In this document: one piece after another, positions 1 to 64,000 of the stretch
Numbering within the stretch: the stretch's first letter is position 1
How the letters are laid out: each line of letters begins with the position of its first letter
Assembly (NCBI GenBank): GCA_903843305.1
Contig: CAIMPI010000020.1
Location: forward strand, 1-64,000
DNA from: an uncultured Chlorobiaceae bacterium
Lineage (GTDB): Bacteria; Bacteroidota; Chlorobiia; Chlorobiales; Chlorobiaceae
DNA length: 64,000 nt
Direction: 5' to 3'
Position numbers and translations under genes: made by a program
Notes under the pieces: generated by a model
Told to the model about the DNA's origin: nothing
What the model saw: only the letters and a program-made list of their open reading frames with translations
The model's database searches: none

Positions 1-288
1 ATATGCAGTAACTGGACACTTCACTCACCTGCTGGTGATGAGATCAAACTCACGTCAAAAGAGTTTGATCTCATCCAAATCTTGGCGTCGTTTAATAATT
101 CGGTCGTTTTACGTCAAGATATTTTAAAGACGCTTGATTATGAACAGAATGATTTTGGCAATCGAGCCCTTGTTGCACTGGTGAATCGTTTACGGAGTAA
201 ACACGAGAAGCTCAACTTCAAATGTCCTGTTAAAACAGTCCATGGCTCAGGGTACTGTTTTTCGGCTCCAATCATCATCGAAGCATGA
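1..288 (+). CDS. response regulator, C-terminal winged-helix DNA-binding domain (5' end outside window)
   Basis: Frame 1 is open from base 1 to the stop at 286-288, so the gene starts upstream of the window. The visible 95 residues look like an OmpR/PhoB-type winged helix (Trans_reg_C): LTSKEFDLIQILA near the start, the recognition-helix region ALVALVNRLRSKHE, and the wing PVKTVHGSGYCF that typically ends this domain. It would bind promoter DNA as the output of a two-component system. The receiver domain is not visible, so its presence is inference. A decayed epimerase remnant follows immediately on the other strand. Confidence 0.75.
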   Translation: MCSNWTLHSPAGDEIKLTSKEFDLIQILASFNNSVVLRQDILKTLDYEQNDFGNRALVALVNRLRSKHEKLNFKCPVKTVHGSGYCFSAPIIIEA

Positions 289-290
289 TG

Positions 291-611
291 TGACCAGTAA
301 AAGAGTTGACGACGACGAATACCATCTGCAAGCAAGGGAAATAACGTACGGTCTCCATGGCCATAACCCCAGACAGGATAAACAAGAGAGGCATTTATCC
401 CCAATTCGGCATATTTCCAGACGATTTCATTTCCCCCTATTTTGGTGTCAGGATATTGCAGATGCTGCATGGCATAAGGCGTCTCTTCATTAACCCGCTT
501 CAGCCTGAAATGATTAAATGACTCATACGTACTGATGTAAACGAGCCTTTTTACTTGGTACCTGAGTACCGCTTTGACACCATCCTGCTTCAAGCTGGCA
601 ATGTATAGGTT
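291..611 (-). pseudogene. extended SDR / NAD-dependent epimerase remnant
   Basis: The minus strand encodes an internal slice of an extended short-chain dehydrogenase/epimerase. It contains VKRLVYISTYESF, NEETPY, the catalytic YxxxK as YPDTK, and a VYPVWGYGHGDRTLFPLLADGIR segment typical of the post-catalytic region. The N-terminal Rossmann GxxGxxG part is absent: an in-frame TGA lies at about 638-636 and the next gene ends at 668. Homology stops at about 291, three bases from the response-regulator stop, after which the frame only runs antisense to that gene. Both ends are missing, so this is a gene relic. Its original substrate cannot be told. Confidence 0.65.
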
Positions 612-667
612 GAAACCAAGAGAATCGTTTGTTACTCAACTTGTTCAAGTTAATCTTGCTTTACTCC

Positions 668-2494
668 TTAGCGAGTTTTACTGTAGCAGCCAAGAAAGAG
701 CGCCGCCAGTTTTCCGCCAAAGTGCAGAATTTCACTATCCGCAAGAACGGAGAGAAGTTGACCTGTTACTCGCCCGGGGTTATTTCTCAGCCACTCGTTT
801 CTGTAGAGCACGCTCATGAGTTTGTCCATGGAAACAGCGCAGGCACAGCTAACCAGTTTGTCAAGTTTGATCACCGGGCCGGAAATTGGTGGCAAGGATG
901 CGCCGTTTTGGTGAGGAATCATGGTGAGTACCCTGTTGCTATTGCGTTCATGGAGAGTAAAATCAATGCTTTTCCCGGGTGAGTGCAGGATACGGATGTG
1001 GATTGGGTGCGAAAGTTGTTTGCATGACGTTGCAGCAGGTTGTTCTACTTCGCCTTGTTTTTGGTCGAGAAAGAGTTGAAGGGCGTTGAATAAAAGGTCA
1101 CTGATCTGAGCATTCGAATTATTTTTGTTGATGCGCAGGAGAAAACAGAGTTGAAAAAGGTCAATCATAAAGCTGAGGAGCACGGCTTTAGTGCTGTTGC
1201 GTTTCATCACTGAGCGATAACCATTGAACGCGACGTTGCAGTAGGCCAGCATTGCGACGAGTGTATCAGTGTCCATCGTGCGGGTTGCAATAACCGGGCA
1301 GTAGTTGTTGTAGAGGTCCCAGTCAAATGAACGGATTTTACCCTCATCCTTGTACTCTTTGAAAATACCAGTGCCGGGATATGGAGTCATGATCATAAAG
1401 AGAGCCTGCCGGAGACCAAGTGATCGGGCGAACTCTGGATAGGCAAGGGTGTCTTGTATGTTTTCTGTATAATGACCGATAATAAAATACCCTTCTGCGC
1501 CGACACTGTTTTTCTGGCAGAGCGCAATGGCTTTGGCTACATCGTTGAGGCTGTTTTTTTTGTTCATGAGCGTAAGCGTTGCTTCATTCGGGCTTTCAAT
1601 ACCGAGTCCAACTTTGCTCAGCCCTATTTTGTGAAGCTTGTCGAGAATTCGTTCCGCTCTTACAAGGTCTTTTGCCCTGCTCTCCGTCATGATTCTGAAA
1701 TTGGTCAGTCCTCTTTCGATCATCATGTCGCAGATTTTTTCTGCCCGACCGATGTTGGTGAGGAAGTTTGCATCCCAGATTTTGAGGAGTTTTTTGTTCT
1801 TCGGATCGTGCAGCAGGGCGATCTCTTCAACAACATTTTCGGCGCTTCGCCCTCTCCAGCCTTTATGCATCTGGTCATTTGCGCAAAAAGAGCAGCTCCA
1901 CGGGCATCCCCTGGAGGTATAGATGGTGTCAATGGAGTAGGCATTCCCTTTTTCACCGTAACGATTGGGCCGAAGACTCCGGAGCGGGAAACGGATAGAA
2001 TCGATGTCGGCAATGACCGGTCTTGGCTCGGTGTGAACGATGCCGCCACCTTCTCTGTAAGCGATGCCTTTCACGTCACGAGAGGGGCCTTTGAGGACGA
2101 GTTCCCTGAAAGTCTCTTCACCCTCGCCGATAACAACGACATCAACGCAAGAGAGTTTAAGGACTTCGTCAGGAAGTGCTGTTGGATGAAATCCACCCAT
2201 GACGACAAAAGCGCCACTCTCTTTGGCAATGCGGGCAAGTCGTTCTGCCTGTTTGAAGGCCCCGGTCATTGAGGATATGGCAACAAGATCTACAGGCTTT
2301 TTTTTCAACAGTGTACGCATGCTCTCGAAAATACCGTCATTATAAAAATTTTCGGGCATAACAAGGCTTTCTACATCATGCTCGACGGCAGCGGCAAGAT
2401 AACAGACACCTATACAGTCGGTGATGAAGCGGGGAAAAGGGGCTATAATGGTCTGGGGAGCCTCAACGAGACAGAGGTGGTTAAAATATGCCAT
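668..2494 (-). CDS. B12-binding-domain radical SAM enzyme (BchE/BchQ/BchR/BciD superfamily)
   Basis: This is a 608-aa protein with an N-terminal cobalamin-binding-like fold (about residues 20-145, including [16 protein letters not shown] and [11 protein letters not shown]). A radical SAM barrel follows with the 4Fe-4S motif CPWSCSFC (Cys197, Cys201, Cys204), then YFIIGHYTE and [12 protein letters not shown], and an unassigned C-terminal region of about 200 residues. In green sulfur bacteria this superfamily includes the ring cyclase BchE, the C-8(2)/C-12(1) methylases BchQ/BchR and the C-7 methyl oxidase BciD. Position beside bchU suggests a pigment-tailoring role, but the exact reaction cannot be assigned from sequence alone. 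A hairpin at 2565-2596 separates it from bchU, so it probably has its own promoter. Confidence 0.8.
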
Positions 2495-2564
2495 AAATTA
2501 TTCCGATATTTGACGTGTGTGAGCGGCAAAAAAAAACGGAATATAAGCATTTCAGGAGCTATAA

Positions 2565-2596
2565 AATAGTGGCCTCCAGTTCGAGAGACCACTATT
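2565..2596 (-). terminator. probable intrinsic terminator after bchU
   Basis: An inverted repeat of 8 bp (AATAGTGG with CCACTATT, plus three inner pairs) lies just beyond the bchU stop. On the minus strand it runs into TTTTATAG. This fits a rho-independent terminator of moderate strength and would uncouple bchU from the downstream radical SAM gene. Confidence 0.5.
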
Positions 2597-2606
2597 CCAT
2601 CTTTTA

Positions 2607-3623
2607 CTATCCTTTTACAGCTTCACAGAGAAGGTGATCGTATTTTCTGACGGTTCGTACATTGGTGAATCCGATGGATTCAAGAATTTCCTTGTAGCGA
2701 CTTTGCTGCTTGTAGCCCAGTACTGAAAACGGTAATCCTGCTCCAAGAATGAAGTGGCTCAAATAATCGAAATTTGGCTTTTCTGGATCATCAATAATCA
2801 TGTCGAGAATGAGTACCTTGCCACCAGGCGTAAGAGCATCAAAGGCTTTTGTGCACAGCATAGTGGTCAACTGCTCGTTTGCCGAATAAAGAATCCTGCA
2901 GAACAATACAGCATCTGCTGCAGGGTAGGGCTCTTTATAGATATCGACAGCAGCGCCTCTCAGCCGGTCACCAACTCCTTTTTCGATGGCATTTTCATTG
3001 ACCAGGTCAACAGCGCCGGGCAGGTTCAAGATGGTGGAGTCAAGTTGCGGAAACTTTTTCAGAAGGGCCGCTGAAATATCACCAATGCCTCCCCCAACAT
3101 CCACGAGTGTTCTTGCGTTTGAAAGGTCGGCCTCTTCAAGGAGCAGCAGGATTGCAAAATGTGCATTGCTGCGATGAATTTCTTCAAAATACAAGTTGTC
3201 TTCCCGTGTGACGGGAGGGTAAGGTACCTCAGCTTTAAATGTTACCTTTCCTCTGACGGCATCGGCTATTTTCAGATAGAAATTATCAGAAAGATGTGCC
3301 ATAGCTTGTGTTACAGGAATCATATAAAGATTTGGAAGATCGCTGTTTGGCAGAAACATTGTTTTTGCGAAAGGGGTGAGGCTCCATTTACCACCCTCTT
3401 CTGCAGTAATTCCAATTTGCCGCAAGGCTTCAAGCAGCATGCCCAGTCTTGGAGGAATTGCGCTGACACTGGCAGCAAGCGCGTCTACCTCCATTGCTCC
3501 ATCAGCAAGGCGTGTAAAAAGATCAAGTTCAAAAGCAGCCTTGATACATCCAAACTCCACAAGACCTTTAAACACAAGTTCGTTGGCCCTGTGGTTATGT
3601 TTCAGTAACTCGTTTTCGCTCAT
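2607..3623 (-). CDS. bchU: bacteriochlorophyllide C-20 methyltransferase BchU
   Basis: BchU methylates the C-20 meso position of bacteriochlorophyllide with SAM, turning the BChl d (or f) series into BChl c (or e) and red-shifting chlorosome absorption. The 338-aa protein has an N-terminal winged-helix dimerisation region (about 10-95) and a class I methyltransferase domain with the SAM loop VDVGGGIGD (184-192). Tyr246 (RILYSANE) and His290 (DYLSHFILG) match the catalytic residues described for the C. tepidum enzyme, and PYPPVTREDNLYFEEIHRSNA is conserved. No frameshift is visible, in contrast to the bchU lesions known in BChl d strains. It lies downstream of a radical SAM gene and an ArsA-like gene on the same strand and ends in a hairpin. 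Confidence 0.97.
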   Translation of the reverse strand: MSENELLKHNHRANELVFKGLVEFGCIKAAFELDLFTRLADGAMEVDALAASVSAIPPRLGMLLEALRQIGITAEEGGKWSLTPFAKTMFLPNSDLPNLYMIPVTQAMAHLSDNFYLKIADAVRGKVTFKAEVPYPPVTREDNLYFEEIHRSNAHFAILLLLEEADLSNARTLVDVGGGIGDISAALLKKFPQLDSTILNLPGAVDLVNENAIEKGVGDRLRGAAVDIYKEPYPAADAVLFCRILYSANEQLTTMLCTKAFDALTPGGKVLILDMIIDDPEKPNFDYLSHFILGAGLPFSVLGYKQQSRYKEILESIGFTNVRTVRKYDHLLCEAVKG

Positions 3624-3727
3624 AGTGTTAAGTGGGGCTGAATAGTTATAGAAAATTATTGTTGAACTGAAATAAAAATCCTCTGGTCAAGCGCCTGGAG
3701 CCAAGGTCAGCATTCATAGTGTGCATG

Positions 3728-5113
3728 TTATCGCCTGATATTATTTTCCTGCTCAAAGGTGCCAAGCTGCTCGCGAAGATTTTTTCTGAATGCCAGACTG
3801 GTGACAAGATTGAGTAATTTGTAAGGATTAACTCTCACCCTGTTAGCAATATTTTTCCACGAGTAGGCCTTGTAATAAGTGGTCATAAATTTATGCTGAA
3901 ACTTCACTGCATCGTATTTGTCTGATCGAATTACAAGATTCATGGCGTTGTATTTTTCCCAGTTTTCATCGGTTATCCACCCTTTACTCTTGTACTCCCA
4001 GTACATTGTCGTTCCGGGATACGGGGTGATAATCTGGAAAATTGGCATGAAAATATTGTTTTTGCTGACAAATTTTACGAGGTCATCCAGATCTTCATAA
4101 CTGTCGAGATCAGGATTTACCAGAAAATTTCCCTGGACATTCAGGCCAGCCTGACGGCACTCCTCAATGAGACGGGAAAACTGGTCGGCTGAATTGACAT
4201 GACCTTTATTGTAAGCTTCAAGAGTGCTCTGTTTTATGGATTCAAATCCGACCAGCACCATAATGCACCCTGCTTCAACGAGCCTTCTTACCGTCTCTTT
4301 GTCTTCCAGAAAATTGATGCTGAAAAAAACGCTGAAGTTGATATTGCACTCTTTAATCAGTTCAAGCGATTCCCATAACTTTTTTTTACTGACACCGAGG
4401 TTCTCATCACAAAGCATGAACCATGGCTTTGATGATTTTCCGTTCGCTTTAAAAAAAACATTTTTGGCAGTTTCAATCTGTTTTTTCAGCTCCTCAGGTT
4501 TCTGTGCTCGATACAGTTTTCCTGTGAAATTCGGGGTAACACAGAATGAACACTCGTACGGGCAGCCTCGGGTAATGTAAAGAGGGATAGACTTTGTACC
4601 ATCGACCTTTTCGCGCTTTGAGGCTTTGGCTATTCTTTCGTAATCAAGAGGAATAATTTCTTTTACAGGAGGAAACTCTTTTGAATCGTAGAGAGGCTTT
4701 AAACGGTTGAGAGCAATGTCCTCAAGAACGGTCATCCACAGGTTTTCTGCTTCACCGCAAACAATGCAGTCAGCATGCACTCTCGCTTCTTCCATATTGA
4801 ACGAGATATGCAGGCCTCCGAGAATTACTTTCTGTCCTTTTTGCCGAAACTTGTCGGCAATTTCATAAGCTCTTGTTGCATCGATTGTTCTTGATGTTAT
4901 GCCGACAACATCGTAATCACCATTGTAATTGACAATATCACCGAAATGTTCATCGATTATCTCAATATGATGCTGTTCCGGAGTAAGGCTTACCAAGACA
5001 CCTATTGCCATGTTAAATAATGGCTTCTGATTTGTCTTGGAATCTTTTTTCCCTTTTGGGGCAATAAGGAGGATTTTGAGTGGCTTTCTTTTTTGAGGTT
5101 CAGGATTGCTCAT
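3728..5113 (-). CDS. B12-binding-domain radical SAM enzyme, probable pigment-tailoring enzyme
   Basis: This is a 461-aa protein. An N-terminal cobalamin-binding-like domain (about 12-140, [11 protein letters not shown] and [12 protein letters not shown]) precedes a radical SAM barrel with CPYECSFC (Cys184, Cys188, Cys191) and a conserved [15 protein letters not shown] segment. It lies between an ArsA-like ATPase gene (55 bp upstream) and bchU (104 bp downstream) on the same strand, which points to (bacterio)chlorophyll side-chain chemistry. Candidates are C-8/C-12 methylation (BchQ/BchR) or C-7 methyl oxidation (BciD, the BChl e marker). Length and architecture do not decide between them here. 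The stretch DEHFG only resembles the DxHxxG cobalamin motif and is one residue too short. Confidence 0.8.
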
Positions 5114-5168
5114 GCTCGAGTTCTTTGATAAAGTGTTTGCTTTTTTATCGACAGTTTTTCACAACTGC

Positions 5169-6392
5169 TCAGTTAAGAGTCTTGTTGTACTCTTTTTGCA
5201 ATCGACTTTGTTGGTGTTGATTAAGATCAAAAGGAATGTGAAGCCATTTGTCCTTGAAGACAGCATCACCAGGTTCCAGGCCGGTCAGGCTTATCGGAAG
5301 CGTGATGATTTTACGTTGATTGCCGATGTGTACGAACAGCTCATCACCTGTTACCCAAATGTCGATATCAACAGGATTGGCAAACATAAGCTTCAACTGA
5401 ACCTCGTAGACATCCTTGTTCCTTACAAATTTGATCGGGGGTTCGTCATACATCATATCGGACGGGTCAGTGTCACCGTACATGTCTCTGGCAAACTGCT
5501 CAAGCGCCTTGAGACCGACAATCTCCTGCTCGTACATCCGGAGCTTTTTAACCGGAAGTGGAGAGAATCCCTCCTCAATTTCTCCAAGGTATTTCTGCTG
5601 AATAGTTTTCCACTTTTCCAGGTATCCGCTGTCCTCTTTTGTATCAAGCAACCTGTTGACAAGCACCATATCCACCTTGAAGCCATAGAGGTTCAGGTAG
5701 GTCAAAGCCCGCATGGTCTCCTTGATCGACATTTTTTCAGCGTTCATGACGAGTCGAACGGTTGACTTTGCGTTATCGGTCAGTATTTCCCTGATACCAT
5801 CAAGTTCATCAAATACCTGGTCAACCGAATCAAGAGCATCTTCAGGCGGGATATAACTTGCTATCCTGTCAGACATTTTTGACAGAGGCTTGCTCAGAGG
5901 CCTGACAATATATTTGGTGACATTTTTGACGGCTTTCATGCCCCATGCGAGAGTATCGGGAAGAGAGAGGAGCCTCAGTGTTTCACCGGTAGGGGCAGTA
6001 TCAAGCACAAGGACATCATAACGTCCGGATGCTTTATAGCGTTTTATCCTCAATAGTGAAAACAGCTCTTCCATACCGGGCAAAATGGTCATTTCATCAG
6101 CCACAACTCCTGAAACGCCCTGGGCCATGAAAATTCTTGAATAAAATTTCTGGACGGACTGCCAGTTTTCTTTGAGGTCAACATAGGGATTTACCTCGAT
6201 GGCATGAAGATTCTCCTTGATTTTTGTAGGTTCGGGGCCAAGAGGCAGGTTAAACGAATCCGATAAGCTATGTGCTGGATCGGTTGAAAGAACAAGTGTA
6301 CGATAGCCCAGCTCCGACAAGCGGACAGCCGTTGCTGCTGAAACACTGGTTTTTCCTACCCCGCCTTTACCTGTAAACGTTAAAATACGCAT
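5169..6392 (-). CDS. ArsA/GET3-family ATPase with C-terminal HSP20-like domain
   Basis: This is a 407-aa P-loop ATPase of the anion-transporting/tail-anchored-protein-targeting family. The deviant Walker A is GKGGVGKTS (residues 8-16), the LSTDPAHSLSD switch follows, and LDTAPTGETLRLL is the A-loop region. The last 80 residues (YEVQLKLMFANPVDIDIWV to the end) look like the ArsA_HSP20 beta-sandwich seen in GSB and related homologues. No arsB or arsR is nearby, so arsenite export is unlikely; a role in membrane or chlorosome protein handling is possible but inferred. It is the first gene of the leftward pigment block and is divergent from the small-protein cluster. Confidence 0.88.
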   Translation of the reverse strand: MRILTFTGKGGVGKTSVSAATAVRLSELGYRTLVLSTDPAHSLSDSFNLPLGPEPTKIKENLHAIEVNPYVDLKENWQSVQKFYSRIFMAQGVSGVVADEMTILPGMEELFSLLRIKRYKASGRYDVLVLDTAPTGETLRLLSLPDTLAWGMKAVKNVTKYIVRPLSKPLSKMSDRIASYIPPEDALDSVDQVFDELDGIREILTDNAKSTVRLVMNAEKMSIKETMRALTYLNLYGFKVDMVLVNRLLDTKEDSGYLEKWKTIQQKYLGEIEEGFSPLPVKKLRMYEQEIVGLKALEQFARDMYGDTDPSDMMYDEPPIKFVRNKDVYEVQLKLMFANPVDIDIWVTGDELFVHIGNQRKIITLPISLTGLEPGDAVFKDKWLHIPFDLNQHQQSRLQKEYNKTLN

Positions 6393-6741
6393 GAACCGGA
6401 CTTTTATTATATTTGGACAGACCCAGAAAAATTCAGAAATATTGACATGCAGTTTTCGGCACTGATAAGGTATCAGGTGGTGTGTTGATGCGTTGAATCA
6501 CAACCAGTAATATTCCGATCATGTAGAAGCTTCTCTTTCATAAGAATGGAATAAAATTTAACCTATTTTTCACTTAAAACAAAAATCAACGCAATTCTTT
6601 ACGAAGTGGCGTTTTTCAGTAGGTTGTCGCAGATTCTTGAAGAATGGCTATACGTCAAATTTCTTGTTGAAAAGCCAACAGAAATCTATATTTATAGAAA
6701 ATAATAAATTTATCGACATCCATAAACAGGATTGGAGCGTT
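6393..6741. promoter_or_regulatory. divergent intergenic region between arsA-like gene and small-protein cluster
   Basis: The 349-bp AT-rich gap must carry promoters for the leftward pigment block and the rightward cluster. A consensus-like TTGACA occurs at 6442-6447 on the plus strand, but the hexamer 17 bp downstream (ATAAGG) is a poor -10. An open frame from 6637 reads into the next gene, but its first 35 residues look non-coding and lack a Shine-Dalgarno sequence. No RNA structure was recognised. Confidence 0.35.
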
Positions 6742-6951
6742 ATGATAAAAGAAGTTGGAGGTTTGGCTGGTGGCGCCTTGATATTTTCCCCTATTGGTAT
6801 GCCATTCTTGCTTCACGGCGTTGCAGGTGTTATTGTTGGTGGTGCAGGGCTTTTTGTTGCTGATGCTGTCTTGAAGCAAGTGGTGGATACAGCAAGTAAC
6901 CTTGTGTCGCAAGCCGGGTCAAAAGAATCAGGAGAACAAGACGTCCAGTAA
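6742..6951 (+). CDS. small glycine-rich two-helix protein, paralogue of the protein at 8436-8684
   Basis: This is a 69-aa protein. The ATG at 6742 is preferred over the upstream in-frame start at 6637 because TGGAG sits 4 nt upstream and homology to the second copy begins here. The core has GGALIFSPIGMPFLLHG, then IVGGAGLFVADAVL, then an amphipathic tail KQVVDTASNLVSQ: two short glycine-rich hydrophobic helices joined by SPxGxPF and a charged C-terminus. A gapless comparison with the 8436 product gives 20 identities in 48 positions. The family is not recognised. A chlorosome-envelope or membrane role is only suggested by its neighbours. Confidence 0.65.
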   Translation: MIKEVGGLAGGALIFSPIGMPFLLHGVAGVIVGGAGLFVADAVLKQVVDTASNLVSQAGSKESGEQDVQ

Positions 6952-7002
6952 TTTTTTTTAAAAGAGGCATTTACAGCGTTTATCAATAACCATAAGACAG
7001 AC

Positions 7003-7626
7003 ATGAAGGCTGTTATTTTATACGACAGTAGAACGTCAAACGGTTCTACAGAAGCTATTATTGATTCCATTGGGTTGAGTCTTGCAGAATCTGGCTTTTA
7101 TGTGGAAAAAGCAAAATGCAAAGCAACGGCAGACTACAGTTTTGTCAGGGATTTTGATCTGGTTGTCTTGGGCGCACCTGTTTACTATTTTATAGTGGCA
7201 TCACAGCTTTTAGGCGCGTTGATCCAGGGCAATCTGAAAAAATGCCTCAATAGAAAAAAAATAGCCCTTTTTCTGACCTGTGGAAGCTCTGAGTCCATGG
7301 GAGCCTTACTGTATATGCCGCAGTTAAAAGTACATTTGATGCGCAATAAAATTCTTGCCGAAAAGATTTTAGCAGTCGATGCACTTGCTGATGGTTCTGT
7401 CGACTCGTTTGTAGAAGAGCTTTTGCTTCAGTACAACAAACCCCCGAAATCCAGAGAACTTTCTGCTAAATGGACGGTTGAAGCACAGGAGTGGTTTCAT
7501 TCAATGCCCTCTTTTATGCAGGGGAAGTTCAGAGCCATGGCTGAGGAGTATGCTGAGGAGATGGGCTATAAGGAGATCACCCTTGAAGTGCTAATGGAAG
7601 CAAGGGATAATCTGGGCGGCACCTAA
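7003..7626 (+). CDS. flavodoxin-like domain fused to a PCP_red (BchB C-terminal-like) domain
   Basis: This is a 207-aa protein. Residues 1-145 form a flavodoxin-like fold: the strand KAVILYD, an FMN phosphate loop SRTSNGSTEAI, the 50s-loop region VVLGAPVYYF, and ALFLTCGSSESMGA. Residues 156-207 match the small C-terminal domain of the dark-operative protochlorophyllide reductase subunit BchB/ChlB (PCP_red): W..EA....HSMPSFMQGKFR...EEYA.EMG...IT.EVL.EA...LGG. The combination suggests a flavin electron carrier or reductase acting near (bacterio)chlorophyllides or docking to pigment enzymes; this is inference. It is 51 bp downstream of a small glycine-rich gene and ends at a terminator. The catalytic parts of BchB are absent. 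Confidence 0.85.
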   Translation: MKAVILYDSRTSNGSTEAIIDSIGLSLAESGFYVEKAKCKATADYSFVRDFDLVVLGAPVYYFIVASQLLGALIQGNLKKCLNRKKIALFLTCGSSESMGALLYMPQLKVHLMRNKILAEKILAVDALADGSVDSFVEELLLQYNKPPKSRELSAKWTVEAQEWFHSMPSFMQGKFRAMAEEYAEEMGYKEITLEVLMEARDNLGGT

Positions 7627-7659
7627 CGGGAAGCCCACATGTTTTATAACTGAACAACC

Positions 7660-7688
7660 CCGGTTGAATACTCAACTGGCTTTTTTAG
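7660..7688 (+). terminator. intrinsic terminator after the flavodoxin-PCP_red gene
   Basis: The stem CCGGTTGA / TCAACTGG (8 bp with one G-T pair) around an ATAC loop is followed by CTTTTTTAG. It sits 33 bp after the stop codon. The 3' end of a possible small antisense-strand gene (7672-7794) overlaps it. Confidence 0.75.
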
Positions 7689-7794
7689 AGGAATTTTTAC
7701 CGATAAATTTGTTCAGGAGCATGACAATGGCGATGCCTGCGCAGAAAAACAGCACCGGAGCAAATAAGGTGGTATATTGACTAATGTGTTGCAT
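7672..7794 (-). CDS. possible 40-aa single-helix membrane protein
   Basis: This is a short minus-strand frame with an ATG start, in an otherwise empty 385-bp gap. The product has a polar N-terminus (MQHISQYTTL), one strongly hydrophobic segment of about 20 residues (FAPVLFFCAGIAIVMLL) and a positively charged tail (NKFIGKNSSKKAS), which is a typical small membrane-subunit layout. No good Shine-Dalgarno sequence is next to the ATG, and the stop codon lies inside the terminator stem of the opposite gene. It could be a real accessory subunit or chance. Confidence 0.4.
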   Translation of the reverse strand: MQHISQYTTLFAPVLFFCAGIAIVMLLNKFIGKNSSKKAS

Positions 7795-8011
7795 CGTCGG
7801 CTTAGATCGTTAGTTTTTTTATCTTCCCTAAATTAGAAAAATCTCTTTGCTTTAAAAGTTTTTTCATGAAGGATAATCGTTTGATGCTCTTTTTTTTGGT
7901 TACATTGGATGCTTTATGGAACATTTCGGATAGGGTGAAACACCTTTTCTTTCCAGCTTTTTAGCTGGAGGACGAGTTGCTAATATTTAATCATATATAC
8001 GAAGAGCAATA
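7795..8011. promoter_or_regulatory. AT-rich leader upstream of the chlorosome-like gene
   Basis: This non-coding stretch follows the terminator region. It contains a small perfect hairpin CCAGCT-TTTT-AGCTGG (7953-7968) about 45 nt before the next start codon. A promoter is expected because transcription is terminated at 7688, but no convincing -35/-10 pair was found. Confidence 0.3.
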
Positions 8012-8380
8012 ATGGCAAAAGATCAAAAAAAAGGTGGCTTTTTTTCTGCATTCAGAGATCGTGAAGTTGTCGGTAATGGCGGAACTTTGTCTCAGTCTCA
8101 AACTCCATCCACAGCGCCTGCGCCAACCCGCCCAGTGACGCCAGAAGTCAGGGTCTCTTCCGCAAGTACCGGTCAGGTTAATCCAACACCTTTCCAGACG
8201 CAGGTTAAAGCTGCCTTACCGTCAGAACCGGCGGTTATTGATACCGTTGAATCCTTCAAGATGCTTTGCCAGTCACTGGCTGATATTGGTGAGTCGCAAT
8301 TGAAGGTTGCTGAGATGCTGCTGAGCATGATTTCTAACTCACTCAATAAGATAGCCGGAGGATCGACGCCAGTAAAATAG
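8012..8380 (+). CDS. probable chlorosome envelope protein (CsmC/CsmD-like)
   Basis: This is a 122-aa protein with three parts: a basic/aromatic N-terminus (KGGFFSAFRDRE), a low-complexity Ser/Thr/Pro/Gln linker (about 25-75), and a C-terminal amphipathic helix region (VIDTVESFKMLCQSLADIG, then KVAEMLLSMISNSLNKIAG). Chlorosome envelope proteins are small, with amphipathic helices that sit on the lipid monolayer, and this product looks like the CsmC/CsmD group. Assignment is from general resemblance and context, not a diagnostic motif. It is 55 bp upstream of a glycine-rich small gene and close to bchU. A plain hypothetical protein is the alternative. Confidence 0.5.
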   Translation: MAKDQKKGGFFSAFRDREVVGNGGTLSQSQTPSTAPAPTRPVTPEVRVSSASTGQVNPTPFQTQVKAALPSEPAVIDTVESFKMLCQSLADIGESQLKVAEMLLSMISNSLNKIAGGSTPVK

Positions 8381-8435
8381 GGCGAACAGTCTTGAACTAC
8401 TTCGTTTTAATAATCTTATAAACCCGGAGGTCACT

Positions 8436-8684
8436 GTGTTTGGTAATCAAAAAGGTATATCACCGGAGGGTCTGGTCGGGCCAGCCGCAACAATTGCTGG
8501 CGGAGCATTTCTCATGTCGCCCCTCGGTATTCCGTTTTTTGTTCGCGGATTACCCCGAGTACTTCTTGCAGGGATCGGCGGGTTTGTTGCAGGAAAGGTA
8601 GCCGACACCGTTGTTGAAAATCTGGGAAACATTATTTCATCACAAAAGCCTGAAGAGAATGGTCAATGGACAGATGAGCATTAA
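8436..8684 (+). CDS. small glycine-rich two-helix protein, second paralogue
   Basis: This is an 82-aa protein starting at GTG 8436, fixed by a strong Shine-Dalgarno CGGAGG at 8425-8430. The core GGAFLMSPLGIPFFVRG...GIGGFVAGKVADTVVENL aligns without gaps to the 6742 product (20 of 48 identical, sharing the SPxGxPF turn and the FVA segment). Two glycine-zipper-like hydrophobic helices and a polar acidic tail suggest a membrane or lipid-monolayer protein. The family and function are not recognised. It probably shares a transcript with the chlorosome-like gene upstream. Confidence 0.7.
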   Translation: MFGNQKGISPEGLVGPAATIAGGAFLMSPLGIPFFVRGLPRVLLAGIGGFVAGKVADTVVENLGNIISSQKPEENGQWTDEH

Positions 8685-8766
8685 AAGGAACTCTCTGTCA
8701 GTACCAGACGTTTAGGGAATTCACAAGCTTAAACGCATTCTACAGCTTCATAATTATTTTTTTATC

Positions 8767-9396
8767 ATGCAAGTCGTTGGCAAAAGCAAAGCGCATATCG
8801 TTCTTGACTCATGTTTTCATGAATCAGGTATCTATTTCGCAGATCATGAAAAGTTGATCATGTGTAATCCTTATTGCAGTAACGTTAAATATTTGAAGGA
8901 TCTTGATATTTTCCAGTGGATTTTTCAGGTTGCTGATCCCAGAAGCAATCCGATTATTGCGGTTTTTTTTGTCCGCCAGCACGAAGAGAATTTTTTGCTT
9001 GACGACAGTTATGGCAAGGCGTTTGCCGAAGCCCGCGTTAAAAATAGAGCCCCCTATAATGGTAAAGGAAAACGGATTCGCTGGGAAGCTGTTCATGATC
9101 ATCCTGAATTTGAAAAAACCTCTCCCAATACTTTTCTCGGGAAAGCCAGTTCCGAGATCTGCCTGCTCCATCAACATGATGACAAGACTTCTGTTTACTT
9201 CGACACCGATATCTGTCTTGATTTCGAGATTTCTTTTCCCCTGAGCCTCATGCCTGAAGGTATACTCAAGTTTATGTCAGAAACGATCATGTCACAGATC
9301 ATGCAGCAGGCAACGGAAAGCATGCTGTGCAAGGTACAGTCAGATATCTGCTGTACAGTTCCTGAATTTGCTGTAGAGGGAGGAGGACGAAAATAA
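8767..9396 (+). CDS. DUF1997/SRPBCC-like protein of unknown function
   Basis: This is a 209-aa soluble protein. Alternating strands (IYFADHEKLIMCNPY, FQWIFQVADPRSNPI) and a long C-terminal helix (GILKFMSETIMSQIMQQATESML) suggest a START/SRPBCC helix-grip fold, such as the DUF1997 family found in photosynthetic bacteria and plants. The family call is tentative. SRPBCC proteins bind hydrophobic ligands, so a pigment or lipid ligand is conceivable here, but nothing proves it. It ends in a Gly/Lys tail 22 bp before the MBL-fold gene. Confidence 0.6.
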   Translation: MQVVGKSKAHIVLDSCFHESGIYFADHEKLIMCNPYCSNVKYLKDLDIFQWIFQVADPRSNPIIAVFFVRQHEENFLLDDSYGKAFAEARVKNRAPYNGKGKRIRWEAVHDHPEFEKTSPNTFLGKASSEICLLHQHDDKTSVYFDTDICLDFEISFPLSLMPEGILKFMSETIMSQIMQQATESMLCKVQSDICCTVPEFAVEGGGRK

Positions 9397-9418
9397 TTTT
9401 CTGCACCCAAAGAGCTTG

Positions 9419-10075
9419 ATGCAGGCGACTTCCATGATTGTTGAACAGTTTCGTACAGGCGGTGACCGGAACTTCGGTTACCTTGTTGCCGATGAAGTTT
9501 CAAGAGAAGCTCTGGTCATTGATGCCTCCTTCAATCCAGGCATGATTGTCCGCTTTGCAACGGAGCGCGGTTATGTCATCCGTTATATCTTCTCAACCCA
9601 CAGTCATGAGGATCATACCAATGGCAATGATGCTATCAGGCGGATGACGGCTCTTGTTCCCCTCCTCTATGGGGATACTTGTTCACTTACTGGTATTTGT
9701 GTGAAAGATGGTGCTCTCTTTCCACTTGGTTCTCTTGAAGCGCGTGTTCTGCATACACCTGGGCATACCAAAGATTCCTTATGTATTTATATCGGTGATG
9801 CACTCTTTACCGGAGATACTCTTTTTACGGGCAAAGTAGGGGGTACTGCTACTGAAGAGCAGGCGCTTGACGAATATACATCGATCCAGCACAAACTCAT
9901 GGTTTTGCCTGAAAAGACAACCGTATATCCAGGTCATGATTATGGCGTATCGCCAGTCTCATCTATCGCTCATGAGCGTATGACCAACCCGTTTCTTCTT
10001 CAGAAGGAATTCAAGGATTTTCTGTTTCTGAAACAAAACTGGCTCGCATACAAACAAACTCACGGTATAGCATAA
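9419..10075 (+). CDS. MBL-fold metallo-hydrolase (glyoxalase II / persulfide dioxygenase-like)
   Basis: This is a 218-aa metallo-beta-lactamase-fold enzyme. The metal ligands are visible as THSHEDHTNGN, the HTPGHTKDS segment, LFTGDTLFTG and the final PGHDYG. The pattern matches the glyoxalase II/ETHE1-like group, which hydrolyses thioesters such as lactoylglutathione or oxidises persulfides; the short length without a C-terminal domain leaves the substrate open. The start is taken at ATG 9419 with AAAGAGCT upstream rather than the adjacent TTG 9416. It may be co-transcribed with the upstream gene. Confidence 0.88.
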   Translation: MQATSMIVEQFRTGGDRNFGYLVADEVSREALVIDASFNPGMIVRFATERGYVIRYIFSTHSHEDHTNGNDAIRRMTALVPLLYGDTCSLTGICVKDGALFPLGSLEARVLHTPGHTKDSLCIYIGDALFTGDTLFTGKVGGTATEEQALDEYTSIQHKLMVLPEKTTVYPGHDYGVSPVSSIAHERMTNPFLLQKEFKDFLFLKQNWLAYKQTHGIA

Positions 10076-10213
10076 TTGCAGTTTGAAGTGAGCAGCTTTT
10101 GCATTTATGTTATTTTTTTTTATAAATTGAATTCTTGTGCCGCTCGCGCTAATATTCATGGGTTATAGAGTCTGGCTTCCCTGCTTTTTCCTGCATTTCG
10201 ACATCAAATCGGT

Positions 10214-10264
10214 GCCCGTTTATCTTTTCTGTTGAAAAGTGAGATGGGCATTATGAGCTTTTTT
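10214..10264 (+). terminator. long hairpin with trailing T-run, possible terminator
   Basis: A 16-bp imperfect stem (10214-10229 with 10234-10249, two mismatches, loop TGTT) is followed after 9 nt by CTTTTTT. It lies between the MBL gene and the CBS gene. The spacing to the T-run is longer than usual, so it could also be a leader structure of the CBS gene. Confidence 0.4.
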
Positions 10265-10286
10265 AATCTTAAGTAACTTGTTGTCT

Positions 10287-10733
10287 ATGGATCAGCTTAT
10301 AACATTACGTACAATGCCGGTTTCTGCCCTGATGCGGAAAGACTTTCAGATTATCAAAGGGAGCTGTACGGTTGCCGAGGCTCTGCAGATTATGAAGCAG
10401 AGCAAAGAGAGTGGTCTTATTGTCGAGCCCCGTAACGAGGATGACTGTTACGGTATCGTTACTGAAAAGGATATTCTTGAAAAAGTGATCGATCCAGGTG
10501 AGGATATTCACCGCGATCCATGGAATACTCCTGTGTTTCAGATCATGAGCAAGCCGATTATCAGTGTCAATCCAAGTCTCAGGATAAAGTATGCGCTTCG
10601 TCTGATGAAAAGAACCAATATCAGGCGTCTTACCGTTATGGAAAACAATAAAGTTCTTGGTCTCCTCAATATGACAGATGTTCTTCACGCAGTCGAAGAA
10701 CTTCCGGTTCATGACGACCATGTAGCCCTGTAG
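10287..10733 (+). CDS. CBS-domain protein
   Basis: This is a 148-aa protein made of a tandem CBS (Bateman) module. The first repeat is [13 protein letters not shown]...[19 protein letters not shown]...[10 protein letters not shown]; the second is [37 protein letters not shown]...[14 protein letters not shown]. Such modules bind adenine nucleotides and regulate a partner; here there is no fused catalytic domain. ATG 10287 is preferred to the TTG codons at 10278 and 10281. It lies just upstream of the fumarate reductase genes but is separated by a 137-bp leader, so any regulatory link is speculative. Confidence 0.85.
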
Positions 10734-10790
10734 TCGTCAGGATACCTTGTACGGTTTCTCATAAAGTTATACCAGAAAAATCAATTTCAA

Positions 10791-10823
10791 TGAGCGGGGG
10801 GGGGCGTTGCCGCGCCCTGCTCA
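10791..10823 (+). repeat. G9 tract inside a GC-rich hairpin, leader of the fumarate reductase genes
   Basis: TGAGC and GCTCA (10791-10795 and 10819-10823) enclose a run of nine G (10796-10804) that can pair with GCGCCC. It sits 48-80 nt before the sdhA/frdA start and has no following T-run. A homopolymeric G tract of this size is prone to slippage. Confidence 0.5.
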
Positions 10824-10870
10824 TGTAATCATAGAGGCTTTCTTTACAGCTTCATAAGGAAATTTAGTGT

Positions 10871-12574
10871 ATGAAACCATTTGATGTTGTTATTGTTGGC
10901 GGCGGCGGGGCTGGGCTCTATGCTGCCATGGAAGCCATGAAAACCAATCCATCACTGAATATCGCTGTGCTTTCCAAAGTGTATCCTAACCGTTCGCATA
11001 CCTCTGCTGCACAGGGTGGAGCCAATGCCGCTCTTGCCAACAAGGCTAAGAATGATACTGTTGAAATGCATATTTTCGATACCATCAAGGGTAGCGATTA
11101 TCTTGCTGATCAGGATGCCGTTGATGTGCTTTGTTCTGAAGCACCAAAAATTATCCGTGAACTTGAAAATATGGGGACCCCATGGTCGAGAATGGATGAC
11201 AATACCATAGCACAGCGGCCATTTGGTGGAGCCACTCTTCCAAGATGCTGCTACTGTTCCGATAAAACAGGGCATACCATTCTGCAGACACTCTACGAAC
11301 AGTGTCTGAAAAAAGGGGTGATTTTCTTCAATGAGTATTTTGCACTGAACCTTTCAGTTAACGGCAGTCGTTCGAGAGGGTTGATTGCCATGAATATGAA
11401 AAGTGGCAAAGTCGAGGCTTTTCCTGCAAGAACAGTAATTTTTGCTACTGGCGGTTATGCCAAGATGTACTGGAATCGCTCAAGCAATGCTGCAGGCAAT
11501 ACTGGTGACGGTCAGGCTATTGCTTTCCGTTCAGGTATTCCTCTTAAAGATATGGAATTTGTCCAGTTTCATCCTACAGGGCTGAGAAAGAGCGGCCTGC
11601 TTATTACCGAAGGCGCAAGGGGTGAAGGCGGCTACCTTGTCAATAAGGATGGAGAACGTTTCATGGCAAGGTATGCAAAAGAAAAGATGGAACTTGGCCC
11701 GAGGGATCTTGTGTCACGATCAATAGAAACAGAAATCCTGGAAGGAAGGGGGTTTGACAGTCCGGCTGGCACTTATATCCATCTCGATCTTACCCATCTT
11801 GGTGCGGATCTCATCAAATCACGATTGCCCCAGATACGCGAAATGTCGATGCAATTTGAAGGTGTTGACCCAATAGAGGAGCCAATTCCGATCAGGCCGA
11901 CCGCCCATTACTCGATGGGAGGAATCGATACCGATAACTTCGGTCGAACGGTTATGCAAGGCGTCTATGCGGCCGGGGAGTGCGGTTGTGTGTCAGTTCA
12001 CGGAGCAAATCGTCTTGGAGGCAATTCCCTGCTTGATATTCTTGTATTTGGTCGTATTGCAGGTCACACAGCGGCTGAAGAGGCGCAACAATTTGAACCT
12101 GGTACCATATCGGAGGGCGAACTCAAGGAGCAGTTGGATGAGGTCAGGGGAGGTATGCACTCTTCTGGTAACTATGAACGGTATGGTGCGCTGCGTGAGG
12201 ATCTTGGCAAGACACTTGCAAGCAACGTTGGTATTTACAGGGAATCTTCTCTCCTGCAAAAAGGTATACAGGAGATTTCAGAGCTTAAAGAACGCTTCAA
12301 GAAAGTCCGTGTCTTTGACACCAGTGATGTGTTTAACACCAACCTTATGCAGGTGCTTGAACTGAAAAATATGCTGGATCTTGCCGAAACCGTTGCGGCT
12401 GGTGCTTATGCCCGTCAGGAGAGCCGGGGTTCTCATACCCGTGTGGATTTTCCTGTAAGGGATGATGTGAACTGGCACAAGCATACACTGGCAACCTTGG
12501 TAAATGGTAAAGTTGTCCTTGGTGAAAAACCGGTAACTATGGGACGTTATGAACTCCAGGAAAGAACTTATTAA
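10871..12574 (+). CDS. sdhA: succinate dehydrogenase/fumarate reductase flavoprotein subunit
   Basis: This is a 567-aa FAD subunit that interconverts succinate and fumarate; in green sulfur bacteria it should run as fumarate reductase in the reductive TCA cycle. The FAD-binding Rossmann motif [14 protein letters not shown] is at the N-terminus, the covalent-FAD region is [14 protein letters not shown], and the active-site segments include [19 protein letters not shown] and a Gly-rich [17 protein letters not shown] near residue 380. It is followed 12 bp later by the iron-sulfur subunit and then an HdrB-like membrane-anchor subunit, the arrangement of non-classical type E complex II. Confidence 0.95.
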
Positions 12575-12586
12575 CATATTTCGCTT

Positions 12587-13624
12587 ATGACGGTGCCAAT
12601 AGATCAGCATAATGAAGGGGTGAAAAAAAATGTAACCTTTCGTGTTTTCCGCTTCAATCCACAGGTCGACAGTAAGCCATATTTTGACGATTATACCATT
12701 CCGGTAGAAAGAGGTATCACGGTGCTCAGATCGTTGAATTATATCAAGGAACATATCGATGCGTCGGTTAGCTTCAGGGCCTTCTGTCAGGCTGGAATAT
12801 GCGGATCCTGCGGTATGAGAGTGAACGGACGCTCCCAGCTTGCCTGTACAACGCAGGTATGGGATGTTCTTGCCAGAAGTCGGGACGAAGGTATCATCAA
12901 GGTTGAGCCCTTGCGGAATTTGCCTCTTATCAAGGATCTTATTGTTGATATGGATCCGCTTGTCGACAAAATGAAGCACTACTCAAACTGGATCGACTCA
13001 ACCATGCCAGAGGCCAGTATGGGTAAAAAAGAGTTTCTGATATCCGAAGAAGAGTTCCTCCGCTACGACAAGGCGACTGACTGTATTCTTTGTGCTTCGT
13101 GTGTTTCAGAGTGCAGTATTTTAAGGGCGAACAAAGAGTACGTATCTCCTGCAGTACTGCTGAAATCCTATCGCATGAATGTCGACAGCCGTGATTCTAT
13201 CCATGGGCAACGTCTTGCCGAACTGGTCAAGGATCATGGCGTATGGGACTGTACTCACTGTTATCGCTGCCAGGAAAGTTGCGTAAAAAGCATTCCTATC
13301 ATGGATGCTATTCATGGTATACGTGAAGATGCCATTGAGAGCAGAGGCATGAAAGATACCAGCGGTTCAAAACATGCTGAAGCGTTCATGTCTGATATTG
13401 AAAAGAAAGGCAAACTGGTTGAAGCGACTCTGCCAATACGCACTAATGGCGTAGTCTGGACGCTGCAGAATCTTCTGCCGATGGCTGTAAAAATGATTAT
13501 GAAACGCCGTACGCCGCCGCCGCCTCCACTGGTAAAATCAGCCAAGGGAATAAAAATTTTCAGAGAGATGTTCAGGGAGATGACCGAACATGTCAAGCAG
13601 GATCACAAATCTCATAAAAAATAA
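12587..13624 (+). CDS. sdhB: succinate dehydrogenase/fumarate reductase iron-sulfur subunit
   Basis: This is a 345-aa electron-transfer subunit. The plant-type 2Fe-2S ligands are in CQAGICGSCGMRVNG with a distal C (SQLAC). The bacterial-ferredoxin half has CILCASCVSECSIL and CTHCYRCQESCVKSIP. The C-terminal extension of about 90 residues is longer than in classical SdhB and may contact the HdrB-like partner encoded next. It transfers electrons between the flavin subunit and the membrane quinone-side subunit. Confidence 0.95.
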   Translation: MTVPIDQHNEGVKKNVTFRVFRFNPQVDSKPYFDDYTIPVERGITVLRSLNYIKEHIDASVSFRAFCQAGICGSCGMRVNGRSQLACTTQVWDVLARSRDEGIIKVEPLRNLPLIKDLIVDMDPLVDKMKHYSNWIDSTMPEASMGKKEFLISEEEFLRYDKATDCILCASCVSECSILRANKEYVSPAVLLKSYRMNVDSRDSIHGQRLAELVKDHGVWDCTHCYRCQESCVKSIPIMDAIHGIREDAIESRGMKDTSGSKHAEAFMSDIEKKGKLVEATLPIRTNGVVWTLQNLLPMAVKMIMKRRTPPPPPLVKSAKGIKIFREMFREMTEHVKQDHKSHKK

Positions 13625-13641
13625 CAGGGGAGAACTGCTGA

Positions 13642-14490
13642 ATGAAGCGATACGCATATTACCTGAGCTGCATCAATGAGTCCATGACAAAAGAGGTGGA
13701 CCGTTCAATCGATCTTTGGCAGAAAGATCTCGGAATTGAGCTTGTTAAATTGCACGAAGGCACCTGCTGCGGAGGAAGTAATCTCGACTATGTCAGCCCA
13801 AAGCATTTTGCTCTGGTTAACGCACGCAATATTGCGCTTGCCGAAAAGATGGGGCTTGATCTTATCGTTTCCTGCAATACCTGCCTGATGACGATTCGCA
13901 GCGCCAAGAAAAAGCTGGATGAAACACCGGCCCTGAAACAAGAGGTAAATGAGATCCTGAAAAAGGAGGGGCTTGAATACCGAGGGACTTCAGAGGTAAG
14001 ACATCTCCTCTGGGTACTGGTCGATGATGTCGGGTTGGATACTATCCGCCAGAAGGTCAAGGTTCCTTTGAAGAATTACCGTATTGCCCCTTTTTATGGT
14101 TGTCATATTCTCCGTCCATCAACCGTTCTTGGCCATGACAATCCTCTTGACCCAACATCGCTTGACCAGTTGATTGAGGCGCTTGGTGGTCAAACTATTC
14201 CCTATAAACATAAAAATCGCTGCTGTGGATTCCATACGCTGTTGGTTGCCGAGCAGGAGTCACTTAATGTGGCGGCAGAAGCGCTTCAGGAGGCAATTCA
14301 GTCAAAAGCCGATTTTATTGTAACGCCCTGTCCACTGTGTCATACGTCGCTGGACGGCTATCAAGCCAAGGCGCTTAAACATGCAGGTGTTGATACCTCA
14401 ATTCCTGTTTTTCATATCTCTGAAATGATCGGTCTTGCACTCGGATACAGTGCCAAACAGCTTGGTATCAAAAGGCACATTGTGAGCTGA
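13642..14490 (+). CDS. HdrB-like membrane-associated subunit (SdhE type) of fumarate reductase
   Basis: This is a 282-aa protein with two CCG domains: CCGGSNLDYVSPKHF with a distal CNTCLM, and FYGCHILRP ... NRCCGFHTL ... CPLCHTSLDGY. CCG domains ligate unusual 4Fe-4S clusters in heterodisulfide reductase HdrB and replace the classical cytochrome b anchor in type E succinate:quinone reductases. No transmembrane helix is obvious, so membrane contact would be peripheral. It is the third gene of the cluster, 17 bp after sdhB. Confidence 0.88.
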   Translation: MKRYAYYLSCINESMTKEVDRSIDLWQKDLGIELVKLHEGTCCGGSNLDYVSPKHFALVNARNIALAEKMGLDLIVSCNTCLMTIRSAKKKLDETPALKQEVNEILKKEGLEYRGTSEVRHLLWVLVDDVGLDTIRQKVKVPLKNYRIAPFYGCHILRPSTVLGHDNPLDPTSLDQLIEALGGQTIPYKHKNRCCGFHTLLVAEQESLNVAAEALQEAIQSKADFIVTPCPLCHTSLDGYQAKALKHAGVDTSIPVFHISEMIGLALGYSAKQLGIKRHIVS

Positions 14491-14563
14491 AGCTGCATTT
14501 GCTTATCTTCCGGAAAGTTTTAATAAAAGGCTAAAAAAACGTAGCTTTGCACTTTTACTTTGC

Positions 14564-14593
14564 TCTCAGCCGGGAATTACCCGACGTTCTGAG
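14564..14593 (+). terminator. two-stage hairpin between fumarate reductase genes and hemE
   Basis: CTCAG pairs with CTGAG (14564-14568 with 14589-14593), and inside it CGGG-AATTA-CCCG forms a second stem. It is followed by GGGGCCTCTTGTTTTG rather than a clean T-run. It could be a weak terminator or a leader structure of hemE. Confidence 0.3.
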
Positions 14594-14634
14594 GGGGCCT
14601 CTTGTTTTGTTAACCCATCAAATTATTGCATTGC

Positions 14635-15690
14635 ATGCTCAAAAATGATCTTTTTCTCCGGGCATTAAAGCGTCAGCCCTGTTCCCGGACGCCAATCTGG
14701 GTGATGCGCCAAGCCGGTCGTTATTTGCCGGAGTACCGTGCCGTGAGAGAAAAAACCGATTTTTTAACCCTTTGTAAAACCCCGGAACTGGCAACCGAGG
14801 TAACCATTCAGCCTGTAGAACTGATGGGCGTGGATGCGGCAATTATTTTTTCCGATATTCTTGTGGTCAATGAAGCCATGGGGATGAATGTCGAGATCAT
14901 CGAGTCCAAAGGGATCAAGCTCACTCCGCCGATCCGCTCCCAGGCTGATATCGACAAGCTGATTGTGCCTGATATCGATGAAAAGCTCGGCTATGTGATG
15001 GATGCGCTCAGAATGACCAAAAAAGAGCTCGACAACCGTGTTCCCCTTATCGGATTTACCGGTGCTGCTTGGACACTCTTCACCTATGCTGTTGAAGGCG
15101 GCGGATCGAAAAACTATGCATACGCCAAGAAGATGATGTATCGTGAACCAGCAATGGCCCACGAGCTGCTCGGCAAGATTTCCAGCGTTATCACTGCTTA
15201 CGTACTGAAACAGATCGAAGCTGGCGCCGATGCAATCCAGATTTTTGACTCATGGGCAAGCGCACTCTCGGAGGATGATTACCGCGAATATGCACTTCCT
15301 TACATCAAGGATACTGTGCAGGCGATCAAGGCAAAATATCCTGAAACTCCGGTTATCGTCTTCTCAAAAGACTGCAACACCATTCTTTCCGATATCGCCG
15401 ATACCGGCTGTGATGCCATGGGTCTCGGCTGGGGCATAGATATTGGCAAGGCACGTGCAGAGCTCAATGACCGCGTTGCACTCCAGGGCAATCTTGATCC
15501 TACAGTGCTGTATGGCACACCTGCATTAATCAAGGAAGAAGCTGCCAAGATTCTCCGCTCTTTCGGCCAGCATACCGAACATTCAGGCCATGTCTTCAAC
15601 CTCGGTCATGGCATTCTGCCTGATATGGATCCGGAAAACCTGAAGCTGCTCGTCGAATTCGTTAAAGAAGAGAGCGCCCAGTACCACTAA
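14635..15690 (+). CDS. hemE: uroporphyrinogen decarboxylase HemE
   Basis: HemE removes four carboxyl groups from uroporphyrinogen III to give coproporphyrinogen III, the branch supplying haem and bacteriochlorophyll. The 351-aa protein has the family N-terminus PIWVMRQAGRYLPEYR (substrate-binding Arg and Asp region), FSDILV, GFTGAAWTLFTYAVEGG, and the C-terminal FNLGHGILPDMDPENLK. The start is set at ATG 14635, matching the usual MLKNDLFLRAL beginning of GSB HemE; three upstream codons to a TTG are in frame. A strong terminator follows. Confidence 0.97.
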   Translation: MLKNDLFLRALKRQPCSRTPIWVMRQAGRYLPEYRAVREKTDFLTLCKTPELATEVTIQPVELMGVDAAIIFSDILVVNEAMGMNVEIIESKGIKLTPPIRSQADIDKLIVPDIDEKLGYVMDALRMTKKELDNRVPLIGFTGAAWTLFTYAVEGGGSKNYAYAKKMMYREPAMAHELLGKISSVITAYVLKQIEAGADAIQIFDSWASALSEDDYREYALPYIKDTVQAIKAKYPETPVIVFSKDCNTILSDIADTGCDAMGLGWGIDIGKARAELNDRVALQGNLDPTVLYGTPALIKEEAAKILRSFGQHTEHSGHVFNLGHGILPDMDPENLKLLVEFVKEESAQYH

Positions 15691-15715
15691 GTAATATTTC
15701 GCTTCATCGCTCCTG

Positions 15716-15755
15716 AACTCCGCCTGATGTTATGCATGAGGCGGAGTTTTTTTTT
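15716..15755 (+). terminator. strong intrinsic terminator after hemE
   Basis: A 10-bp perfect stem AACTCCGCCT / AGGCGGAGTT (15716-15725 with 15739-15748) is followed by an uninterrupted T tract to 15755. It lies 26 bp after the hemE stop. Confidence 0.92.
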
Positions 15756-15984
15756 GATACACGGAATACCCCAAAATTCTTGAAATTTCGTAGCATCAAA
15801 CAGGTATTCATAAGAGGCGGGTCAAATTCAACGGGAAAAAATACTGGAGATTATGTTTCTGATTAGACTTGATTTCTGTCGAAAAAATAACCCGGGCATC
15901 ATGTTGTCCTCTGAGTGTGCCGGGGTGTTTTTCGAATCACGGAAAGGGGCATGGCTGGATTCAGACTATTTTGAAGAGAGTTGA

Positions 15985-17247
15985 ATGATCCACGACGAAC
16001 TCCAAATACTCTTGCAATCTGAGATTCAGGCTCTGCTTGCATTGCACCGCTCCGACGATCCGGCAACGTTTGCCATGCAGTTTCATAGCCGTAAAGAGTT
16101 GCCAATTAGGGCAATGGCTGAACAGCTTGCCTGCCAGCAGAAAGCCATAAAAAAGTTACCCACACTCTCGCAGCACAACTTGCTTTTTACTCCATTGGCG
16201 CTGGAACAGTCCTCTGGTGAGCGTACCGCGGCATACAAAGCTTCGATTATGTCAGGGAAAAAGGTAATCGATTTAAGCGGCGGTCTTGGCGTTGACTCAA
16301 TGGCACTGGCAAAGGTGTTTCAGGAGGTGGTTTACTGTGAGCGCGATTCACTGCTTTGCTCAGTGGTCGAACATAACCTGAAGGTAAGTGGCATCAAAAA
16401 TGTTGCGGTCAGTAATGGCGACAGCATTAGTATGCTTGCAGAGTACCTGGACAACTCTTTCGACTGGATTTATGTTGATCCTGCACGACGTGAACAGGGA
16501 CAACGCTCAATAGCGCTTGATGCGGCAAGTCCGGATGTTGTGGCCTACCATAATCTGCTGCTCCAAAAAGCTTCGAAGGTGTGCATCAAGGCCTCTCCGG
16601 CTCTCGAAATCAGCGCTCTGAAAAAGCAGTTGCCAGCCCTGCACACGATTGTTGTGGTGTCGGTTGATCGTGAATGCAAGGAGATTCTGCTGCTGCTTGA
16701 GCGCGCGTCCCCCTCAGATCGACCTGTGCAAGTAAAAGCGGTTTGCCTGAACGCTGATTCGGAGGAGATAACTGAAATTGCTGGGGGGAGTGGTGATACG
16801 CCGAGAGTGGTTGCGGTAGCGGTAAAGGAGTATCTCTATGAGCCTGATCCGGCCATTATCAAGGCGAGGCTTTCGGCTGTGCTTGCGCGGGATTCCGACC
16901 TTGAGTTTGTGAACAAAACCGTTGATTATCTTACCGCTGACCGCAAAATCGACTCTTTCCCCGGCAGGACGTTTCGCGTGGTTGAGTGCGTTCCTTACAA
17001 GCAGAAAAGCTTCAGGGCTTTTCTGGAGCGTCATGCTATTGCAGGGGCAAGCATCCAGCGGCGCGATTTTCCCCTTTCGGCGGAAGAGCTTCGGAAAAAA
17101 TACCGGCTTCTTGAGAGCGAGAGGGCATTTCTCTTTTTTACCAAAGATGCAGCGGGCCATCCGATCTGCATCTACGCGCTCAGATGTTTCTCTGGAGACG
17201 AAGCAGCTCCTTTTGTGCCAGACCAAAGCGTAGCCCCTGAATGCTGA
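15985..17247 (+). CDS. class I SAM-dependent methyltransferase with THUMP-like C-terminal domain
   Basis: This is a 420-aa protein. A central Rossmann methyltransferase has the SAM loop VIDLSGGLGVDSMAL and a WIYVDPARRE motif. The C-terminal domain (about 330-400, KIDSFPGRTFRVVECVPYKQKSF and QRRDFPLSAEELRKKY) resembles the THUMP-like domain of Bacteroidetes/Chlorobi methyltransferases, so an RNA substrate is likely. GAAGAGAG sits 4 nt before ATG 15985. The last 32 codons (17152-17247) lie in a direct repeat of the ppx 3' end, so the C-terminal tail is encoded by DNA that antisense-encodes the end of ppx. Confidence 0.85.
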   Translation: MIHDELQILLQSEIQALLALHRSDDPATFAMQFHSRKELPIRAMAEQLACQQKAIKKLPTLSQHNLLFTPLALEQSSGERTAAYKASIMSGKKVIDLSGGLGVDSMALAKVFQEVVYCERDSLLCSVVEHNLKVSGIKNVAVSNGDSISMLAEYLDNSFDWIYVDPARREQGQRSIALDAASPDVVAYHNLLLQKASKVCIKASPALEISALKKQLPALHTIVVVSVDRECKEILLLLERASPSDRPVQVKAVCLNADSEEITEIAGGSGDTPRVVAVAVKEYLYEPDPAIIKARLSAVLARDSDLEFVNKTVDYLTADRKIDSFPGRTFRVVECVPYKQKSFRAFLERHAIAGASIQRRDFPLSAEELRKKYRLLESERAFLFFTKDAAGHPICIYALRCFSGDEAAPFVPDQSVAPEC

Positions 17248-17254
17248 CACGGAT
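17152..17254. repeat. left copy of a 103-bp direct repeat flanking the ATPase gene
   Basis: It matches 18761-18863 in the same orientation: 72 of 79 identical over the inner part (all seven differences are transitions) and 17 of 24 over the left end. It contains the end of the methyltransferase gene and, on the minus strand, a copy of the last 23 codons of ppx (RVSIQGLRFGLAQ...) differing by two residues from the true ppx end. Confidence 0.9.
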
Positions 17255-17319
17255 GATTGTAATTATATCCCATTCACCATCAGCATCGAAGTGGCCACGG
17301 TGAGGGGAGTTTTCTTCCG

Positions 17320-18624
17320 CTACTCGCATCTGGTGGCAGCAAAGGCGCTGTAAAGCGGCAGGAATGCGATCTTTTGCTCTGGCAGATCTGCGTATGGGCG
17401 ATCGGAAAAAACCAGTGCTGTGCCACACTCCGGGTATGAAGCAAGAAAGAGGTGCAGGCTTCTCAAACTGCCGGTGGCGCCGCTTTTTACCTCAACCGGA
17501 TGAATCTTGCCGTTCAGAACAGCCAGATAGTCAACTTCAGCCGAACTGCTTTTGGCCTGTCGCTCCCAGTAATAAAGGGCGCCCTGTTGGGAGACCAGCA
17601 TCTCTTGTCCGACGAACTGTTCTGCCATAGCTCCCCGGTATATGGCGAGCAGATCACTTTTTGCATACTCAATATCATTCGGCATACCGGAGAGGTAGCG
17701 CATCAATCCAATATCGAGCATGAGCGCCTTGAATAATTTGGCAGAGGCAGTTGCTCCTAAAGGAAGCCCTGAGGGATCGACCGAAGGGATTCTTCGGGCT
17801 ACCTGAGCAAGGCACAGAGCGTCAAATGCTTTTTTTAGTGTCGGGTTGCTGTACCCTTCGCCCAAGCGAGCATATTTAATCTGTTTTCCGATATGCTGCG
17901 ACAGAGAGGTAAAGACCGAGTCGATACAGAAGCGGTCAACCCTCGGAGTGTATTTGGCAAAGTCCATCCTGTAGGATTCGGCAATCTCCTGTTGTACCTC
18001 AAAGGCATCACGCAATGAGTTGTTTTCGAGGTATGCCTTGACAGCCGCAGGCATTCCCCCGATAAAGAAGTAGCGTTTCAGCTCCTCGCGCAGAAGGTCA
18101 TGCACTGCGGGTGATATTTCAGCCGGATTGCCCAGAACAGCAGTTGCCGCAGGGATGTTGCCGATTGCCTCCAGATATTCAGCAAAACAGAGTGGATAGA
18201 GATTGAGAAACTGAACCCTGCCAACAGGAAAGGAGCTCTCTTCAAGCGCAAATTCAAGAAGCGAACCGGCGGCCACAACATGCAGTTCCGGCATCTCCTC
18301 ATAAAAATAGCGCAGGGCGGTTATGGCACGGGGACAGGCCTGTATCTCATCAAAAAAGAGCAGCGTTTTTCCTGGTGTAATCTTTTGCTGAAGGATAACT
18401 TCAAGGTCCGAGCAGATGCGCGTTACTTTAAGGTCACCATCGAAGAGTTTGCGCAGAGGCTGATTTCGCTCAAGATCGACGAGAGCAAGAGATTCAAACC
18501 GGCTTTTTCCAAACTCTTTGAGTGACCAGGTTTTGCCGACCTGACGAGCGCCCCGCAGGATGAGCGGCTTACGGCGTGTGCTCTCCTGCCAGCGCCGAAG
18601 ATCATTATCAATAAATCGAAGCAT
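17320..18624 (-). CDS. AAA_14 ATPase with DUF4143 domain
   Basis: This is a 434-aa protein of the widespread archaeal/bacterial ATPase family found on mobile or accessory DNA. The Walker A is RGARQVGKTWSL, the Walker B region is LLFFDEIQACPRAITAL, AAGSLLEFAL is the sensor segment, and a C-terminal DUF4143 nuclease-like region holds YYWERQAKSSSAEVDYL and HPVEVKSGATGSLRSL (an E..VDYL...VEVKSG pattern as in PD-(D/E)XK folds). The biological role of the family is poorly known. The gene and its 5' region sit exactly between two copies of a ppx/methyltransferase 3'-end repeat, so it was inserted. Confidence 0.9.
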   Translation of the reverse strand: MLRFIDNDLRRWQESTRRKPLILRGARQVGKTWSLKEFGKSRFESLALVDLERNQPLRKLFDGDLKVTRICSDLEVILQQKITPGKTLLFFDEIQACPRAITALRYFYEEMPELHVVAAGSLLEFALEESSFPVGRVQFLNLYPLCFAEYLEAIGNIPAATAVLGNPAEISPAVHDLLREELKRYFFIGGMPAAVKAYLENNSLRDAFEVQQEIAESYRMDFAKYTPRVDRFCIDSVFTSLSQHIGKQIKYARLGEGYSNPTLKKAFDALCLAQVARRIPSVDPSGLPLGATASAKLFKALMLDIGLMRYLSGMPNDIEYAKSDLLAIYRGAMAEQFVGQEMLVSQQGALYYWERQAKSSSAEVDYLAVLNGKIHPVEVKSGATGSLRSLHLFLASYPECGTALVFSDRPYADLPEQKIAFLPLYSAFAATRCE

Positions 18625-18664
18625 AAGCCTTGGTTAAAGTCACCTTAAATCGGATGTTTTAATT

Positions 18665-18710
18665 TACAAGGCAATTTATGCTTTTATGATATATAAATAC
18701 AAGGCAATTT
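18665..18710 (-). promoter_or_regulatory. 13-bp direct repeat upstream of the ATPase gene, possible operator
   Basis: TACAAGGCAATTT occurs at 18665-18677 and 18698-18710, 33 bp apart (about three helical turns), in the AT-rich leader of the leftward ATPase gene. Repeats so placed often bind a regulator, but no regulator gene is nearby. Confidence 0.35.
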
Positions 18711-18760
18711 GATCAAGGAGTTCGAAAAGCCATGTTTATCGTTGATGGTATGTTTGGGAA

Positions 18761-18863
18761 GAGGCCCATCCGCTCTAAATCAAAGCACTCAGATGTTTCC
18801 CTGAAGACGAAGCAGCTCCCTCTGTGCCAGACCAAAGCGCAGTCCCTGAATGCTGACACGGAT
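18761..18863. repeat. right copy of the 103-bp direct repeat flanking the ATPase gene
   Basis: It contains the true 3' end of ppx (stop at 18789-18791). On the plus strand it carries a decayed copy of the methyltransferase tail, where EAHPL is followed by an in-frame TAA and then KALRCFPEDEAAPSVPDQS. The plus-strand frame is therefore not translated here. Confidence 0.9.
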
Positions 18864-19727
18864 CTCTCCGACACCAAGCAGGCGCATGAACTGGTGCAGA
18901 ATCAGGCTTCCCATAGTTATAACATCGGCGCGCCCGTCGGGAATGCCAAGCTCAATGATCTCCTCAAGGGTGCTCACTTTAAGCTTTTCGAGAAAGGTGT
19001 GCACATCCTGATACTGGAGCGGATAGTTGTGCACCTTCAAGGCATCGAAGTGTTTCAGCCCCTGGCTCACCTGCGCAATGGTGGTCAGTGTCCCGGCCAC
19101 GCCATAGACCCGTTCACGTCCGGCAAAGAAGGGGATAATATTCAAGGTGAAAAGCTGATCGATGTGCGCTTTGGCTGCGGCAAACTCTTCTTGAGAGGGA
19201 GGGAGTGTGGAAAAAAATCGTTCAGTCAGCCGCACCGAGCCGATGTCGATACTGACACTCTCATCTATAGCTTCAAGTGAGCCCATCGAAATTTCGGTAC
19301 TGCCTCCTCCAATGTCTATAACGGTGAAGATCTCCGGCAGCTCATTCATTCCTGCAACGGCGCCGCAAAAGGTGAGTTCTGCCTCCTCGTGGCCTGCGAT
19401 ACATTGGATGGATACTCCTGCGGCACGCTCAACAGCATCAATAACCTCGGCGCGGTTTTTGGCATCTCTCAGTGCGCTGGTGCCTGCGGCAATGATGGTT
19501 TCTGAGTTATATGCCTCGCTTATCTGGCGATAATCAACCATGCAGTCAATGAGTCGCTGGAGGGCCGCCTGATCAATAATTTTCTCTGCATCTACATTTT
19601 TCCCCAACCGCAGAATGGTCTGTTTGTGGAAAACCGGCAGGATGGCGCCACTCTCCGGTTTAAGGTCGGCTATCAGCAGCAACGCGGTGTTGGTGCCGAT
19701 ATCAATACAGGAGACTCTTTTTTTCAT
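18789..19727 (-). CDS. ppx: exopolyphosphatase / guanosine pentaphosphate phosphatase family
   Basis: This is a 312-aa ASKHA-fold phosphatase. The phosphate-1 loop is IDIGTNTALLLIAD, the middle motif is IAAGTSALRDAKN, and the phosphate-2 loop is VIDIGGGSTEIS. The short form without an HD domain is usual for GSB. It releases phosphate from polyphosphate or pppGpp. The start is set at ATG 19727, which overlaps the prmA stop as ATGA; a longer frame to 19754 is antisense-like filler. The 3' end is within the direct repeat at 18761-18863. Confidence 0.9.
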   Translation of the reverse strand: MKKRVSCIDIGTNTALLLIADLKPESGAILPVFHKQTILRLGKNVDAEKIIDQAALQRLIDCMVDYRQISEAYNSETIIAAGTSALRDAKNRAEVIDAVERAAGVSIQCIAGHEEAELTFCGAVAGMNELPEIFTVIDIGGGSTEISMGSLEAIDESVSIDIGSVRLTERFFSTLPPSQEEFAAAKAHIDQLFTLNIIPFFAGRERVYGVAGTLTTIAQVSQGLKHFDALKVHNYPLQYQDVHTFLEKLKVSTLEEIIELGIPDGRADVITMGSLILHQFMRLLGVGEIRVSIQGLRFGLAQRELLRLQGNI

Positions 19728-20590
19728 AGTGGTCGTATATAGGCTGAGAGCCATTCATCTTCATAGATGGTCTGCACCATCTCGTAACCAAGCTGTTTGC
19801 TCAGTCGTTTCAGCCATGGTTCGTCATAGACAAGAACGCCGGAGAGGAGCACCGGAGCGGCAGGAGCGTATTTGCGAATTGCCGGAAGAATGCGGTCGAT
19901 GACGTTTTTGTTGATGTTGGCCAGAATCAGGTCGTAGCCCTCTTTCAGGTTTATGACAAGATCCTCTTCGGCATCAAGAAGCTTGATGTGGATATCCGGT
20001 GCATTGTTTTCTTCGATATTCTCAGCCGCATTTTCTGCCGCCCAAGAGTTATTGTCGAAGGCGAGGATGGGCAGATTGTTGCCAAGCTTGCGGGCGGCAA
20101 TGGCAAGGACGCCGGTGCCGGTGCCGATATCCATGATTTTTTTGTCGTTCAGGTCGAGCTGCTCCATCTGCCGCAGCATCAGGCGCGTCGTAGCATGGTA
20201 GCCGGTGCCGAAGGACATTTTCGGGTTGATTTCGATGACGATCTGGCCAGGTTTCGTCTGGGTGCCCTTGTTTTTCTGGACAATCAGCAGCCGATCGGAT
20301 ATTTCGATCGGTTCCAGGGTTGCCTCCCACTCCTCATTCCAGTTCCTGTCGGCAATCAAGGTTGCCTGGTAGTCGGGAACACTCCCCAGCCTTTCCTGCA
20401 GCATGGTGCGGATGGACTGCTCTTTTTCTTCCGTCCATTCGGGTTCCGGCAGATAAGCGAGCAACCGATGATCCTCTTCAAGAAAAGATTCTATCCCCTC
20501 TCTTGCAAGCAGGGCTATGCAGAGCTCGTGAAGGTCGGCATCAAGGTTAAAGGCCAGTTCAAAGTAATTGTGGAGTCCAGTTTGCGGCAT
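19724..20590 (-). CDS. prmA: ribosomal protein L11 methyltransferase
   Basis: This is a 288-aa SAM enzyme that trimethylates ribosomal protein L11. The N-terminal ferredoxin-like L11-binding domain (about 1-90) is followed by a methyltransferase domain with MSFGTGYHATTRLMLRQME, IMDIGTGTGVLAIAARKLG and the LILANINKNV catalytic-pocket motif. It is translationally coupled to ppx by a 4-nt overlap. Confidence 0.95.
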   Translation of the reverse strand: MPQTGLHNYFELAFNLDADLHELCIALLAREGIESFLEEDHRLLAYLPEPEWTEEKEQSIRTMLQERLGSVPDYQATLIADRNWNEEWEATLEPIEISDRLLIVQKNKGTQTKPGQIVIEINPKMSFGTGYHATTRLMLRQMEQLDLNDKKIMDIGTGTGVLAIAARKLGNNLPILAFDNNSWAAENAAENIEENNAPDIHIKLLDAEEDLVINLKEGYDLILANINKNVIDRILPAIRKYAPAAPVLLSGVLVYDEPWLKRLSKQLGYEMVQTIYEDEWLSAYIRPL

Positions 20591-20666
20591 AGAAGTTTAT
20601 AAATTCGATGGTTAGGGGCTTATCCGTTTAAGGGTGGAATATAGCCATTTCTCGAAGCAAAACAGA

Positions 20667-21284
20667 TCACTCTGGCGTAATGATACGTGCGCCAAAAGCG
20701 TAGTGGCTTCTGTAATAGGGCTCAAAGAGGTTATCAATCCTGACTCCGCTTCGCGCGGCATGGGTAAATCTGTTTCTGCCGATAACGATCCCGACATGGT
20801 CGATGTTGTTGCTGTCAATACTGAAGAATACAAGGTCGCCGCGTCTCAGGTTATTTTCGGGCACCACACTGCCGAGCAGAGCCAGTTCCGCTGTGGTGCG
20901 AGGGAGGATCATCCGAAACTGTTGTTTGTAGAGATACTGCACAAACCCTGAACAGTCGAAGCCGTCAGGGGTACTCCCTCCGCTACGGTAAGAGGTGCCG
21001 AGGAGTTCATCAATGGAGGAGAAGATGCGATCAAACGACCGTTCTGATACCTTCAGCGGAAGAGGTTTGATAACGGTGGAGCCTCCTCTTTCAGCCATAC
21101 AGGAGATATGCGTTTTTCTCTTTTTTAAACTATATTTAGATTCAAAATTATATCCTGATCCTGTCTGGAAACTCTGGCAACTGCTTATCCCGAACATTGT
21201 GCCGACAACGGTGCAGAGGAGAATTGCTGTTTTGAAGGGTGTCATCCAGACTTGCCGTAACGGAATAAATGAGACTCTTTTCAT
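20667..21284 (-). CDS. NlpC/P60-family lipoprotein, cell-wall peptidase
   Basis: This is a 205-aa protein from ATG 21284, with a second ATG at 21245 also possible. A signal segment of about 35 residues ends in the lipobox ISSC, so it is probably an outer-membrane lipoprotein. The NlpC/P60 cysteine peptidase domain shows the catalytic Cys in DGFDCSGFVQYLY, the His in NIDHVGIVI, and FTHAARSGVRI. It should cleave peptidoglycan stem peptides (Spr/MepS-like). Longer readings to 21542 would run antisense through lysC and are rejected. Confidence 0.88.
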   Translation of the reverse strand: MKRVSFIPLRQVWMTPFKTAILLCTVVGTMFGISSCQSFQTGSGYNFESKYSLKKRKTHISCMAERGGSTVIKPLPLKVSERSFDRIFSSIDELLGTSYRSGGSTPDGFDCSGFVQYLYKQQFRMILPRTTAELALLGSVVPENNLRRGDLVFFSIDSNNIDHVGIVIGRNRFTHAARSGVRIDNLFEPYYRSHYAFGARIITPE

Positions 21285-21323
21285 AAGGAAAAGATAACGG
21301 TTAACTAACGTTTTTGAAAATAT

Positions 21324-22739
21324 ATGGCGGTGATGAAATTCGGCGGGACCTCCGTAGGGACGGCCCGGGCCATGCAGCAGGCTATTTCTATTGTTGCGAG
21401 GGAAGAGGAGAGAGGAGCTCCGCTTGTGGTGTTGAGCGCGTGCAGCGGGATCACCAATAAACTTGTGCACATTGCCGATGCCGCAGGGCGCAGTGCTCTT
21501 GATGAGGCGATGTCGCTTGCTGGCGAAGTGCGCAGTTTCCATCTCAATCTGCTTGATGAACTGATCAGGGGTGCTGAGCTGAAAGCGGGGCTTGCCACAA
21601 CCATAGAGGAGCTTGCCAGCCGACTTGAAATGCTGATTAAAGGGGTTGACATTGTCGGCGAATTGACTGAGCGTTCGAGGGATATGTTCTGTGCGTTTGG
21701 GGAACTCTTTTCAACGACAGTTTTTGCTGCTGCAATGAAGGAGCTGGCGCATAATGTTGCATGGGTGGATGTCCGTACGGTGATGATTACTGACGACAAT
21801 TTCGGGTTTGCCCGCCCGCTTGATGAGATGTGCGAAGCAAAGATGAACCAGATTATCCGTCCACTGCTTGATGCTGGCACTACCGTTGTTACCCAGGGCT
21901 ATATCGGCGCAACAAAAGATGGGCGGACAACAACGCTTGGTCGTGGTGGTTCCGACTTTTCGGCAGCTTTGCTCGGTGCATGGCTCAATGACAACTCGAT
22001 TCAGATATGGACTGATGTTGACGGTGTCATGACCTGCGATCCGCGCCTTGTGCCCGAAGCGCGGAGCATCCGGGTGATGACCTTTTCGGAGGCGGCGGAA
22101 CTTGCCTATCTCGGCGCCAAGGTGCTCCATCCCGATACCATTGCTCCTGCAGTCCAGAAAAATATTCCGGTCTATGTGCTGAACTCATTGCATCCCGATG
22201 CAAAGGGCACCATTATTACTAATGATCCCGAACGCCTTTCGGGTATGAGCTACGAGGGGCTTGTCAAATCCATTGCGGTGAAAAAGGGGCAGTGCATCAT
22301 CAATATCCGCTCAAACCGCATGATGGGGCGTCACGGATTCATGAACGAGTTGTTCGATGTCTTTTCCCGTTACGGCGTATCGGTTGAGATGATCTCAACC
22401 AGTGAAGTCTCGGTGTCGCTTACGGTTGACGACAAGAGTTTCAGTAATGAGCTGATTCTGGATCTGAAGAGTATTGGTGAGGTTGAGATTGAGCATCACG
22501 TTGCGACTATCAGTGTCGTTGGTGATAATCTCCGTATGTCGCGTGGTGTTGCGGGCCGAATTTTCAGTGCGTTGAAAAATGTCAATCTCAGGATGATCTC
22601 CCAGGGAGCATCAGAGATCAACGTCGGCTTTGTGGTCGAGGAGCCAGAGGTTGCGACTGCCGTCAACAATCTCCACAAGGAGTTTTTTTCTGCTCCCGAG
22701 GATCATGCAATTTTTGAAACACCGGCCGGAAGCCGATAA
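21324..22739 (+). CDS. lysC: aspartate kinase
   Basis: This is a 471-aa enzyme that phosphorylates aspartate, the first step to lysine, threonine, methionine and diaminopimelate. The amino-acid kinase domain has MKFGGTSVG at the start, [12 protein letters not shown] and [13 protein letters not shown]. Two ACT domains form the C-terminal third ([17 protein letters not shown] and [13 protein letters not shown]), implying feedback control by an amino acid. It is divergent from the NlpC/P60 gene and followed closely by purM. Confidence 0.95.
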
Positions 22740-22757
22740 AACAAGAGGTACTGGAGA

Positions 22758-23747
22758 ATGGATTATAAAAAGGCCGGAGTTGATATCAGTGCAGGTGAGG
22801 AGTTTGTCCGCATGATCAAACCTCAGGTGCGCAAGACCTTTACGCCAGGGGTCATCACGGATATCGGTGCTTTCGGCGGTTTTTTTCAGCCTGATTTCTC
22901 ACAATATAAAAAGCCGGTGCTGGTCAGCAGCATTGACGGGGTCGGCACAAAACTCAAGATTGCCATTGAGCTTGGCCTTTATGACACGGTCGGTTCATGC
23001 CTTGTCAATCATTGTGTGAACGATATTCTTGTCTGCGGAGCAAAGCCGCTTTTCTTTCTTGATTACTATGCATGCGGAAAGCTGACGCCCGACATTGCGG
23101 CTGCAGTTGTCACCGGTATGGTGAATGCCTGCCGTCAAAACGGCTGTGCACTGATTGGTGGAGAAACTGCCGAGATGCCCGGCCTCTATCAGGAGAGTGA
23201 TTTTGACCTTGCGGGCTCAATTGTCGGGGTTGTTGATCATGAAAAAATTATCAACGGTTCATCAGTCAAGGCGGATGATATATTGATAGGTCTGCCTTCG
23301 AGCGGCCTGCACACCAACGGCTACTCTCTTGCAAGAAAAGTGCTCGATGGCAGGATGCACGATACCGTTTCGGGCCTTGAGGGAAGTATTGGTGAGGCGC
23401 TTATGAAAATCCACCGCTCCTATCTCCCGATCATTGAACCATTTTTTGGTTCACAGGATGTCAAAGGTCTCTCCCATATTACTGGAGGCGGTCTGATGGG
23501 CAACACCATGCGCATTGTGCCTGAAGGACTGACGCTTGATGTTGAGTGGAATTCATGGCCGGAACCGCTCATTTTCGATATTATCCGCAAAGAGGGGAAT
23601 GTTCCTGAAGAGGATATGCGCAGAACCTTTAACCTCGGTGTGGGATTAGTGATGGTTGTTGAAAAAAATGCGGTAGACAGGGTGCTGTCCTGCTTGAAAT
23701 CTCAGGGAGAAAATGCGTACATTATTGGAAAAGTATCCAGAATCTGA
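22758..23747 (+). CDS. purM: phosphoribosylformylglycinamidine cyclo-ligase (AIR synthase)
   Basis: This is a 329-aa purine-biosynthesis enzyme that makes aminoimidazole ribotide from FGAM with ATP. The N-terminal [15 protein letters not shown], the ATP/Mg loop [36 protein letters not shown] and [14 protein letters not shown] are family hallmarks. It lies 18 bp after lysC and 15 bp before plsY, so it is probably co-transcribed. Confidence 0.97.
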
Positions 23748-23762
23748 TAATCAGAAAAGTTT

Positions 23763-24470
23763 ATGCTGACGTTGCTGGCCATTTTGGCGGTGAGCTATGT
23801 TATAGGCTCTATTCCTACCAGTCTAATGGCGGGAAAAATGCTGAAGGGAATTGATATCCGTAAATTTGGCAGTGGTAATGCAGGGGGCACCAATGCTTTC
23901 AGGGTGCTCGGCTGGAAGCCCGGCCTTATTGTTACTCTTATTGATATTGTCAAGGGTATTGTTGCGGCCGTCGGTGTTGTTGCCTTTTTTCAGTATCATC
24001 CAATAGGGGTATTTCCTGATATTAATGAGGTCGCATTGCGTCTTCTTGCCGGAATGAGCGCTGTCATTGGACATGTCTTTACTCTTTTTGCAGGGTTCAA
24101 GGGCGGCAAGGGTGTCAGTACTGCGGCAGGTATGCTGATCGGCATTGCTCCGGTAAGCATGTTGATGGTTGTTGGAATTTTTCTTCTGACGGTCTATCTT
24201 TCTCGGCACGTTTCCGTTGGTTCCATGCTTGCGGCAATTGCTTTTCCCCTGATTATTGCTATCCGCAAATATTTTTTCGAGCTTGGAAGTGGTCTGGACT
24301 ACTATATCAAGTTGTTTGGTTCAAAAGTTTTTTTCCATGACAGCCTCGACTATCACCTCATGATTTTCGGGCTCATTGTGGCGCTCGCCATTCTCTACAC
24401 ACATCGGGCCAACATCAGGAGGCTGATTTCTGGTACAGAGAGCCGCGTGACGTTTGGCAAGCAGTCATGA
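23763..24470 (+). CDS. plsY: acyl-phosphate:glycerol-3-phosphate acyltransferase
   Basis: This is a 235-aa integral membrane enzyme with about five hydrophobic segments that makes lysophosphatidate from acyl-phosphate and glycerol-3-phosphate. The conserved loops are visible: [27 protein letters not shown] and [21 protein letters not shown]. The next gene, gpsA, makes its substrate glycerol-3-phosphate, so these two genes form a phospholipid-precursor pair. Confidence 0.96.
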
Positions 24471-24486
24471 GGCACCGAGATTCCTT

Positions 24487-25488
24487 ATGAATATTGCAGT
24501 CCTGGGCGCCGGAAGCTGGGGCACAACTCTTGCGGTGCTTCTTGCCAAAAAAGGGTATCAGGTGCGGTTGTGGGCACACCGCCCAGAATTTGCCTCAAAG
24601 CTTGAAGCTGAACGCGAAAACCGCCGCTATCTCAAGGGAATCCATTTTCCTGAAACGTTGCAGGTCGTTTCTCATTTGCGCGATCTTGTCTCATGGTCAG
24701 AGATGATTGTTACCGCAGTGCCATCTCAGGCACTTCGGGAAACACTTCTTGGCTTCAGCGATATTCCGCTTGACGGCAAGATAGTGGTGAACGTTGCCAA
24801 GGGTATCGAAATCGGTACCGGTAAACGCATGTCGGAAGTGTTGCTGGAAGTGCTGCAGGGTCTTCAAGCCTCACAGGTTGCTGCACTCTATGGCCCGAGC
24901 CATGCTGAAGAGGTTTCAAAAGAGCAGCCAACAACAGTTGTCGCATCCTCTTCGTCAATCACTACTGCCGAGAAAGTTCAGGAGGTTTTTCATACCAGCA
25001 TGTTCCGCGTCTATGTCAATACCGATATCATCGGAGTTGAAATAGCCGGTTCAGTCAAGAACATTATCGCCATTGCCTCAGGAATCTCTGACGGTATGGG
25101 ATTCGGTGATAATGCCAAGGCGGCCCTTATTACCCGCGGACTTGCTGAAATATCAAGGCTCTGTATCAAACTTGGTGGTGATGCCGTTACTCTGTCCGGT
25201 CTTGCGGGTATTGGTGATCTTGTTGTCACCTGTTTAAGCCGCCATAGCCGAAACCGCTATGTTGGAGAGGAGATTGGTCGGGGACGTTCGCTCGACGAGG
25301 TTATCAGCTCGATGAACATGGTGGCCGAAGGTGTTCACAGTTCGAGATCTGTCTATGAATTGAGCAGGGCCGTTGGAGTTGAAATGCCTATTACAAAGGC
25401 TGTGTATGAGATGCTTTTCGAAGCAAAGCCTGTGCCGCAGGCGATTCTCGATTTGATGACACGCGATCCCAAACAGGAGCGGGATTGA
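24487..25488 (+). CDS. gpsA: glycerol-3-phosphate dehydrogenase (NAD(P)+)
   Basis: This is a 333-aa enzyme that reduces dihydroxyacetone phosphate to glycerol-3-phosphate. The Rossmann motif [17 protein letters not shown] starts immediately after ATG 24487, which is therefore chosen over the upstream in-frame start at 24454. [22 protein letters not shown], the catalytic-Lys segment [13 protein letters not shown] and [14 protein letters not shown] are conserved. The gene ends 2 bp before the convergent sixA-like stop. Confidence 0.96.
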
Positions 25489-25490
25489 CC

Positions 25491-25985
25491 TTACTGGTGC
25501 TGTTTTGGAAAATCGTACCAGACCAGCTTGCCAGTTTCAGCTTCTGCATCACTCCAGGATTTTATATCCAGATCAATACGGACAACCGCGCAGGTTACCA
25601 GAGAGTCGATTCCTCCTCCGGAAAGCAGGTTTGAAAATGCCGTCATTGTCGGATTATGACCGAATATCATTGCCGTTGAGCACTTGTCCGTGATCTGCTG
25701 GACAATGTTCAGAAGCCGTCCTGCTCCTCCCTCATAGATTTCAATTCGCTTCTCGATCTTCTCTTTCGGGTAGCCGAGGATATCGCAGAAAATCTCCGCT
25801 GTGGTGAGAGCCCGGATTGCGGGGCTTGCAATGACAAGCTCCGGGCGTACCTTTTTTTCTTTGAGCAGAGAAGCCATAAAGGGTGCTGCTTTCATGCCTC
25901 GCTCATTGAGCGTTCGGTCGAAATCGCTGGTATGCTCACTACCCCAGTCTGATTTAGCGTGGCGAACAAGATAGATGGTTTTCAT
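25491..25985 (-). CDS. sixA: histidine phosphatase family protein (SixA-like)
   Basis: This is a 164-aa single-domain histidine phosphatase. The catalytic RHG-type motif is LVRHAKSDWG, the second Arg is in ASPAIRALTTAEIF, and the second His is in MIFGHNPTMTAFSN. SixA dephosphorylates phosphohistidine proteins. It overlaps the upstream GH3 gene by 4 nt. Confidence 0.9.
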   Translation of the reverse strand: MKTIYLVRHAKSDWGSEHTSDFDRTLNERGMKAAPFMASLLKEKKVRPELVIASPAIRALTTAEIFCDILGYPKEKIEKRIEIYEGGAGRLLNIVQQITDKCSTAMIFGHNPTMTAFSNLLSGGGIDSLVTCAVVRIDLDIKSWSDAEAETGKLVWYDFPKQHQ

Positions 25986-27106
25986 GTGCGGTCGAGATGA
26001 TAACGTTGTTTGAGTTCCATGATCCTGCGATATGAAAGGTCAATGCGCTCTGGAGTGATGAGCTTTCTTGCAACCAGTGACGTGATGATTTCCGTTGCTT
26101 TAGAGGCAATGGCAGGGTCGTACGTGGTGTTGTTTCCAAAAATAAGAACATCAACACCTGCGTCAATGGCAAGTTGGATGGCCGTTTCAAGGCCATAGTG
26201 GTCAGCAATGGCTTTCATCTGCATGTCATCACTCAGAATCACTCCCTTGAAGCCGAGCTTGTTTCTGAGCACTCCTTCAAGAGTTGCCTTTGAAAGGGTC
26301 GCGGGGTAGAGTGGATCGAGGTTACCATTGAACACATGTGCGGTCATGACGGGATCACGATATCCCGAAGCAATGAGAAGGCGATAAGGCTCAAGCTCTT
26401 TGTCTGACCAGGTTGCGGTTATGTCGGTAAAATCACGGTGGGTGTCGGTTGTCGAACTGCCGTGACCGGGGAAGTGTTTCAGTGTGGGGATAATGCCTTC
26501 ATGCTGATATGCGCTGCAGGTAAGTGAGATATTCCTGGTCACCACTGTAGGGTCGGAGGAGAAGCTTCTCTGGAGCTTGCTGATCACCGGATTGTCAGGA
26601 TTGGTGTTGAGATCTGCCACTGGGCCAAGATTCATGCCAGTGTGCATGGCTTTGAGGGTCCGGGCAGTCTGCTGAGCGGCGGCGCTGGTGCTGTCGGGAT
26701 TATTGAGCAGCCCAAGATGCTCTGCGGAGATGCTGGTTGGGAAGCCTCTGGCCGCTTTGAGGCGGTTTACCTTTCCTCCTTCCTGATCTATGGCAATAAA
26801 AAGCGGGATGCTGGAGAGCTTCTGTAAATCCAGTGTCAGTCGGGAGAGCTGTTCCGGGCTGCTGATGTTTCTTAACGACGATTTCGAGGGCACGTCATAG
26901 TCAAAGAGCACAACTCCGCCTATATGACGCTGTGCAATATCCTTCGTTATCTCCGGAGCGTCAGCAATGCTGAGCCCCCTGAAGCCGATCATCAGCATCT
27001 GGCCGATTTTAAGAGAGAGGCTGTCTGGCTCTGCGGCGTAAGATTGCGTAGTCAGAAGCCAAAAAAGGAGCAGCAATACACTGCCCAACAATCCTCCCCT
27101 TTTCAT
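25982..27106 (-). CDS. glycoside hydrolase family 3, beta-N-acetylhexosaminidase-like
   Basis: This is a 374-aa exported enzyme with an N-terminal signal peptide ([19 protein letters not shown]). GH3 barrel motifs are [31 protein letters not shown] (with the His/Asp dyad typical of NagZ-type enzymes) and [12 protein letters not shown] with the nucleophile Asp. It probably trims N-acetylglucosamine from peptidoglycan or other glycans in the periplasm; classical NagZ is cytoplasmic, so this is a variant. It shares 4-nt overlaps with both neighbours. Confidence 0.9.
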
Positions 27107-28422
27107 GAAGATTTCATAACACTCAGTTCATCGCCCGACATATCGACCGCAATTCCCTCACCATCCTGGACTTTTCCGGAAAGAATGAGTTCTGAGATTT
27201 TGTTGGTGATCTTTCGCTGCATGACCCGTTTGAGTGGGCGTGCGCCGAATGCCGGATCAAAACCAGCATTGGATAGCCAGGCAATTGCAGTATCAGAAAT
27301 CGTGAGGTTGATACGTTGGCGCATTGCCGTAACCCTGATATGGTCGAACTGGATCAGTACAATTTTCTTCAGATCTTCTCTGGTGAGCGGCGTAAAAAGA
27401 ATAACCTCATCAATACGATTAAGAAACTCAGGCCGTACCTTTTGTTTCAGTAACTGGAAAAGCTTTTCCTGCAAACCTGAAAGTACCGATTCACGGCTGA
27501 TGCCATTCATCTTCTCCATCTCAGACTGAATAAGCTGTGCACCAATGTTGCTCGTCATGATGATGATGGTGTTTTTGAAGTTCACCGTACGACCTTTACT
27601 GTCGGTCAGACGTCCATCGTCAAGGATCTGCAGAAGGATATTGAAGACATCAGGGTGTGCTTTTTCAATTTCGTCGAGCAAAACAACGGAAAATGGTTTG
27701 CGCCTAACCGCTTCGGTGAGCTGTCCACCTTCCTCGTAGCCAACATAACCGGGAGGAGCGCCGACCAGCCGGCTAACGTTATGCGCTTCCATGTATTCGC
27801 TCATATCGATGCGTATCATGGCATCTTCATCATCAAAAAGATAGTCAGCAAGTGTGCGGGCCAGTTCGGTTTTTCCGACACCGGTTGGTCCAAGAAAAAT
27901 AAAGGAGCCTATCGGACGCTTGTCATCACCCATTCCTGCTCGGGAGCGCTTGACCGCCTCACTGACGGCAGTAACCGCCTCTTCCTGCCCGATCACCCGT
28001 TTATGCAGCTCATCTTCAATCAGCAGAAGCTTCTGCCGCTCTGATTGCAGCATCTTGCTAAGCGGAATGCCTGTCCATTTTGAGACGATATCGGCAATGT
28101 CCTCCGCATCGATCTCCTCTTTCATGATCAGATCGCCTGAAACTTTTTTTTCTTCGATTTTTTTGCGATTTTCTTCCAGCTCGCGCTCAATTGCTACAGT
28201 TTTTCCATAACGAATCTCGGCAACCTTGCCGTAGTCACCCTGCCGCTCAAACTCCTCAGCCTCCACTCGTAGTTGTTCGATCTTTGATTTCAGTTCTCGT
28301 GACGACTGTATCAACTGCTTTTCGCTCTCCCATTTAGCCTTGATGACGGTCTGTTCCTCAATGAGATTTGCAAGCTGTTTTTCTATCTCCTCCAGCCGTT
28401 GTTTCGTGTCAGCAGTACTCAT
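27103..28422 (-). CDS. half-length ClpB-like AAA+ protein (part of M domain + NBD2 only)
   Basis: This is a 439-aa protein from ATG 28422. Residues 1-95 form a charged coiled coil like the second half of the ClpB M domain. The rest is a full second AAA+ module: [13 protein letters not shown], Walker A GPTGVGKT (178-185), [16 protein letters not shown] pore loop (GYVGYEEGG), [14 protein letters not shown], the [12 protein letters not shown] arginine finger and a D2 small domain ([14 protein letters not shown]). The N domain and NBD1 are absent and there is only a 114-bp gap to kdsA, so no remnant is left. It may be a stand-alone disaggregase-like ATPase or a truncated gene; intact coding suggests function. 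Confidence 0.88.
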
Positions 28423-28536
28423 GGTTTTTAACCTTTGATTACGGAGTGTGAATAAGAAATATTGTTGTAAATTTAAGGCTTGGAACGGAAAAGTCATCAT
28501 TGACACCAACTTTTAAAAAAAGAAACGGAAAACAAC

Positions 28537-29367
28537 GTGCAAAAGTTCTCAATTGGTTCACTCTCAGTTCCTGATGACAACAATCCGCTTTTTATTGCAG
28601 GACCTTGTGTGATCGAAAACCGGGCCATGGCTATGGAGACGGCAGAAGAGCTGCAGCGCATCAGCCAGCAGGAAGGGGTTCGTTTTATTTTCAAGGGATC
28701 GTACCGCAAGGCTAATCGTACGTCAGCCTCCTCTTTTACCGGTATTGGTGATGTCGAGGCGCTTGAAGTCCTTGCCGAGATCCGCCAGACATACAATATG
28801 CCGGTCATAACCGATGTGCATGAAACAAAGGATGTGACTCTTGCTGCCCGTTATGTTGACGTTCTGCAGATTCCGGCATTTCTCTGCCGTCAGACGGAGC
28901 TTCTGGTTGCTGCCGGAGAGAGTGGACTGGCGGTCAACATCAAGAAAGGGCAGTTCATGGCTCCTGAGGATATGGTGTTAGCCGCGGCTAAAGTTGTCCG
29001 GACAGGCAACAGTCGGGTCATGCTTACCGAAAGGGGCTCAAGTTTCGGTTATCACAATCTCGTTGTCGATTTCAGGGGGCTTGCCAAAATGGCTGAATCG
29101 GGATATCCCGTCCTCTATGATGCCACACACAGTCTCCAGCTTCCAGGGGCTGGTCAGGGTATTTCCGGCGGAGAACGTCAGTATGTGATGCCTCTTGCCC
29201 GTGCCGCAGTTGCTGCCGGTGTGGACGGACTTTTTTTTGAGATTCATCCCAATCCGTCAACAGCCCTTTCGGATGCCGCCACACAGGTCGCACTGGCTGA
29301 TTTCAGGTTAATGGTCAAACAACTGCTCCACCTCTATCGGTGTGTACATACTCTTCATTCACTCTAA
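28537..29367 (+). CDS. kdsA: 3-deoxy-8-phosphooctulonate (KDO-8-P) synthase
   Basis: This is a 276-aa enzyme that condenses arabinose-5-phosphate with phosphoenolpyruvate to KDO-8-phosphate for lipopolysaccharide. [56 protein letters not shown] and [18 protein letters not shown] are family motifs. Translation starts at GTG 28537. The next gene, a KdsC-like HAD protein, would act on its product if active. Confidence 0.96.
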
Positions 29368-29405
29368 AACATACTACGCTCTTGGAAGGTTTTCAATATT
29401 TCGGG

Positions 29406-29957
29406 ATGCATCCCTCTCAGGCTGATCCATCAACAAGAATAGATCAAGCGCTCCAGTCCGTCCGGGCACTTGTTTTTCCAGTCGACGGTGTACTGAATGG
29501 CAGCAGAATTACCTTTGACTGCAACGGCGGGGAAATTTGTTCCATCTCGGTCAGAGATGCAGTTGCGATAAAGGAGGCACTGAAACAGGGAGTGCTTGTT
29601 GCTGTTGTGTCGGAAAGAGATGCAGAAGGATATCGTCCCTTGCTTGAAGCGCTTGGTGTGCATGACCTTTACCTCAATGGGGAAAATCTGCTCTATTCCT
29701 ATGAAGCTTTCCGCCAGCGTCACGATCTTGAGGATGACGAGTGTGCCTATATTGGTGACGATATCGGTGATATCGAGGTACTTGCAAGAGTCGGCTTACC
29801 TGCAACTGCTATTGATGGCGCTGATTATCTCAGAAACCGGGTTGGCTATATTGCGGGGTATGAAGGAGGAAAAGGGTGTATAAGGGAGATGGTTGAGATG
29901 ATTCTTCTCCGACAGGGCAAATGGCCCTACATTGAACGTGCTGAAGAGGAGGAATGA
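29406..29957 (+). CDS. KdsC-like HAD-superfamily protein lacking the nucleophilic Asp
   Basis: This is a 183-aa protein (from ATG 29406) of the KDO-8-P phosphatase (KdsC/YrbI) fold: NARD-like SVRDAVAIKEALKQG, IGDDIGDIEVLARVGL, ADYLRNRVGYIAGYEGGKGCIREM. In HAD phosphatases motif I is DxDG with the first Asp as nucleophile; here it reads FPVDGVL, with Pro25 in place of that Asp, and motif II is SER instead of TGR. It is therefore probably not a normal phosphatase, despite its place after kdsA. In-frame start codons upstream (GTG 29340) would overlap kdsA. Confidence 0.8.
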   Translation: MHPSQADPSTRIDQALQSVRALVFPVDGVLNGSRITFDCNGGEICSISVRDAVAIKEALKQGVLVAVVSERDAEGYRPLLEALGVHDLYLNGENLLYSYEAFRQRHDLEDDECAYIGDDIGDIEVLARVGLPATAIDGADYLRNRVGYIAGYEGGKGCIREMVEMILLRQGKWPYIERAEEEE

Positions 29958-29979
29958 ACCCCGGGTGTTGAGGCCGTTC

Positions 29980-31437
29980 TCATCCTTCAGTAATGAACTC
30001 AGGGGTGAGAGCTGGGCTCAAGGCAGAATTCAGAAGTCTTGCCGTTTCAGCAAGTGAAAGCATACCGACAATATTCGTGCCGTGGTTTGGCTCAATATGC
30101 ACATCTCCTCGGTACTCTATTTCCTGCTCAAGTGACTGCTCAAGCGCGGCTATTTTTCCAAGCAGGCTGTATGCTGCTGATTGCGGTGTTGAACAGGCGA
30201 CAGGAGGATTGAACTCTCCGTGCAGATAGTATCCTTTGGGCAGTTGTTCGATGTCCGGATAATCATGCCAGTGTGTTATTGACGCCCCTGATTGGGCCAG
30301 ATGGTATGGGAAACAGGCTTCCGGCCTGAGGCGCATCAGGAGGCTTGCAGTCAGGGCATTACCCAGTGCATGAGCCAGAATAGTGAGTGTGTCGAAAGAG
30401 GGCTTGGCAACAGTGTCGGGCGAAAGCCCCGCCGGGGTTTTGAGGTAAGCGCGCCCCCTGCCTTGATGCTGGATCAGTCCAATTTCAACAAGATCTCTTT
30501 TCGGATCAAGATGATTTTTTTTGCATCCAGACCTGGTGGTAATGACGCGGATCTGTGGTACAGGAACGAAAAAGGTACTCTCTTTTATGCGGACAGGGAG
30601 CAGATCCTTGCCTTCGGACGCAAACGCAGGTTGCACGGCAACGGGTAACTGGCGGGCAAAGAACCCATAGCTCATGCCGCTGCGCTGATCGAGATAGCAG
30701 GCAACAATTCGTTTGTAAAATGCACTGCGGTATTCGAGTCCCGAGGTTGAGGTATGCGTCAGAAGGGAGGCGTTGTTGCGCCACAGAGCGCTGCATTGTA
30801 AAAAATCCTCAGCAACGGCTTCAAACTCCGAGGTTCCGGTTTTCAGCTCTCCGTGTTCTATGTCAAGCTCTTCAGCTCTTGGCGGGACAACTTGCGCTGT
30901 GAGTTTTGGCACCAGTGTGTCACGGACATCCTCCCGAGAAGGATACGAAGTATTAAACCTGACAACTCCGCCGTTCATGGTGCAGATGGTCCAAGAACGA
31001 TCGGTCACAAAAATGAGAATATGAACCATATCGCGGGCCAGTCTGCCAACAATGGCGTCAAGGCGTTCTTGAGGGAGAGATTCGGCGGAAAGTGGTGCAG
31101 CTTCGTCGTAAATGCCGACAATGATATTGTTGTAGAGGGTCGTCACACGGTTGATAGCCAGCAGGTTGTCAGGAAAATAACCCGGTGCAAGGATAACCGT
31201 CCCGGGAACAAACCGTCCGTCATCTCCTGATGCATGCTCTTCTGAAAGAACCGTTATGCCGAGCGACTGCATGACAGTGACAAGAGCATGGCAAAACTGC
31301 TCAAGGCGAACCGAAAGAAGAGGGGCCGGATAGATAACCGGTTTAATGTGGAGGCACATCTCATCGATGGTCAGCGGCGTACCCAAAGGAATACCGAGCA
31401 GGTCGTGGAGTGAGCCGGAACTGATACTGTTGCTCAT
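29980..31437 (-). CDS. conserved-looking protein of unknown function, 485 aa
   Basis: No family is recognised. The protein is soluble, without a signal peptide or membrane helix, and has mixed alpha/beta composition. Features are an N-terminal SLHDLLGIPLGTPLTIDEM, a central region with a Cys-bearing segment ITTRSGCKKNHLDPKRDLVEIG, HWHDYPDIEQLPKGYYLHGEFNPP and a C-terminal IEPNHGTNIVGMLSLAETARLL. The codon pattern and the long unbroken frame support a real gene. It lies downstream of nadK-tyrA-pyrE on the same strand but 43 bp beyond nadK, and converges on the kdsC-like gene. Confidence 0.8.
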   Translation of the reverse strand: MSNSISSGSLHDLLGIPLGTPLTIDEMCLHIKPVIYPAPLLSVRLEQFCHALVTVMQSLGITVLSEEHASGDDGRFVPGTVILAPGYFPDNLLAINRVTTLYNNIIVGIYDEAAPLSAESLPQERLDAIVGRLARDMVHILIFVTDRSWTICTMNGGVVRFNTSYPSREDVRDTLVPKLTAQVVPPRAEELDIEHGELKTGTSEFEAVAEDFLQCSALWRNNASLLTHTSTSGLEYRSAFYKRIVACYLDQRSGMSYGFFARQLPVAVQPAFASEGKDLLPVRIKESTFFVPVPQIRVITTRSGCKKNHLDPKRDLVEIGLIQHQGRGRAYLKTPAGLSPDTVAKPSFDTLTILAHALGNALTASLLMRLRPEACFPYHLAQSGASITHWHDYPDIEQLPKGYYLHGEFNPPVACSTPQSAAYSLLGKIAALEQSLEQEIEYRGDVHIEPNHGTNIVGMLSLAETARLLNSALSPALTPEFITEG

Positions 31438-31480
31438 GAAGATGTTCTGGCTGATTTATTCGGAAAGAATAGTTGTTCGG

Positions 31481-32338
31481 TTACTGGCCAAAATTATGCT
31501 CTCGCCCCCAGAGCAGCTTTGTTCGCAGGATTTCACTGTAATTTCTACTTTCATTGGCGACAAGATTGATAAGTACGGATGACTTTCTCACCGTGATGCT
31601 CTCCTGCGGATTGAGCATTTTTTTAAGATTGCCGTCACAGTTCATGGGAAAAAATCCGTCCGGAGCATCAACCGAAACCTCGATTATCTTCTCGTCACTG
31701 ATAACGATAGGCCTGACGGTCAGCATGTGCGGACATATAGGTGTGATCACGAAAACGCTTGATTTCGGGGCGATGATCGGTCCACCTGCAGACATGGAGT
31801 ATGCGGTTGAGCCGGTTGATGTTGCAATAATGATGCCGTCAGCCCGGTACGAACTGAGCAGCTCTCCGTCCAGCTTGATGATAAAAGTCGGAATACGAGG
31901 ATAGGCCCCTTTTTCGATGACCACGTCATTAAGCGCTCTGAATTGATGAACCTCATTGTCGATACATACAGCAGCTTCAAGTTGCGAACGGGTATGAATG
32001 GTGTTGGTTCCGTTCACGACCTGTTCGATAGCCGTGAACATTTCAGCCTGCGTAAACTCGGTCAGAAAACCAAGGAAACCAACATTGACACCGATAACCG
32101 GCTTGGTAACGGCGTAATGCGATGTAAAGAGCAGCGTTCCATCGCCGCCAAGTGAAATAAATGCGTCACACTGCTTGCTGAGCTCCTCAATGGGTGCTGA
32201 CGATTCCATAAGCAGCTTTTCTGCGGAGAGCGCTTCAAAAACATAGTCTATCTTCCGCTCGTCAAGCCATGCGGCAAGCTGGCGGGCAAGAACAAGCGCA
32301 TTTTCCCGTAAAACATTGACAACAATCGCAAATTTCAT
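31481..32338 (-). CDS. nadK: NAD kinase
   Basis: This is a 285-aa enzyme that phosphorylates NAD to NADP with ATP or polyphosphate. The diagnostic GGDG loop is [14 protein letters not shown], followed by [15 protein letters not shown] and the C-terminal [18 protein letters not shown]. It overlaps tyrA by 4 nt, so the two are translationally coupled. Confidence 0.96.
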
Positions 32339-33204
32339 GACCGGTTCATCTCTTTAAGGGTTTGATAGAGTCGATTGGCCTCACTGAAACGCGATTCAAG
32401 CGGTTGAAGATTACGTTGCTTCACCTCCCGGGAGAGCAGGGCAAGTTCTGCGGAAAAATGTTCAAGTTCCTCTGCAATGTTATCGCTGTTTGTGGCGATG
32501 ATATCCCGCCAGATTTCCCAGGAACTGCCTGCAAGCCTTGTAAGTGTTGCGAACCCAGGGCCCGATTTACTGATCGACTCTTCGCAGTAGCCCATCAGCA
32601 GCGTTGAAAGCAGTTGAGGAAGATGGCTTATTCTGGCGATAACACGGTCATGCTCCTCCGGTGTCATGGTGAGTGTTGTGCACTCTGCCGATTCGAGCAA
32701 TTTTATAAGAAAGCTCCCTTTTTTGCTTTCAAGCAGCCCGTTGTCGTCACAGAGGATAACTCGCCGGTCACGCAGCAGCTCTTCATTGCTTTCACGATAA
32801 CCGTTTTGCTCCTTGCCAGCCATGGGGTGCATCCCTATAAAAGGAAGGTCAAGTTCACGGGCTTTTCGGGCAATGAGCGATTTGGTGCTTGATACATCGC
32901 TTACCAGCGTAGAGGGAGGCGCAAGTTGCTTTATCTCATCAAGGAGCGCGATATTGACCTCAACCGGGGCGGACAGGATAATCAGATCTGCGCTGTAAAG
33001 AGTTCTTTTATCTTCAAGGAAACGGTCAAGTCCAAGTCCTTCGACGCACTGCCGGTCACTCTCGCTAAAGTTCGGATCAAATCCCTGAAAGAGGATTGAG
33101 CTTTCTCTGGCAAGCGGTGAGCGTTTCATGGCCCGCAAAAGGGACATGCCGATCAACCCGAGGCCGATAAATGAGATGCTGCTGATAGGTGAATCGACCG
33201 TCAT
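32335..33204 (-). CDS. tyrA: prephenate dehydrogenase
   Basis: This is a 289-aa enzyme of tyrosine biosynthesis (prephenate or arogenate to the 4-hydroxyphenyl product). The NAD-binding motif [17 protein letters not shown] lies at the N-terminus of the chosen start, ATG 33204, which is 5 bp after the pyrE stop. The catalytic core includes [30 protein letters not shown] and [15 protein letters not shown]. There is no chorismate mutase or ACT domain. A longer frame to 33276 would run through pyrE and is rejected. Confidence 0.94.
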
Positions 33205-33209
33205 GCCGT

Positions 33210-33791
33210 TCAGTTTTGTTTGTTTGCCCGGCTTCCGGGGGCATCGATTGGCAACCCCTCCTTGCAGAGCGGGCACTCTTCCGGAGTATAGCTGATCACC
33301 TCCATCGAAAGCACCGAAAAATGGTTGTCGGCAAGCTTTACGCGTCCATTGCTGCGGTCTACCACCGAGCCAACCCCGACCAGCGATGCTCCAGAACTCT
33401 TGATAAGTGCAATTACCTCGGCAACCGAGCCGCCAGTGGTTATCACATCCTCAATCACAAGAACTCGCTCATCGGGTTCGAGGCTGAAGCCCCTGCGGAT
33501 GGTCATCACTCCATCTTTCCGTTCAGCAAAAATGGTTTTTACTCCGAGCTGTCGGCCCACCTCAGTTCCAACCACGATTCCGCCGATAGCCGGAGAGATG
33601 ACAGTCTCTACGCCGCGTCCGGCGAAATGCTCAGCAATCCTTTTGCAGACCCCAGTCAGATGTTCAGGATGTTGCAGCACCTTGGCGCACTGAAAATAGG
33701 TGTTGCTGTGCCTGCCGGAAGTCAGTCTGAAATGACCATCAAGCAGGGCGCCGGTTGATTTAAAAACATCAAGCATTGCTGAAGTACTCAT
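33210..33791 (-). CDS. pyrE: orotate phosphoribosyltransferase
   Basis: This is a 193-aa enzyme that makes orotidine-5'-phosphate from orotate and PRPP. The N-terminal hood [22 protein letters not shown], the [16 protein letters not shown] segment, FAERKDG and the PRPP loop [17 protein letters not shown] identify it. The C-terminus carries CPLCKEG. The start at ATG 33791 matches the family start; upstream in-frame codons are probably leader. Confidence 0.95.
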
Positions 33792-33911
33792 AAAAAAGTG
33801 TTGCAGGTGAATGTGTGATCTCAATGATGGTAAAGATAAAGAAGCCGCTCCCAAAAGCTAAAGGAAAAACTATTCGTGACCAGTGAACTAAACCGGATAC
33901 GTCATTTTACG

Positions 33912-34178
33912 CTACAAGTCTCGATACACATCGCGACGATGACGGATATACTGGATGACAATCTGCTTTTTGTCTGTTTCGACTTGATAGACAATGCGAT
34001 AATCACCCACCCGAATCCGATAAAACAGCTCTCCTCCAGCAAGTTTTAGAGATTGCGGAGGAAATGGATCGAATGTCAGCCCCTCTATGCGCTGAAAAAG
34101 ACGATCAACCATCGCCGCTGGTATTTTTCGTAAATCTTTTTCAACAGATGGCTTGAGGATGATGCTATACACGCTCAT
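33912..34178 (-). CDS. RelE/ParE-family toxin
   Basis: This is an 88-aa toxin of the RelE type: SIILKPSVEKDLRKIP, LKLAGGELFYRIRVGDYRIVYQV, and the C-terminal IRHRRDVYRDL. RelE toxins cleave mRNA in the ribosomal A site. It overlaps the antitoxin gene by 14 nt. Confidence 0.9.
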   Translation of the reverse strand: MSVYSIILKPSVEKDLRKIPAAMVDRLFQRIEGLTFDPFPPQSLKLAGGELFYRIRVGDYRIVYQVETDKKQIVIQYIRHRRDVYRDL

Positions 34179-34362
34179 GGAATTGTAATCTCCGTTTCAT
34201 CTCTTCAAGCGTCACAGGGGTTTCATCCCGACGAGAAGCAAGTATCGTCAGATCATGTAAATCCTCTAATAATTGCTGGTATTGTTTCAAGGATAACAGT
34301 ACCCCTGTCTTTTTTCCTTGAGTATTAATAACATATTTCCCTTGCGGGATAGTTGATTCCAT
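34165..34362 (-). CDS. Phd/prevent-host-death-type antitoxin
   Basis: This is a 65-aa protein with a typical antitoxin layout: a short N-terminal strand-helix region (KYVINTQGKKTGVLLSLKQYQQLLEDL) for DNA binding and dimerisation and a charged C-terminal helix (TLEEMKRRLQFHERV) that would wrap the toxin. Its upstream position and overlap with the toxin gene fit autoregulated TA operons. Confidence 0.82.
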   Translation of the reverse strand: MESTIPQGKYVINTQGKKTGVLLSLKQYQQLLEDLHDLTILASRRDETPVTLEEMKRRLQFHERV

Positions 34363-34459
34363 AGAGATACTCCCTTTTTATTGTATCCGTAGTGAGTGTT
34401 TAATTATCAATAACATACGGAAGTCATGTCTGCCAATTTAGTAATAGTAACGCTTTTCT

Positions 34460-34897
34460 CTACCGGCTCCTGTCACAATGTTCAAGATATTCGCTGAGCA
34501 GCACACATGCCGCCGCGCTGTCGAGCCGCCCTTTCTGCTGGCGCTCTTTTCTTGACCTTCCTGAAGCAATCAGAATCTGTCGCGCACTCATCGAAGAGTG
34601 GTGCTCATCAACAGTCTCTATCGCCAGTTGGGGAAACTCTGCACGAAGCTCCTCAATAAATCGGTCAACCACTCCTGTCATGGCATTGCTCTCATCACCG
34701 TCACTGAGCGGATATCCAACAATAACCAACGCTATATCATCCTGCTTCACCATTGTCGCAAGGGCACCGAAAAGCCCGGCACGGTCAAAGGTACCAACAG
34801 GCTGGGCAAAAAGCCAGAGGGGATCGCTTTTAGCCACGCCAATGCGTTTGGTGCCATAATCAATGGCAACCACCCTTTTTTTTGGAGTCAGACTCAT
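34460..34897 (-). CDS. ruvX: RuvX/YqgF Holliday-junction resolvase-like, pre-16S rRNA nuclease
   Basis: This is a 145-aa RNase-H-fold protein. VVAIDYGTKRIGVAKSD holds the first catalytic Asp, IVGYPLSDGDESNAM the conserved loop, and VDEHHSSMSARQIL plus KGRLDSAAACVLLSEYL the C-terminal active-site residues. YqgF trims the 5' end of 16S rRNA in E. coli. Confidence 0.93.
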   Translation of the reverse strand: MSLTPKKRVVAIDYGTKRIGVAKSDPLWLFAQPVGTFDRAGLFGALATMVKQDDIALVIVGYPLSDGDESNAMTGVVDRFIEELRAEFPQLAIETVDEHHSSMSARQILIASGRSRKERQQKGRLDSAAACVLLSEYLEHCDRSR

Positions 34898-35149
34898 GGT
34901 TGCACCTTTCCGTCAATTCTGAAGTTGCGAAATATCTTTGTACGAAGCGTTTTCAGCTCCAACAAAATATAGCAACTTTATCAAGGGAACAGTGCTTTTT
35001 GATTGCCAATGTCGTTTCATCTTCGACAAAGAAAACCGCGTCATGCTTGAAGGCTCAAATAATGGAGCTATAATTTTCAAACCTTTTCCCTGTTATGATT
35101 GTTTCCTTTTGTAACGCGGGGTTAAAAACAATGAATTATCAAGGAGAAT

Positions 35150-35773
35150 ATGATGGGAGGGTTGTCGCTGTTACTGATGACAAGCTTGATGCTTGCTGGC
35201 TGTTCGGTTTTGGGAAAGCGTACGGCATCTGAGCCGCCATACAGGGCGCTTGAGGAGGACGGGGATATCGAGGTCAGGCAATATGGAGAGATGATTGTTG
35301 CTGAAACGGTTATTGACGGTGCATACGGGCAGACAGGAGCGCCGGGGTTCAGTCGTCTTGCCGGATATATCTTTGGCAAGAACCGCTCAAAAGAGAAATT
35401 GTCGATGACAGCCCCTGTTCTTCAGGAGCCTGTCAGTGAAAAAATCTCCATGACGGCACCGGTGCTTCAGGAAAAGAAGGGCAGCGCTTGGGTGATGGCC
35501 TTTGTGATGCCTGAAGGATCACGGCTTGAAACACTGCCCGTTCCGCTCGATCCAGCCGTAACACTGCGTTCCGTGCAAGGAAAAAAGGTTGCCGTTATCC
35601 GCTATTCGGGCCTGCATTCCGAAAGCAACTTGCGGAACTATGCGGAGAAGCTGGCCGTGTGGCTTGAAAAGAAAGGGTACCGTGTTTGCTCACAACCGCG
35701 TGCAGCAAGTTACGATCCTCCCTGGACCCTTCCGTTTTTACGGCGAAACGAGGTGCATATCGATATTGAGTAA
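35150..35773 (+). CDS. SOUL/HBP-family heme-binding lipoprotein
   Basis: This is a 207-aa protein with a lipoprotein signal peptide ending in the lipobox MLAGC. The SOUL domain begins at [25 protein letters not shown] and ends with RNEVHIDIE. It contains a tandem motif, [12 protein letters not shown] then [12 protein letters not shown], about 15 residues apart; one such SMTAPV motif is normal for SOUL proteins. SOUL proteins bind haem or other tetrapyrroles, which fits a pigment-rich cell. A good Shine-Dalgarno AAGGAG precedes the start. Confidence 0.9.
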
Positions 35774-35870
35774 GGATTGAGAGTCAAGGTTGCGGGGTAC
35801 AGATTTTTTAGTGGAGTTATTATTCTTACATTTTGAAATGAGATGAATCACTCAATCAAATGCTGATGGT

Positions 35871-36098
35871 ATGAAGCCGCACTATTACTTTATTGGAGCA
35901 ACACTCTCCATACTTCTCTCGATCTATCTCTTTCTTTTCGGTACGGGAGCAAACCATGAGCTGATTGCAATTTTTGTCGGGTTATGGGCCCCGACAATTA
36001 TCTGCCTTGGTATTTTTAACACCTTGCTCGGTATTCTTGATGAAATGTGTTGTGCACACAAGCGGATTGAGGATGCAACCGGCGGTCATGATCGTTAG
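35871..36098 (+). CDS. small two-helix membrane protein, unknown
   Basis: This is a 75-aa protein with two hydrophobic segments (YYFIGATLSILLSIYLFLFG and LIAIFVGLWAPTIICLGIFN) and a polar, Cys-containing tail (DEMCCAHKRIEDATGG). It resembles generic small inner-membrane proteins; no function can be named. It lies upstream of crcB on the same strand with a 42-bp gap. Confidence 0.7.
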   Translation: MKPHYYFIGATLSILLSIYLFLFGTGANHELIAIFVGLWAPTIICLGIFNTLLGILDEMCCAHKRIEDATGGHDR

Positions 36099-36140
36099 GA
36101 TTATGCCTTCTGTTACAGACGGTTTCGGGAGTACCGTGTT

Positions 36141-36524
36141 ATGAAGCATGCCGGAGCGATCGCACTTGTCGGAGTAGGCGGGTTTCTCGGCTCTGTGGCG
36201 CGCTATGTTGTGTCGTTGTTGCTCTCTCCAGTAGCACCCTGGTTTCCGTTTGCCACCTTGACCGTCAACATTCTTGGCTGTTTTCTGATCGGTTTTCTGA
36301 GTGAACTGGCAATTTCGACAACTCTTGTTTCTCCGGAAGCAAGGCTTTTTCTGGTCACGGGGTTCTGCGGGGGGTTCACCACTTTTTCCTCCTATATGTT
36401 TGAGGATACCGCACTTCTCAGGGATGGTCAGCTTTTTTATGCAACGATCTATCTCGTTGGCAGTATCGCCGGGGGATTTATTGCACTCTCTACAGGAACG
36501 CTTCTTGCTAAACTTTGGACATAA
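36141..36524 (+). CDS. crcB: CrcB/Fluc fluoride channel
   Basis: This is a 127-aa membrane protein with four hydrophobic segments. The signature GFCGGFTTFSSYMFE and the N-terminal GGFLGSVARYVVS identify the Fluc fluoride exporter. It is followed 11 bp later by a DUF190 gene, a common pairing. No fluoride riboswitch was found upstream. Confidence 0.95.
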   Translation: MKHAGAIALVGVGGFLGSVARYVVSLLLSPVAPWFPFATLTVNILGCFLIGFLSELAISTTLVSPEARLFLVTGFCGGFTTFSSYMFEDTALLRDGQLFYATIYLVGSIAGGFIALSTGTLLAKLWT

Positions 36525-36535
36525 CGGAGTGAATT

Positions 36536-36871
36536 ATGGAATTACAGAGTTCAGAAATGCTGCGGATTTTTGTTGGTGAACAGGCCCGATATGGTCATCG
36601 GCCACTCTATGAAGAGATTGTCCGTGAAGCTCGGACACAGGAGATGGCTGGGGCCACAGTGCTGAAAGGGGTACTCTCATACGGTCACGACATGCACATC
36701 AAGACCTCTAAAATCATGGAGTTGGGCACGAACCTGCCAATGGTTATTGAGCTTGTCGATTCTACAGAGAAAATTGACGGGTTTCTGCCGATGGTTGAGC
36801 AGATGGTCACGGATTCCGCAGCACGAGTGATGATTACCAGGGAGCTGGTGCGCACAGGAATTATTGAATAA
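36536..36871 (+). CDS. DUF190 protein
   Basis: This is a 111-aa protein of the DUF190 family, a PII-like fold: LRIFVGEQARYGHRPLYEEIVREARTQ, GATVLKGVLSYG, and the I.L....LPMVIELVDS pattern. It is often encoded next to crcB, suggesting a regulatory partner of the fluoride channel; the mechanism is unknown. A GC-rich palindrome and a bidirectional terminator follow. Confidence 0.9.
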   Translation: MELQSSEMLRIFVGEQARYGHRPLYEEIVREARTQEMAGATVLKGVLSYGHDMHIKTSKIMELGTNLPMVIELVDSTEKIDGFLPMVEQMVTDSAARVMITRELVRTGIIE

Positions 36872-36873
36872 AA

Positions 36874-36918
36874 GCCCCGTAGGGGCGGCATATTGGTAGC
36901 GCAAGGCATAAGGCCTTG
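36874..36918. repeat. REP-like palindromic pair after the DUF190 gene
   Basis: GCCCC-GTA-GGGGC (36874-36886) and CAAGGC...GCCTTG (36902-36918) form two adjacent hairpins between convergent genes. The GCCCCGTAGGGGC type is common as a dispersed extragenic palindrome in Chlorobi and Bacteroidetes. Only one copy was seen in this window. Confidence 0.5.
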
Positions 36919-36927
36919 GGCATAACG

Positions 36928-36959
36928 AAAAAAGGGAAGCCCAGAAGCTTCCCTTTTTT
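36928..36959. terminator. bidirectional terminator between DUF190 and hemL genes
   Basis: A perfect 13-bp stem AAAAAAGGGAAGC / GCTTCCCTTTTTT (36928-36940 with 36947-36959) is flanked by A and T runs on the two sides, so it can end transcription from both convergent genes. Confidence 0.92.
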
Positions 36960-36980
36960 CATGGTTCCGTATCCCGGAGG

Positions 36981-38276
36981 TTATTTACCGGAAGCTACAA
37001 GGGCATTGTAGTTTGCCGTGATGGTTTTTTCCAGATCTGCGTCGGTGTGCATCGAACTGATGAACATCGCCTCGAACTGTGATGGTGCAAGGTAAATTCC
37101 CTGGTCAAGCATGGAGTGGAAGTATTTGCCGTGTCTTTTGACATCGGCAGTTACGGCGGTCGAATAGTCAACTACCGGAGTGCCGGTAAAGAAAAGGCAG
37201 GACATGGACCCGACACGGTTCTGTACGTAGTTCAGACCGAGTTTTTTCAGGTTATCACTGAAGCCCTCTTCAATGATAACGGCTTTTCTCTCGAGTTCCG
37301 GATAGGGATTCTCTTCAATCAGGATTTTCAGGGTTTCAAGACCTGCGGTGAGTGCGAGCGGATTGCCTGAAAGGGTGCCTGCCTGGTAGACGTCGCCAAG
37401 TGGCGCAACACGCTCCATGATCTCGCGTTTGCCGCCGAATGCTCCGACTGGAAGACCGCCGCCAATAATCTTGCCCATGGTGGTCAAGTCAGGCGTCACA
37501 CCGTAGAGGCTCTGTGCGCCGCCAAGTGCCACGCGGAATCCGCACATCACTTCGTCAAAAATCAGCACAATGCCTTCCTGGTCACACAGGTCGCGCAGCG
37601 CAGCAAGAAATCCTGGTTTTGCCGGGATAACGCCAGTGTTTCCTGCAACAGGTTCAATGATAATCGCCGCAATATTACCCTTGTTCTCATTGACAAGCAG
37701 TTTTACTGAGTCAATATCATTGTAGGTTGCGTTGAGTGTATCCATCGCGGTGCCTTTAGTAACGCCGGGGCTGTCGGGAGCGCCAAGTGTCAGGGCGCCT
37801 GAACCTGCCTTGATGAGGAAGCTGTCGCCGTGGCCATGGTAACATCCTTCAAATTTGATGATTTTATCGCGGCCCGTATAGCCTCGTGCAAGACGGACAG
37901 CCGACATGGTGGCTTCAGTACCGCTGTTGACCATGCGCACCATTTCAAGTGAAGGAACGATTTTACACAGAAGCTCGGCAATTTCAATTTCCATTTCAAT
38001 AGGGGTGCCGAAACTGGTGCCAATATTTTTCAGGGTATACTCAAGCGCAGCCGTGATTCTGGGGTGCATGCTGCCAAGAATGAATGGTCCCCATGAACCG
38101 ACATAGTCAAGGTAGCTGTTGCCATCAACGTCGGTCATGTATGCGCCCGACCCTTTGGCCATGTACACTGGAGTTCCGCCAACGGATTTGAATGCTCGTA
38201 CCGGAGAGTTCACGCCGCCGGGAATAAACTTCTTTGCTTTTTCAAAGAGTTCAATTGATTTGGTGAGTTGAGGCAT
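36981..38276 (-). CDS. hemL: glutamate-1-semialdehyde 2,1-aminomutase
   Basis: HemL makes 5-aminolevulinate from glutamate-1-semialdehyde, the C5 route that feeds bacteriochlorophyll and haem. The 431-aa PLP enzyme shows [61 protein letters not shown] and the PLP-lysine segment [18 protein letters not shown]. The start is taken at ATG 38276 ([13 protein letters not shown]), three codons inside a longer TTG-initiated frame. Confidence 0.96.
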
Positions 38277-38386
38277 GTCGGACAATGCTGTTTAGGATTG
38301 AACAAGAGGTTACAAAAGTAAATAAAAAGTCAGGTCAAGATAGAAATACTCCAGAAGATATAAAACCCCAAAAAATGCGGGAATGG

Positions 38387-39172
38387 CTATTGTTGAAGCA
38401 TTTGTGAGACAATAGCAAGGTTTTTGCGCGACCGGACATGTTCCAGATGCAGTTCACAGTATTCATGCAACAGGTCGCATATCGTGTCAATATCGGCAGC
38501 ATCGGCGCTGATGGAGTTACCCGCAGGAAGGCGTGTTGCGGCAAGAGTACTCAATTGCATGGCAAGGCGTACCGGAATCAGGCGTTTTGTTACAAAGTTT
38601 TCTCCTGCGGCTCCGGGTAATGCCAGACCGCCAGGGTTCATCACAAAATAAAGTTCAGTCAGTTTCAATGCGTTTATTGCTGGCACGAGTTCCTCACCGC
38701 TGAAGACGCATCTCTGCAGAGATGGCTGAAAACCAAGCAGAGAGATAAATCGCAAGAGAAACCAGGCATAAAGCTGTTGGAAATTGATCCCGTTACTGTA
38801 AAGTTGCTCAAGGGTTCCGGCCAGCAGAGTGAACAGTGGAAGACTTTTTTCACCGTTTTCTGTTGTCTGCCTGACCAGATCGATGATTCGGTAGAGAACG
38901 GCAAATCGCTCAATATTCGGTACGGGAACCATTGGGCTTAAAACAAGGTTTCCATCACTGACGAGTTGAATATCACGTCCGCTTTTTTTATAGAGAACAA
39001 GGTCGACAACATTGCCCGCGCTGAAAAGTCCTGAGAGTTTGTTTTTAGGGTTTCGCGCCCCTTTAATGATTACCGACATTTTGCCGAACTCACGGGTGTA
39101 GATTGAGCAGATCTTTGATTGGTCGCGGTATTTTGTTTCCCGCAAGATCACGGCTCGGGTTTTGACGATCAC
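38387..39172 (-). CDS. recO: DNA repair protein RecO
   Basis: This is a 261-aa RecO. The N-terminal OB fold starts at IVKTRAVILRETKYRDQSKICSIYTREFGK; GMSVIIKGARNPKNKLSGLF-like spacing, the helical C-terminal domain (LLRFISLLGFQPSLQRCVFSGEE) and the rest follow. RecO loads RecA with RecR during recombinational repair. The start is inferred at GTG 39172, where homology to the family begins; the frame continues upstream without similarity. Confidence 0.88.
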   Translation of the reverse strand: MIVKTRAVILRETKYRDQSKICSIYTREFGKMSVIIKGARNPKNKLSGLFSAGNVVDLVLYKKSGRDIQLVSDGNLVLSPMVPVPNIERFAVLYRIIDLVRQTTENGEKSLPLFTLLAGTLEQLYSNGINFQQLYAWFLLRFISLLGFQPSLQRCVFSGEELVPAINALKLTELYFVMNPGGLALPGAAGENFVTKRLIPVRLAMQLSTLAATRLPAGNSISADAADIDTICDLLHEYCELHLEHVRSRKNLAIVSQMLQQ

Positions 39173-39285
39173 GACTTGAGCTTTTATATGTTGTGAAATA
39201 TAATTATATACGAAAACGCCGCCACTCTGCGGCAAATGGAATTTTTTAACAAAAAGAAAGTGATTAATCAAGGAGGAAAATAGAT

Positions 39286-39552
39286 ATGCCGACGTACCAG
39301 TATCGTTGTACCAATTGCGGAAATGAGCTTGAACTAGTCCAGAAAATGAGCGATAATTCTCTGACGATCTGTCCGAAATGTGAAAAAGAGACGTTTGAGC
39401 GGGTCATTACGGCTGAAGGTGGTTTTGTGCTGAAAGGTTCCGGTTTTTATAAAACAGATTACGCCAAGGGAAAACCAGCGGCAGCCCCTGCATCTCCAAG
39501 CCCCTGCTCCACAGGTGCCTGTTCGGGTGGTTCCTGCCCTCTGGCCTCATAA
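39286..39552 (+). CDS. FmdB-family zinc-ribbon protein
   Basis: This is an 88-aa protein. The N-terminus [19 protein letters not shown] and [14 protein letters not shown] give a CxxC...CxxC zinc ribbon as in FmdB regulators. The tail is rich in Ala, Pro, Ser and Cys and ends in [14 protein letters not shown] very strong Shine-Dalgarno AAGGAGG precedes it. The function of the family is unclear. Confidence 0.9.
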
Positions 39553-39576
39553 ACTGATGTTGCGGATATCGGTTCG

Positions 39577-40536
39577 CTATGGTTTTTGAAAAGCCTTCCC
39601 CTTTCCAGGAAGGCTTTTCTGCTGTATGAAAGGATTTTCCTTTTCTCTCCAGGCAAACGATGAAAGGTTGATCTTCTTGTTTCCCCTGAAACTTTCAGGG
39701 TACTGTTTGCCCTCGACGTTGCCTGTTACCGTTACCCGGTTCAGGAGCCCATTAGTGAAAAACATGTGGATCATATCCCCGCTCGAATAGTTGATGCCCG
39801 ATGGTTTCTTGTTCTCATTGTAAAGGTGATAGAGGCTTTCAGCCTGCCTGATAAGAGTTATGCCTGTTATTTTTGACTTGTTGTCGAGCAGGATCACCAT
39901 ATTTTTGCCGCTGAACTGGTCATACACGACCGGTGAAAGGGATAGAGTATCCCGTACAGCAAAAAAAGCATTGTTTTTTACTTGTATTTCATCAACACTT
40001 TTGTGTTTCCCGCCCTTTTCAGGTTCTCTGAAATGCAGGCTGATAGTCTCTCCACTGATCTGTTGATGCTTATGCCAGACAAGGACGTCGTCGTAAAGCG
40101 AGATCTGGCTGGTTGCTTTATTGACTACAGCCCTGCGCGCCTTGCCGACAATAGAGTTATCCACCATCCGGCCACGGACTTTCCCGCTTAATTCCCCGAT
40201 CTCCCTGTCAGGGAAGTACACCCCATGTTCGCCGTAGATTTCAACCGAATTGTCTGTCATAAAGACATTGCCATCCAGAACAATTTTATTCTCCTGCTCA
40301 TAATCGGTGGCACGGTTGCATCGCAGCGTTATTGTGCCGTCGAGGAACACCACATTACCGGTAACCATACGATAGCTCCCCGTATTGCTCTGGCCACCTT
40401 CGATGGTATCGGCATGTTGGAGAATAATTTTCTTTTTTTCAGCCCGTAGTGTATAATGATTTACAAGCGGGAGAAGGATTGCCTGAAGCATCACGATACA
40501 GGCGGTCAATAACGTTAATGAAAAAAATCTTTGCAT
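39577..40536 (-). CDS. LptA/OstA-like protein, probable LPS transport component
   Basis: This is a 319-aa exported protein with an N-terminal hydrophobic signal/anchor (FFSLTLLTACIVMLQAILLPL). The body is a repetitive beta pattern typical of OstA/LptA jellyroll proteins: GSYRMVTGNVVFLDGTITLRCNRA, LDGNVFMTDNSVEIYGEHGVYF, ISGETISLHFREP. LptA bridges LPS across the periplasm; related two-domain OstA-like proteins are common in Bacteroidetes/Chlorobi. The start at ATG 40536 gives a proper signal sequence. It is divergent from the next gene. Confidence 0.8.
   Translation of the reverse strand: MQRFFSLTLLTACIVMLQAILLPLVNHYTLRAEKKKIILQHADTIEGGQSNTGSYRMVTGNVVFLDGTITLRCNRATDYEQENKIVLDGNVFMTDNSVEIYGEHGVYFPDREIGELSGKVRGRMVDNSIVGKARRAVVNKATSQISLYDDVLVWHKHQQISGETISLHFREPEKGGKHKSVDEIQVKNNAFFAVRDTLSLSPVVYDQFSGKNMVILLDNKSKITGITLIRQAESLYHLYNENKKPSGINYSSGDMIHMFFTNGLLNRVTVTGNVEGKQYPESFRGNKKINLSSFAWREKENPFIQQKSLPGKGKAFQKP
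39588..39619. terminator. 12-bp hairpin after the FmdB gene
   Basis: A perfect inverted repeat GAAAAGCCTTCC / GGAAGGCTTTTC with an 8-nt loop lies 35 bp after the FmdB stop. It lies inside the 3' end of the convergent LptA-like gene. There is no long T-run beyond the stem, so its efficiency is uncertain. Confidence 0.55.
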
Positions 40537-40617
40537 GGTTTTTGCATGGAAAAAGATAACGATTAATGGCATCCCGGAAATTGCTTTTCCCCAATGTAAC
40601 AAAGCTTTGTTTTCACT

Positions 40618-41733
40618 GTGAAAAAATTACTTTTGACCGCTGGCAGCAGAACCGGCACTCTTTTGCTTGCTCCCCTCTATGACGCCTTGAACAAAAACGC
40701 GGCGTACAAGTCGGTAGTGATACTTGCTGCGCAGGAGGGTGCTGAGCCAATAAATGCAGATCTTGCCAGAAGCTTCAATATTAGCGAAGCAGATCATACC
40801 ATCAGGTTCCCGAAAGGAACATCGGTTGAACAACTGGCTTCGGTCATGACCGGTATGGAAAAAATAATGCTCAACGAACAACCCGACCTTGTTCTCGTCT
40901 GTGGCTGCGACAATGCCGCTTTCGGCGCCGCCATTACTGCAGCAAAGCTTGGACTGCCGGTTGCCGCCATTGATGCCGGGCTGCGAAGCTACGAACGTTC
41001 AGACGCTGAAGAGGTTAACCGTGTTGTGATTGACGCCATGGCCGACCTTCACTTTGTCAGCGAGCATAGCGGCGAATACAATCTGATCAACGAAGGCGTT
41101 TCCGACGAAAAAGTATTCTTTACAGGAAGCCTGATCATCGACAGCCTTGTCGCCCTGATGGAACAGGCAAACAGATCAGAGGCATCAGGGCTTGCGGAAG
41201 TCAAACCGAAAAAATATGTACTTGTACTCCTGAACCCGACAGGTCATTTCTCCAATAAGGAGCCGCTTGACATGATGCAACGTCTTCTTAAAGAGATTTC
41301 CGACAAAATAACCGTCGTCATGCCGCTCGCAGCGGAGCTTGATGCGCTCATGCAGCAGCACGGTATAGGTGACTCATTCAGCGCAATAGAGGGAGTAACG
41401 ATAATCGAACCTCCAACGCACACCTCCCTCCTGAAGCTGCTTCGGGATGCAATGTTGCTGCTTACAGACATCGAGGAGATGCAGTCGGAAGCCACCGTCA
41501 TGAATGTCCCCTGCCTCACCATCATGGAGAGCTCTTCGCGCCCTGCAACCATCGAAATTGGCACCAACGTGCTTGTCGCTCTCGATGAGGATGATATCAA
41601 AAGCCGCATCCACGACATCCTGCATCCCGGCTCACATCAACACATAACAAGTCGCTCAAAAATTCCGGAGAAATGGGATGGAGCCGCTGCCGGAAGAATT
41701 GTGGCAGTGCTGGATCGGGTGCTTCAGAATTGA
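40618..41733 (+). CDS. UDP-N-acetylglucosamine 2-epimerase-like protein
   Basis: This is a 371-aa GT-B-fold protein of the WecB family. DLVLVCGCDNAAFGAAITAAKLGLPVAAIDAGLR, AEEVNRVVIDAMADLHFVSEHS and EKVFFTGSLIIDSLVAL match the N-terminal and hinge motifs; the C-terminal half is more divergent (SEATVMNVPCLTIMESSSRPATIEIGTNVLV). It would interconvert UDP-GlcNAc and UDP-ManNAc for surface polysaccharides. Translation starts at GTG 40618. Confidence 0.82.
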   Translation: MKKLLLTAGSRTGTLLLAPLYDALNKNAAYKSVVILAAQEGAEPINADLARSFNISEADHTIRFPKGTSVEQLASVMTGMEKIMLNEQPDLVLVCGCDNAAFGAAITAAKLGLPVAAIDAGLRSYERSDAEEVNRVVIDAMADLHFVSEHSGEYNLINEGVSDEKVFFTGSLIIDSLVALMEQANRSEASGLAEVKPKKYVLVLLNPTGHFSNKEPLDMMQRLLKEISDKITVVMPLAAELDALMQQHGIGDSFSAIEGVTIIEPPTHTSLLKLLRDAMLLLTDIEEMQSEATVMNVPCLTIMESSSRPATIEIGTNVLVALDEDDIKSRIHDILHPGSHQHITSRSKIPEKWDGAAAGRIVAVLDRVLQN

Positions 41734-41835
41734 GCAGTGCAATGCCGTGCGATTTGATGTTCTTGTTGGGCTTGGGCTTGATGGCGAGTTACATTTCACC
41801 GTAACCATTGATCAGATCCAGAATAATTTATACTC

Positions 41836-43380
41836 ATGGCACGATCCAAGTCACAAAAAGAGATAAAAGAAGAGCCCATAGAAAAGCAGCTTTGGAAAGC
41901 CGCCGACAAGCTGCGCAAAAATATTGACGCCGCCGAATACAAGCACGTCGTACTTGGACTGATGTTTCTCAAATATATCTCTGACTCTTTTGAAGAGATG
42001 TATGTCAAACTTCAGACAGGGGAAGGCGAGTATGCCGGAGCCGACCCGGAAGACAAAGACGAATACAAAGGAGAAAACATTTTCTTTGTACCTCAGCAAG
42101 CTCGCTGGTCATTTTTGCTGTCGAGTGCCCGCCAGTCAGATATTGGTATCCTTGTCGATGAAGCGATGGATATTATTGAAAAAGAGAACCCCATGCTCAA
42201 GGGTGTCCTGCCCAGGGTCTATGCACGTCAAAACCTCGATCCAGCAAGTCTTGGTGGTCTGATTGATCTCATGGGCAATATCGCCTTGGGCGATGCCAAG
42301 TCGCGGAGCCGCGATGTGCTCGGTCACGTCTTCGAATACTTTCTTGGCGAGTTTGCGCTGGCCGAAGGCAAGCAGGGCGGACAGTTCTACACCCCGCGCA
42401 GCATTGTTGAACTGCTTGTAGCAATGCTTGAGCCCTACAAAGGCAGAGTCTTGGACCCTTGTTGTGGTTCCGGCGGTATGTTTGTGCAGTCGGAACGATT
42501 CATTAAGGAGCATCAAGGCCGTGTGAAGGATATCTCTATTTACGGTCAGGAAAGCAACCAGACCACCTGGCGTCTGGCAAAGATCAACCTTGCCATTCGC
42601 GGCATCGACAGCTCTCAGGTCAAATGGAACAACGAAGGCTCCTTTCTCAACGATGCCCATAAAGACCTCAAAGCTGATTATGTTATAGCCAATCCGCCTT
42701 TCAACGACAGCGACTGGAGCGGGGAACAACTGCGTGGCGATGGCCGATGGAAATACGGCATTCCATCGGCAGGCAATGCCAACTTTGCATGGTTGCAGCA
42801 CTTTATCTTTCACCTTGCCCCGAACGGCATTGCCGGGGTCGTGCTTGCCAAAGGCGCACTCACCAGCAAAAGCAGCGGCGAAGGTGATATCCGTAAATCC
42901 ATGATAGCCGACGGCAACCTGATAGACTGCATTGTCAATCTGCCTGCCAAGCTTTTTCTGAACACACAGATTCCTGCCGCTCTCTGGTTTCTGAACCGGG
43001 CACGGAACAACGGCCACCTGCGAAAGAACGAAATTCTCTTTATCGATGCGCGTAACCTGGGCCACCTCCTCAACCGCCGTACCCGTGAGCTCTCGGGTGA
43101 CGACATTGATCTCATTGCCGAAACCTATCACGACTGGCGAACCGATGAAGGGAAGTATGAAGATATCAAAGGCTTTTGTGCCTCCGTCCAGTTGGAACGA
43201 GTGCAGGAACTCGACTACGTGCTCACACCGGGACGTTACGTTGGCCTCGCTGAAGAAGAAGATGACTTTGATTTTCCTGAACGCTTTGAAGCACTGAAGA
43301 GTGAGTTTGAAGCACAGTTGCTGGAAGAGGCGGAATTGAACAAGGCGATTCTGGAGGATTTGGCGAGGATAAAAATATGA
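41836..43380 (+). CDS. hsdM: type I restriction-modification methyltransferase subunit HsdM
   Basis: This is a 514-aa N6-adenine methyltransferase. An N-terminal helical domain (QLWKAADKLRKNIDAAEYKHVVLGLMFLKYISD) is followed by the SAM motif LDPCCGSGGMFVQSE and the catalytic YVIANPPFNDSDW (NPPF). FYTPRSIVELLVAML is typical of the family. It modifies the DNA site chosen by HsdS and starts the accessory island. The downstream DUF1016 gene overlaps it by 4 nt. Confidence 0.96.
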   Translation: MARSKSQKEIKEEPIEKQLWKAADKLRKNIDAAEYKHVVLGLMFLKYISDSFEEMYVKLQTGEGEYAGADPEDKDEYKGENIFFVPQQARWSFLLSSARQSDIGILVDEAMDIIEKENPMLKGVLPRVYARQNLDPASLGGLIDLMGNIALGDAKSRSRDVLGHVFEYFLGEFALAEGKQGGQFYTPRSIVELLVAMLEPYKGRVLDPCCGSGGMFVQSERFIKEHQGRVKDISIYGQESNQTTWRLAKINLAIRGIDSSQVKWNNEGSFLNDAHKDLKADYVIANPPFNDSDWSGEQLRGDGRWKYGIPSAGNANFAWLQHFIFHLAPNGIAGVVLAKGALTSKSSGEGDIRKSMIADGNLIDCIVNLPAKLFLNTQIPAALWFLNRARNNGHLRKNEILFIDARNLGHLLNRRTRELSGDDIDLIAETYHDWRTDEGKYEDIKGFCASVQLERVQELDYVLTPGRYVGLAEEEDDFDFPERFEALKSEFEAQLLEEAELNKAILEDLARIKI

Positions 43381-44459
43381 ACGGAAATAACCGGTTGTAT
43401 AATGAATTGCTGGAGCTGGTTCAGATAAAAATCAGACAGGCACAACAGAAGGCAGTTTTTTCCATTAACCGTGAGTTACTCATTCTTTACTGGGAAACGG
43501 GAAAACTTATTGCCCAGCGCCAACAGCAGGAAGGATGGGGAAGCGCCATTATTCCACGGCTGAGTCGTGATATCAATAATTTATTACCTGAAATCAAAGG
43601 CTATTCGATCCGCAACATCGGGCGTATGATTGCTTTTTATCGCGAATACCCTGATGCCGATCTGTTTTTGCCACAGCCTGTGGCAAAAAATAAGCAACCC
43701 TCAAATTTGCCACAGTCCGAAGCAAAAATTGAGTCTCTGATTTTTTCTCTGCCTTGGGGCCATAACATCCTGCTCCTGGAAAAGGTCAAAGATCGTCAAC
43801 ATCGGTTGTTTTACATGCAGCAGGCGTTGCTGCATGGTTGGAGCCGAAATGTTCTTGCTTTGATGTACGAAAGTCAACTTCATGCAAGAGATGGGTGCAA
43901 ACTGTCAAATTTCAGTGCTTTGCTGCCTCCTGAGCAATCGGATATGGTTCGGCAGGCATTAAAAGATCCTTATGTATTTGATTTTTTGACGCTCACCGAA
44001 CCCTATCATGAACGGGAACTGGAAACAACGCTGCTTAACCATATTGAAAAATTTCTGATGGAGCTTGGCGTAGGCTTTGCGTTTGTAGGCAGGCAATACC
44101 CTTTGAGCATCGGAAAGGATGATTTTTATATTGACCTCCTGTTTTATCATCTCAAGTTGCGTTGCTTTATAGTCATAGAGCTGAAAAAAGGGAAGTTTAA
44201 ACCGGAATATGCCGGAAAGCTGAATTTTTATTGTAATGTTGTGGATGGCACGCTCACGCATGTTGATGACCAGCCTACCATTGGTTTGATTTTATGCCAG
44301 GACAAAAATGAACTTGTTGCAGAATACGCCTTGAAAGGTATTGACAAGCCAATAGGCATCAGTGAATACCAGTTAATGAAACAGTTACCGGTAGAATTCC
44401 AGTCATCCCTGCCGAGTATTGAGCAGATTGAGGCGGAGTTGGGAGTTGGCGATGAGTGA
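43377..44459 (+). CDS. DUF1016/YhcG PD-(D/E)XK nuclease-family protein
   Basis: This is a 360-aa protein. The N-terminal DUF1016 helical domain (VQIKIRQAQQKAVFSINRELLILYWETGKLIAQRQQ, RNIGRMIAFYREYP) precedes a PD-(D/E)XK nuclease domain with GKDDFYIDLLFYHLKLRCFIVIELKKGKFKPEYAGK, giving the D...(E)LK catalytic pattern. It is embedded between hsdM and hsdS with 4-nt and 8-nt overlaps, as seen in some type I loci, and might add defence or regulatory nuclease activity. The exact role is unknown. Confidence 0.9.
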   Translation: MNGNNRLYNELLELVQIKIRQAQQKAVFSINRELLILYWETGKLIAQRQQQEGWGSAIIPRLSRDINNLLPEIKGYSIRNIGRMIAFYREYPDADLFLPQPVAKNKQPSNLPQSEAKIESLIFSLPWGHNILLLEKVKDRQHRLFYMQQALLHGWSRNVLALMYESQLHARDGCKLSNFSALLPPEQSDMVRQALKDPYVFDFLTLTEPYHERELETTLLNHIEKFLMELGVGFAFVGRQYPLSIGKDDFYIDLLFYHLKLRCFIVIELKKGKFKPEYAGKLNFYCNVVDGTLTHVDDQPTIGLILCQDKNELVAEYALKGIDKPIGISEYQLMKQLPVEFQSSLPSIEQIEAELGVGDE

Positions 44460-45624
44460 ATGGCAAAAAAACAAGCTTGGTAACACCGGAAATGTAATTA
44501 CGGGCAAAACGCCTTCAAAAGATAATCCTAAAGATTGGGGTAATGAAGTTCTTTTTATAACGCCTTCTGACTATAAGAATTATAGGAAAAAGGCTTACTC
44601 GAGCATAAGAATGCTTTCAAGAGTTGGTATTGAAAGACAGAAAAACAGGTTGCTTCCACCAAGTTCTGTATTAGTTACATGTATCGGGTCAGACATGGGA
44701 AAAAGTGTTGTGAATTCTTCTCCATGTATCACCAACCAACAGATAAATGCAATCATTCCAGATTTATCGGTAGTAAATGCTGATTATCTATATTATTTGA
44801 CCATTGATTTATACGACATATTTAGACGTAAAGGCGGTGATGGAACTGCGGTACCAATACTCAATAAATCTGATTTCGAAAAAATTGATATTTTACTTCC
44901 ACGCATTCCCGAACAAAAAGCCATTGCTGACGTGCTCAGTAGCCTCGACAACAAAATCGACTTGCTGCATCGCCAGAATAAAACCCTTGAATCTATCGCC
45001 GAATCCCTCTTCCGGCAGTGGTTCATCGAAGAGGCTCAGGATGAGTGGGCAGATGGGACTATTGCCGATCTGATTGAGTTTAATCCACATAGAAAACTAT
45101 CAAAAGGAGCGATTGCGCCTTATCTGGAAATGGCATCTCTTAACAATTCAACATTTAACCCGGATGATTGGTACGATCGAGCATTCTCATCGGGTACCAA
45201 ATTTATCAATAGAGACACATTGCTGGCTCGCATTACCCCCTGTTTGGAAAATGGTAAAACAGCCTATGTGACTTTCTTGGATAAAAACCAAGTTGGCTGG
45301 GGTTCAACGGAATACATTGTCATGCGGCCTAAAGGAGAACTGCATCCATTTTTTGCCTATGCGCTTGCCAGAAATACTGATTTCAGGGCGTATGCAGAAG
45401 GATGCTTGGCAGGTTCAAGTGGCCGCCAACGAGTAGAAATTCAACACTTGGAGAACTATGTAATTAAGATTCCATCGCCGGATATTGTTTCCGAATTCAA
45501 TTCTTTAGCAGGATCAATCACGGCAAAGCTACATTCTAATTTTCTTCAACTCCGAACCCTTGAAAAACTCCGTGATACCCTGTTGCCAAAACTGATGAGC
45601 GGCGAAGTGAGGGTGGATGCGTAA
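44452..45624 (+). CDS. hsdS: type I restriction-modification specificity subunit HsdS
   Basis: This is a 390-aa subunit with two target-recognition domains, each followed by a helical spacer. Half 1 ends in LPRIPEQKAIADVLSSLDNKIDLLHRQN and ESLFRQWF; half 2 ends in SLAGSITAKLHSNFLQLRTLEKLRDTLLPKLMSGEVRV. These repeats join HsdM. The start at ATG 44452 overlaps the previous stop by 8 nt and gives the normal N-terminus. Repeats and a RAYT gene follow before hsdR. Confidence 0.95.
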   Translation: MSEWQKNKLGNTGNVITGKTPSKDNPKDWGNEVLFITPSDYKNYRKKAYSSIRMLSRVGIERQKNRLLPPSSVLVTCIGSDMGKSVVNSSPCITNQQINAIIPDLSVVNADYLYYLTIDLYDIFRRKGGDGTAVPILNKSDFEKIDILLPRIPEQKAIADVLSSLDNKIDLLHRQNKTLESIAESLFRQWFIEEAQDEWADGTIADLIEFNPHRKLSKGAIAPYLEMASLNNSTFNPDDWYDRAFSSGTKFINRDTLLARITPCLENGKTAYVTFLDKNQVGWGSTEYIVMRPKGELHPFFAYALARNTDFRAYAEGCLAGSSGRQRVEIQHLENYVIKIPSPDIVSEFNSLAGSITAKLHSNFLQLRTLEKLRDTLLPKLMSGEVRVDA

Positions 45625-45688
45625 TAATATTATCGGATTGGTATCAGGAATATCAACATGTTGCATATATGTTATGAAACGTGATTCT

Positions 45689-45716
45689 GTAGAGACAACG
45701 CATGCGTTGTCTCTAC
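45689..45716. repeat. REP palindrome copy 1
   Basis: A 28-bp perfect palindrome, GTAGAGACAACGCA and its reverse complement, followed by a G. Its sequence is identical in copies 2 and 3. Confidence 0.95.
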
Positions 45717-45818
45717 GGTGCGTCGATCAATGGAGATCTTTGAAAAATGAATTAAAATATTATCAGATTGGCATCAGGAAGGTCAACGCATTGAATGTGT
45801 TATATGAAACGTGATTCT

Positions 45819-45846
45819 GTAGAGACAACGCATGCGTTGTCTCTAC
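45819..45846. repeat. REP palindrome copy 2
   Basis: Same 28-bp perfect palindrome as copy 1, again preceded by GTGATTCT, 130 bp downstream. Confidence 0.95.
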
Positions 45847-45955
45847 GATTCGTTAAACGGCGTTGTCTCTACAATACATTTGGTTGATCAATGGCCTTGA
45901 ATATTTTATAGGATAAATGTTAACCCGAAAGGATCCGTAACAACCATCGGAATTT

Positions 45956-46537
45956 ATGTGCAAATTTCGAAATACATATCGTATACCATCCGCTCGCCTT
46001 CAATCTTGGGATTATGGGTGGAATGGTTCATATTTTGTAACCATTTGTACAAACGGGAGACAATGTTGTTTTGGTGATATACTCTATGGAGAAATGAAAT
46101 ATTCGGCTATTGGTGAAATTGCTCATAATTGCTGGTTAGAAACATTTAACCATTTTCCATTTGTCACATTGGATGTATTTGTGGTAATGCCAAATCATCT
46201 GCATGGAATAGTAATATTGACCGGAAATGATAATGATCCCGTAGAGACAACGCATGCGTTGTCTCTACAAAAAACCATTACACAATCAAACCAATCCATC
46301 GGAGAAAAACGGTTTCAGAATCAGGGTAAAAACACCATTTCATCTATTATTGGTTCATATAAATCTGCTGTATCAAAACATACGCATCGTTTGGGTTTCG
46401 ATTTTGCATGGCAACCACGTTTTTATGACCATATTATTCGCAATGATAAATCATATCAAGCCATAGCAGAATATATTATTCATAATCCCCTGAAATGGGA
46501 GAATGATACATTCAATCCATCTGTTCAAAACTATTAG
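45956..46537 (+). CDS. REP-associated tyrosine transposase (RAYT)
   Basis: This is a 193-aa transposase of the Y1/HUH type (IS200/IS605-like). WNGSYFVTICTNGRQCCFGDI, the HUH motif VVMPNHLHGIVIL and WQPRFYDHIIRNDKSYQAIAEYIIHNP (catalytic Tyr region) are diagnostic. RAYTs process REP palindromes such as those beside it. Residues VETTHALSL are encoded by a third copy of the same 28-bp palindrome inserted in frame at 46241-46268 without breaking the frame. It sits between hsdS and hsdR. Confidence 0.92.
   Translation: MCKFRNTYRIPSARLQSWDYGWNGSYFVTICTNGRQCCFGDILYGEMKYSAIGEIAHNCWLETFNHFPFVTLDVFVVMPNHLHGIVILTGNDNDPVETTHALSLQKTITQSNQSIGEKRFQNQGKNTISSIIGSYKSAVSKHTHRLGFDFAWQPRFYDHIIRNDKSYQAIAEYIIHNPLKWENDTFNPSVQNY
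46241..46268. repeat. REP palindrome copy 3, inside the RAYT coding sequence
   Basis: Perfect 28-bp palindrome identical to copies 1 and 2, lying within the RAYT gene in the variable linker between the HUH motif and the C-terminal Tyr region. Confidence 0.95.
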
Positions 46538-46539
46538 CA

Positions 46540-49500
46540 ATGGCCGGAATTACCGAATCCACTATCGAAGAGTTTGCCATTCATCTGTTTAAGCGGCAGG
46601 GCTACAGCTATCTCTACGGGCCAGATATTGCTCCAGATGGAATTAATCCTGAACGAAGCCATTACGATGATGTGCTACTCACTGGGCGACTTGAAGCTGC
46701 GCTTCGTCTTATTAATCCCCGGCATTCGCCATCGGTGCTTCAGGCGGCACTGAAAGAGGTACGTCGTATCCATTCGCCGGACCTTCTGGCCAATAATGAA
46801 GCCTTTCATCGCCTGCTTACCGAAGGTGTGGGTGTTAGCTACCAGCAGAACGGCAACGAGCGTGGCGATCTGGTGAAGCTCATTGATTTTGATACTCCAG
46901 AGAACAATGAGTTTGTGGTGGCCAATCAGTTTACGGTCATTGAGAACCACCAGAACAAACGCCCCGACATTGTGCTCTTTGTTAACGGCATTCCGCTGGT
47001 GGTGCTCGAACTGAAAAATGCCGCCGATGAAAACGCGACGATCAAGTCAGCGTTCCGGCAGATAGAAACCTACAAGCAGGTCATTCCTGCTCTTTTTACT
47101 TCCAATGCCATAGTTGTCATCTCCGATGGGCTTGAGGCCAAGGCGGGCTCCCTTTCTGCAGGTTTCTCCCGTTTCATGGCATGGAAAAGCGCTGATGGCA
47201 AAGCTGAAGCGTCACATCTGGTCAGTCAGCTTGAAACGCTGATTACGGGGATGTTGAACAAGGCGACGCTTCTCGACCTTGTCCGTCACTTTATTGTTTT
47301 TGAGAAAAGTAAAAAGGAAGATCCTGCTACTGGTATCGTCACCATCATGTCGGTGAAAAAGCTGGCAGCCTATCACCAGTACTATGCCGTCAATGCTGCT
47401 GTAGCTTCAACCCTGCGGGCGGTCGACTTGGATGCAGCCCTGCAAACTTGTGAAAATCCGGTGAGTTATGGCCTTCCTGGGATAGCAGACCAGCCAAGGG
47501 GCGACATGAAGGCCGGAGTGGTTTGGCATACACAAGGCTCGGGCAAATCGCTTTCGATGGTCTTCTATACGGGCAAGATTGTACTTGTACTCGATAATCC
47601 TACCATTCTTGTTATAACCGACCGCAACGATCTCGACGATCAGTTGTTCGATACCTTTGCTGCATCAAAACAGTTGTTGCGGCAGGAGCCGGTGCAGGCA
47701 GAGAGCAGGGAGCAGTTGAAAGATCTCTTGAAAGTTGCTTCCGGCGGGGTGATCTTTTCAACCATCCAGAAGTTTCAGCCTTCAGAGGGTAATGTCTATG
47801 AGCAGTTATCCCTGCGGCGTAACATTGTGGTTATTGCCGACGAAGCCCACCGTACCCAGTATGGATTCAGCGCCAAAACCATTGATGAGAAAAATGATGA
47901 TGGTATCGTGATTGGTAAAAAGGTCGTCTACGGTTTTGCCAAGTATCTGCGTGATGCGCTGCCAAATGCTACCTATCTCGGCTTTACCGGTACACCGATT
48001 GAGAAAACAGACATAAACACTCCTGCTGTCTTCGGCAACTATGTCGATATCTACGACATTGCCCAGGCTGTTGAAGATGGTGCCACTGTTCGGATTTTCT
48101 ACGAAAGTCGGTTGGCTAAGGTTGAGCTTGAAGAGGAGGGCAAAAAACTGATTGCTGAGCTTGATGAAGAGCTCGAACAAAACGAACTGACCGAAACGCA
48201 AAAAACCAAAGCCAGATGGACCAGAATGGAGGCATTGGTTGGCAGTGCCAAGCGCATTAAGAATGTTGCGAAGGATATTGTCACTCACTTCGAAGCTCGA
48301 CAGGAGGTTTTTGTAGGCAAGGGCATGATTGTCTGCATGTCCCGTCGCATTGCCGCCGAATTGTATGCAGAAATCATCAATCTTCGCTCTGAATGGCATT
48401 CCGACGAGATAAACAACGGTGCCATTAAAGTGGTCATGACCTCCACTTCCAGTGATGGCCCATTATTATCCAAACATTATACCACCAAGGAACAGCGCAA
48501 ACTGCTGGCCGAGCGCATGAAAGATGATGATGATCCTCTGAAACTGGTGATCGTCTGTGATATGTGGCTTACTGGTTTTGATGCACCTGTCCTGCATACC
48601 ATCTATATCGACAAGCCGATGAAAGGGCACAACCTGATGCAGGCAATTGCTCGCGTGAATCGGGTGTACAAAGATAAACCCGGTGGTCTGGTGGTGGACT
48701 ATCTGGGGATTGCTGCTGACCTGAAAGAAGCACTCTCTTTCTATTCCGATTCTGGAGGGAAAGGCGATCCTACACTGTTGCAGGAAAAAGCCGTAAGTTT
48801 GCTGCTCGAAAAAATCGAAGTGGTTTCGGCTCTGTACCACGGCTTTCCTTATGAAGAGTACTTTGATGCCGATACAGCAAAAAAACTCTCGCTCATCCTT
48901 GCTGCCGAAGAACATATCCTCGGACTTGATGATGGCCGGAAGCGCTATAGCAACGAAGTGACCCTCCTTTCTCAGAGCTTTGCCATTGCAATTCCGCATG
49001 AACAGGCAATGGATGTAAAAGATGAGGTTGGCTTTTTCCAGGCAGTAAAGGCTCGTCTTGCCAAATTTGACGCCACAGGTAACGGCTACAGTAACGAAGA
49101 GATCGAAACCACCATTCGTCAGGTGATCGACAAGGCGCTTGTCTCCGAAAAGGTGATTGATGTTTTTGATGCGGCCGGAATAAAAAAACCGGATATTTCC
49201 ATTCTCTCCGAAGAGTTTCTGGCCGAACTGAAAGGGTTTCAACACAAGAACGTTGCCCTTGAGGTGCTGAAAAAACTGCTCAATGATGAACTGAAAGTAC
49301 GCGCTAAAAAGAACCTTGTTCAGAGCAAAAGCTTGCTGGAGATGCTCGAAAGTGCCATCAAAAAATACCAGAACAAAATCCTCTCAGCCGCCGAAGTCAT
49401 GGATGAGCTGATCAAAATCAGCAAAGAGATTGTTGCTTCAGATCAGGAGGCCGAACATCTGGGCCTCAGCGATTTTGAATATGCCTTTTACACTGCAGTG

Positions 49501-49749
49501 GCCAGCAACGACAGTGCCCGAGAACTCATGCAGCAAGACAAACTGCGTGAACTGGCAGTCGTCCTGACCCAGCGAGTCCGCGAAAACGCATCGATAGACT
49601 GGACGATCAAGGAGAGCGTCAAAGCCAAATTGAAAGTAATTGTAAAACGCACATTACGCCAATTCGGCTACCCGCCCGACATGCAGCTCCTGGCGACTGA
49701 AACGGTTCTCAAACAGGCAGAGATGATTGCGGCTGAGTTTGTAAGCTAA
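46540..49749 (+). CDS. hsdR: type I restriction enzyme subunit HsdR
   Basis: This is a 1069-aa motor-nuclease. The N-terminal nuclease domain has RPDIVLFVNGIPLVVLELKN (PD...(D/E)XK type). SF2 helicase motifs are VVWHTQGSGKSLSMVF (Walker A), VVIADEAHRTQYG (DEAH), YLGFTGTPIEK, and the MQAIARVNRVYKDK motif VI. The C-terminal region binds HsdM/HsdS. It starts 2 bp after the RAYT stop, so the RAYT insertion replaced the usual hsdS-hsdR junction but left hsdR intact. Confidence 0.96.
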   Translation: MAGITESTIEEFAIHLFKRQGYSYLYGPDIAPDGINPERSHYDDVLLTGRLEAALRLINPRHSPSVLQAALKEVRRIHSPDLLANNEAFHRLLTEGVGVSYQQNGNERGDLVKLIDFDTPENNEFVVANQFTVIENHQNKRPDIVLFVNGIPLVVLELKNAADENATIKSAFRQIETYKQVIPALFTSNAIVVISDGLEAKAGSLSAGFSRFMAWKSADGKAEASHLVSQLETLITGMLNKATLLDLVRHFIVFEKSKKEDPATGIVTIMSVKKLAAYHQYYAVNAAVASTLRAVDLDAALQTCENPVSYGLPGIADQPRGDMKAGVVWHTQGSGKSLSMVFYTGKIVLVLDNPTILVITDRNDLDDQLFDTFAASKQLLRQEPVQAESREQLKDLLKVASGGVIFSTIQKFQPSEGNVYEQLSLRRNIVVIADEAHRTQYGFSAKTIDEKNDDGIVIGKKVVYGFAKYLRDALPNATYLGFTGTPIEKTDINTPAVFGNYVDIYDIAQAVEDGATVRIFYESRLAKVELEEEGKKLIAELDEELEQNELTETQKTKARWTRMEALVGSAKRIKNVAKDIVTHFEARQEVFVGKGMIVCMSRRIAAELYAEIINLRSEWHSDEINNGAIKVVMTSTSSDGPLLSKHYTTKEQRKLLAERMKDDDDPLKLVIVCDMWLTGFDAPVLHTIYIDKPMKGHNLMQAIARVNRVYKDKPGGLVVDYLGIAADLKEALSFYSDSGGKGDPTLLQEKAVSLLLEKIEVVSALYHGFPYEEYFDADTAKKLSLILAAEEHILGLDDGRKRYSNEVTLLSQSFAIAIPHEQAMDVKDEVGFFQAVKARLAKFDATGNGYSNEEIETTIRQVIDKALVSEKVIDVFDAAGIKKPDISILSEEFLAELKGFQHKNVALEVLKKLLNDELKVRAKKNLVQSKSLLEMLESAIKKYQNKILSAAEVMDELIKISKEIVASDQEAEHLGLSDFEYAFYTAVASNDSARELMQQDKLRELAVVLTQRVRENASIDWTIKESVKAKLKVIVKRTLRQFGYPPDMQLLATETVLKQAEMIAAEFVS

Positions 49750-49998
49750 TCACAATATCAGCAATGAGTTAAATGATAAATTATATTGAATGGTGTTTGC
49801 AAGAGTACCCAAAAAATATTAATCAATACGCTTATCCACAGAATACATCATTGAAGAAAAAATATATTTTCAATTTTGGAGGTTGAGTCTGCATTAAATC
49901 TTGGCAAATGCCAATAATACAACATTATTTAGTGTAAATAAAATTACAATCAATAGTGCTGTAAAATTAAGTACAACGAATAACGCTGGTTAGTATAT
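49750..49998. other. AT-rich non-coding gap after hsdR
   Basis: No gene, palindrome or RNA motif was recognised. The stretch is markedly AT-rich compared with neighbouring genes, as is common at island edges. Confidence 0.5.
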
Positions 49999-50235
49999 AT
50001 GGCTGCAAATTATTTTGTACTCTTGGGAGATGTGGTCTTGTCCCGAAATATTGCAAACCGCGAAGAGTATACTGCGCTTGCACTCATTTTTGCTGGCAAG
50101 GCAATTGTACGAAGTGAGGACAAGGAGAAACTATCGGTATATCATCTGGCAGGCACTATGATTAATACAGCCTATTCAATTTTACTTGCCTTTATAATCA
50201 AGTATATTATTGGGAAAATAACTGCTTTTTCATAG
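49999..50235 (+). CDS. possible 78-aa membrane-associated protein
   Basis: This short ATG-initiated frame is in an AT-rich accessory region. The product has a moderately hydrophobic N-terminal half (NYFVLLGDVVLS, TALALIFAGKAIV) and a C-terminal helix likely to span the membrane (GTMINTAYSILLAFIIKYIIG). No Shine-Dalgarno sequence is evident and no family is recognised, so it may be a hypothetical or spurious gene. Confidence 0.4.
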   Translation: MAANYFVLLGDVVLSRNIANREEYTALALIFAGKAIVRSEDKEKLSVYHLAGTMINTAYSILLAFIIKYIIGKITAFS

Positions 50236-50298
50236 GCATGAGGCAACCAGAGGATATCCTGAACGCAAGGATACAAATAAACACTCTGCAACAATCTT

Positions 50299-50568
50299 GA
50301 AATCATCGACAGCGTCGACAAGGCGCGTATAAGGTGTCCTGAAAAGCTGAAAGATTACACATCAGACCGCGAGTTTATCCGGGAAATCAAAAGCCGGATT
50401 CAGTCAGCACAAATCAAAGCTGCGGTTTCGGTCAATCAAACACTTCTTCAGTTGTACTGGAATTTGGCTGAATGCATTATTGCACGACAACGGGCCTCGG
50501 CTTGGGGTGAAGACATTCTCGGACAGATAAGCCACGACCTGCCGTCCGAATTTTCTGACATGAAAGGC
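50299..50568 (+). pseudogene. truncated DUF1016/YhcG N-terminal domain remnant
   Basis: Frame 1 encodes REFIREIKSRIQSAQIKAAVSVNQ, then LLQLYWNLAECIIARQRASAWGEDILGQISHDLPSEFSDMKG. This is the DUF1016 N-terminal helical domain, comparable to the intact copy at 43377 (IKIRQAQQKAVFSINRELLILYW). It lacks a clear start and breaks off at the MKG position, where RNLxYM-type sequence should follow; the nuclease domain is absent. It lies at the right edge of the restriction island, just before the TPR gene. Confidence 0.8.
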
Positions 50569-50612
50569 AATCAAGCCCGAAGCAGCTCAACAACTTGCCT
50601 ATTTATTGCACT

Positions 50613-52571
50613 ATGGAGAGGAATGAACAACAGGACAAGCAGAATTTACAAAACGAAGCCATTGTCTCCAAAACGGTAAAGCAGGCTCAAGCCGTTCAGT
50701 TACAATCAGCAATTGCACTGCATCAACAGGGACGTTTGGCTGAAGCTGAAGCGCAGTATAAGGCGATTTTGCAGGTACAGCCACACCATGTTGATGCACT
50801 TCAGCTTTTGGCAACCATTGCGGCACAAAAACAGAGTTATGTCGCAGCAGTTGAATTGTTTGATCACGTAATCGAAATAAATCCTCTCCATGCGGTGGCT
50901 TATTCCAATCGCGGCTATGCGTTACGTGAGCTGAAACGGTACGAAGAAGCCTTGGCGAGTTATAATAAAGCGCTTATACTCAAGCCTGACTATGCTGACG
51001 CTTACTATAATCGCGGCGTTACCCTGGAGGAGTTGATGCGGTACGAAGAAGCGTGTTTGAGTTACGACAAGGCTATAGCACTGAACTCTGACTCTGCTGA
51101 AGCTTACTCCAGCAGAGGGTTTGTATTACATGAGTTGAAACGGTATGAAGAGGCACAGGCAAGTTTTGACAAGGCGTTAACTCTCAAGCCTGACACTGAT
51201 TTTTTGTTTGGAAACAAGTTGTATAACAAAATGAATATATGTGACTGGAGTAATATCGATAAGCACCTTCAGTACCTTGCCGAAAAAATAGATGCCCGTA
51301 AAAAAATCTGTGCACCATTTACAGTGCTTGGACTTCTTGATTCTCCTTTGTTACAAAAAGCGGCAGCGGAGATTTTTGTGCATGAAAGATATCCTGCAAG
51401 TCACGTGCTTTCAGCCATTCCCAGGTATGCCCGCCATGATAAAATCAGGATTGGATATTTTTCTGCCGATTTTAAGGATCATGCAACAGCATATTTGATG
51501 GCAGAGTTGTTTGAACAGCACGATCGATCGAAGTTTGAGCTCATTGCCTTTTCCTTAGGGCAAGACACACCTGATTCCCTGCGAAAAAGAATTGCCACTG
51601 CCTTTGACAAGTTTGTTGATGTACGAACCATGAAAGATGATGAGATTGCACAATTTTCAAGAAAGTTGGAAGTCGATATTGCTCTTGATTTGAACGGGTT
51701 AACGACACACTCCCGTCCCGGTATCTTTGCCTTGCGGGCTGCGCCAATTCAGGTCAACTATTTGGGCTATCCTGGCACCACGGGGGCAGAGTATTTTGAT
51801 TATCTCATTGCTGATGAGACACTTATACCGAAAGAAAGCAGGCAGTATTACACTGAAAAAATTGTCTATTTACCAAACAGCTATCAGGTAAACGATACAA
51901 AGCGCGTCATTTCAAAGAAAGTGTTTTTTCGGGAAGAGCTGGGGTTGCCCGCGACCGGGTTTGTTTTTTGCTGTTTCAACAATAACTTCAAAATTACCCC
52001 AACGACTTTTGACGGCTGGATGAGAATCCTCAAGCATGTAACGGGCAGTGTGCTCTGGCTCCTTGAGGATAATGCAACAGCCGCATGTAATTTGCGCAGG
52101 GAAGCTGTTCAAAGGGGTATTGATGCAGAGAGAGTGATTTTTGCCAGGCGAATACCCGTTGCTGAACATCTCGCACGGCACAGGGTTGCAGATCTCTTTC
52201 TGGACACACTTCCTTACAATGCACATACAACGGCAAGCGATGCATTGTGGGCTGGCTTGCCAGTGCTGACCTGCATGGGCGAGTCCTTTGCAAGCAGAGT
52301 TGCTGCAAGCTTGCTCAACGCCATACATTTACCGGAACTCATTACCTCATCCCAGGAGGAGTACGAAGTTGTTGCGATTACCCTTGCGACAAATCCAGAG
52401 ATGTTAGCCAAGTTAAAGCTAAAACTGGAACAGAACCGCCTCACGACGCCACTGTTTGATACGCAATGTTACACCCGACACATTGAGGCGGCATATACCG
52501 GGATGTATGAGCGACATCAAGCGGATTTCCCGCCCGAAAATCTAATTATTCATTGCCGTGATGTGGAGTAA
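50613..52571 (+). CDS. TPR protein with O-GlcNAc transferase (GT41/SPINDLY-like) domain
   Basis: This is a 652-aa protein. Residues about 20-200 hold five or so TPR repeats (AVAYSNRGYALRELKRYEEAL, ADAYYNRGVTLEELMRYEEAC, AEAYSSRGFVLHELKRYEEAQ). The C-terminal GT41-type catalytic region begins at KIRIGYFSADFKDHATAYLM and includes LDLNGLTTHSRPGIFALRAAPIQVNYLGYPGTTG, VFCCFNNNFKITP and LFLDTLPYNAHTTASDALWAGLPVLT. It should transfer a sugar to protein or peptide Ser/Thr; the target is unknown. ATG 50613 is chosen over a TTG 18 bp upstream. Confidence 0.9.
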   Translation: MERNEQQDKQNLQNEAIVSKTVKQAQAVQLQSAIALHQQGRLAEAEAQYKAILQVQPHHVDALQLLATIAAQKQSYVAAVELFDHVIEINPLHAVAYSNRGYALRELKRYEEALASYNKALILKPDYADAYYNRGVTLEELMRYEEACLSYDKAIALNSDSAEAYSSRGFVLHELKRYEEAQASFDKALTLKPDTDFLFGNKLYNKMNICDWSNIDKHLQYLAEKIDARKKICAPFTVLGLLDSPLLQKAAAEIFVHERYPASHVLSAIPRYARHDKIRIGYFSADFKDHATAYLMAELFEQHDRSKFELIAFSLGQDTPDSLRKRIATAFDKFVDVRTMKDDEIAQFSRKLEVDIALDLNGLTTHSRPGIFALRAAPIQVNYLGYPGTTGAEYFDYLIADETLIPKESRQYYTEKIVYLPNSYQVNDTKRVISKKVFFREELGLPATGFVFCCFNNNFKITPTTFDGWMRILKHVTGSVLWLLEDNATAACNLRREAVQRGIDAERVIFARRIPVAEHLARHRVADLFLDTLPYNAHTTASDALWAGLPVLTCMGESFASRVAASLLNAIHLPELITSSQEEYEVVAITLATNPEMLAKLKLKLEQNRLTTPLFDTQCYTRHIEAAYTGMYERHQADFPPENLIIHCRDVE

Positions 52572-52577
52572 TCCATC

Positions 52578-53429
52578 TCAAAAGCTCTTTCCTTCAAACA
52601 GCTCTGGATCAACACTGGTACCATAGAGATAGGTCCCCCAATGCAGATGAGGTGCGGTTGAAATGCCGGTGTGGCCAACGTGGCCGATAACCTCTCCGGC
52701 GTCTACCATTTGACCTTCATGAACGGTGATAGTCGAGAGATGCAGGTAGACCGAGGTGACACCTTGCCCGTGGTCGATGATGACCGTGTTGCCATGTACC
52801 TGAAATCCCTCTTCTACCGTTCCAGTGAGGATCACTATACCTTTTGCGGTGCTTTGTACCGGTGTTCCCAGCGGGGCTGAAATGTCGAGTCCTTTGTGGT
52901 AGCTTTCCACTGGTCCACCATTGTAGGAGCGTTTCAGGCCGAAGAGGCTGCTGGTTGGGCCGGGAACGGGGCGGAGAAAGAGCCTGGCAAAGAGCTTTGT
53001 TGGGCTTTCGGTATGCAGGGCGGCCTTTACCCTCGATTTTTCAATCTCTGTGGCCTTGAGTTCTGTTTTGGATGAATCAAGCGTAATCTCCTGAATGGCG
53101 CGGTTGTTTGGAGTGACGGTTACCGAAATCTGCTCTTCGTGTTTTCCCGCCCGTACCAACAGGGTGTAACTACCCGGCGGGCTGAGGTTTTCCACCGGTA
53201 CAAGCGCTCTCCATGATTTGTCAGTCTGGTGAAACATACGGTAGCGATGCTCGATGAACCAAAGTGCAGGTTCAGAAGTGGCATTGGTGAGTGTGACGGT
53301 GAAAAACTGCCCCTGTTCCCGTTGGTCATGGTCAACTGTCAGTTGTATCGGCTCTTTTCCTGCTCCAGCGGTGACAGTCGTCAGCATTATGAGTATAAGG
53401 AATGGCCAGAGGAGATGCAGCAGTTTCAT
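52578..53429 (-). CDS. M23-family (LytM-like) metallopeptidase
   Basis: This is a 283-aa exported protein with an N-terminal signal peptide and a beta-rich linker domain. The C-terminal M23 domain has the zinc motif YHKGLDISAPLGTPV, VIIDHGQGVTSVYLHL and STAPHLHWGTYLYG. It should cut or remodel peptidoglycan cross-links, or act as an activator if inactive; the HxxxD and HxH ligands are all present. Its stop is 7 bp from the convergent TPR gene stop. Confidence 0.92.
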   Translation of the reverse strand: MKLLHLLWPFLILIMLTTVTAGAGKEPIQLTVDHDQREQGQFFTVTLTNATSEPALWFIEHRYRMFHQTDKSWRALVPVENLSPPGSYTLLVRAGKHEEQISVTVTPNNRAIQEITLDSSKTELKATEIEKSRVKAALHTESPTKLFARLFLRPVPGPTSSLFGLKRSYNGGPVESYHKGLDISAPLGTPVQSTAKGIVILTGTVEEGFQVHGNTVIIDHGQGVTSVYLHLSTITVHEGQMVDAGEVIGHVGHTGISTAPHLHWGTYLYGTSVDPELFEGKSF

Positions 53430-53440
53430 GATCGAACAAT

Positions 53441-54283
53441 TCAGTGAAAAGCGAGATCGTAGCGTGTTTCATTGCGCTGATTTCGGATCACCATCCGCTC
53501 TTCATGCAGTTCCACGGTGCCACAGGTAAAGCTCGGATGTTCGTGTCGGTTGACGAATGCTGGCAGCACGATAAAGTGAATATTGCCATAACATGCATAG
53601 CCACCGTAATGGTAATGGCCGCTGAGACAAGCCTTGACTGCCGGGGAAGATGCAAGCAGTTCAGCAATCTCGCGGTGATTCCAGAGCAGGCCATGCAGTT
53701 GATCAGTGGTCTCGGGCAGCAGTGGAAAGTGACAGACGGCAATAACCTTTTTTCCTTCCAGTTTCGCCTTTTCAAGCTCCAGCTTAAGCCATGCCTTCTG
53801 CTGTATTCCAACAGCGCCGCAGTATTCGTGAAGCTCAGGATGTGCAAGAAAGAACGCAAGAGTCTGAACATCTTCCTGCGTTTCAGGTACTCGGAGCGCC
53901 GAAACATCCATACCGTCAAGGACGATAAAGCGAAAGCCCTTTATGGTAAAGGCGTAAAAGGGTGTTTGCAGACCAAGAGCCGCCATAAGCGTCTGTCGCG
54001 GCAGGGCAAGGCAGTGGTTGCCGAGAATGTGGCGGATAGCGCCGGGAAATGTGTTGAGAATCGAGCTGACTTGCCGGAACTCCTCCTCTTTGTGCGAGCT
54101 GCTCCCTTTGATCTGGTCACCAAGCTGCATGAGAAAATCAACATCGTTACGCTGCCAGCAATCCACGCAGGCGCGAAGGTCTGCGGCAGTTTTTGCTGCT
54201 GCCGCAGGTTCGTTCTCCGTTGAAAAGTGAATATCGGTGATGATGCCGAACCGGAGGAGTTTGTGGTTGTCAGAACTCACCAT
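53441..54283 (-). CDS. calcineurin-like metallophosphoesterase
   Basis: This is a 280-aa enzyme. Metal-ligand motifs are FGIITDIHFS, MQLGDQIKGSS, HILGNHCLALP, IAVCHFPLLPET and CLSGHYHYGGYA. The layout is like that of a small family of Mn-dependent ADP-ribose/CDP-alcohol diphosphatases, but the substrate is unproven. Its ATG overlaps the prfB stop by one base (TGATG), so it is translationally coupled to prfB. Confidence 0.88.
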   Translation of the reverse strand: MVSSDNHKLLRFGIITDIHFSTENEPAAAAKTAADLRACVDCWQRNDVDFLMQLGDQIKGSSSHKEEEFRQVSSILNTFPGAIRHILGNHCLALPRQTLMAALGLQTPFYAFTIKGFRFIVLDGMDVSALRVPETQEDVQTLAFFLAHPELHEYCGAVGIQQKAWLKLELEKAKLEGKKVIAVCHFPLLPETTDQLHGLLWNHREIAELLASSPAVKACLSGHYHYGGYACYGNIHFIVLPAFVNRHEHPSFTCGTVELHEERMVIRNQRNETRYDLAFH

Positions 54284-55378
54284 CAGTCGCCGAATTCAGA
54301 GAGATATTTTTCCATGAACTCGTCAAGGTCTCCGTCAAGCACGGTTTCCACGTCGAAGCGTTCGTAGTTGGTGCGGTGATCCTTGATGCGACGGTCGTCG
54401 AGCACGTAGCTGCGGATCTGGCTTCCCCATTCAATTTTTTTCTTTTTGCCCTCGATCTCCCGCTTTTTTGCCTCCTCTTCATCGCGCTGCCGCTGGTAGA
54501 GCTGAGCCATCAGCATTTTCATGGCACGCTCCCTGTTCTGGAACTGCGAACGTTCCTCCTGGCAGCCGACCACAATACCTGTTGGAATATGCTTGATGCG
54601 TACAGCAGTCTCGACCTTGTTGACGTTCTGGCCCCCCTTCCCGCCGCTGCGGAAGGTTGAAAGTTCGAGATCTTCCTTGCGGACGTCGATTTCAACGTCG
54701 GGAGGCGCTTCGGGATAGGTGAAAACACTGGCGAAGGAGGTGTGCCGCCGGGCATTCGAGTCGAATGGAGAGACGCGCACCAGTCGGTGAACGCCGTTTT
54801 CAGCCTTCAGATAGCCGTAGGCGTAGGGGCCCTCAATTTCAAGTGTTGCGGTTTTAATGCCTGCTCCGTCGCCCTCCTGATAATCGTCGGTATATATTTT
54901 AAAACCTTTACGCTCAGCCCATCGCATGTACATCCGGTAGAGCATTTCTGCCCAGTCCTGCGCCTCGGTTCCACCTGCTCCGGCATGAATGGTGATCATG
55001 GCATTGCCGGCATCATCCTTGCCCGACAGCATGTTTTTGAACTCAATTGCTGCGATATCATGCTCAATTGCCGCGATAGTTGTGGTGAGTTCTTCAGCAA
55101 ATGATTCGTCCTCAAGTTCTATGGCAATATCGAACTCATCCTGACAGACACGAGCCTTTGATGCGATCTTGTCGTACTCTTCTGTCCATGATTTGTGTTC
55201 GTTCAACTCCTTCAAGACCTTGTTGGCGGCTTTCTGATCGTTCCAGAAAACCGGGTCGGTGGTCATTTTCTCCAGGTCGTCGATTTTTTCTTTACGTTCA
55301 TCGACGTCAAAGATACCCCCGTAACTGTTCCAGGCGACGATGAATCTCCTGCAGTCTTTCTTTTTGTGGTTCAAACAT
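54283..55378 (-). CDS. prfB: peptide chain release factor 2, with programmed +1 frameshift
   Basis: RF2 releases peptides at UGA and UAA. Translation starts at ATG 55378: [20 protein letters not shown] then GYL, and an in-frame TGA (55309-55307). Reading shifts +1 at CTT-T-GAC and continues DVDERKEK from 55308 to the stop at 54283, giving 364 aa. The site GGGGGTATCTTTGAC (55323-55306 region) is the classic prfB shift site with its internal Shine-Dalgarno. The GGQ loop is [17 protein letters not shown], and the anticodon-like SPF is in [15 protein letters not shown]. Without the shift a false upstream start would be annotated. Confidence 0.96.
55306..55323 (-). promoter_or_regulatory. prfB +1 programmed frameshift site
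   Basis: The minus strand reads CGGGGGTATCTTTGAC: an internal Shine-Dalgarno-like GGGGG, three bases, then the slippery CTT followed by the UGA stop and C. This is the conserved autoregulatory element by which low RF2 raises frameshifting and RF2 synthesis. Confidence 0.97.
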
Positions 55379-55631
55379 GGTTTCTTCTGTTTTTTTAGTA
55401 ATAAAATTCACTCTAAAGGAACAATTTTTTTCAGGAGAAATCAAAGGTTGTGTTTGTTGTCATGATTTTGATGATGTCTTCGAAATTAGAAGAGTATCTA
55501 AGCAAAAAAGTAAAGGAGTTTTCATATTTTCCTTTCTTTAAAAATAACAGGGAGCAGCGACGGAACTGTTAAGCCGGAGTAACTGCTTTATGGCCGGGAG
55601 TTCCCCGTACACCAACCAGAGATTTTTAACG

Positions 55632-57641
55632 ATGAATAATACATTTCGACGAGCCGTTTCACAGTATAACTATCAAACGTTTGACGGTCGTCAACGGGTT
55701 GTCATTGAAAATGTTTCACCTGAACTTGACGGGGGCAAATACCCGGCCAAAGGGATCGAGGGAGAGAGTATTGTTGTAGAAGCAGATATTTTTGTTGATG
55801 GTGCCGATACCATTTATGCAGAGCTTTGTTTCCGATCTTCAGGCAGTGCTGAGTGGCAGCGTTCACCGATGATCTCTCAAGGCAATGACCTGTGGAAAGG
55901 GTCATTTAAGGTCGGTCTTCCCGGTCAGTATGAGTATACGATTGAGGCAAGGGTTGACCATTTCGAAACATGGAAAAAGGGATTGGTCAAAAAAATTGAT
56001 GCAGCTCAGGATGTTTCGCTTGATCTGCAGATTGGTGCGCTTCTTGTCGACAAAGGGGTTGAAAGGGCTGAAGCCCCCGATGCCGGTGAGCTTACTCTTT
56101 TTGCTTCTCTAATCCGTTCTGAAAAGAGTGACGAAGCTGTCGCGGCGGCGATTGATGTCCGCCTCACGCTGCTCATGGCGCGTTATCCTGATAAGGCGTA
56201 TGCCTCTATGTACGATAAAGTGCTCGGCCTGACGGTTGAGCAGAAAAAAGCAGGATGTAGTGCATGGTATGAGCTGTTTCCGCGTTCATGGAGTTCAGAA
56301 CCTGATACCCATGGAACCTTTAATGACTGTCGCAGGCTGCTGCCGATGATTGCCGGTATGGGATTCGATGTTGTTTATCTACCGCCGATTCATCCGATTG
56401 GTCACACCAAGCGGAAAGGAAAGAATAATGCGCTGGTTGCAGCTCCTGATGAACCCGGAAGCTGCTGGGCGATTGGCAACCGTGACGGAGGGCATAAGGC
56501 AGTCCACGCTGAGCTGGGCACCGTTGAAGATTTTGCCGCATTTGTTGTAGCAGCAGAGGAGCACGGTATTTCTATTGCTCTCGATATTGCTTTTCAGTGT
56601 TCGCCCGATCACCCTTATGTACAGGAGCACCCTCAGTGGTTTACCTGGCGTCCCGATGGAACAGTACAGTTTGCTGAAAATCCTCCCAAGAAATATGAAG
56701 ATATTCTCCCCATTAATTTTGAATCTGCCGACTGGCAGAATCTCTGGATTGAGCTGAAAAGCATTTTTCTGTTCTGGATTGGCAAGGGTGTGAAAATTTT
56801 CCGTGTCGATAATCCGCACACCAAGGCATTTCCTTTCTGGGAGTGGGCTATTGCATCAATAAAAAAGGAGTATCCCGATACTGTTTTTCTGGCTGAAGCA
56901 TTTACCCGTCCAAAACTGATGGCCCGGCTTGCCAGGATTGGATATAGTCAGTCGTATAGCTATTTTACCTGGCGTAATACCAAGCAGGAGCTCCAGGAAT
57001 ATATGAGTGAACTGACGACATCGCCCCTGAAACATTTCATGCGGGCAAACTTCTGGCCAAACACTCCTGATATCCTCCACGAAGAGTTACAGAAAGGCCA
57101 ACGTGAAAAGTTTATTATCCGTCTGGTACTGGCGGCAACGCTTTCATCAAACTACGGGATGTACGGTCCTGCCTACGAACTCTGCGAGCATCTACCCGTA
57201 GATGGCAAGGAGGAGTATCTTAATTCCGAAAAATATGAGATCAGGCAGTGGGATCTCGACCGTCCCGGCAACATCCGTGCTGAGATTACCCGTATCAACC
57301 GAATCAGAAAGGAGAATCCTGCCCTTCAGCAGACCTGCGACCTTACCTTTGTGCATATCGACGCGTCCCCCGACCATGAACACGATATGCTGATGGGTTA
57401 TGTGAAGCGATCTGAAGATGACAGCAATATTATTCTTACGGTGGTTAATCTTGATCATTTACGCATCCAGCGAGGATGGCTCCGCTTCCCGCTCGAACTT
57501 TTTGGCCTTTCTCACCGTCATCAGTTTACGGTTGAGGATCTGTTAAGCGGTAACCGTTACGAATGGAACGGCGAATGGAATTTTGTGGAAGTGAACCCGT
57601 ACAGTATGCCCGCGCATATTTTTCGGGTAACGCTTTCCTGA
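55632..57641 (+). CDS. glgE: alpha-1,4-glucan:maltose-1-phosphate maltosyltransferase
   Basis: GlgE extends alpha-glucan with maltosyl units from maltose-1-phosphate. The 669-aa GH13_3 enzyme has an N-terminal beta domain (RVVIENVSPELDGGKYPAKG), a barrel with VYLPPIHPIGHTKRKGKNN, IALDIAFQCSPDHPYVQEHPQWF, GVKIFRVDNPHTKAFPFW (nucleophile Asp), VFLAEAFTRPKL (acid Glu) and FWPNTPDIL. The start at ATG 55632 is chosen over 55590. The treS-maltokinase gene follows 53 bp later and supplies the substrate. Confidence 0.94.
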   Translation: MNNTFRRAVSQYNYQTFDGRQRVVIENVSPELDGGKYPAKGIEGESIVVEADIFVDGADTIYAELCFRSSGSAEWQRSPMISQGNDLWKGSFKVGLPGQYEYTIEARVDHFETWKKGLVKKIDAAQDVSLDLQIGALLVDKGVERAEAPDAGELTLFASLIRSEKSDEAVAAAIDVRLTLLMARYPDKAYASMYDKVLGLTVEQKKAGCSAWYELFPRSWSSEPDTHGTFNDCRRLLPMIAGMGFDVVYLPPIHPIGHTKRKGKNNALVAAPDEPGSCWAIGNRDGGHKAVHAELGTVEDFAAFVVAAEEHGISIALDIAFQCSPDHPYVQEHPQWFTWRPDGTVQFAENPPKKYEDILPINFESADWQNLWIELKSIFLFWIGKGVKIFRVDNPHTKAFPFWEWAIASIKKEYPDTVFLAEAFTRPKLMARLARIGYSQSYSYFTWRNTKQELQEYMSELTTSPLKHFMRANFWPNTPDILHEELQKGQREKFIIRLVLAATLSSNYGMYGPAYELCEHLPVDGKEEYLNSEKYEIRQWDLDRPGNIRAEITRINRIRKENPALQQTCDLTFVHIDASPDHEHDMLMGYVKRSEDDSNIILTVVNLDHLRIQRGWLRFPLELFGLSHRHQFTVEDLLSGNRYEWNGEWNFVEVNPYSMPAHIFRVTLS

Positions 57642-57694
57642 GAAACAAGTTGTCTATTAATGCATTTACTCTTTATACCTTTAACGAACTCAAC

Positions 57695-60600
57695 ATGTAT
57701 CAACCCGAACCGCTCTGGTACAAAGACGCAATTATTTACGAAGCGCATGTCAAGACATTCTATGACAGCAACAATGATGGTATAGGCGATTTTCAGGGAT
57801 TGCGTCAGAAGCTTGGCTATCTTCAAAGTCTCGGCGTTACGGCAATATGGCTGCTGCCCTTCTATCCTTCGCCGCTTCGTGATGACGGTTATGATATTGC
57901 CGATTATATGAGCGTCAATCCCGACTACGGTACCATGGAAGATTTCAGGGAGTTTCTTGAAGAGGCACACAGCCTCGGTTTGAAGGTGATTACTGAGCTT
58001 GTGGTGAACCACACTTCTGACCAGCACGCATGGTTTCAGAGTGCAAGAAAAGCTCCGGCAGGATCTCCAGAGCGGAACTTTTACGTCTGGAGTGACAACC
58101 CCGATAAATATTCCGAAACTCGTATCATTTTTCAGGACTTTGAGGCTTCCAACTGGACGTATGACTCCGTTGCCGGTCAGTATTTCTGGCACCGTTTTTA
58201 CCATCACCAGCCGGACCTGAATTTTGAAAATCCGGCAGTTCATAAAGCGCTCCGCGATGTGCTTGATTTCTGGCTTGGTATGGGTGTTGATGGGCTCAGG
58301 CTTGATGCGGTGCCATATCTTTATGAGGAGGAAGGCACCAATTGCGAGAACCTTCCCCAGACCTACGAATATCTGAGAGGACTTCGCGCCTACGTGGATA
58401 AACACTACCCCAACCGCATGCTGCTTGCCGAAGCAAACCAGTGGCCAGAGGATTCCGCCGCCTATTTCGGCACGGGCGACCTCTGCCACATGAACTTCCA
58501 CTTTCCCCTGATGCCGCGCATGTACATGGCACTTGCCACTGAAGACCGTTTCCCGATTCTTGATATTCTTGAACAGACTCCGGAAATTCCAGAGGGCTGC
58601 CAGTGGGCGTCGTTTTTGCGCAACCATGATGAACTGACGCTCGAAATGGTCACTGATGAGGAGCGCGACTATATGCGCCGTGTCTACGCCAACGATCCCA
58701 AAGCCCGCATCAACCTCGGCATCCGCCGACGCCTTGCACCGCTCATGTCGAACGATCGACGCAAAATTGAGCTGATGAACATCATGCTGCTTTCCCTGCC
58801 TGGCACACCAGTACTCTACTATGGCGACGAGATCGGTATGGGTGACAACTTCTTCCTTGGAGACCGCGACGGTGTCCGCACACCCATGCAATGGAGCGCC
58901 GACCGTAATGCAGGCTTTTCGCGGGCTAACCCCCAGAGGCTTCTGTTGCCGCTCATTATTGACCCGGAATACCATTATGAAGCCGTGAACGTTGAAGTAC
59001 AAGAGAGCAATGTCAACTCGTTGCTCTGGTGGATGAGGCACACCATTTCAACCGCTCACCGCTACAAATCTCTCAGCCGTGGCACCATTGAGTTCTTGCA
59101 GGTAAGCAACCCCAAAGTATTGATTTTTATCCGCCAGTTTGAGGATGAAACCATGCTCACCATCATCAACCTCTCAAAAAATGCCCAGGCAGTAACGATT
59201 GATCTTTCTCGCTTTGACGGCTATATCCCCGAAGAGGTCTTTAGCCTGAACCGCTTCCCGAAAATCAGGAAAAATCCCTATATGGTTGCCCTTGGCTCCT
59301 ACGGCTATTTCTGGCTGAAGCTGAACAAGGATACGGAAGAGGTAGATACTCGCGCTTTGCTGGAAAAACCGTTTGCCTCTGTCTCGCGCTGGCCGAGTCT
59401 CTTTACCGGCAAAAGCAAAGAGTTGCTCGAAACAGAGATTCTGCCACAGTACTACAATGCGAGCCGCTGGTTTGGAGGCAAAGCACGCACCATCATGCGC
59501 ATCTCAATCAACGACACCATACCTGTCACAGAGATGCCAAAAGCAAAGCTCATGGTAACCGAAGTGCGCTACTCAAGTGGTGAAAACGATTTCTACCAAC
59601 TGCCAATCTCATTTGCACCACTATCAGCAATAAGCCCAACCGATGACAATTTTTGCAAAAGAGTCATAGCAAGAGTGGTTGTTGGCGATGAAGATGGATA
59701 TCTGTGCGACGCTACCTTCGACAGTCAGTTCCTGATGCATCTCTATCACATCGTCACCGGAAAAGAGACGTGGCAGGGAAAAGCAGGTCTTGTCTCTGGC
59801 CTCAAATCCATAAAGCTCAACCCCGTTGATGGGGTCGAACCTGAACCCTCCCTGATGGGTCTCGAACAGAGCAACACATCAATCAGGTTCCACAACGATC
59901 TCTGCCTGAAGCTCTATCGCCGTATTGAGACAGGTGTCTCGCCAGAGGTGGAAATGTGTGGCGCATTGAGCGACCATACTTCGTTCAAAAACCTGCCAAT
60001 GTTCCTTGGCTCACTGAACTACGACCAGAGTCGTACCAGCCGCTACTCGCTTGGTATCTTGCAGAATTATGTCAAGAACGAAGGTGACGCATGGCAGCTT
60101 TCGCTTGATCATGCCAAGCATTATTTCGAGAATATCCTTGCAAAAATGCACACAGGCCTCACCTTGCCACCACTGCCAGCGTTAAGCGGTAACCCTGTGC
60201 AGCTTCCTGAAATCATGCAAGAACTTATTGGCGGATTTTATCTAAGCATGATGGAAAAGCTTGCAGAGCGTACCGCTGAAATGCACCTTGCACTGGCCTC
60301 ACTTGACGCTGACCCTGCATTTGCGCCAGAGGCCTTTACCTCTCTCTATCAGCGTTCTATCTATCAGGCAATGTGCGAGCAGGTCAAACGTGCAGTGATT
60401 CTGATCCGGGAAATCATGCCAAAAATGTCTGCAGAACAACAACATCTCGCATCGCTTGTTGTACAGAAAAAGAAACAGGTGTTGCAACAATTCGATCCAA
60501 TCAGGATTGATAAAATTGATACCCTGAAAATCCGGATTCACGGCGACTATCACCTCGGTCAGGTACTCTTTACCGGCAAGGACTTTGTGGTCATTGATTT

Positions 60601-60985
60601 TGAAGGTGAACCTGCCCGACCTATCTCCGAGCGCAAGATCAAGCGATCGGTCTTCCGCGATATTACAGGTATGCTCCGCTCGTTCGACTATGCCGCATTC
60701 AATGCGCTGCGCCAGATAGAGGCCGCTCTCCGTCCTGAAGATCGGGTTGCTCTTGAACTGTGGGCCGATCGCTGGAGTTTCTATGTTGGGCAGCACTTTA
60801 TCGATAGCTACTTTGAAAAAACCAAAGACAGCCAGATTGTGCCATCAGAGGCAAGCCAGCGCGAGCACTTGATGCGTGGCTACCTGATGGACAAAGCTAT
60901 CTACGAGCTGAATTACGAGCTCAACAACCGCCCAGACTGGGCAACCATCCCACTACGCGGTATCCTGAAGATTCTGGAGTCGTAA
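57695..60985 (+). CDS. treS: trehalose synthase fused to maltokinase (TreS-Mak/Pep2)
   Basis: This is a 1096-aa fusion. Residues 1-560 are TreS (GH13_16), interconverting trehalose and maltose: PLWYKDAIIYEAHVKTFYDS, LPFYPSPLRDDGYDIADY, GVDGLRLDAVPYLYEEEGT, LLAEANQWPED, SFLRNHDELTLEMV. From about 600, ASRWFGGKARTIMRISI begins a maltokinase (Mak/Pep2) domain, with the kinase core IRIHGDYHLGQVLFTGKDFVVIDFEGEP near residue 990. It would make maltose-1-phosphate for GlgE. The start is ATG 57695; longer frames extend into glgE. Confidence 0.95.
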   Translation: MYQPEPLWYKDAIIYEAHVKTFYDSNNDGIGDFQGLRQKLGYLQSLGVTAIWLLPFYPSPLRDDGYDIADYMSVNPDYGTMEDFREFLEEAHSLGLKVITELVVNHTSDQHAWFQSARKAPAGSPERNFYVWSDNPDKYSETRIIFQDFEASNWTYDSVAGQYFWHRFYHHQPDLNFENPAVHKALRDVLDFWLGMGVDGLRLDAVPYLYEEEGTNCENLPQTYEYLRGLRAYVDKHYPNRMLLAEANQWPEDSAAYFGTGDLCHMNFHFPLMPRMYMALATEDRFPILDILEQTPEIPEGCQWASFLRNHDELTLEMVTDEERDYMRRVYANDPKARINLGIRRRLAPLMSNDRRKIELMNIMLLSLPGTPVLYYGDEIGMGDNFFLGDRDGVRTPMQWSADRNAGFSRANPQRLLLPLIIDPEYHYEAVNVEVQESNVNSLLWWMRHTISTAHRYKSLSRGTIEFLQVSNPKVLIFIRQFEDETMLTIINLSKNAQAVTIDLSRFDGYIPEEVFSLNRFPKIRKNPYMVALGSYGYFWLKLNKDTEEVDTRALLEKPFASVSRWPSLFTGKSKELLETEILPQYYNASRWFGGKARTIMRISINDTIPVTEMPKAKLMVTEVRYSSGENDFYQLPISFAPLSAISPTDDNFCKRVIARVVVGDEDGYLCDATFDSQFLMHLYHIVTGKETWQGKAGLVSGLKSIKLNPVDGVEPEPSLMGLEQSNTSIRFHNDLCLKLYRRIETGVSPEVEMCGALSDHTSFKNLPMFLGSLNYDQSRTSRYSLGILQNYVKNEGDAWQLSLDHAKHYFENILAKMHTGLTLPPLPALSGNPVQLPEIMQELIGGFYLSMMEKLAERTAEMHLALASLDADPAFAPEAFTSLYQRSIYQAMCEQVKRAVILIREIMPKMSAEQQHLASLVVQKKKQVLQQFDPIRIDKIDTLKIRIHGDYHLGQVLFTGKDFVVIDFEGEPARPISERKIKRSVFRDITGMLRSFDYAAFNALRQIEAALRPEDRVALELWADRWSFYVGQHFIDSYFEKTKDSQIVPSEASQREHLMRGYLMDKAIYELNYELNNRPDWATIPLRGILKILES

Positions 60986-60999
60986 CCGTATCGCTGAAC

Positions 61000-61030
61000 C
61001 TCACCTTTGCCATTCACTGGCAGAGGTGAG
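61000..61030. terminator. bidirectional hairpin between treS and mazG
   Basis: A 12-bp stem CTCACCTTTGCC / GGCAGAGGTGAG (one G-T pair) with a 7-nt loop lies between two convergent genes. Flanking T/A runs are short, so the strength is uncertain. Confidence 0.55.
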
Positions 61031-61043
61031 AAAAGCTTCTCTC

Positions 61044-61850
61044 TTATTCCTTCGCCACACGCCACAATTCGTCAAGCTCTGCGGCGCTGTACTCCTGCCA
61101 CAGACGGCCTGAGACTTCGACCTGCTCTTCAACTTTGCGAAAGCGGCTGATGAATTTGTTGGTGGATTTACGGAGCGCATCTTCAGGATTGGCGCCGAGA
61201 AAACGGCTGTAGTTGACAAGAGTAAAGAGCAGATCACCGAATTCTTCTTCTTGTTCTTCCCTGGTGGCGGCGTTTTTCAGCTCTTTGATCTCTTCGACAA
61301 GCTTGTCGAGCACCCCCTCGTCGCTTGTCCAGTCGAAGCCGACACCTGCAACCTTCTTCTGGACACGGTAGGCGCGCAAAAGTTCTGACATTGCATTAGG
61401 CACCCCATCAAGCAGACTTTTCCGCCCTTCGCGGAGCTTTAGAGTTTCCCAGTTTTTCAGCACTTCACCTTCCGTTTCGGCCAATGTGTCACCAAAAACA
61501 TGCGGATGACGATGAATAAGCTTTTGGCAGAGAGCATCGAACACATCGACAAAAGAGAAGGAGCCACGTTCTTCGCCCAGAAGCACTTGAAAACAGAGAT
61601 GCAGAAAGAGATCACCGCACTCTTTTTTCAGTTCTGTTTCATCCCGTTGGTCAATGGCGTGAACCAGTTCAAAGCTCTCCTCAAGCAGCAGGTGAGCCAG
61701 CGACTCCGGTGTCTGTTTCCGATCCCAGGGACATTCCTGCCGCAGTACTTTGACAAGGCTCAGCACCCGCTCAAACTGTTCCACCTGGGTTCTCTCTTTC
61801 TGTGCAACAATATCAGCCTTCAACCCTTCAATCACTGTTTTTTCAAGCAT
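61044..61850 (-). CDS. mazG: nucleoside triphosphate pyrophosphohydrolase MazG
   Basis: This is a 268-aa protein with two MazG domains. The first has LRQECPWDRKQTPESLAHLLLEESFELVHAID and ELKKECGDLFLHLCFQV; the second has EIKELKNAATREEQEEEFGDLLFTLVNYSRFLGANPEDALR. The EExxE...ExxD metal motifs are intact. It hydrolyses damaged or excess NTPs. ATG 61850 gives the usual N-terminus. Confidence 0.94.
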   Translation of the reverse strand: MLEKTVIEGLKADIVAQKERTQVEQFERVLSLVKVLRQECPWDRKQTPESLAHLLLEESFELVHAIDQRDETELKKECGDLFLHLCFQVLLGEERGSFSFVDVFDALCQKLIHRHPHVFGDTLAETEGEVLKNWETLKLREGRKSLLDGVPNAMSELLRAYRVQKKVAGVGFDWTSDEGVLDKLVEEIKELKNAATREEQEEEFGDLLFTLVNYSRFLGANPEDALRKSTNKFISRFRKVEEQVEVSGRLWQEYSAAELDELWRVAKE

Positions 61851-61963
61851 GCTCAATAGTATTTTGTATTCTCTTCTCAAGTGCGGTTGAAGTTACTCTT
61901 TCTTGAGGGTATTTCTTATACTTGCAGAGAGGAATCACCTTGTCACTATTATACAAGGATATT

Positions 61964-63385
61964 ATGGTCATGTCCATCAACCTGCCGCAACAGGGGTACC
62001 CAATTGCAGCGATTGCTACGCCCGTTGGTGTCGGTGCTCTTGCGGTCGTTCGTATCAGTGGTCAGGGGGTTTTCGATATTGCCCAGAAAGTGTTTCGTAA
62101 AAAAAACAATCCGAAGTTTCAGTTTGCACAATCAAAAGGGTTCAGAGCTCATTTTGGGACAGTGCATGACCGTGAAGGGCTGATTGACGAAGTGGTTGCG
62201 CTGGTGTTCCGTTCGCCAAATTCCTTTACGATGGAGGATATGGTGGAGTTGAGTTGCCATGGTGGTCCTGTTGTGGTAAAACATATCCTGAAAGTGTTGC
62301 TTGACGAGGGGTGCCGACTAGCTGAGCCTGGCGAGTTTACCCGGCGTGCGTTTCTCAACGGGCGCATCGATCTTTTGCAGGCGGAGGCGATTGGCGAGAT
62401 GATCCACGCTCGATCTGAATCAGCGTTCCGTTCAGCAGTGATCCAGATGCAGGGTAAACTCTCTGATCGGCTGGACGCCATGCGGGAAGAGCTTCTCCGT
62501 TCATGCGCCCTCCTTGAACTTGAGCTGGATTTCAGTGAAGAGGATGTTGAGTTCCAGAGCCGTCCCCAGCTTCTGGCAGAATTGCGTCTTCTGCAGGATG
62601 AGCTTTCGAGTCTTATCGATTCTTACCAGCATGGCAGGCTTCTGAAAGAGGGCGTCGCAACAGTTATCGCGGGAAAGCCAAACGCAGGGAAATCCACATT
62701 GCTGAATGCGCTGCTTGGCGAAGAGCGATCAATTGTAAGCCATCAACCGGGCACAACACGTGACTACATCGAAGAGTGCTTTGTGCATGAAAAAACCATG
62801 TTCCGTCTCACCGATACCGCCGGACTTCGCGAGGGAGGCGAGGAGATTGAGCATGAAGGTATCCAGCGCAGTTACAAAAAAATCTCTGAAGCCGATCTGA
62901 TACTCTATATTCTCGACATAAGCTGCGAAAATTATCTTGATGACGTTCCCCAAATTCGAGAATTTTTGAACAATTATCCGGCAGCACACCTGATAGTGGT
63001 AGCCAATAAAACCGATCTCATTCCGGAAAGCGCCGAGCGACTCCAGCAACTTTGTGGAGCAATCCGTTGTGACATCTGTGGAATAGCCGCTGCGAGAAGA
63101 GAAGGACTTGACAGCCTCAAGCGCTTGATGAGCAGTATAGCCGAAAAGCTCAACAAACAGCAGGACGCGAGTGTGCTGGTTACCAGCCTGCGCCACTATG
63201 AAGCGCTGCGCAACGCATCAGACGCTCTTGAAAACGCACATGAACTGATTAGCCGTCAGGCTGAAACCGAACTCATCGCTTTCGAACTCCGCTCTGCCCT
63301 CGACTATGTCGGAGAAATTACCGGAAAAGTGGTCAACGAGGAGATCGTAAACCTCATCTTTGAGCGTTTCTGCATCGGAAAGTGA
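61964..63385 (+). CDS. mnmE: tRNA modification GTPase MnmE
   Basis: This is a 473-aa GTPase that with MnmG modifies the wobble uridine of several tRNAs. The N-terminal tetrahydrofolate-binding domain (PIAAIATPVGVGALAVVRISG), the G domain (GKPNAGKSTLLNALLGEERSIVSHQPGTTRDYIEE, DTAGLREG, VANKTDL) and the C-terminal FERFCIGK with its catalytic Cys are all present. AAGGA at 61955-61959 selects ATG 61964; an in-frame start at 61922 adds unrelated residues. Confidence 0.95.
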   Translation: MVMSINLPQQGYPIAAIATPVGVGALAVVRISGQGVFDIAQKVFRKKNNPKFQFAQSKGFRAHFGTVHDREGLIDEVVALVFRSPNSFTMEDMVELSCHGGPVVVKHILKVLLDEGCRLAEPGEFTRRAFLNGRIDLLQAEAIGEMIHARSESAFRSAVIQMQGKLSDRLDAMREELLRSCALLELELDFSEEDVEFQSRPQLLAELRLLQDELSSLIDSYQHGRLLKEGVATVIAGKPNAGKSTLLNALLGEERSIVSHQPGTTRDYIEECFVHEKTMFRLTDTAGLREGGEEIEHEGIQRSYKKISEADLILYILDISCENYLDDVPQIREFLNNYPAAHLIVVANKTDLIPESAERLQQLCGAIRCDICGIAAARREGLDSLKRLMSSIAEKLNKQQDASVLVTSLRHYEALRNASDALENAHELISRQAETELIAFELRSALDYVGEITGKVVNEEIVNLIFERFCIGK

Positions 63386-63397
63386 AGGTAATTTTAA

Positions 63398-63431
63398 CCC
63401 TGCATAGCCACTAATCTGGGGTTATGCAGGG
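63398..63431. terminator. hairpin between convergent mnmE and ccsA-like genes
   Basis: A 9-bp perfect stem CCCTGCATA / TATGCAGGG plus three inner pairs. On the minus strand it is followed by TTAAAATT, on the plus strand by AAAATGCG. Confidence 0.5.
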
Positions 63432-63439
63432 AAAATGCG

Positions 63440-64000
63440 TCAGCTTTGTGTGTAGGTGTGGACGCTGTTTTGTGCTGAAGGCAGATAGTTGACTCCGAAC
63501 CAACAGACGAGCAGCACTATAAAAGAGAGTGCCAGATACCACTGTAGCTTGCTGCGGTCAATCTTGTAACGGTAGGCATGAAGATAACCGAGATAGGCCA
63601 GCCAGGAGAGAAATGCCCAGGTTTCTTTGGGATCCCAGGTCCAGTAATGCCCCCAGGCCTCCTTTGCCCACAGTGCGCCGAATATTAGACCAAAAGAGAG
63701 AAGCACAAAACCAAGCAAGGCCAGATAGTGTGAGACCGATTCGCCGGTCTCATTCTTTTTGGAGCGCAATTGGAGATAGACGTTGTGCAATGCCGTAATA
63801 GAAGAAGCGGCAAGCAGGACATAGCCAACAAGATAGACGACGACATGGGGAATAAACCAGGGGCTCTGCAGGGCAGGCATGAGGGTTTTGTCGAAGACTT
63901 CAGGATGAAGCATATTGATGCCAAGAAAAAATCCGGCTAACGCCATGCAATAATATTTCAGCCACCCGATCTTCCAGCGGTACTCTACCAGAAATCCCAC
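63440..64000 (-). CDS. ccsA: CcsA/ResC-type cytochrome c assembly protein (5' end outside window)
   Basis: At least 186 residues of a multi-helix membrane protein are visible; the frame is open to the window edge. The haem-handling tryptophan-rich motif WGHYWTWDPKETWAFLSWLAYLGYLHAY is diagnostic of CcsA/CcmC-type cytochrome c maturation factors, and hydrophobic helices surround it. It would handle haem for periplasmic c-type cytochromes. The N-terminal part is not visible. Confidence 0.9.
   Translation of the reverse strand: MGFLVEYRWKIGWLKYYCMALAGFFLGINMLHPEVFDKTLMPALQSPWFIPHVVVYLVGYVLLAASSITALHNVYLQLRSKKNETGESVSHYLALLGFVLLSFGLIFGALWAKEAWGHYWTWDPKETWAFLSWLAYLGYLHAYRYKIDRSKLQWYLALSFIVLLVCWFGVNYLPSAQNSVHTYTQS

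Follow-up and report, generated by a model that had tools for sequence, protein, structure and literature searches.

A flavodoxin-PCP_red fusion protein of Chlorobiaceae and its possible role as an accessory electron carrier of bacteriochlorophyll synthesis

The gene at positions 7003..7626 (+ strand) of the window, the whole 64,000-nucleotide stretch of Chlorobiaceae DNA analysed here, encodes a protein of 207 aa, followed by a stop codon, in which a flavodoxin-like domain is joined to PCP_red (PF08369), the module that ends BchB/ChlB. The gene is supported by its open reading frame, by Pfam, NCBIfam, AlphaFold2 and Foldseek results, and by purifying selection. The two-domain fusion is real and lies far beyond chance, with 71 distinct homologue tails and dN/dS values of about 0.02-0.3 in both halves. 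The literature search found no paper joining PCP_red and a flavodoxin, in agreement with the initial annotation, which knew of no characterised protein of such design.

We tentatively read the product, with a probability of roughly 0.38, as an accessory electron carrier that would bind FMN and whose acidic tail would act as an adaptor, probably in the service of Fe-S or radical-SAM enzymes of the bacteriochlorophyll (BChl) pathway. In green sulfur bacteria, the electron donors that physiologically serve the anaerobic chlorophyll enzymes DPOR, BchE, BciD and BchQ/R have been poorly established, and in a recent paper DPOR is still described as reduced "most likely by a ferredoxin or similar" (PMC12518044). 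For that role the fusion, a conserved flavodoxin equipped with PCP_red, offers a tangible candidate encoded by a single gene.

Domains, fold and flavin loops

Both domains proposed by the initial annotation were recovered by profile searches. The flavodoxin-like domain (residues 1-145; 7003..7437, + strand) has the Flavodoxin_5/short-chain fold and matches PF12724 at residues 5-97 (29.1 bits against a cut-off of 27, E 1.4e-6). PCP_red occupies residues 157-201 (7471..7605, + strand), within the 51 residues that end the protein, and is matched over the full domain (1-45 of 45; 52.9 bits against a cut-off of 32.5, E 3.8e-14); also, residues 146-206 match the last 61 positions of the NCBIfam BchB model (E 2.7e-12). 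With phmmer, matches were obtained to the Desulfovibrio vulgaris flavodoxin and to the NMR structure 2kru, the PCP_red domain of C. tepidum BchB, which is the nearest solved structure for the tail. The AlphaFold2 model, built with 24 homologues (pLDDT 84.8, pTM 0.69), predicts an alpha/beta fold of flavodoxin type with three helices after it, and the best full-domain Foldseek matches are Desulfovibrio short-chain flavodoxins, including that of D. vulgaris (TM up to 0.79 on the target), placing the protein in the flavodoxin superfamily. The flavodoxin equivalog TIGR01753 gave only 18 bits (cut-off 123).

Sequence conservation points to a putative FMN-phosphate loop, DSRTSNGSTE (residues 8-17; 7024..7053, + strand), in which D8, G14 and T16 are invariant among fusions. 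By eye, this loop seems about two residues longer than that of D. vulgaris. The flavin-loop residues G57-A/P59-Y61-(Y62) and C93-G94 are kept in both tailed and untailed forms of the protein.

The rest of BchB is absent, as had been claimed: no match to the Oxidored_nitro catalytic domain (PF00148) was found in the fusion protein by Pfam. A degenerate bchB fragment is ruled out, since the same genome carries a complete bchB, tail included, at another place (G000:C16:83686-85287) and the fusion is family-wide and under selection.

As Flavodoxin_5 is its best Pfam flavodoxin family and no HemJ occurs in the genome, the protein might be thought a protoporphyrinogen dehydrogenase of the HemG type, a member of the flavodoxin family that would supply the pathway. 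This is very improbable. The HemG model NF008316 scores 22.3 bits against a cut-off of 142 and aligns over positions 1-85 of its 177, the domain has the length (about 145 aa against 177 in the model) and the fold of a short-chain flavodoxin, and the genome encodes a HemY-like protein (86.5 bits, just below the 97.85 cut-off). HemG identity was rejected on the weak match to the N-terminal half of the model and on the HemY-like protein.

A remodelled and selected tail

The tails of 71 fusions were compared with BchB/ChlB tails, 34 taken from the loci and three from solved structures. Positions common to both sets are those of the fold: W4, A8, P16, F19, A32, G36, I40, T41, A48 and the GG pair. 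In contrast, the stretch F-F-V-R-x-K-x-R/K-x-N-T-E, near-invariant in BchB of Chlorobi, purple bacteria and cyanobacteria, is lost from the fusion tails. At positions that are 94-100% invariant in BchB tails, fusions have Q, S or R at R21 (54, 15 and 14%), M, A or G at N27 (42, 30 and 12%) and A, L or T at T28 (57, 25 and 9%), while K23 is K or R in most of them; the VR-K--N-T signature of BchB/ChlB (positions 20, 21, 23, 27 and 28) is thus not retained. Net charge over 50 residues is also reversed, being -5.4 +/- 2.1 in fusion tails versus +2.8 +/- 0.8 in BchB tails. Because the fusion separates the residues of the fold, which are kept, from those specific to BchB, which are lost, it raises the question of the role of PCP_red within BchB itself.

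These comparisons bear on the model of the initial annotation, in which the tail is a pigment-reductase docking domain that binds BchNB (or chlorophyllide reductase) at the site of the BchB C-terminus, making the protein a redox partner or competitive regulator of DPOR. The tail does align end to end with the C-terminus of BchB, linker included, and every fusion carrier possesses bchB where bchB is readable. However, with the BchB motif lost and the charge inverted, the tail is not a simple mimic of BchB docking, and it is unlikely, judging from the residues, that the fused domain uses the motif positions in the mode of BchB. In addition, the fusion is dispensable in C. phaeovibrioides (see below), and electrons reach DPOR via BchL rather than directly into BchNB. 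The missing BchB-specific residues and the supply of DPOR by way of BchL lead us to regard docking of this kind as improbable; the broader notion of a redox partner or regulator of (bacterio)chlorophyll reduction is partly supported. Acidic surfaces are usual in electron carriers, making it plausible that the tail serves as an adaptor to a basic partner.

Both halves of the gene are under purifying selection. In all pairs tested, dN/dS was about 0.02-0.13 for the flavodoxin half and 0.02-0.32 for the tail, the latter often being the lower of the two, and the core residues of the tail are invariant in 24 diverse fusions. These values speak against a functionless tail left over neutrally from a gene fusion, an explanation that we find scarcely credible, even though the C. 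phaeovibrioides clade manages with untailed paralogues and the fusions have swapped two tail types among flavodoxin bodies that are almost the same. This exchange was seen at loci L012-L020, where it amounts to modular replacement of the tail within one gene: L017 and L016 agree at 90% in the flavodoxin half but at 54% in the tail, whereas L013 and L017 agree at 77% and 92%, respectively.

PCP_red is not a pigment-only domain, and the implication of pigment reduction that the initial annotation drew from it does not follow. Relatives without a BchB hit (loci L064-L068, e.g. L067:3597-8664) contain a PCP_red-rich operon beside c-type cytochrome genes, in which the domain is carried by a radical-SAM/SPASM protein, a double-Usp protein with a rubredoxin-like motif (three copies) and a protein of ~160 aa, and which also includes a Mrp/ApbC-type ATPase. 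No description of such a PCP_red-rich rSAM/Usp system was found. The PCP_red domains of this cluster keep, in 87% of cases, the R at the position lost in fusions.

Distribution and genomic context

A full-length fusion occurs in 79 of the 86 Chlorobiaceae genomes and in 61 of the 65 of good quality (>=90% complete, <=5% contaminated), all 65 of which hold at least one tailed or untailed copy. The good-quality genomes without an intact fusion are three members of one clade (G028, G098 and G185) and G241, which retains a remnant. G028, taken as C. phaeovibrioides BrKhr17, has bchB, and this strain is reported to make BChl e (PMC6639628), which argues against any essential role of the fusion. A BChl e-specific gene is likewise ruled out, given that a BciD homologue is found in 9 of the 86 genomes versus 79 for the fusion and that the brown strain BrKhr17 lacks the fusion. 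BciD was assigned by position beside a bchF gene, by presence in those 9 genomes at 88-100% identity and from the published BChl e gene cluster (PMC3613366, PMC6639628).

The same two-domain protein was found only in phototrophic Chlorobiaceae, and none was seen outside this family in the genomes searched. Chlorobiales beyond the family, including Thermochlorobacteraceae, have the untailed flavodoxin only, no other flavodoxin fusion was detected in a 296-genome sample of the phylum, and a plasmid collection searched beyond Chlorobiota yielded no fusion. A scan of 84,980 species by two short peptide patterns, which distant fusions elsewhere could escape, returned 87 relatives, and the 80 listed are all Chlorobiales. 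No PCP_red remnant was recognisable behind the untailed paralogues in four sequences, though the alignments ran through stops. Since the whole family is phototrophic, distribution cannot separate pigment synthesis from other Chlorobiaceae traits.

The genome search gave no BchB PCP_red hit in G052, G102, G169 and G229. In the first three, only part of bchB can be read, within giant open frames of 3500-3970 aa that we take for masked N runs and not for a sign of gene loss, while the G229 assembly is fragmented; the idea that the fusion supplies a missing BchB tail in trans was accordingly dropped.

In the window, bchU, the gene for the bacteriochlorophyllide d C-20 methyltransferase (2607..3623, - strand; TIGR02716, 485 bits with the cut-off at 276), lies 3.4 kb from the fusion as initially noted. 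Between them are, by profile matches, a B12-binding radical SAM gene (rSAM2; 3728..5113, - strand) and the divergent neighbour of the fusion, an ArsA/GET3-type ATPase gene (5169..6392, - strand). Two B12-binding radical-SAM genes (668-2494 and 3728-5113) flank bchU; they resemble BchE/HpnJ only distantly and carry no assigned role in pigment synthesis. A small glycine-rich hydrophobic ORF (6742..6951, + strand) lies 52 bp upstream of the fusion gene, and a terminator-like hairpin followed by a T run, recognised by consensus match, comes directly after the gene (7660..7679, + strand). Further downstream are a 122-aa ORF without family (8012..8380, + strand), a second small ORF (8436-8684) and a DUF1997-like gene scoring below the cut-off (8767..9396, + strand). 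The two small glycine-rich hydrophobic ORFs around the fusion are related to each other and have no Pfam family; in particular, no Pfam chlorosome family matches them, and the description of the flanking genes as chlorosome-like was not borne out.

Context was surveyed at 68 fusion loci, 43 of them away from the gap (GAPDH) gene; some loci are incomplete and all neighbour counts are lower bounds. The gap/dnaJ site, in the order GAPDH-[untailed paralogue]-[fusion]-dnaJ, holds 25 of the 68 and is away from pigment genes. A tree built on the flavodoxin half gathers the copies from all other sites into one clade (support 100/97). These relocated fusions sit between amgK and DUF1997, the latter being their commonest neighbour (37/43), and are accompanied by the 122-aa ORF at 30 of the 43 loci and by rSAM2 nearby at 18. 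bchU lies within about 8 kb at 9 of the 68 loci and was not seen at 34 of the 43 non-gap loci, some of them incomplete, so that its proximity is not telling by itself, contrary to the weight first placed on it.

From one Chlorobium genome to another, the amgK-DUF1997 slot (L142/L074, L119/L229) varies in content, gathering bchU, ArsA, rSAM2 and the BChl e genes bchF3-bciD. It is empty, with about 0.9 kb between the genes, in C. luteolum-type genomes (L226-L228); elsewhere the fusion occupies it by itself or together with bchU, ArsA and rSAM2 and, in brown species, bchF3-bciD. Genome G060, taken as C. luteolum CIII, has a native gap-locus copy that hardly differs from the one in G071. In the slot that is empty in its relatives, it has a second, foreign-type fusion of the relocated clade adjoining rSAM2-bchF3-bciD, as though the gene had been transferred along with the BChl e cluster. 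At the amgK-DUF1997 site of G241 and G316, the fusion is cut to its last 41 residues (L230:5400-6400, L234:10300-11700). These remnants adjoin a putative Tn3-type transposase fragment near bchU and bciD, as in transposon-mediated loss at a pigment site.

Much of this context would suit a general Chlorobiaceae flavodoxin of central metabolism, low iron or stress, with PCP_red as a generic binding module and proximity to pigment genes reflecting a shared insertion hot spot. The ancestral home beside gap and dnaJ, the untailed paralogue across Chlorobiales, the use of PCP_red by BchB-less relatives in Usp and radical-SAM proteins, the lost BchB motif and the scarcity of bchU at non-gap loci all favour it, whereas the confinement of the fusion to Chlorobiaceae among the genomes searched and the second C. 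luteolum CIII copy beside bchF3/bciD do not. We consider such a general role a real possibility, somewhat short of even odds; it is the main rival to the reading that we prefer and almost as probable.

Proposed role and comparison with known systems

The fusion architecture in Chlorobiaceae is ancient and selected. In the reading that we prefer, the gene would encode a small FMN electron carrier of short-chain flavodoxin fold. The three-helix PCP_red module may have been captured in the Chlorobiaceae ancestor and later remodelled to an acidic surface, and the tail would be an adaptor, guiding the carrier to the enzyme or complex that it serves. The likeliest clients would be oxygen-sensitive Fe-S enzymes of bacteriochlorophyll synthesis, with radical-SAM/B12 tetrapyrrole-modifying enzymes slightly favoured over DPOR. 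A link to pigments is favoured by the genomic slot that part of the family shares with pigment genes; against it stand the 25 loci away from such genes and the lack of an intact fusion in C. phaeovibrioides, G098, G185 and G241. The protein would be an accessory, partly redundant donor alongside ferredoxins and not an obligate one. The donors of DPOR and BchE in other organisms are ferredoxins (PMC7242693, PMC13142503), which fits this redundancy. A stronger version, in which the fusion is the family-wide dedicated flavodoxin donor of BChl synthesis, its charge-inverted tail selecting a radical-SAM/B12 enzyme or DPOR/COR, and has moved between species with the BChl e cluster, appears doubtful.

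The closest structural relatives of the body are the D. vulgaris-type short-chain flavodoxins (Flavodoxin_5/Flavodoxin_3), with which it shares fold, element order, an FMN-phosphate-type loop and an aromatic 60s loop; it differs from them in a distinct 90s loop (CGSPE) and in the C-terminal PCP_red domain, and from the curated flavodoxin equivalog in lacking a strong match. HemG/PgdH1, the menaquinone-dependent protoporphyrinogen dehydrogenase, belongs to the same Flavodoxin_5 family and acts in the tetrapyrrole pathway, yet the fusion is only weakly similar to it at the N-terminus and is shorter, and a HemY-like protein is present instead. With the PCP_red of BchB/ChlB (PF08369; 2kru), the tail has in common the three-helix module and the W, A, P, F, A, G, I-T, A and terminal GG residues. 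It lacks FFVRxKxRxNT, however, is acidic instead of basic, and is borne by a flavodoxin and not by a nitrogenase-like subunit. Proteins with PCP_red alone or in other fusions, namely the Nostoc protein Asr4154 (2l09) and those of the rSAM/Usp cluster, likewise use the domain away from DPOR, but no flavodoxin is involved there. In design, a parallel to the proposed role is the C-type ferredoxin FdC2/VirK, whose C-terminal extension is reserved for a single step of chlorophyll synthesis (PMC8408499). Both would be electron carriers extended at the C-terminus, although FdC2/VirK is a 2Fe-2S ferredoxin of oxygenic phototrophs, its extension is unrelated and its client is the aerobic cyclase.
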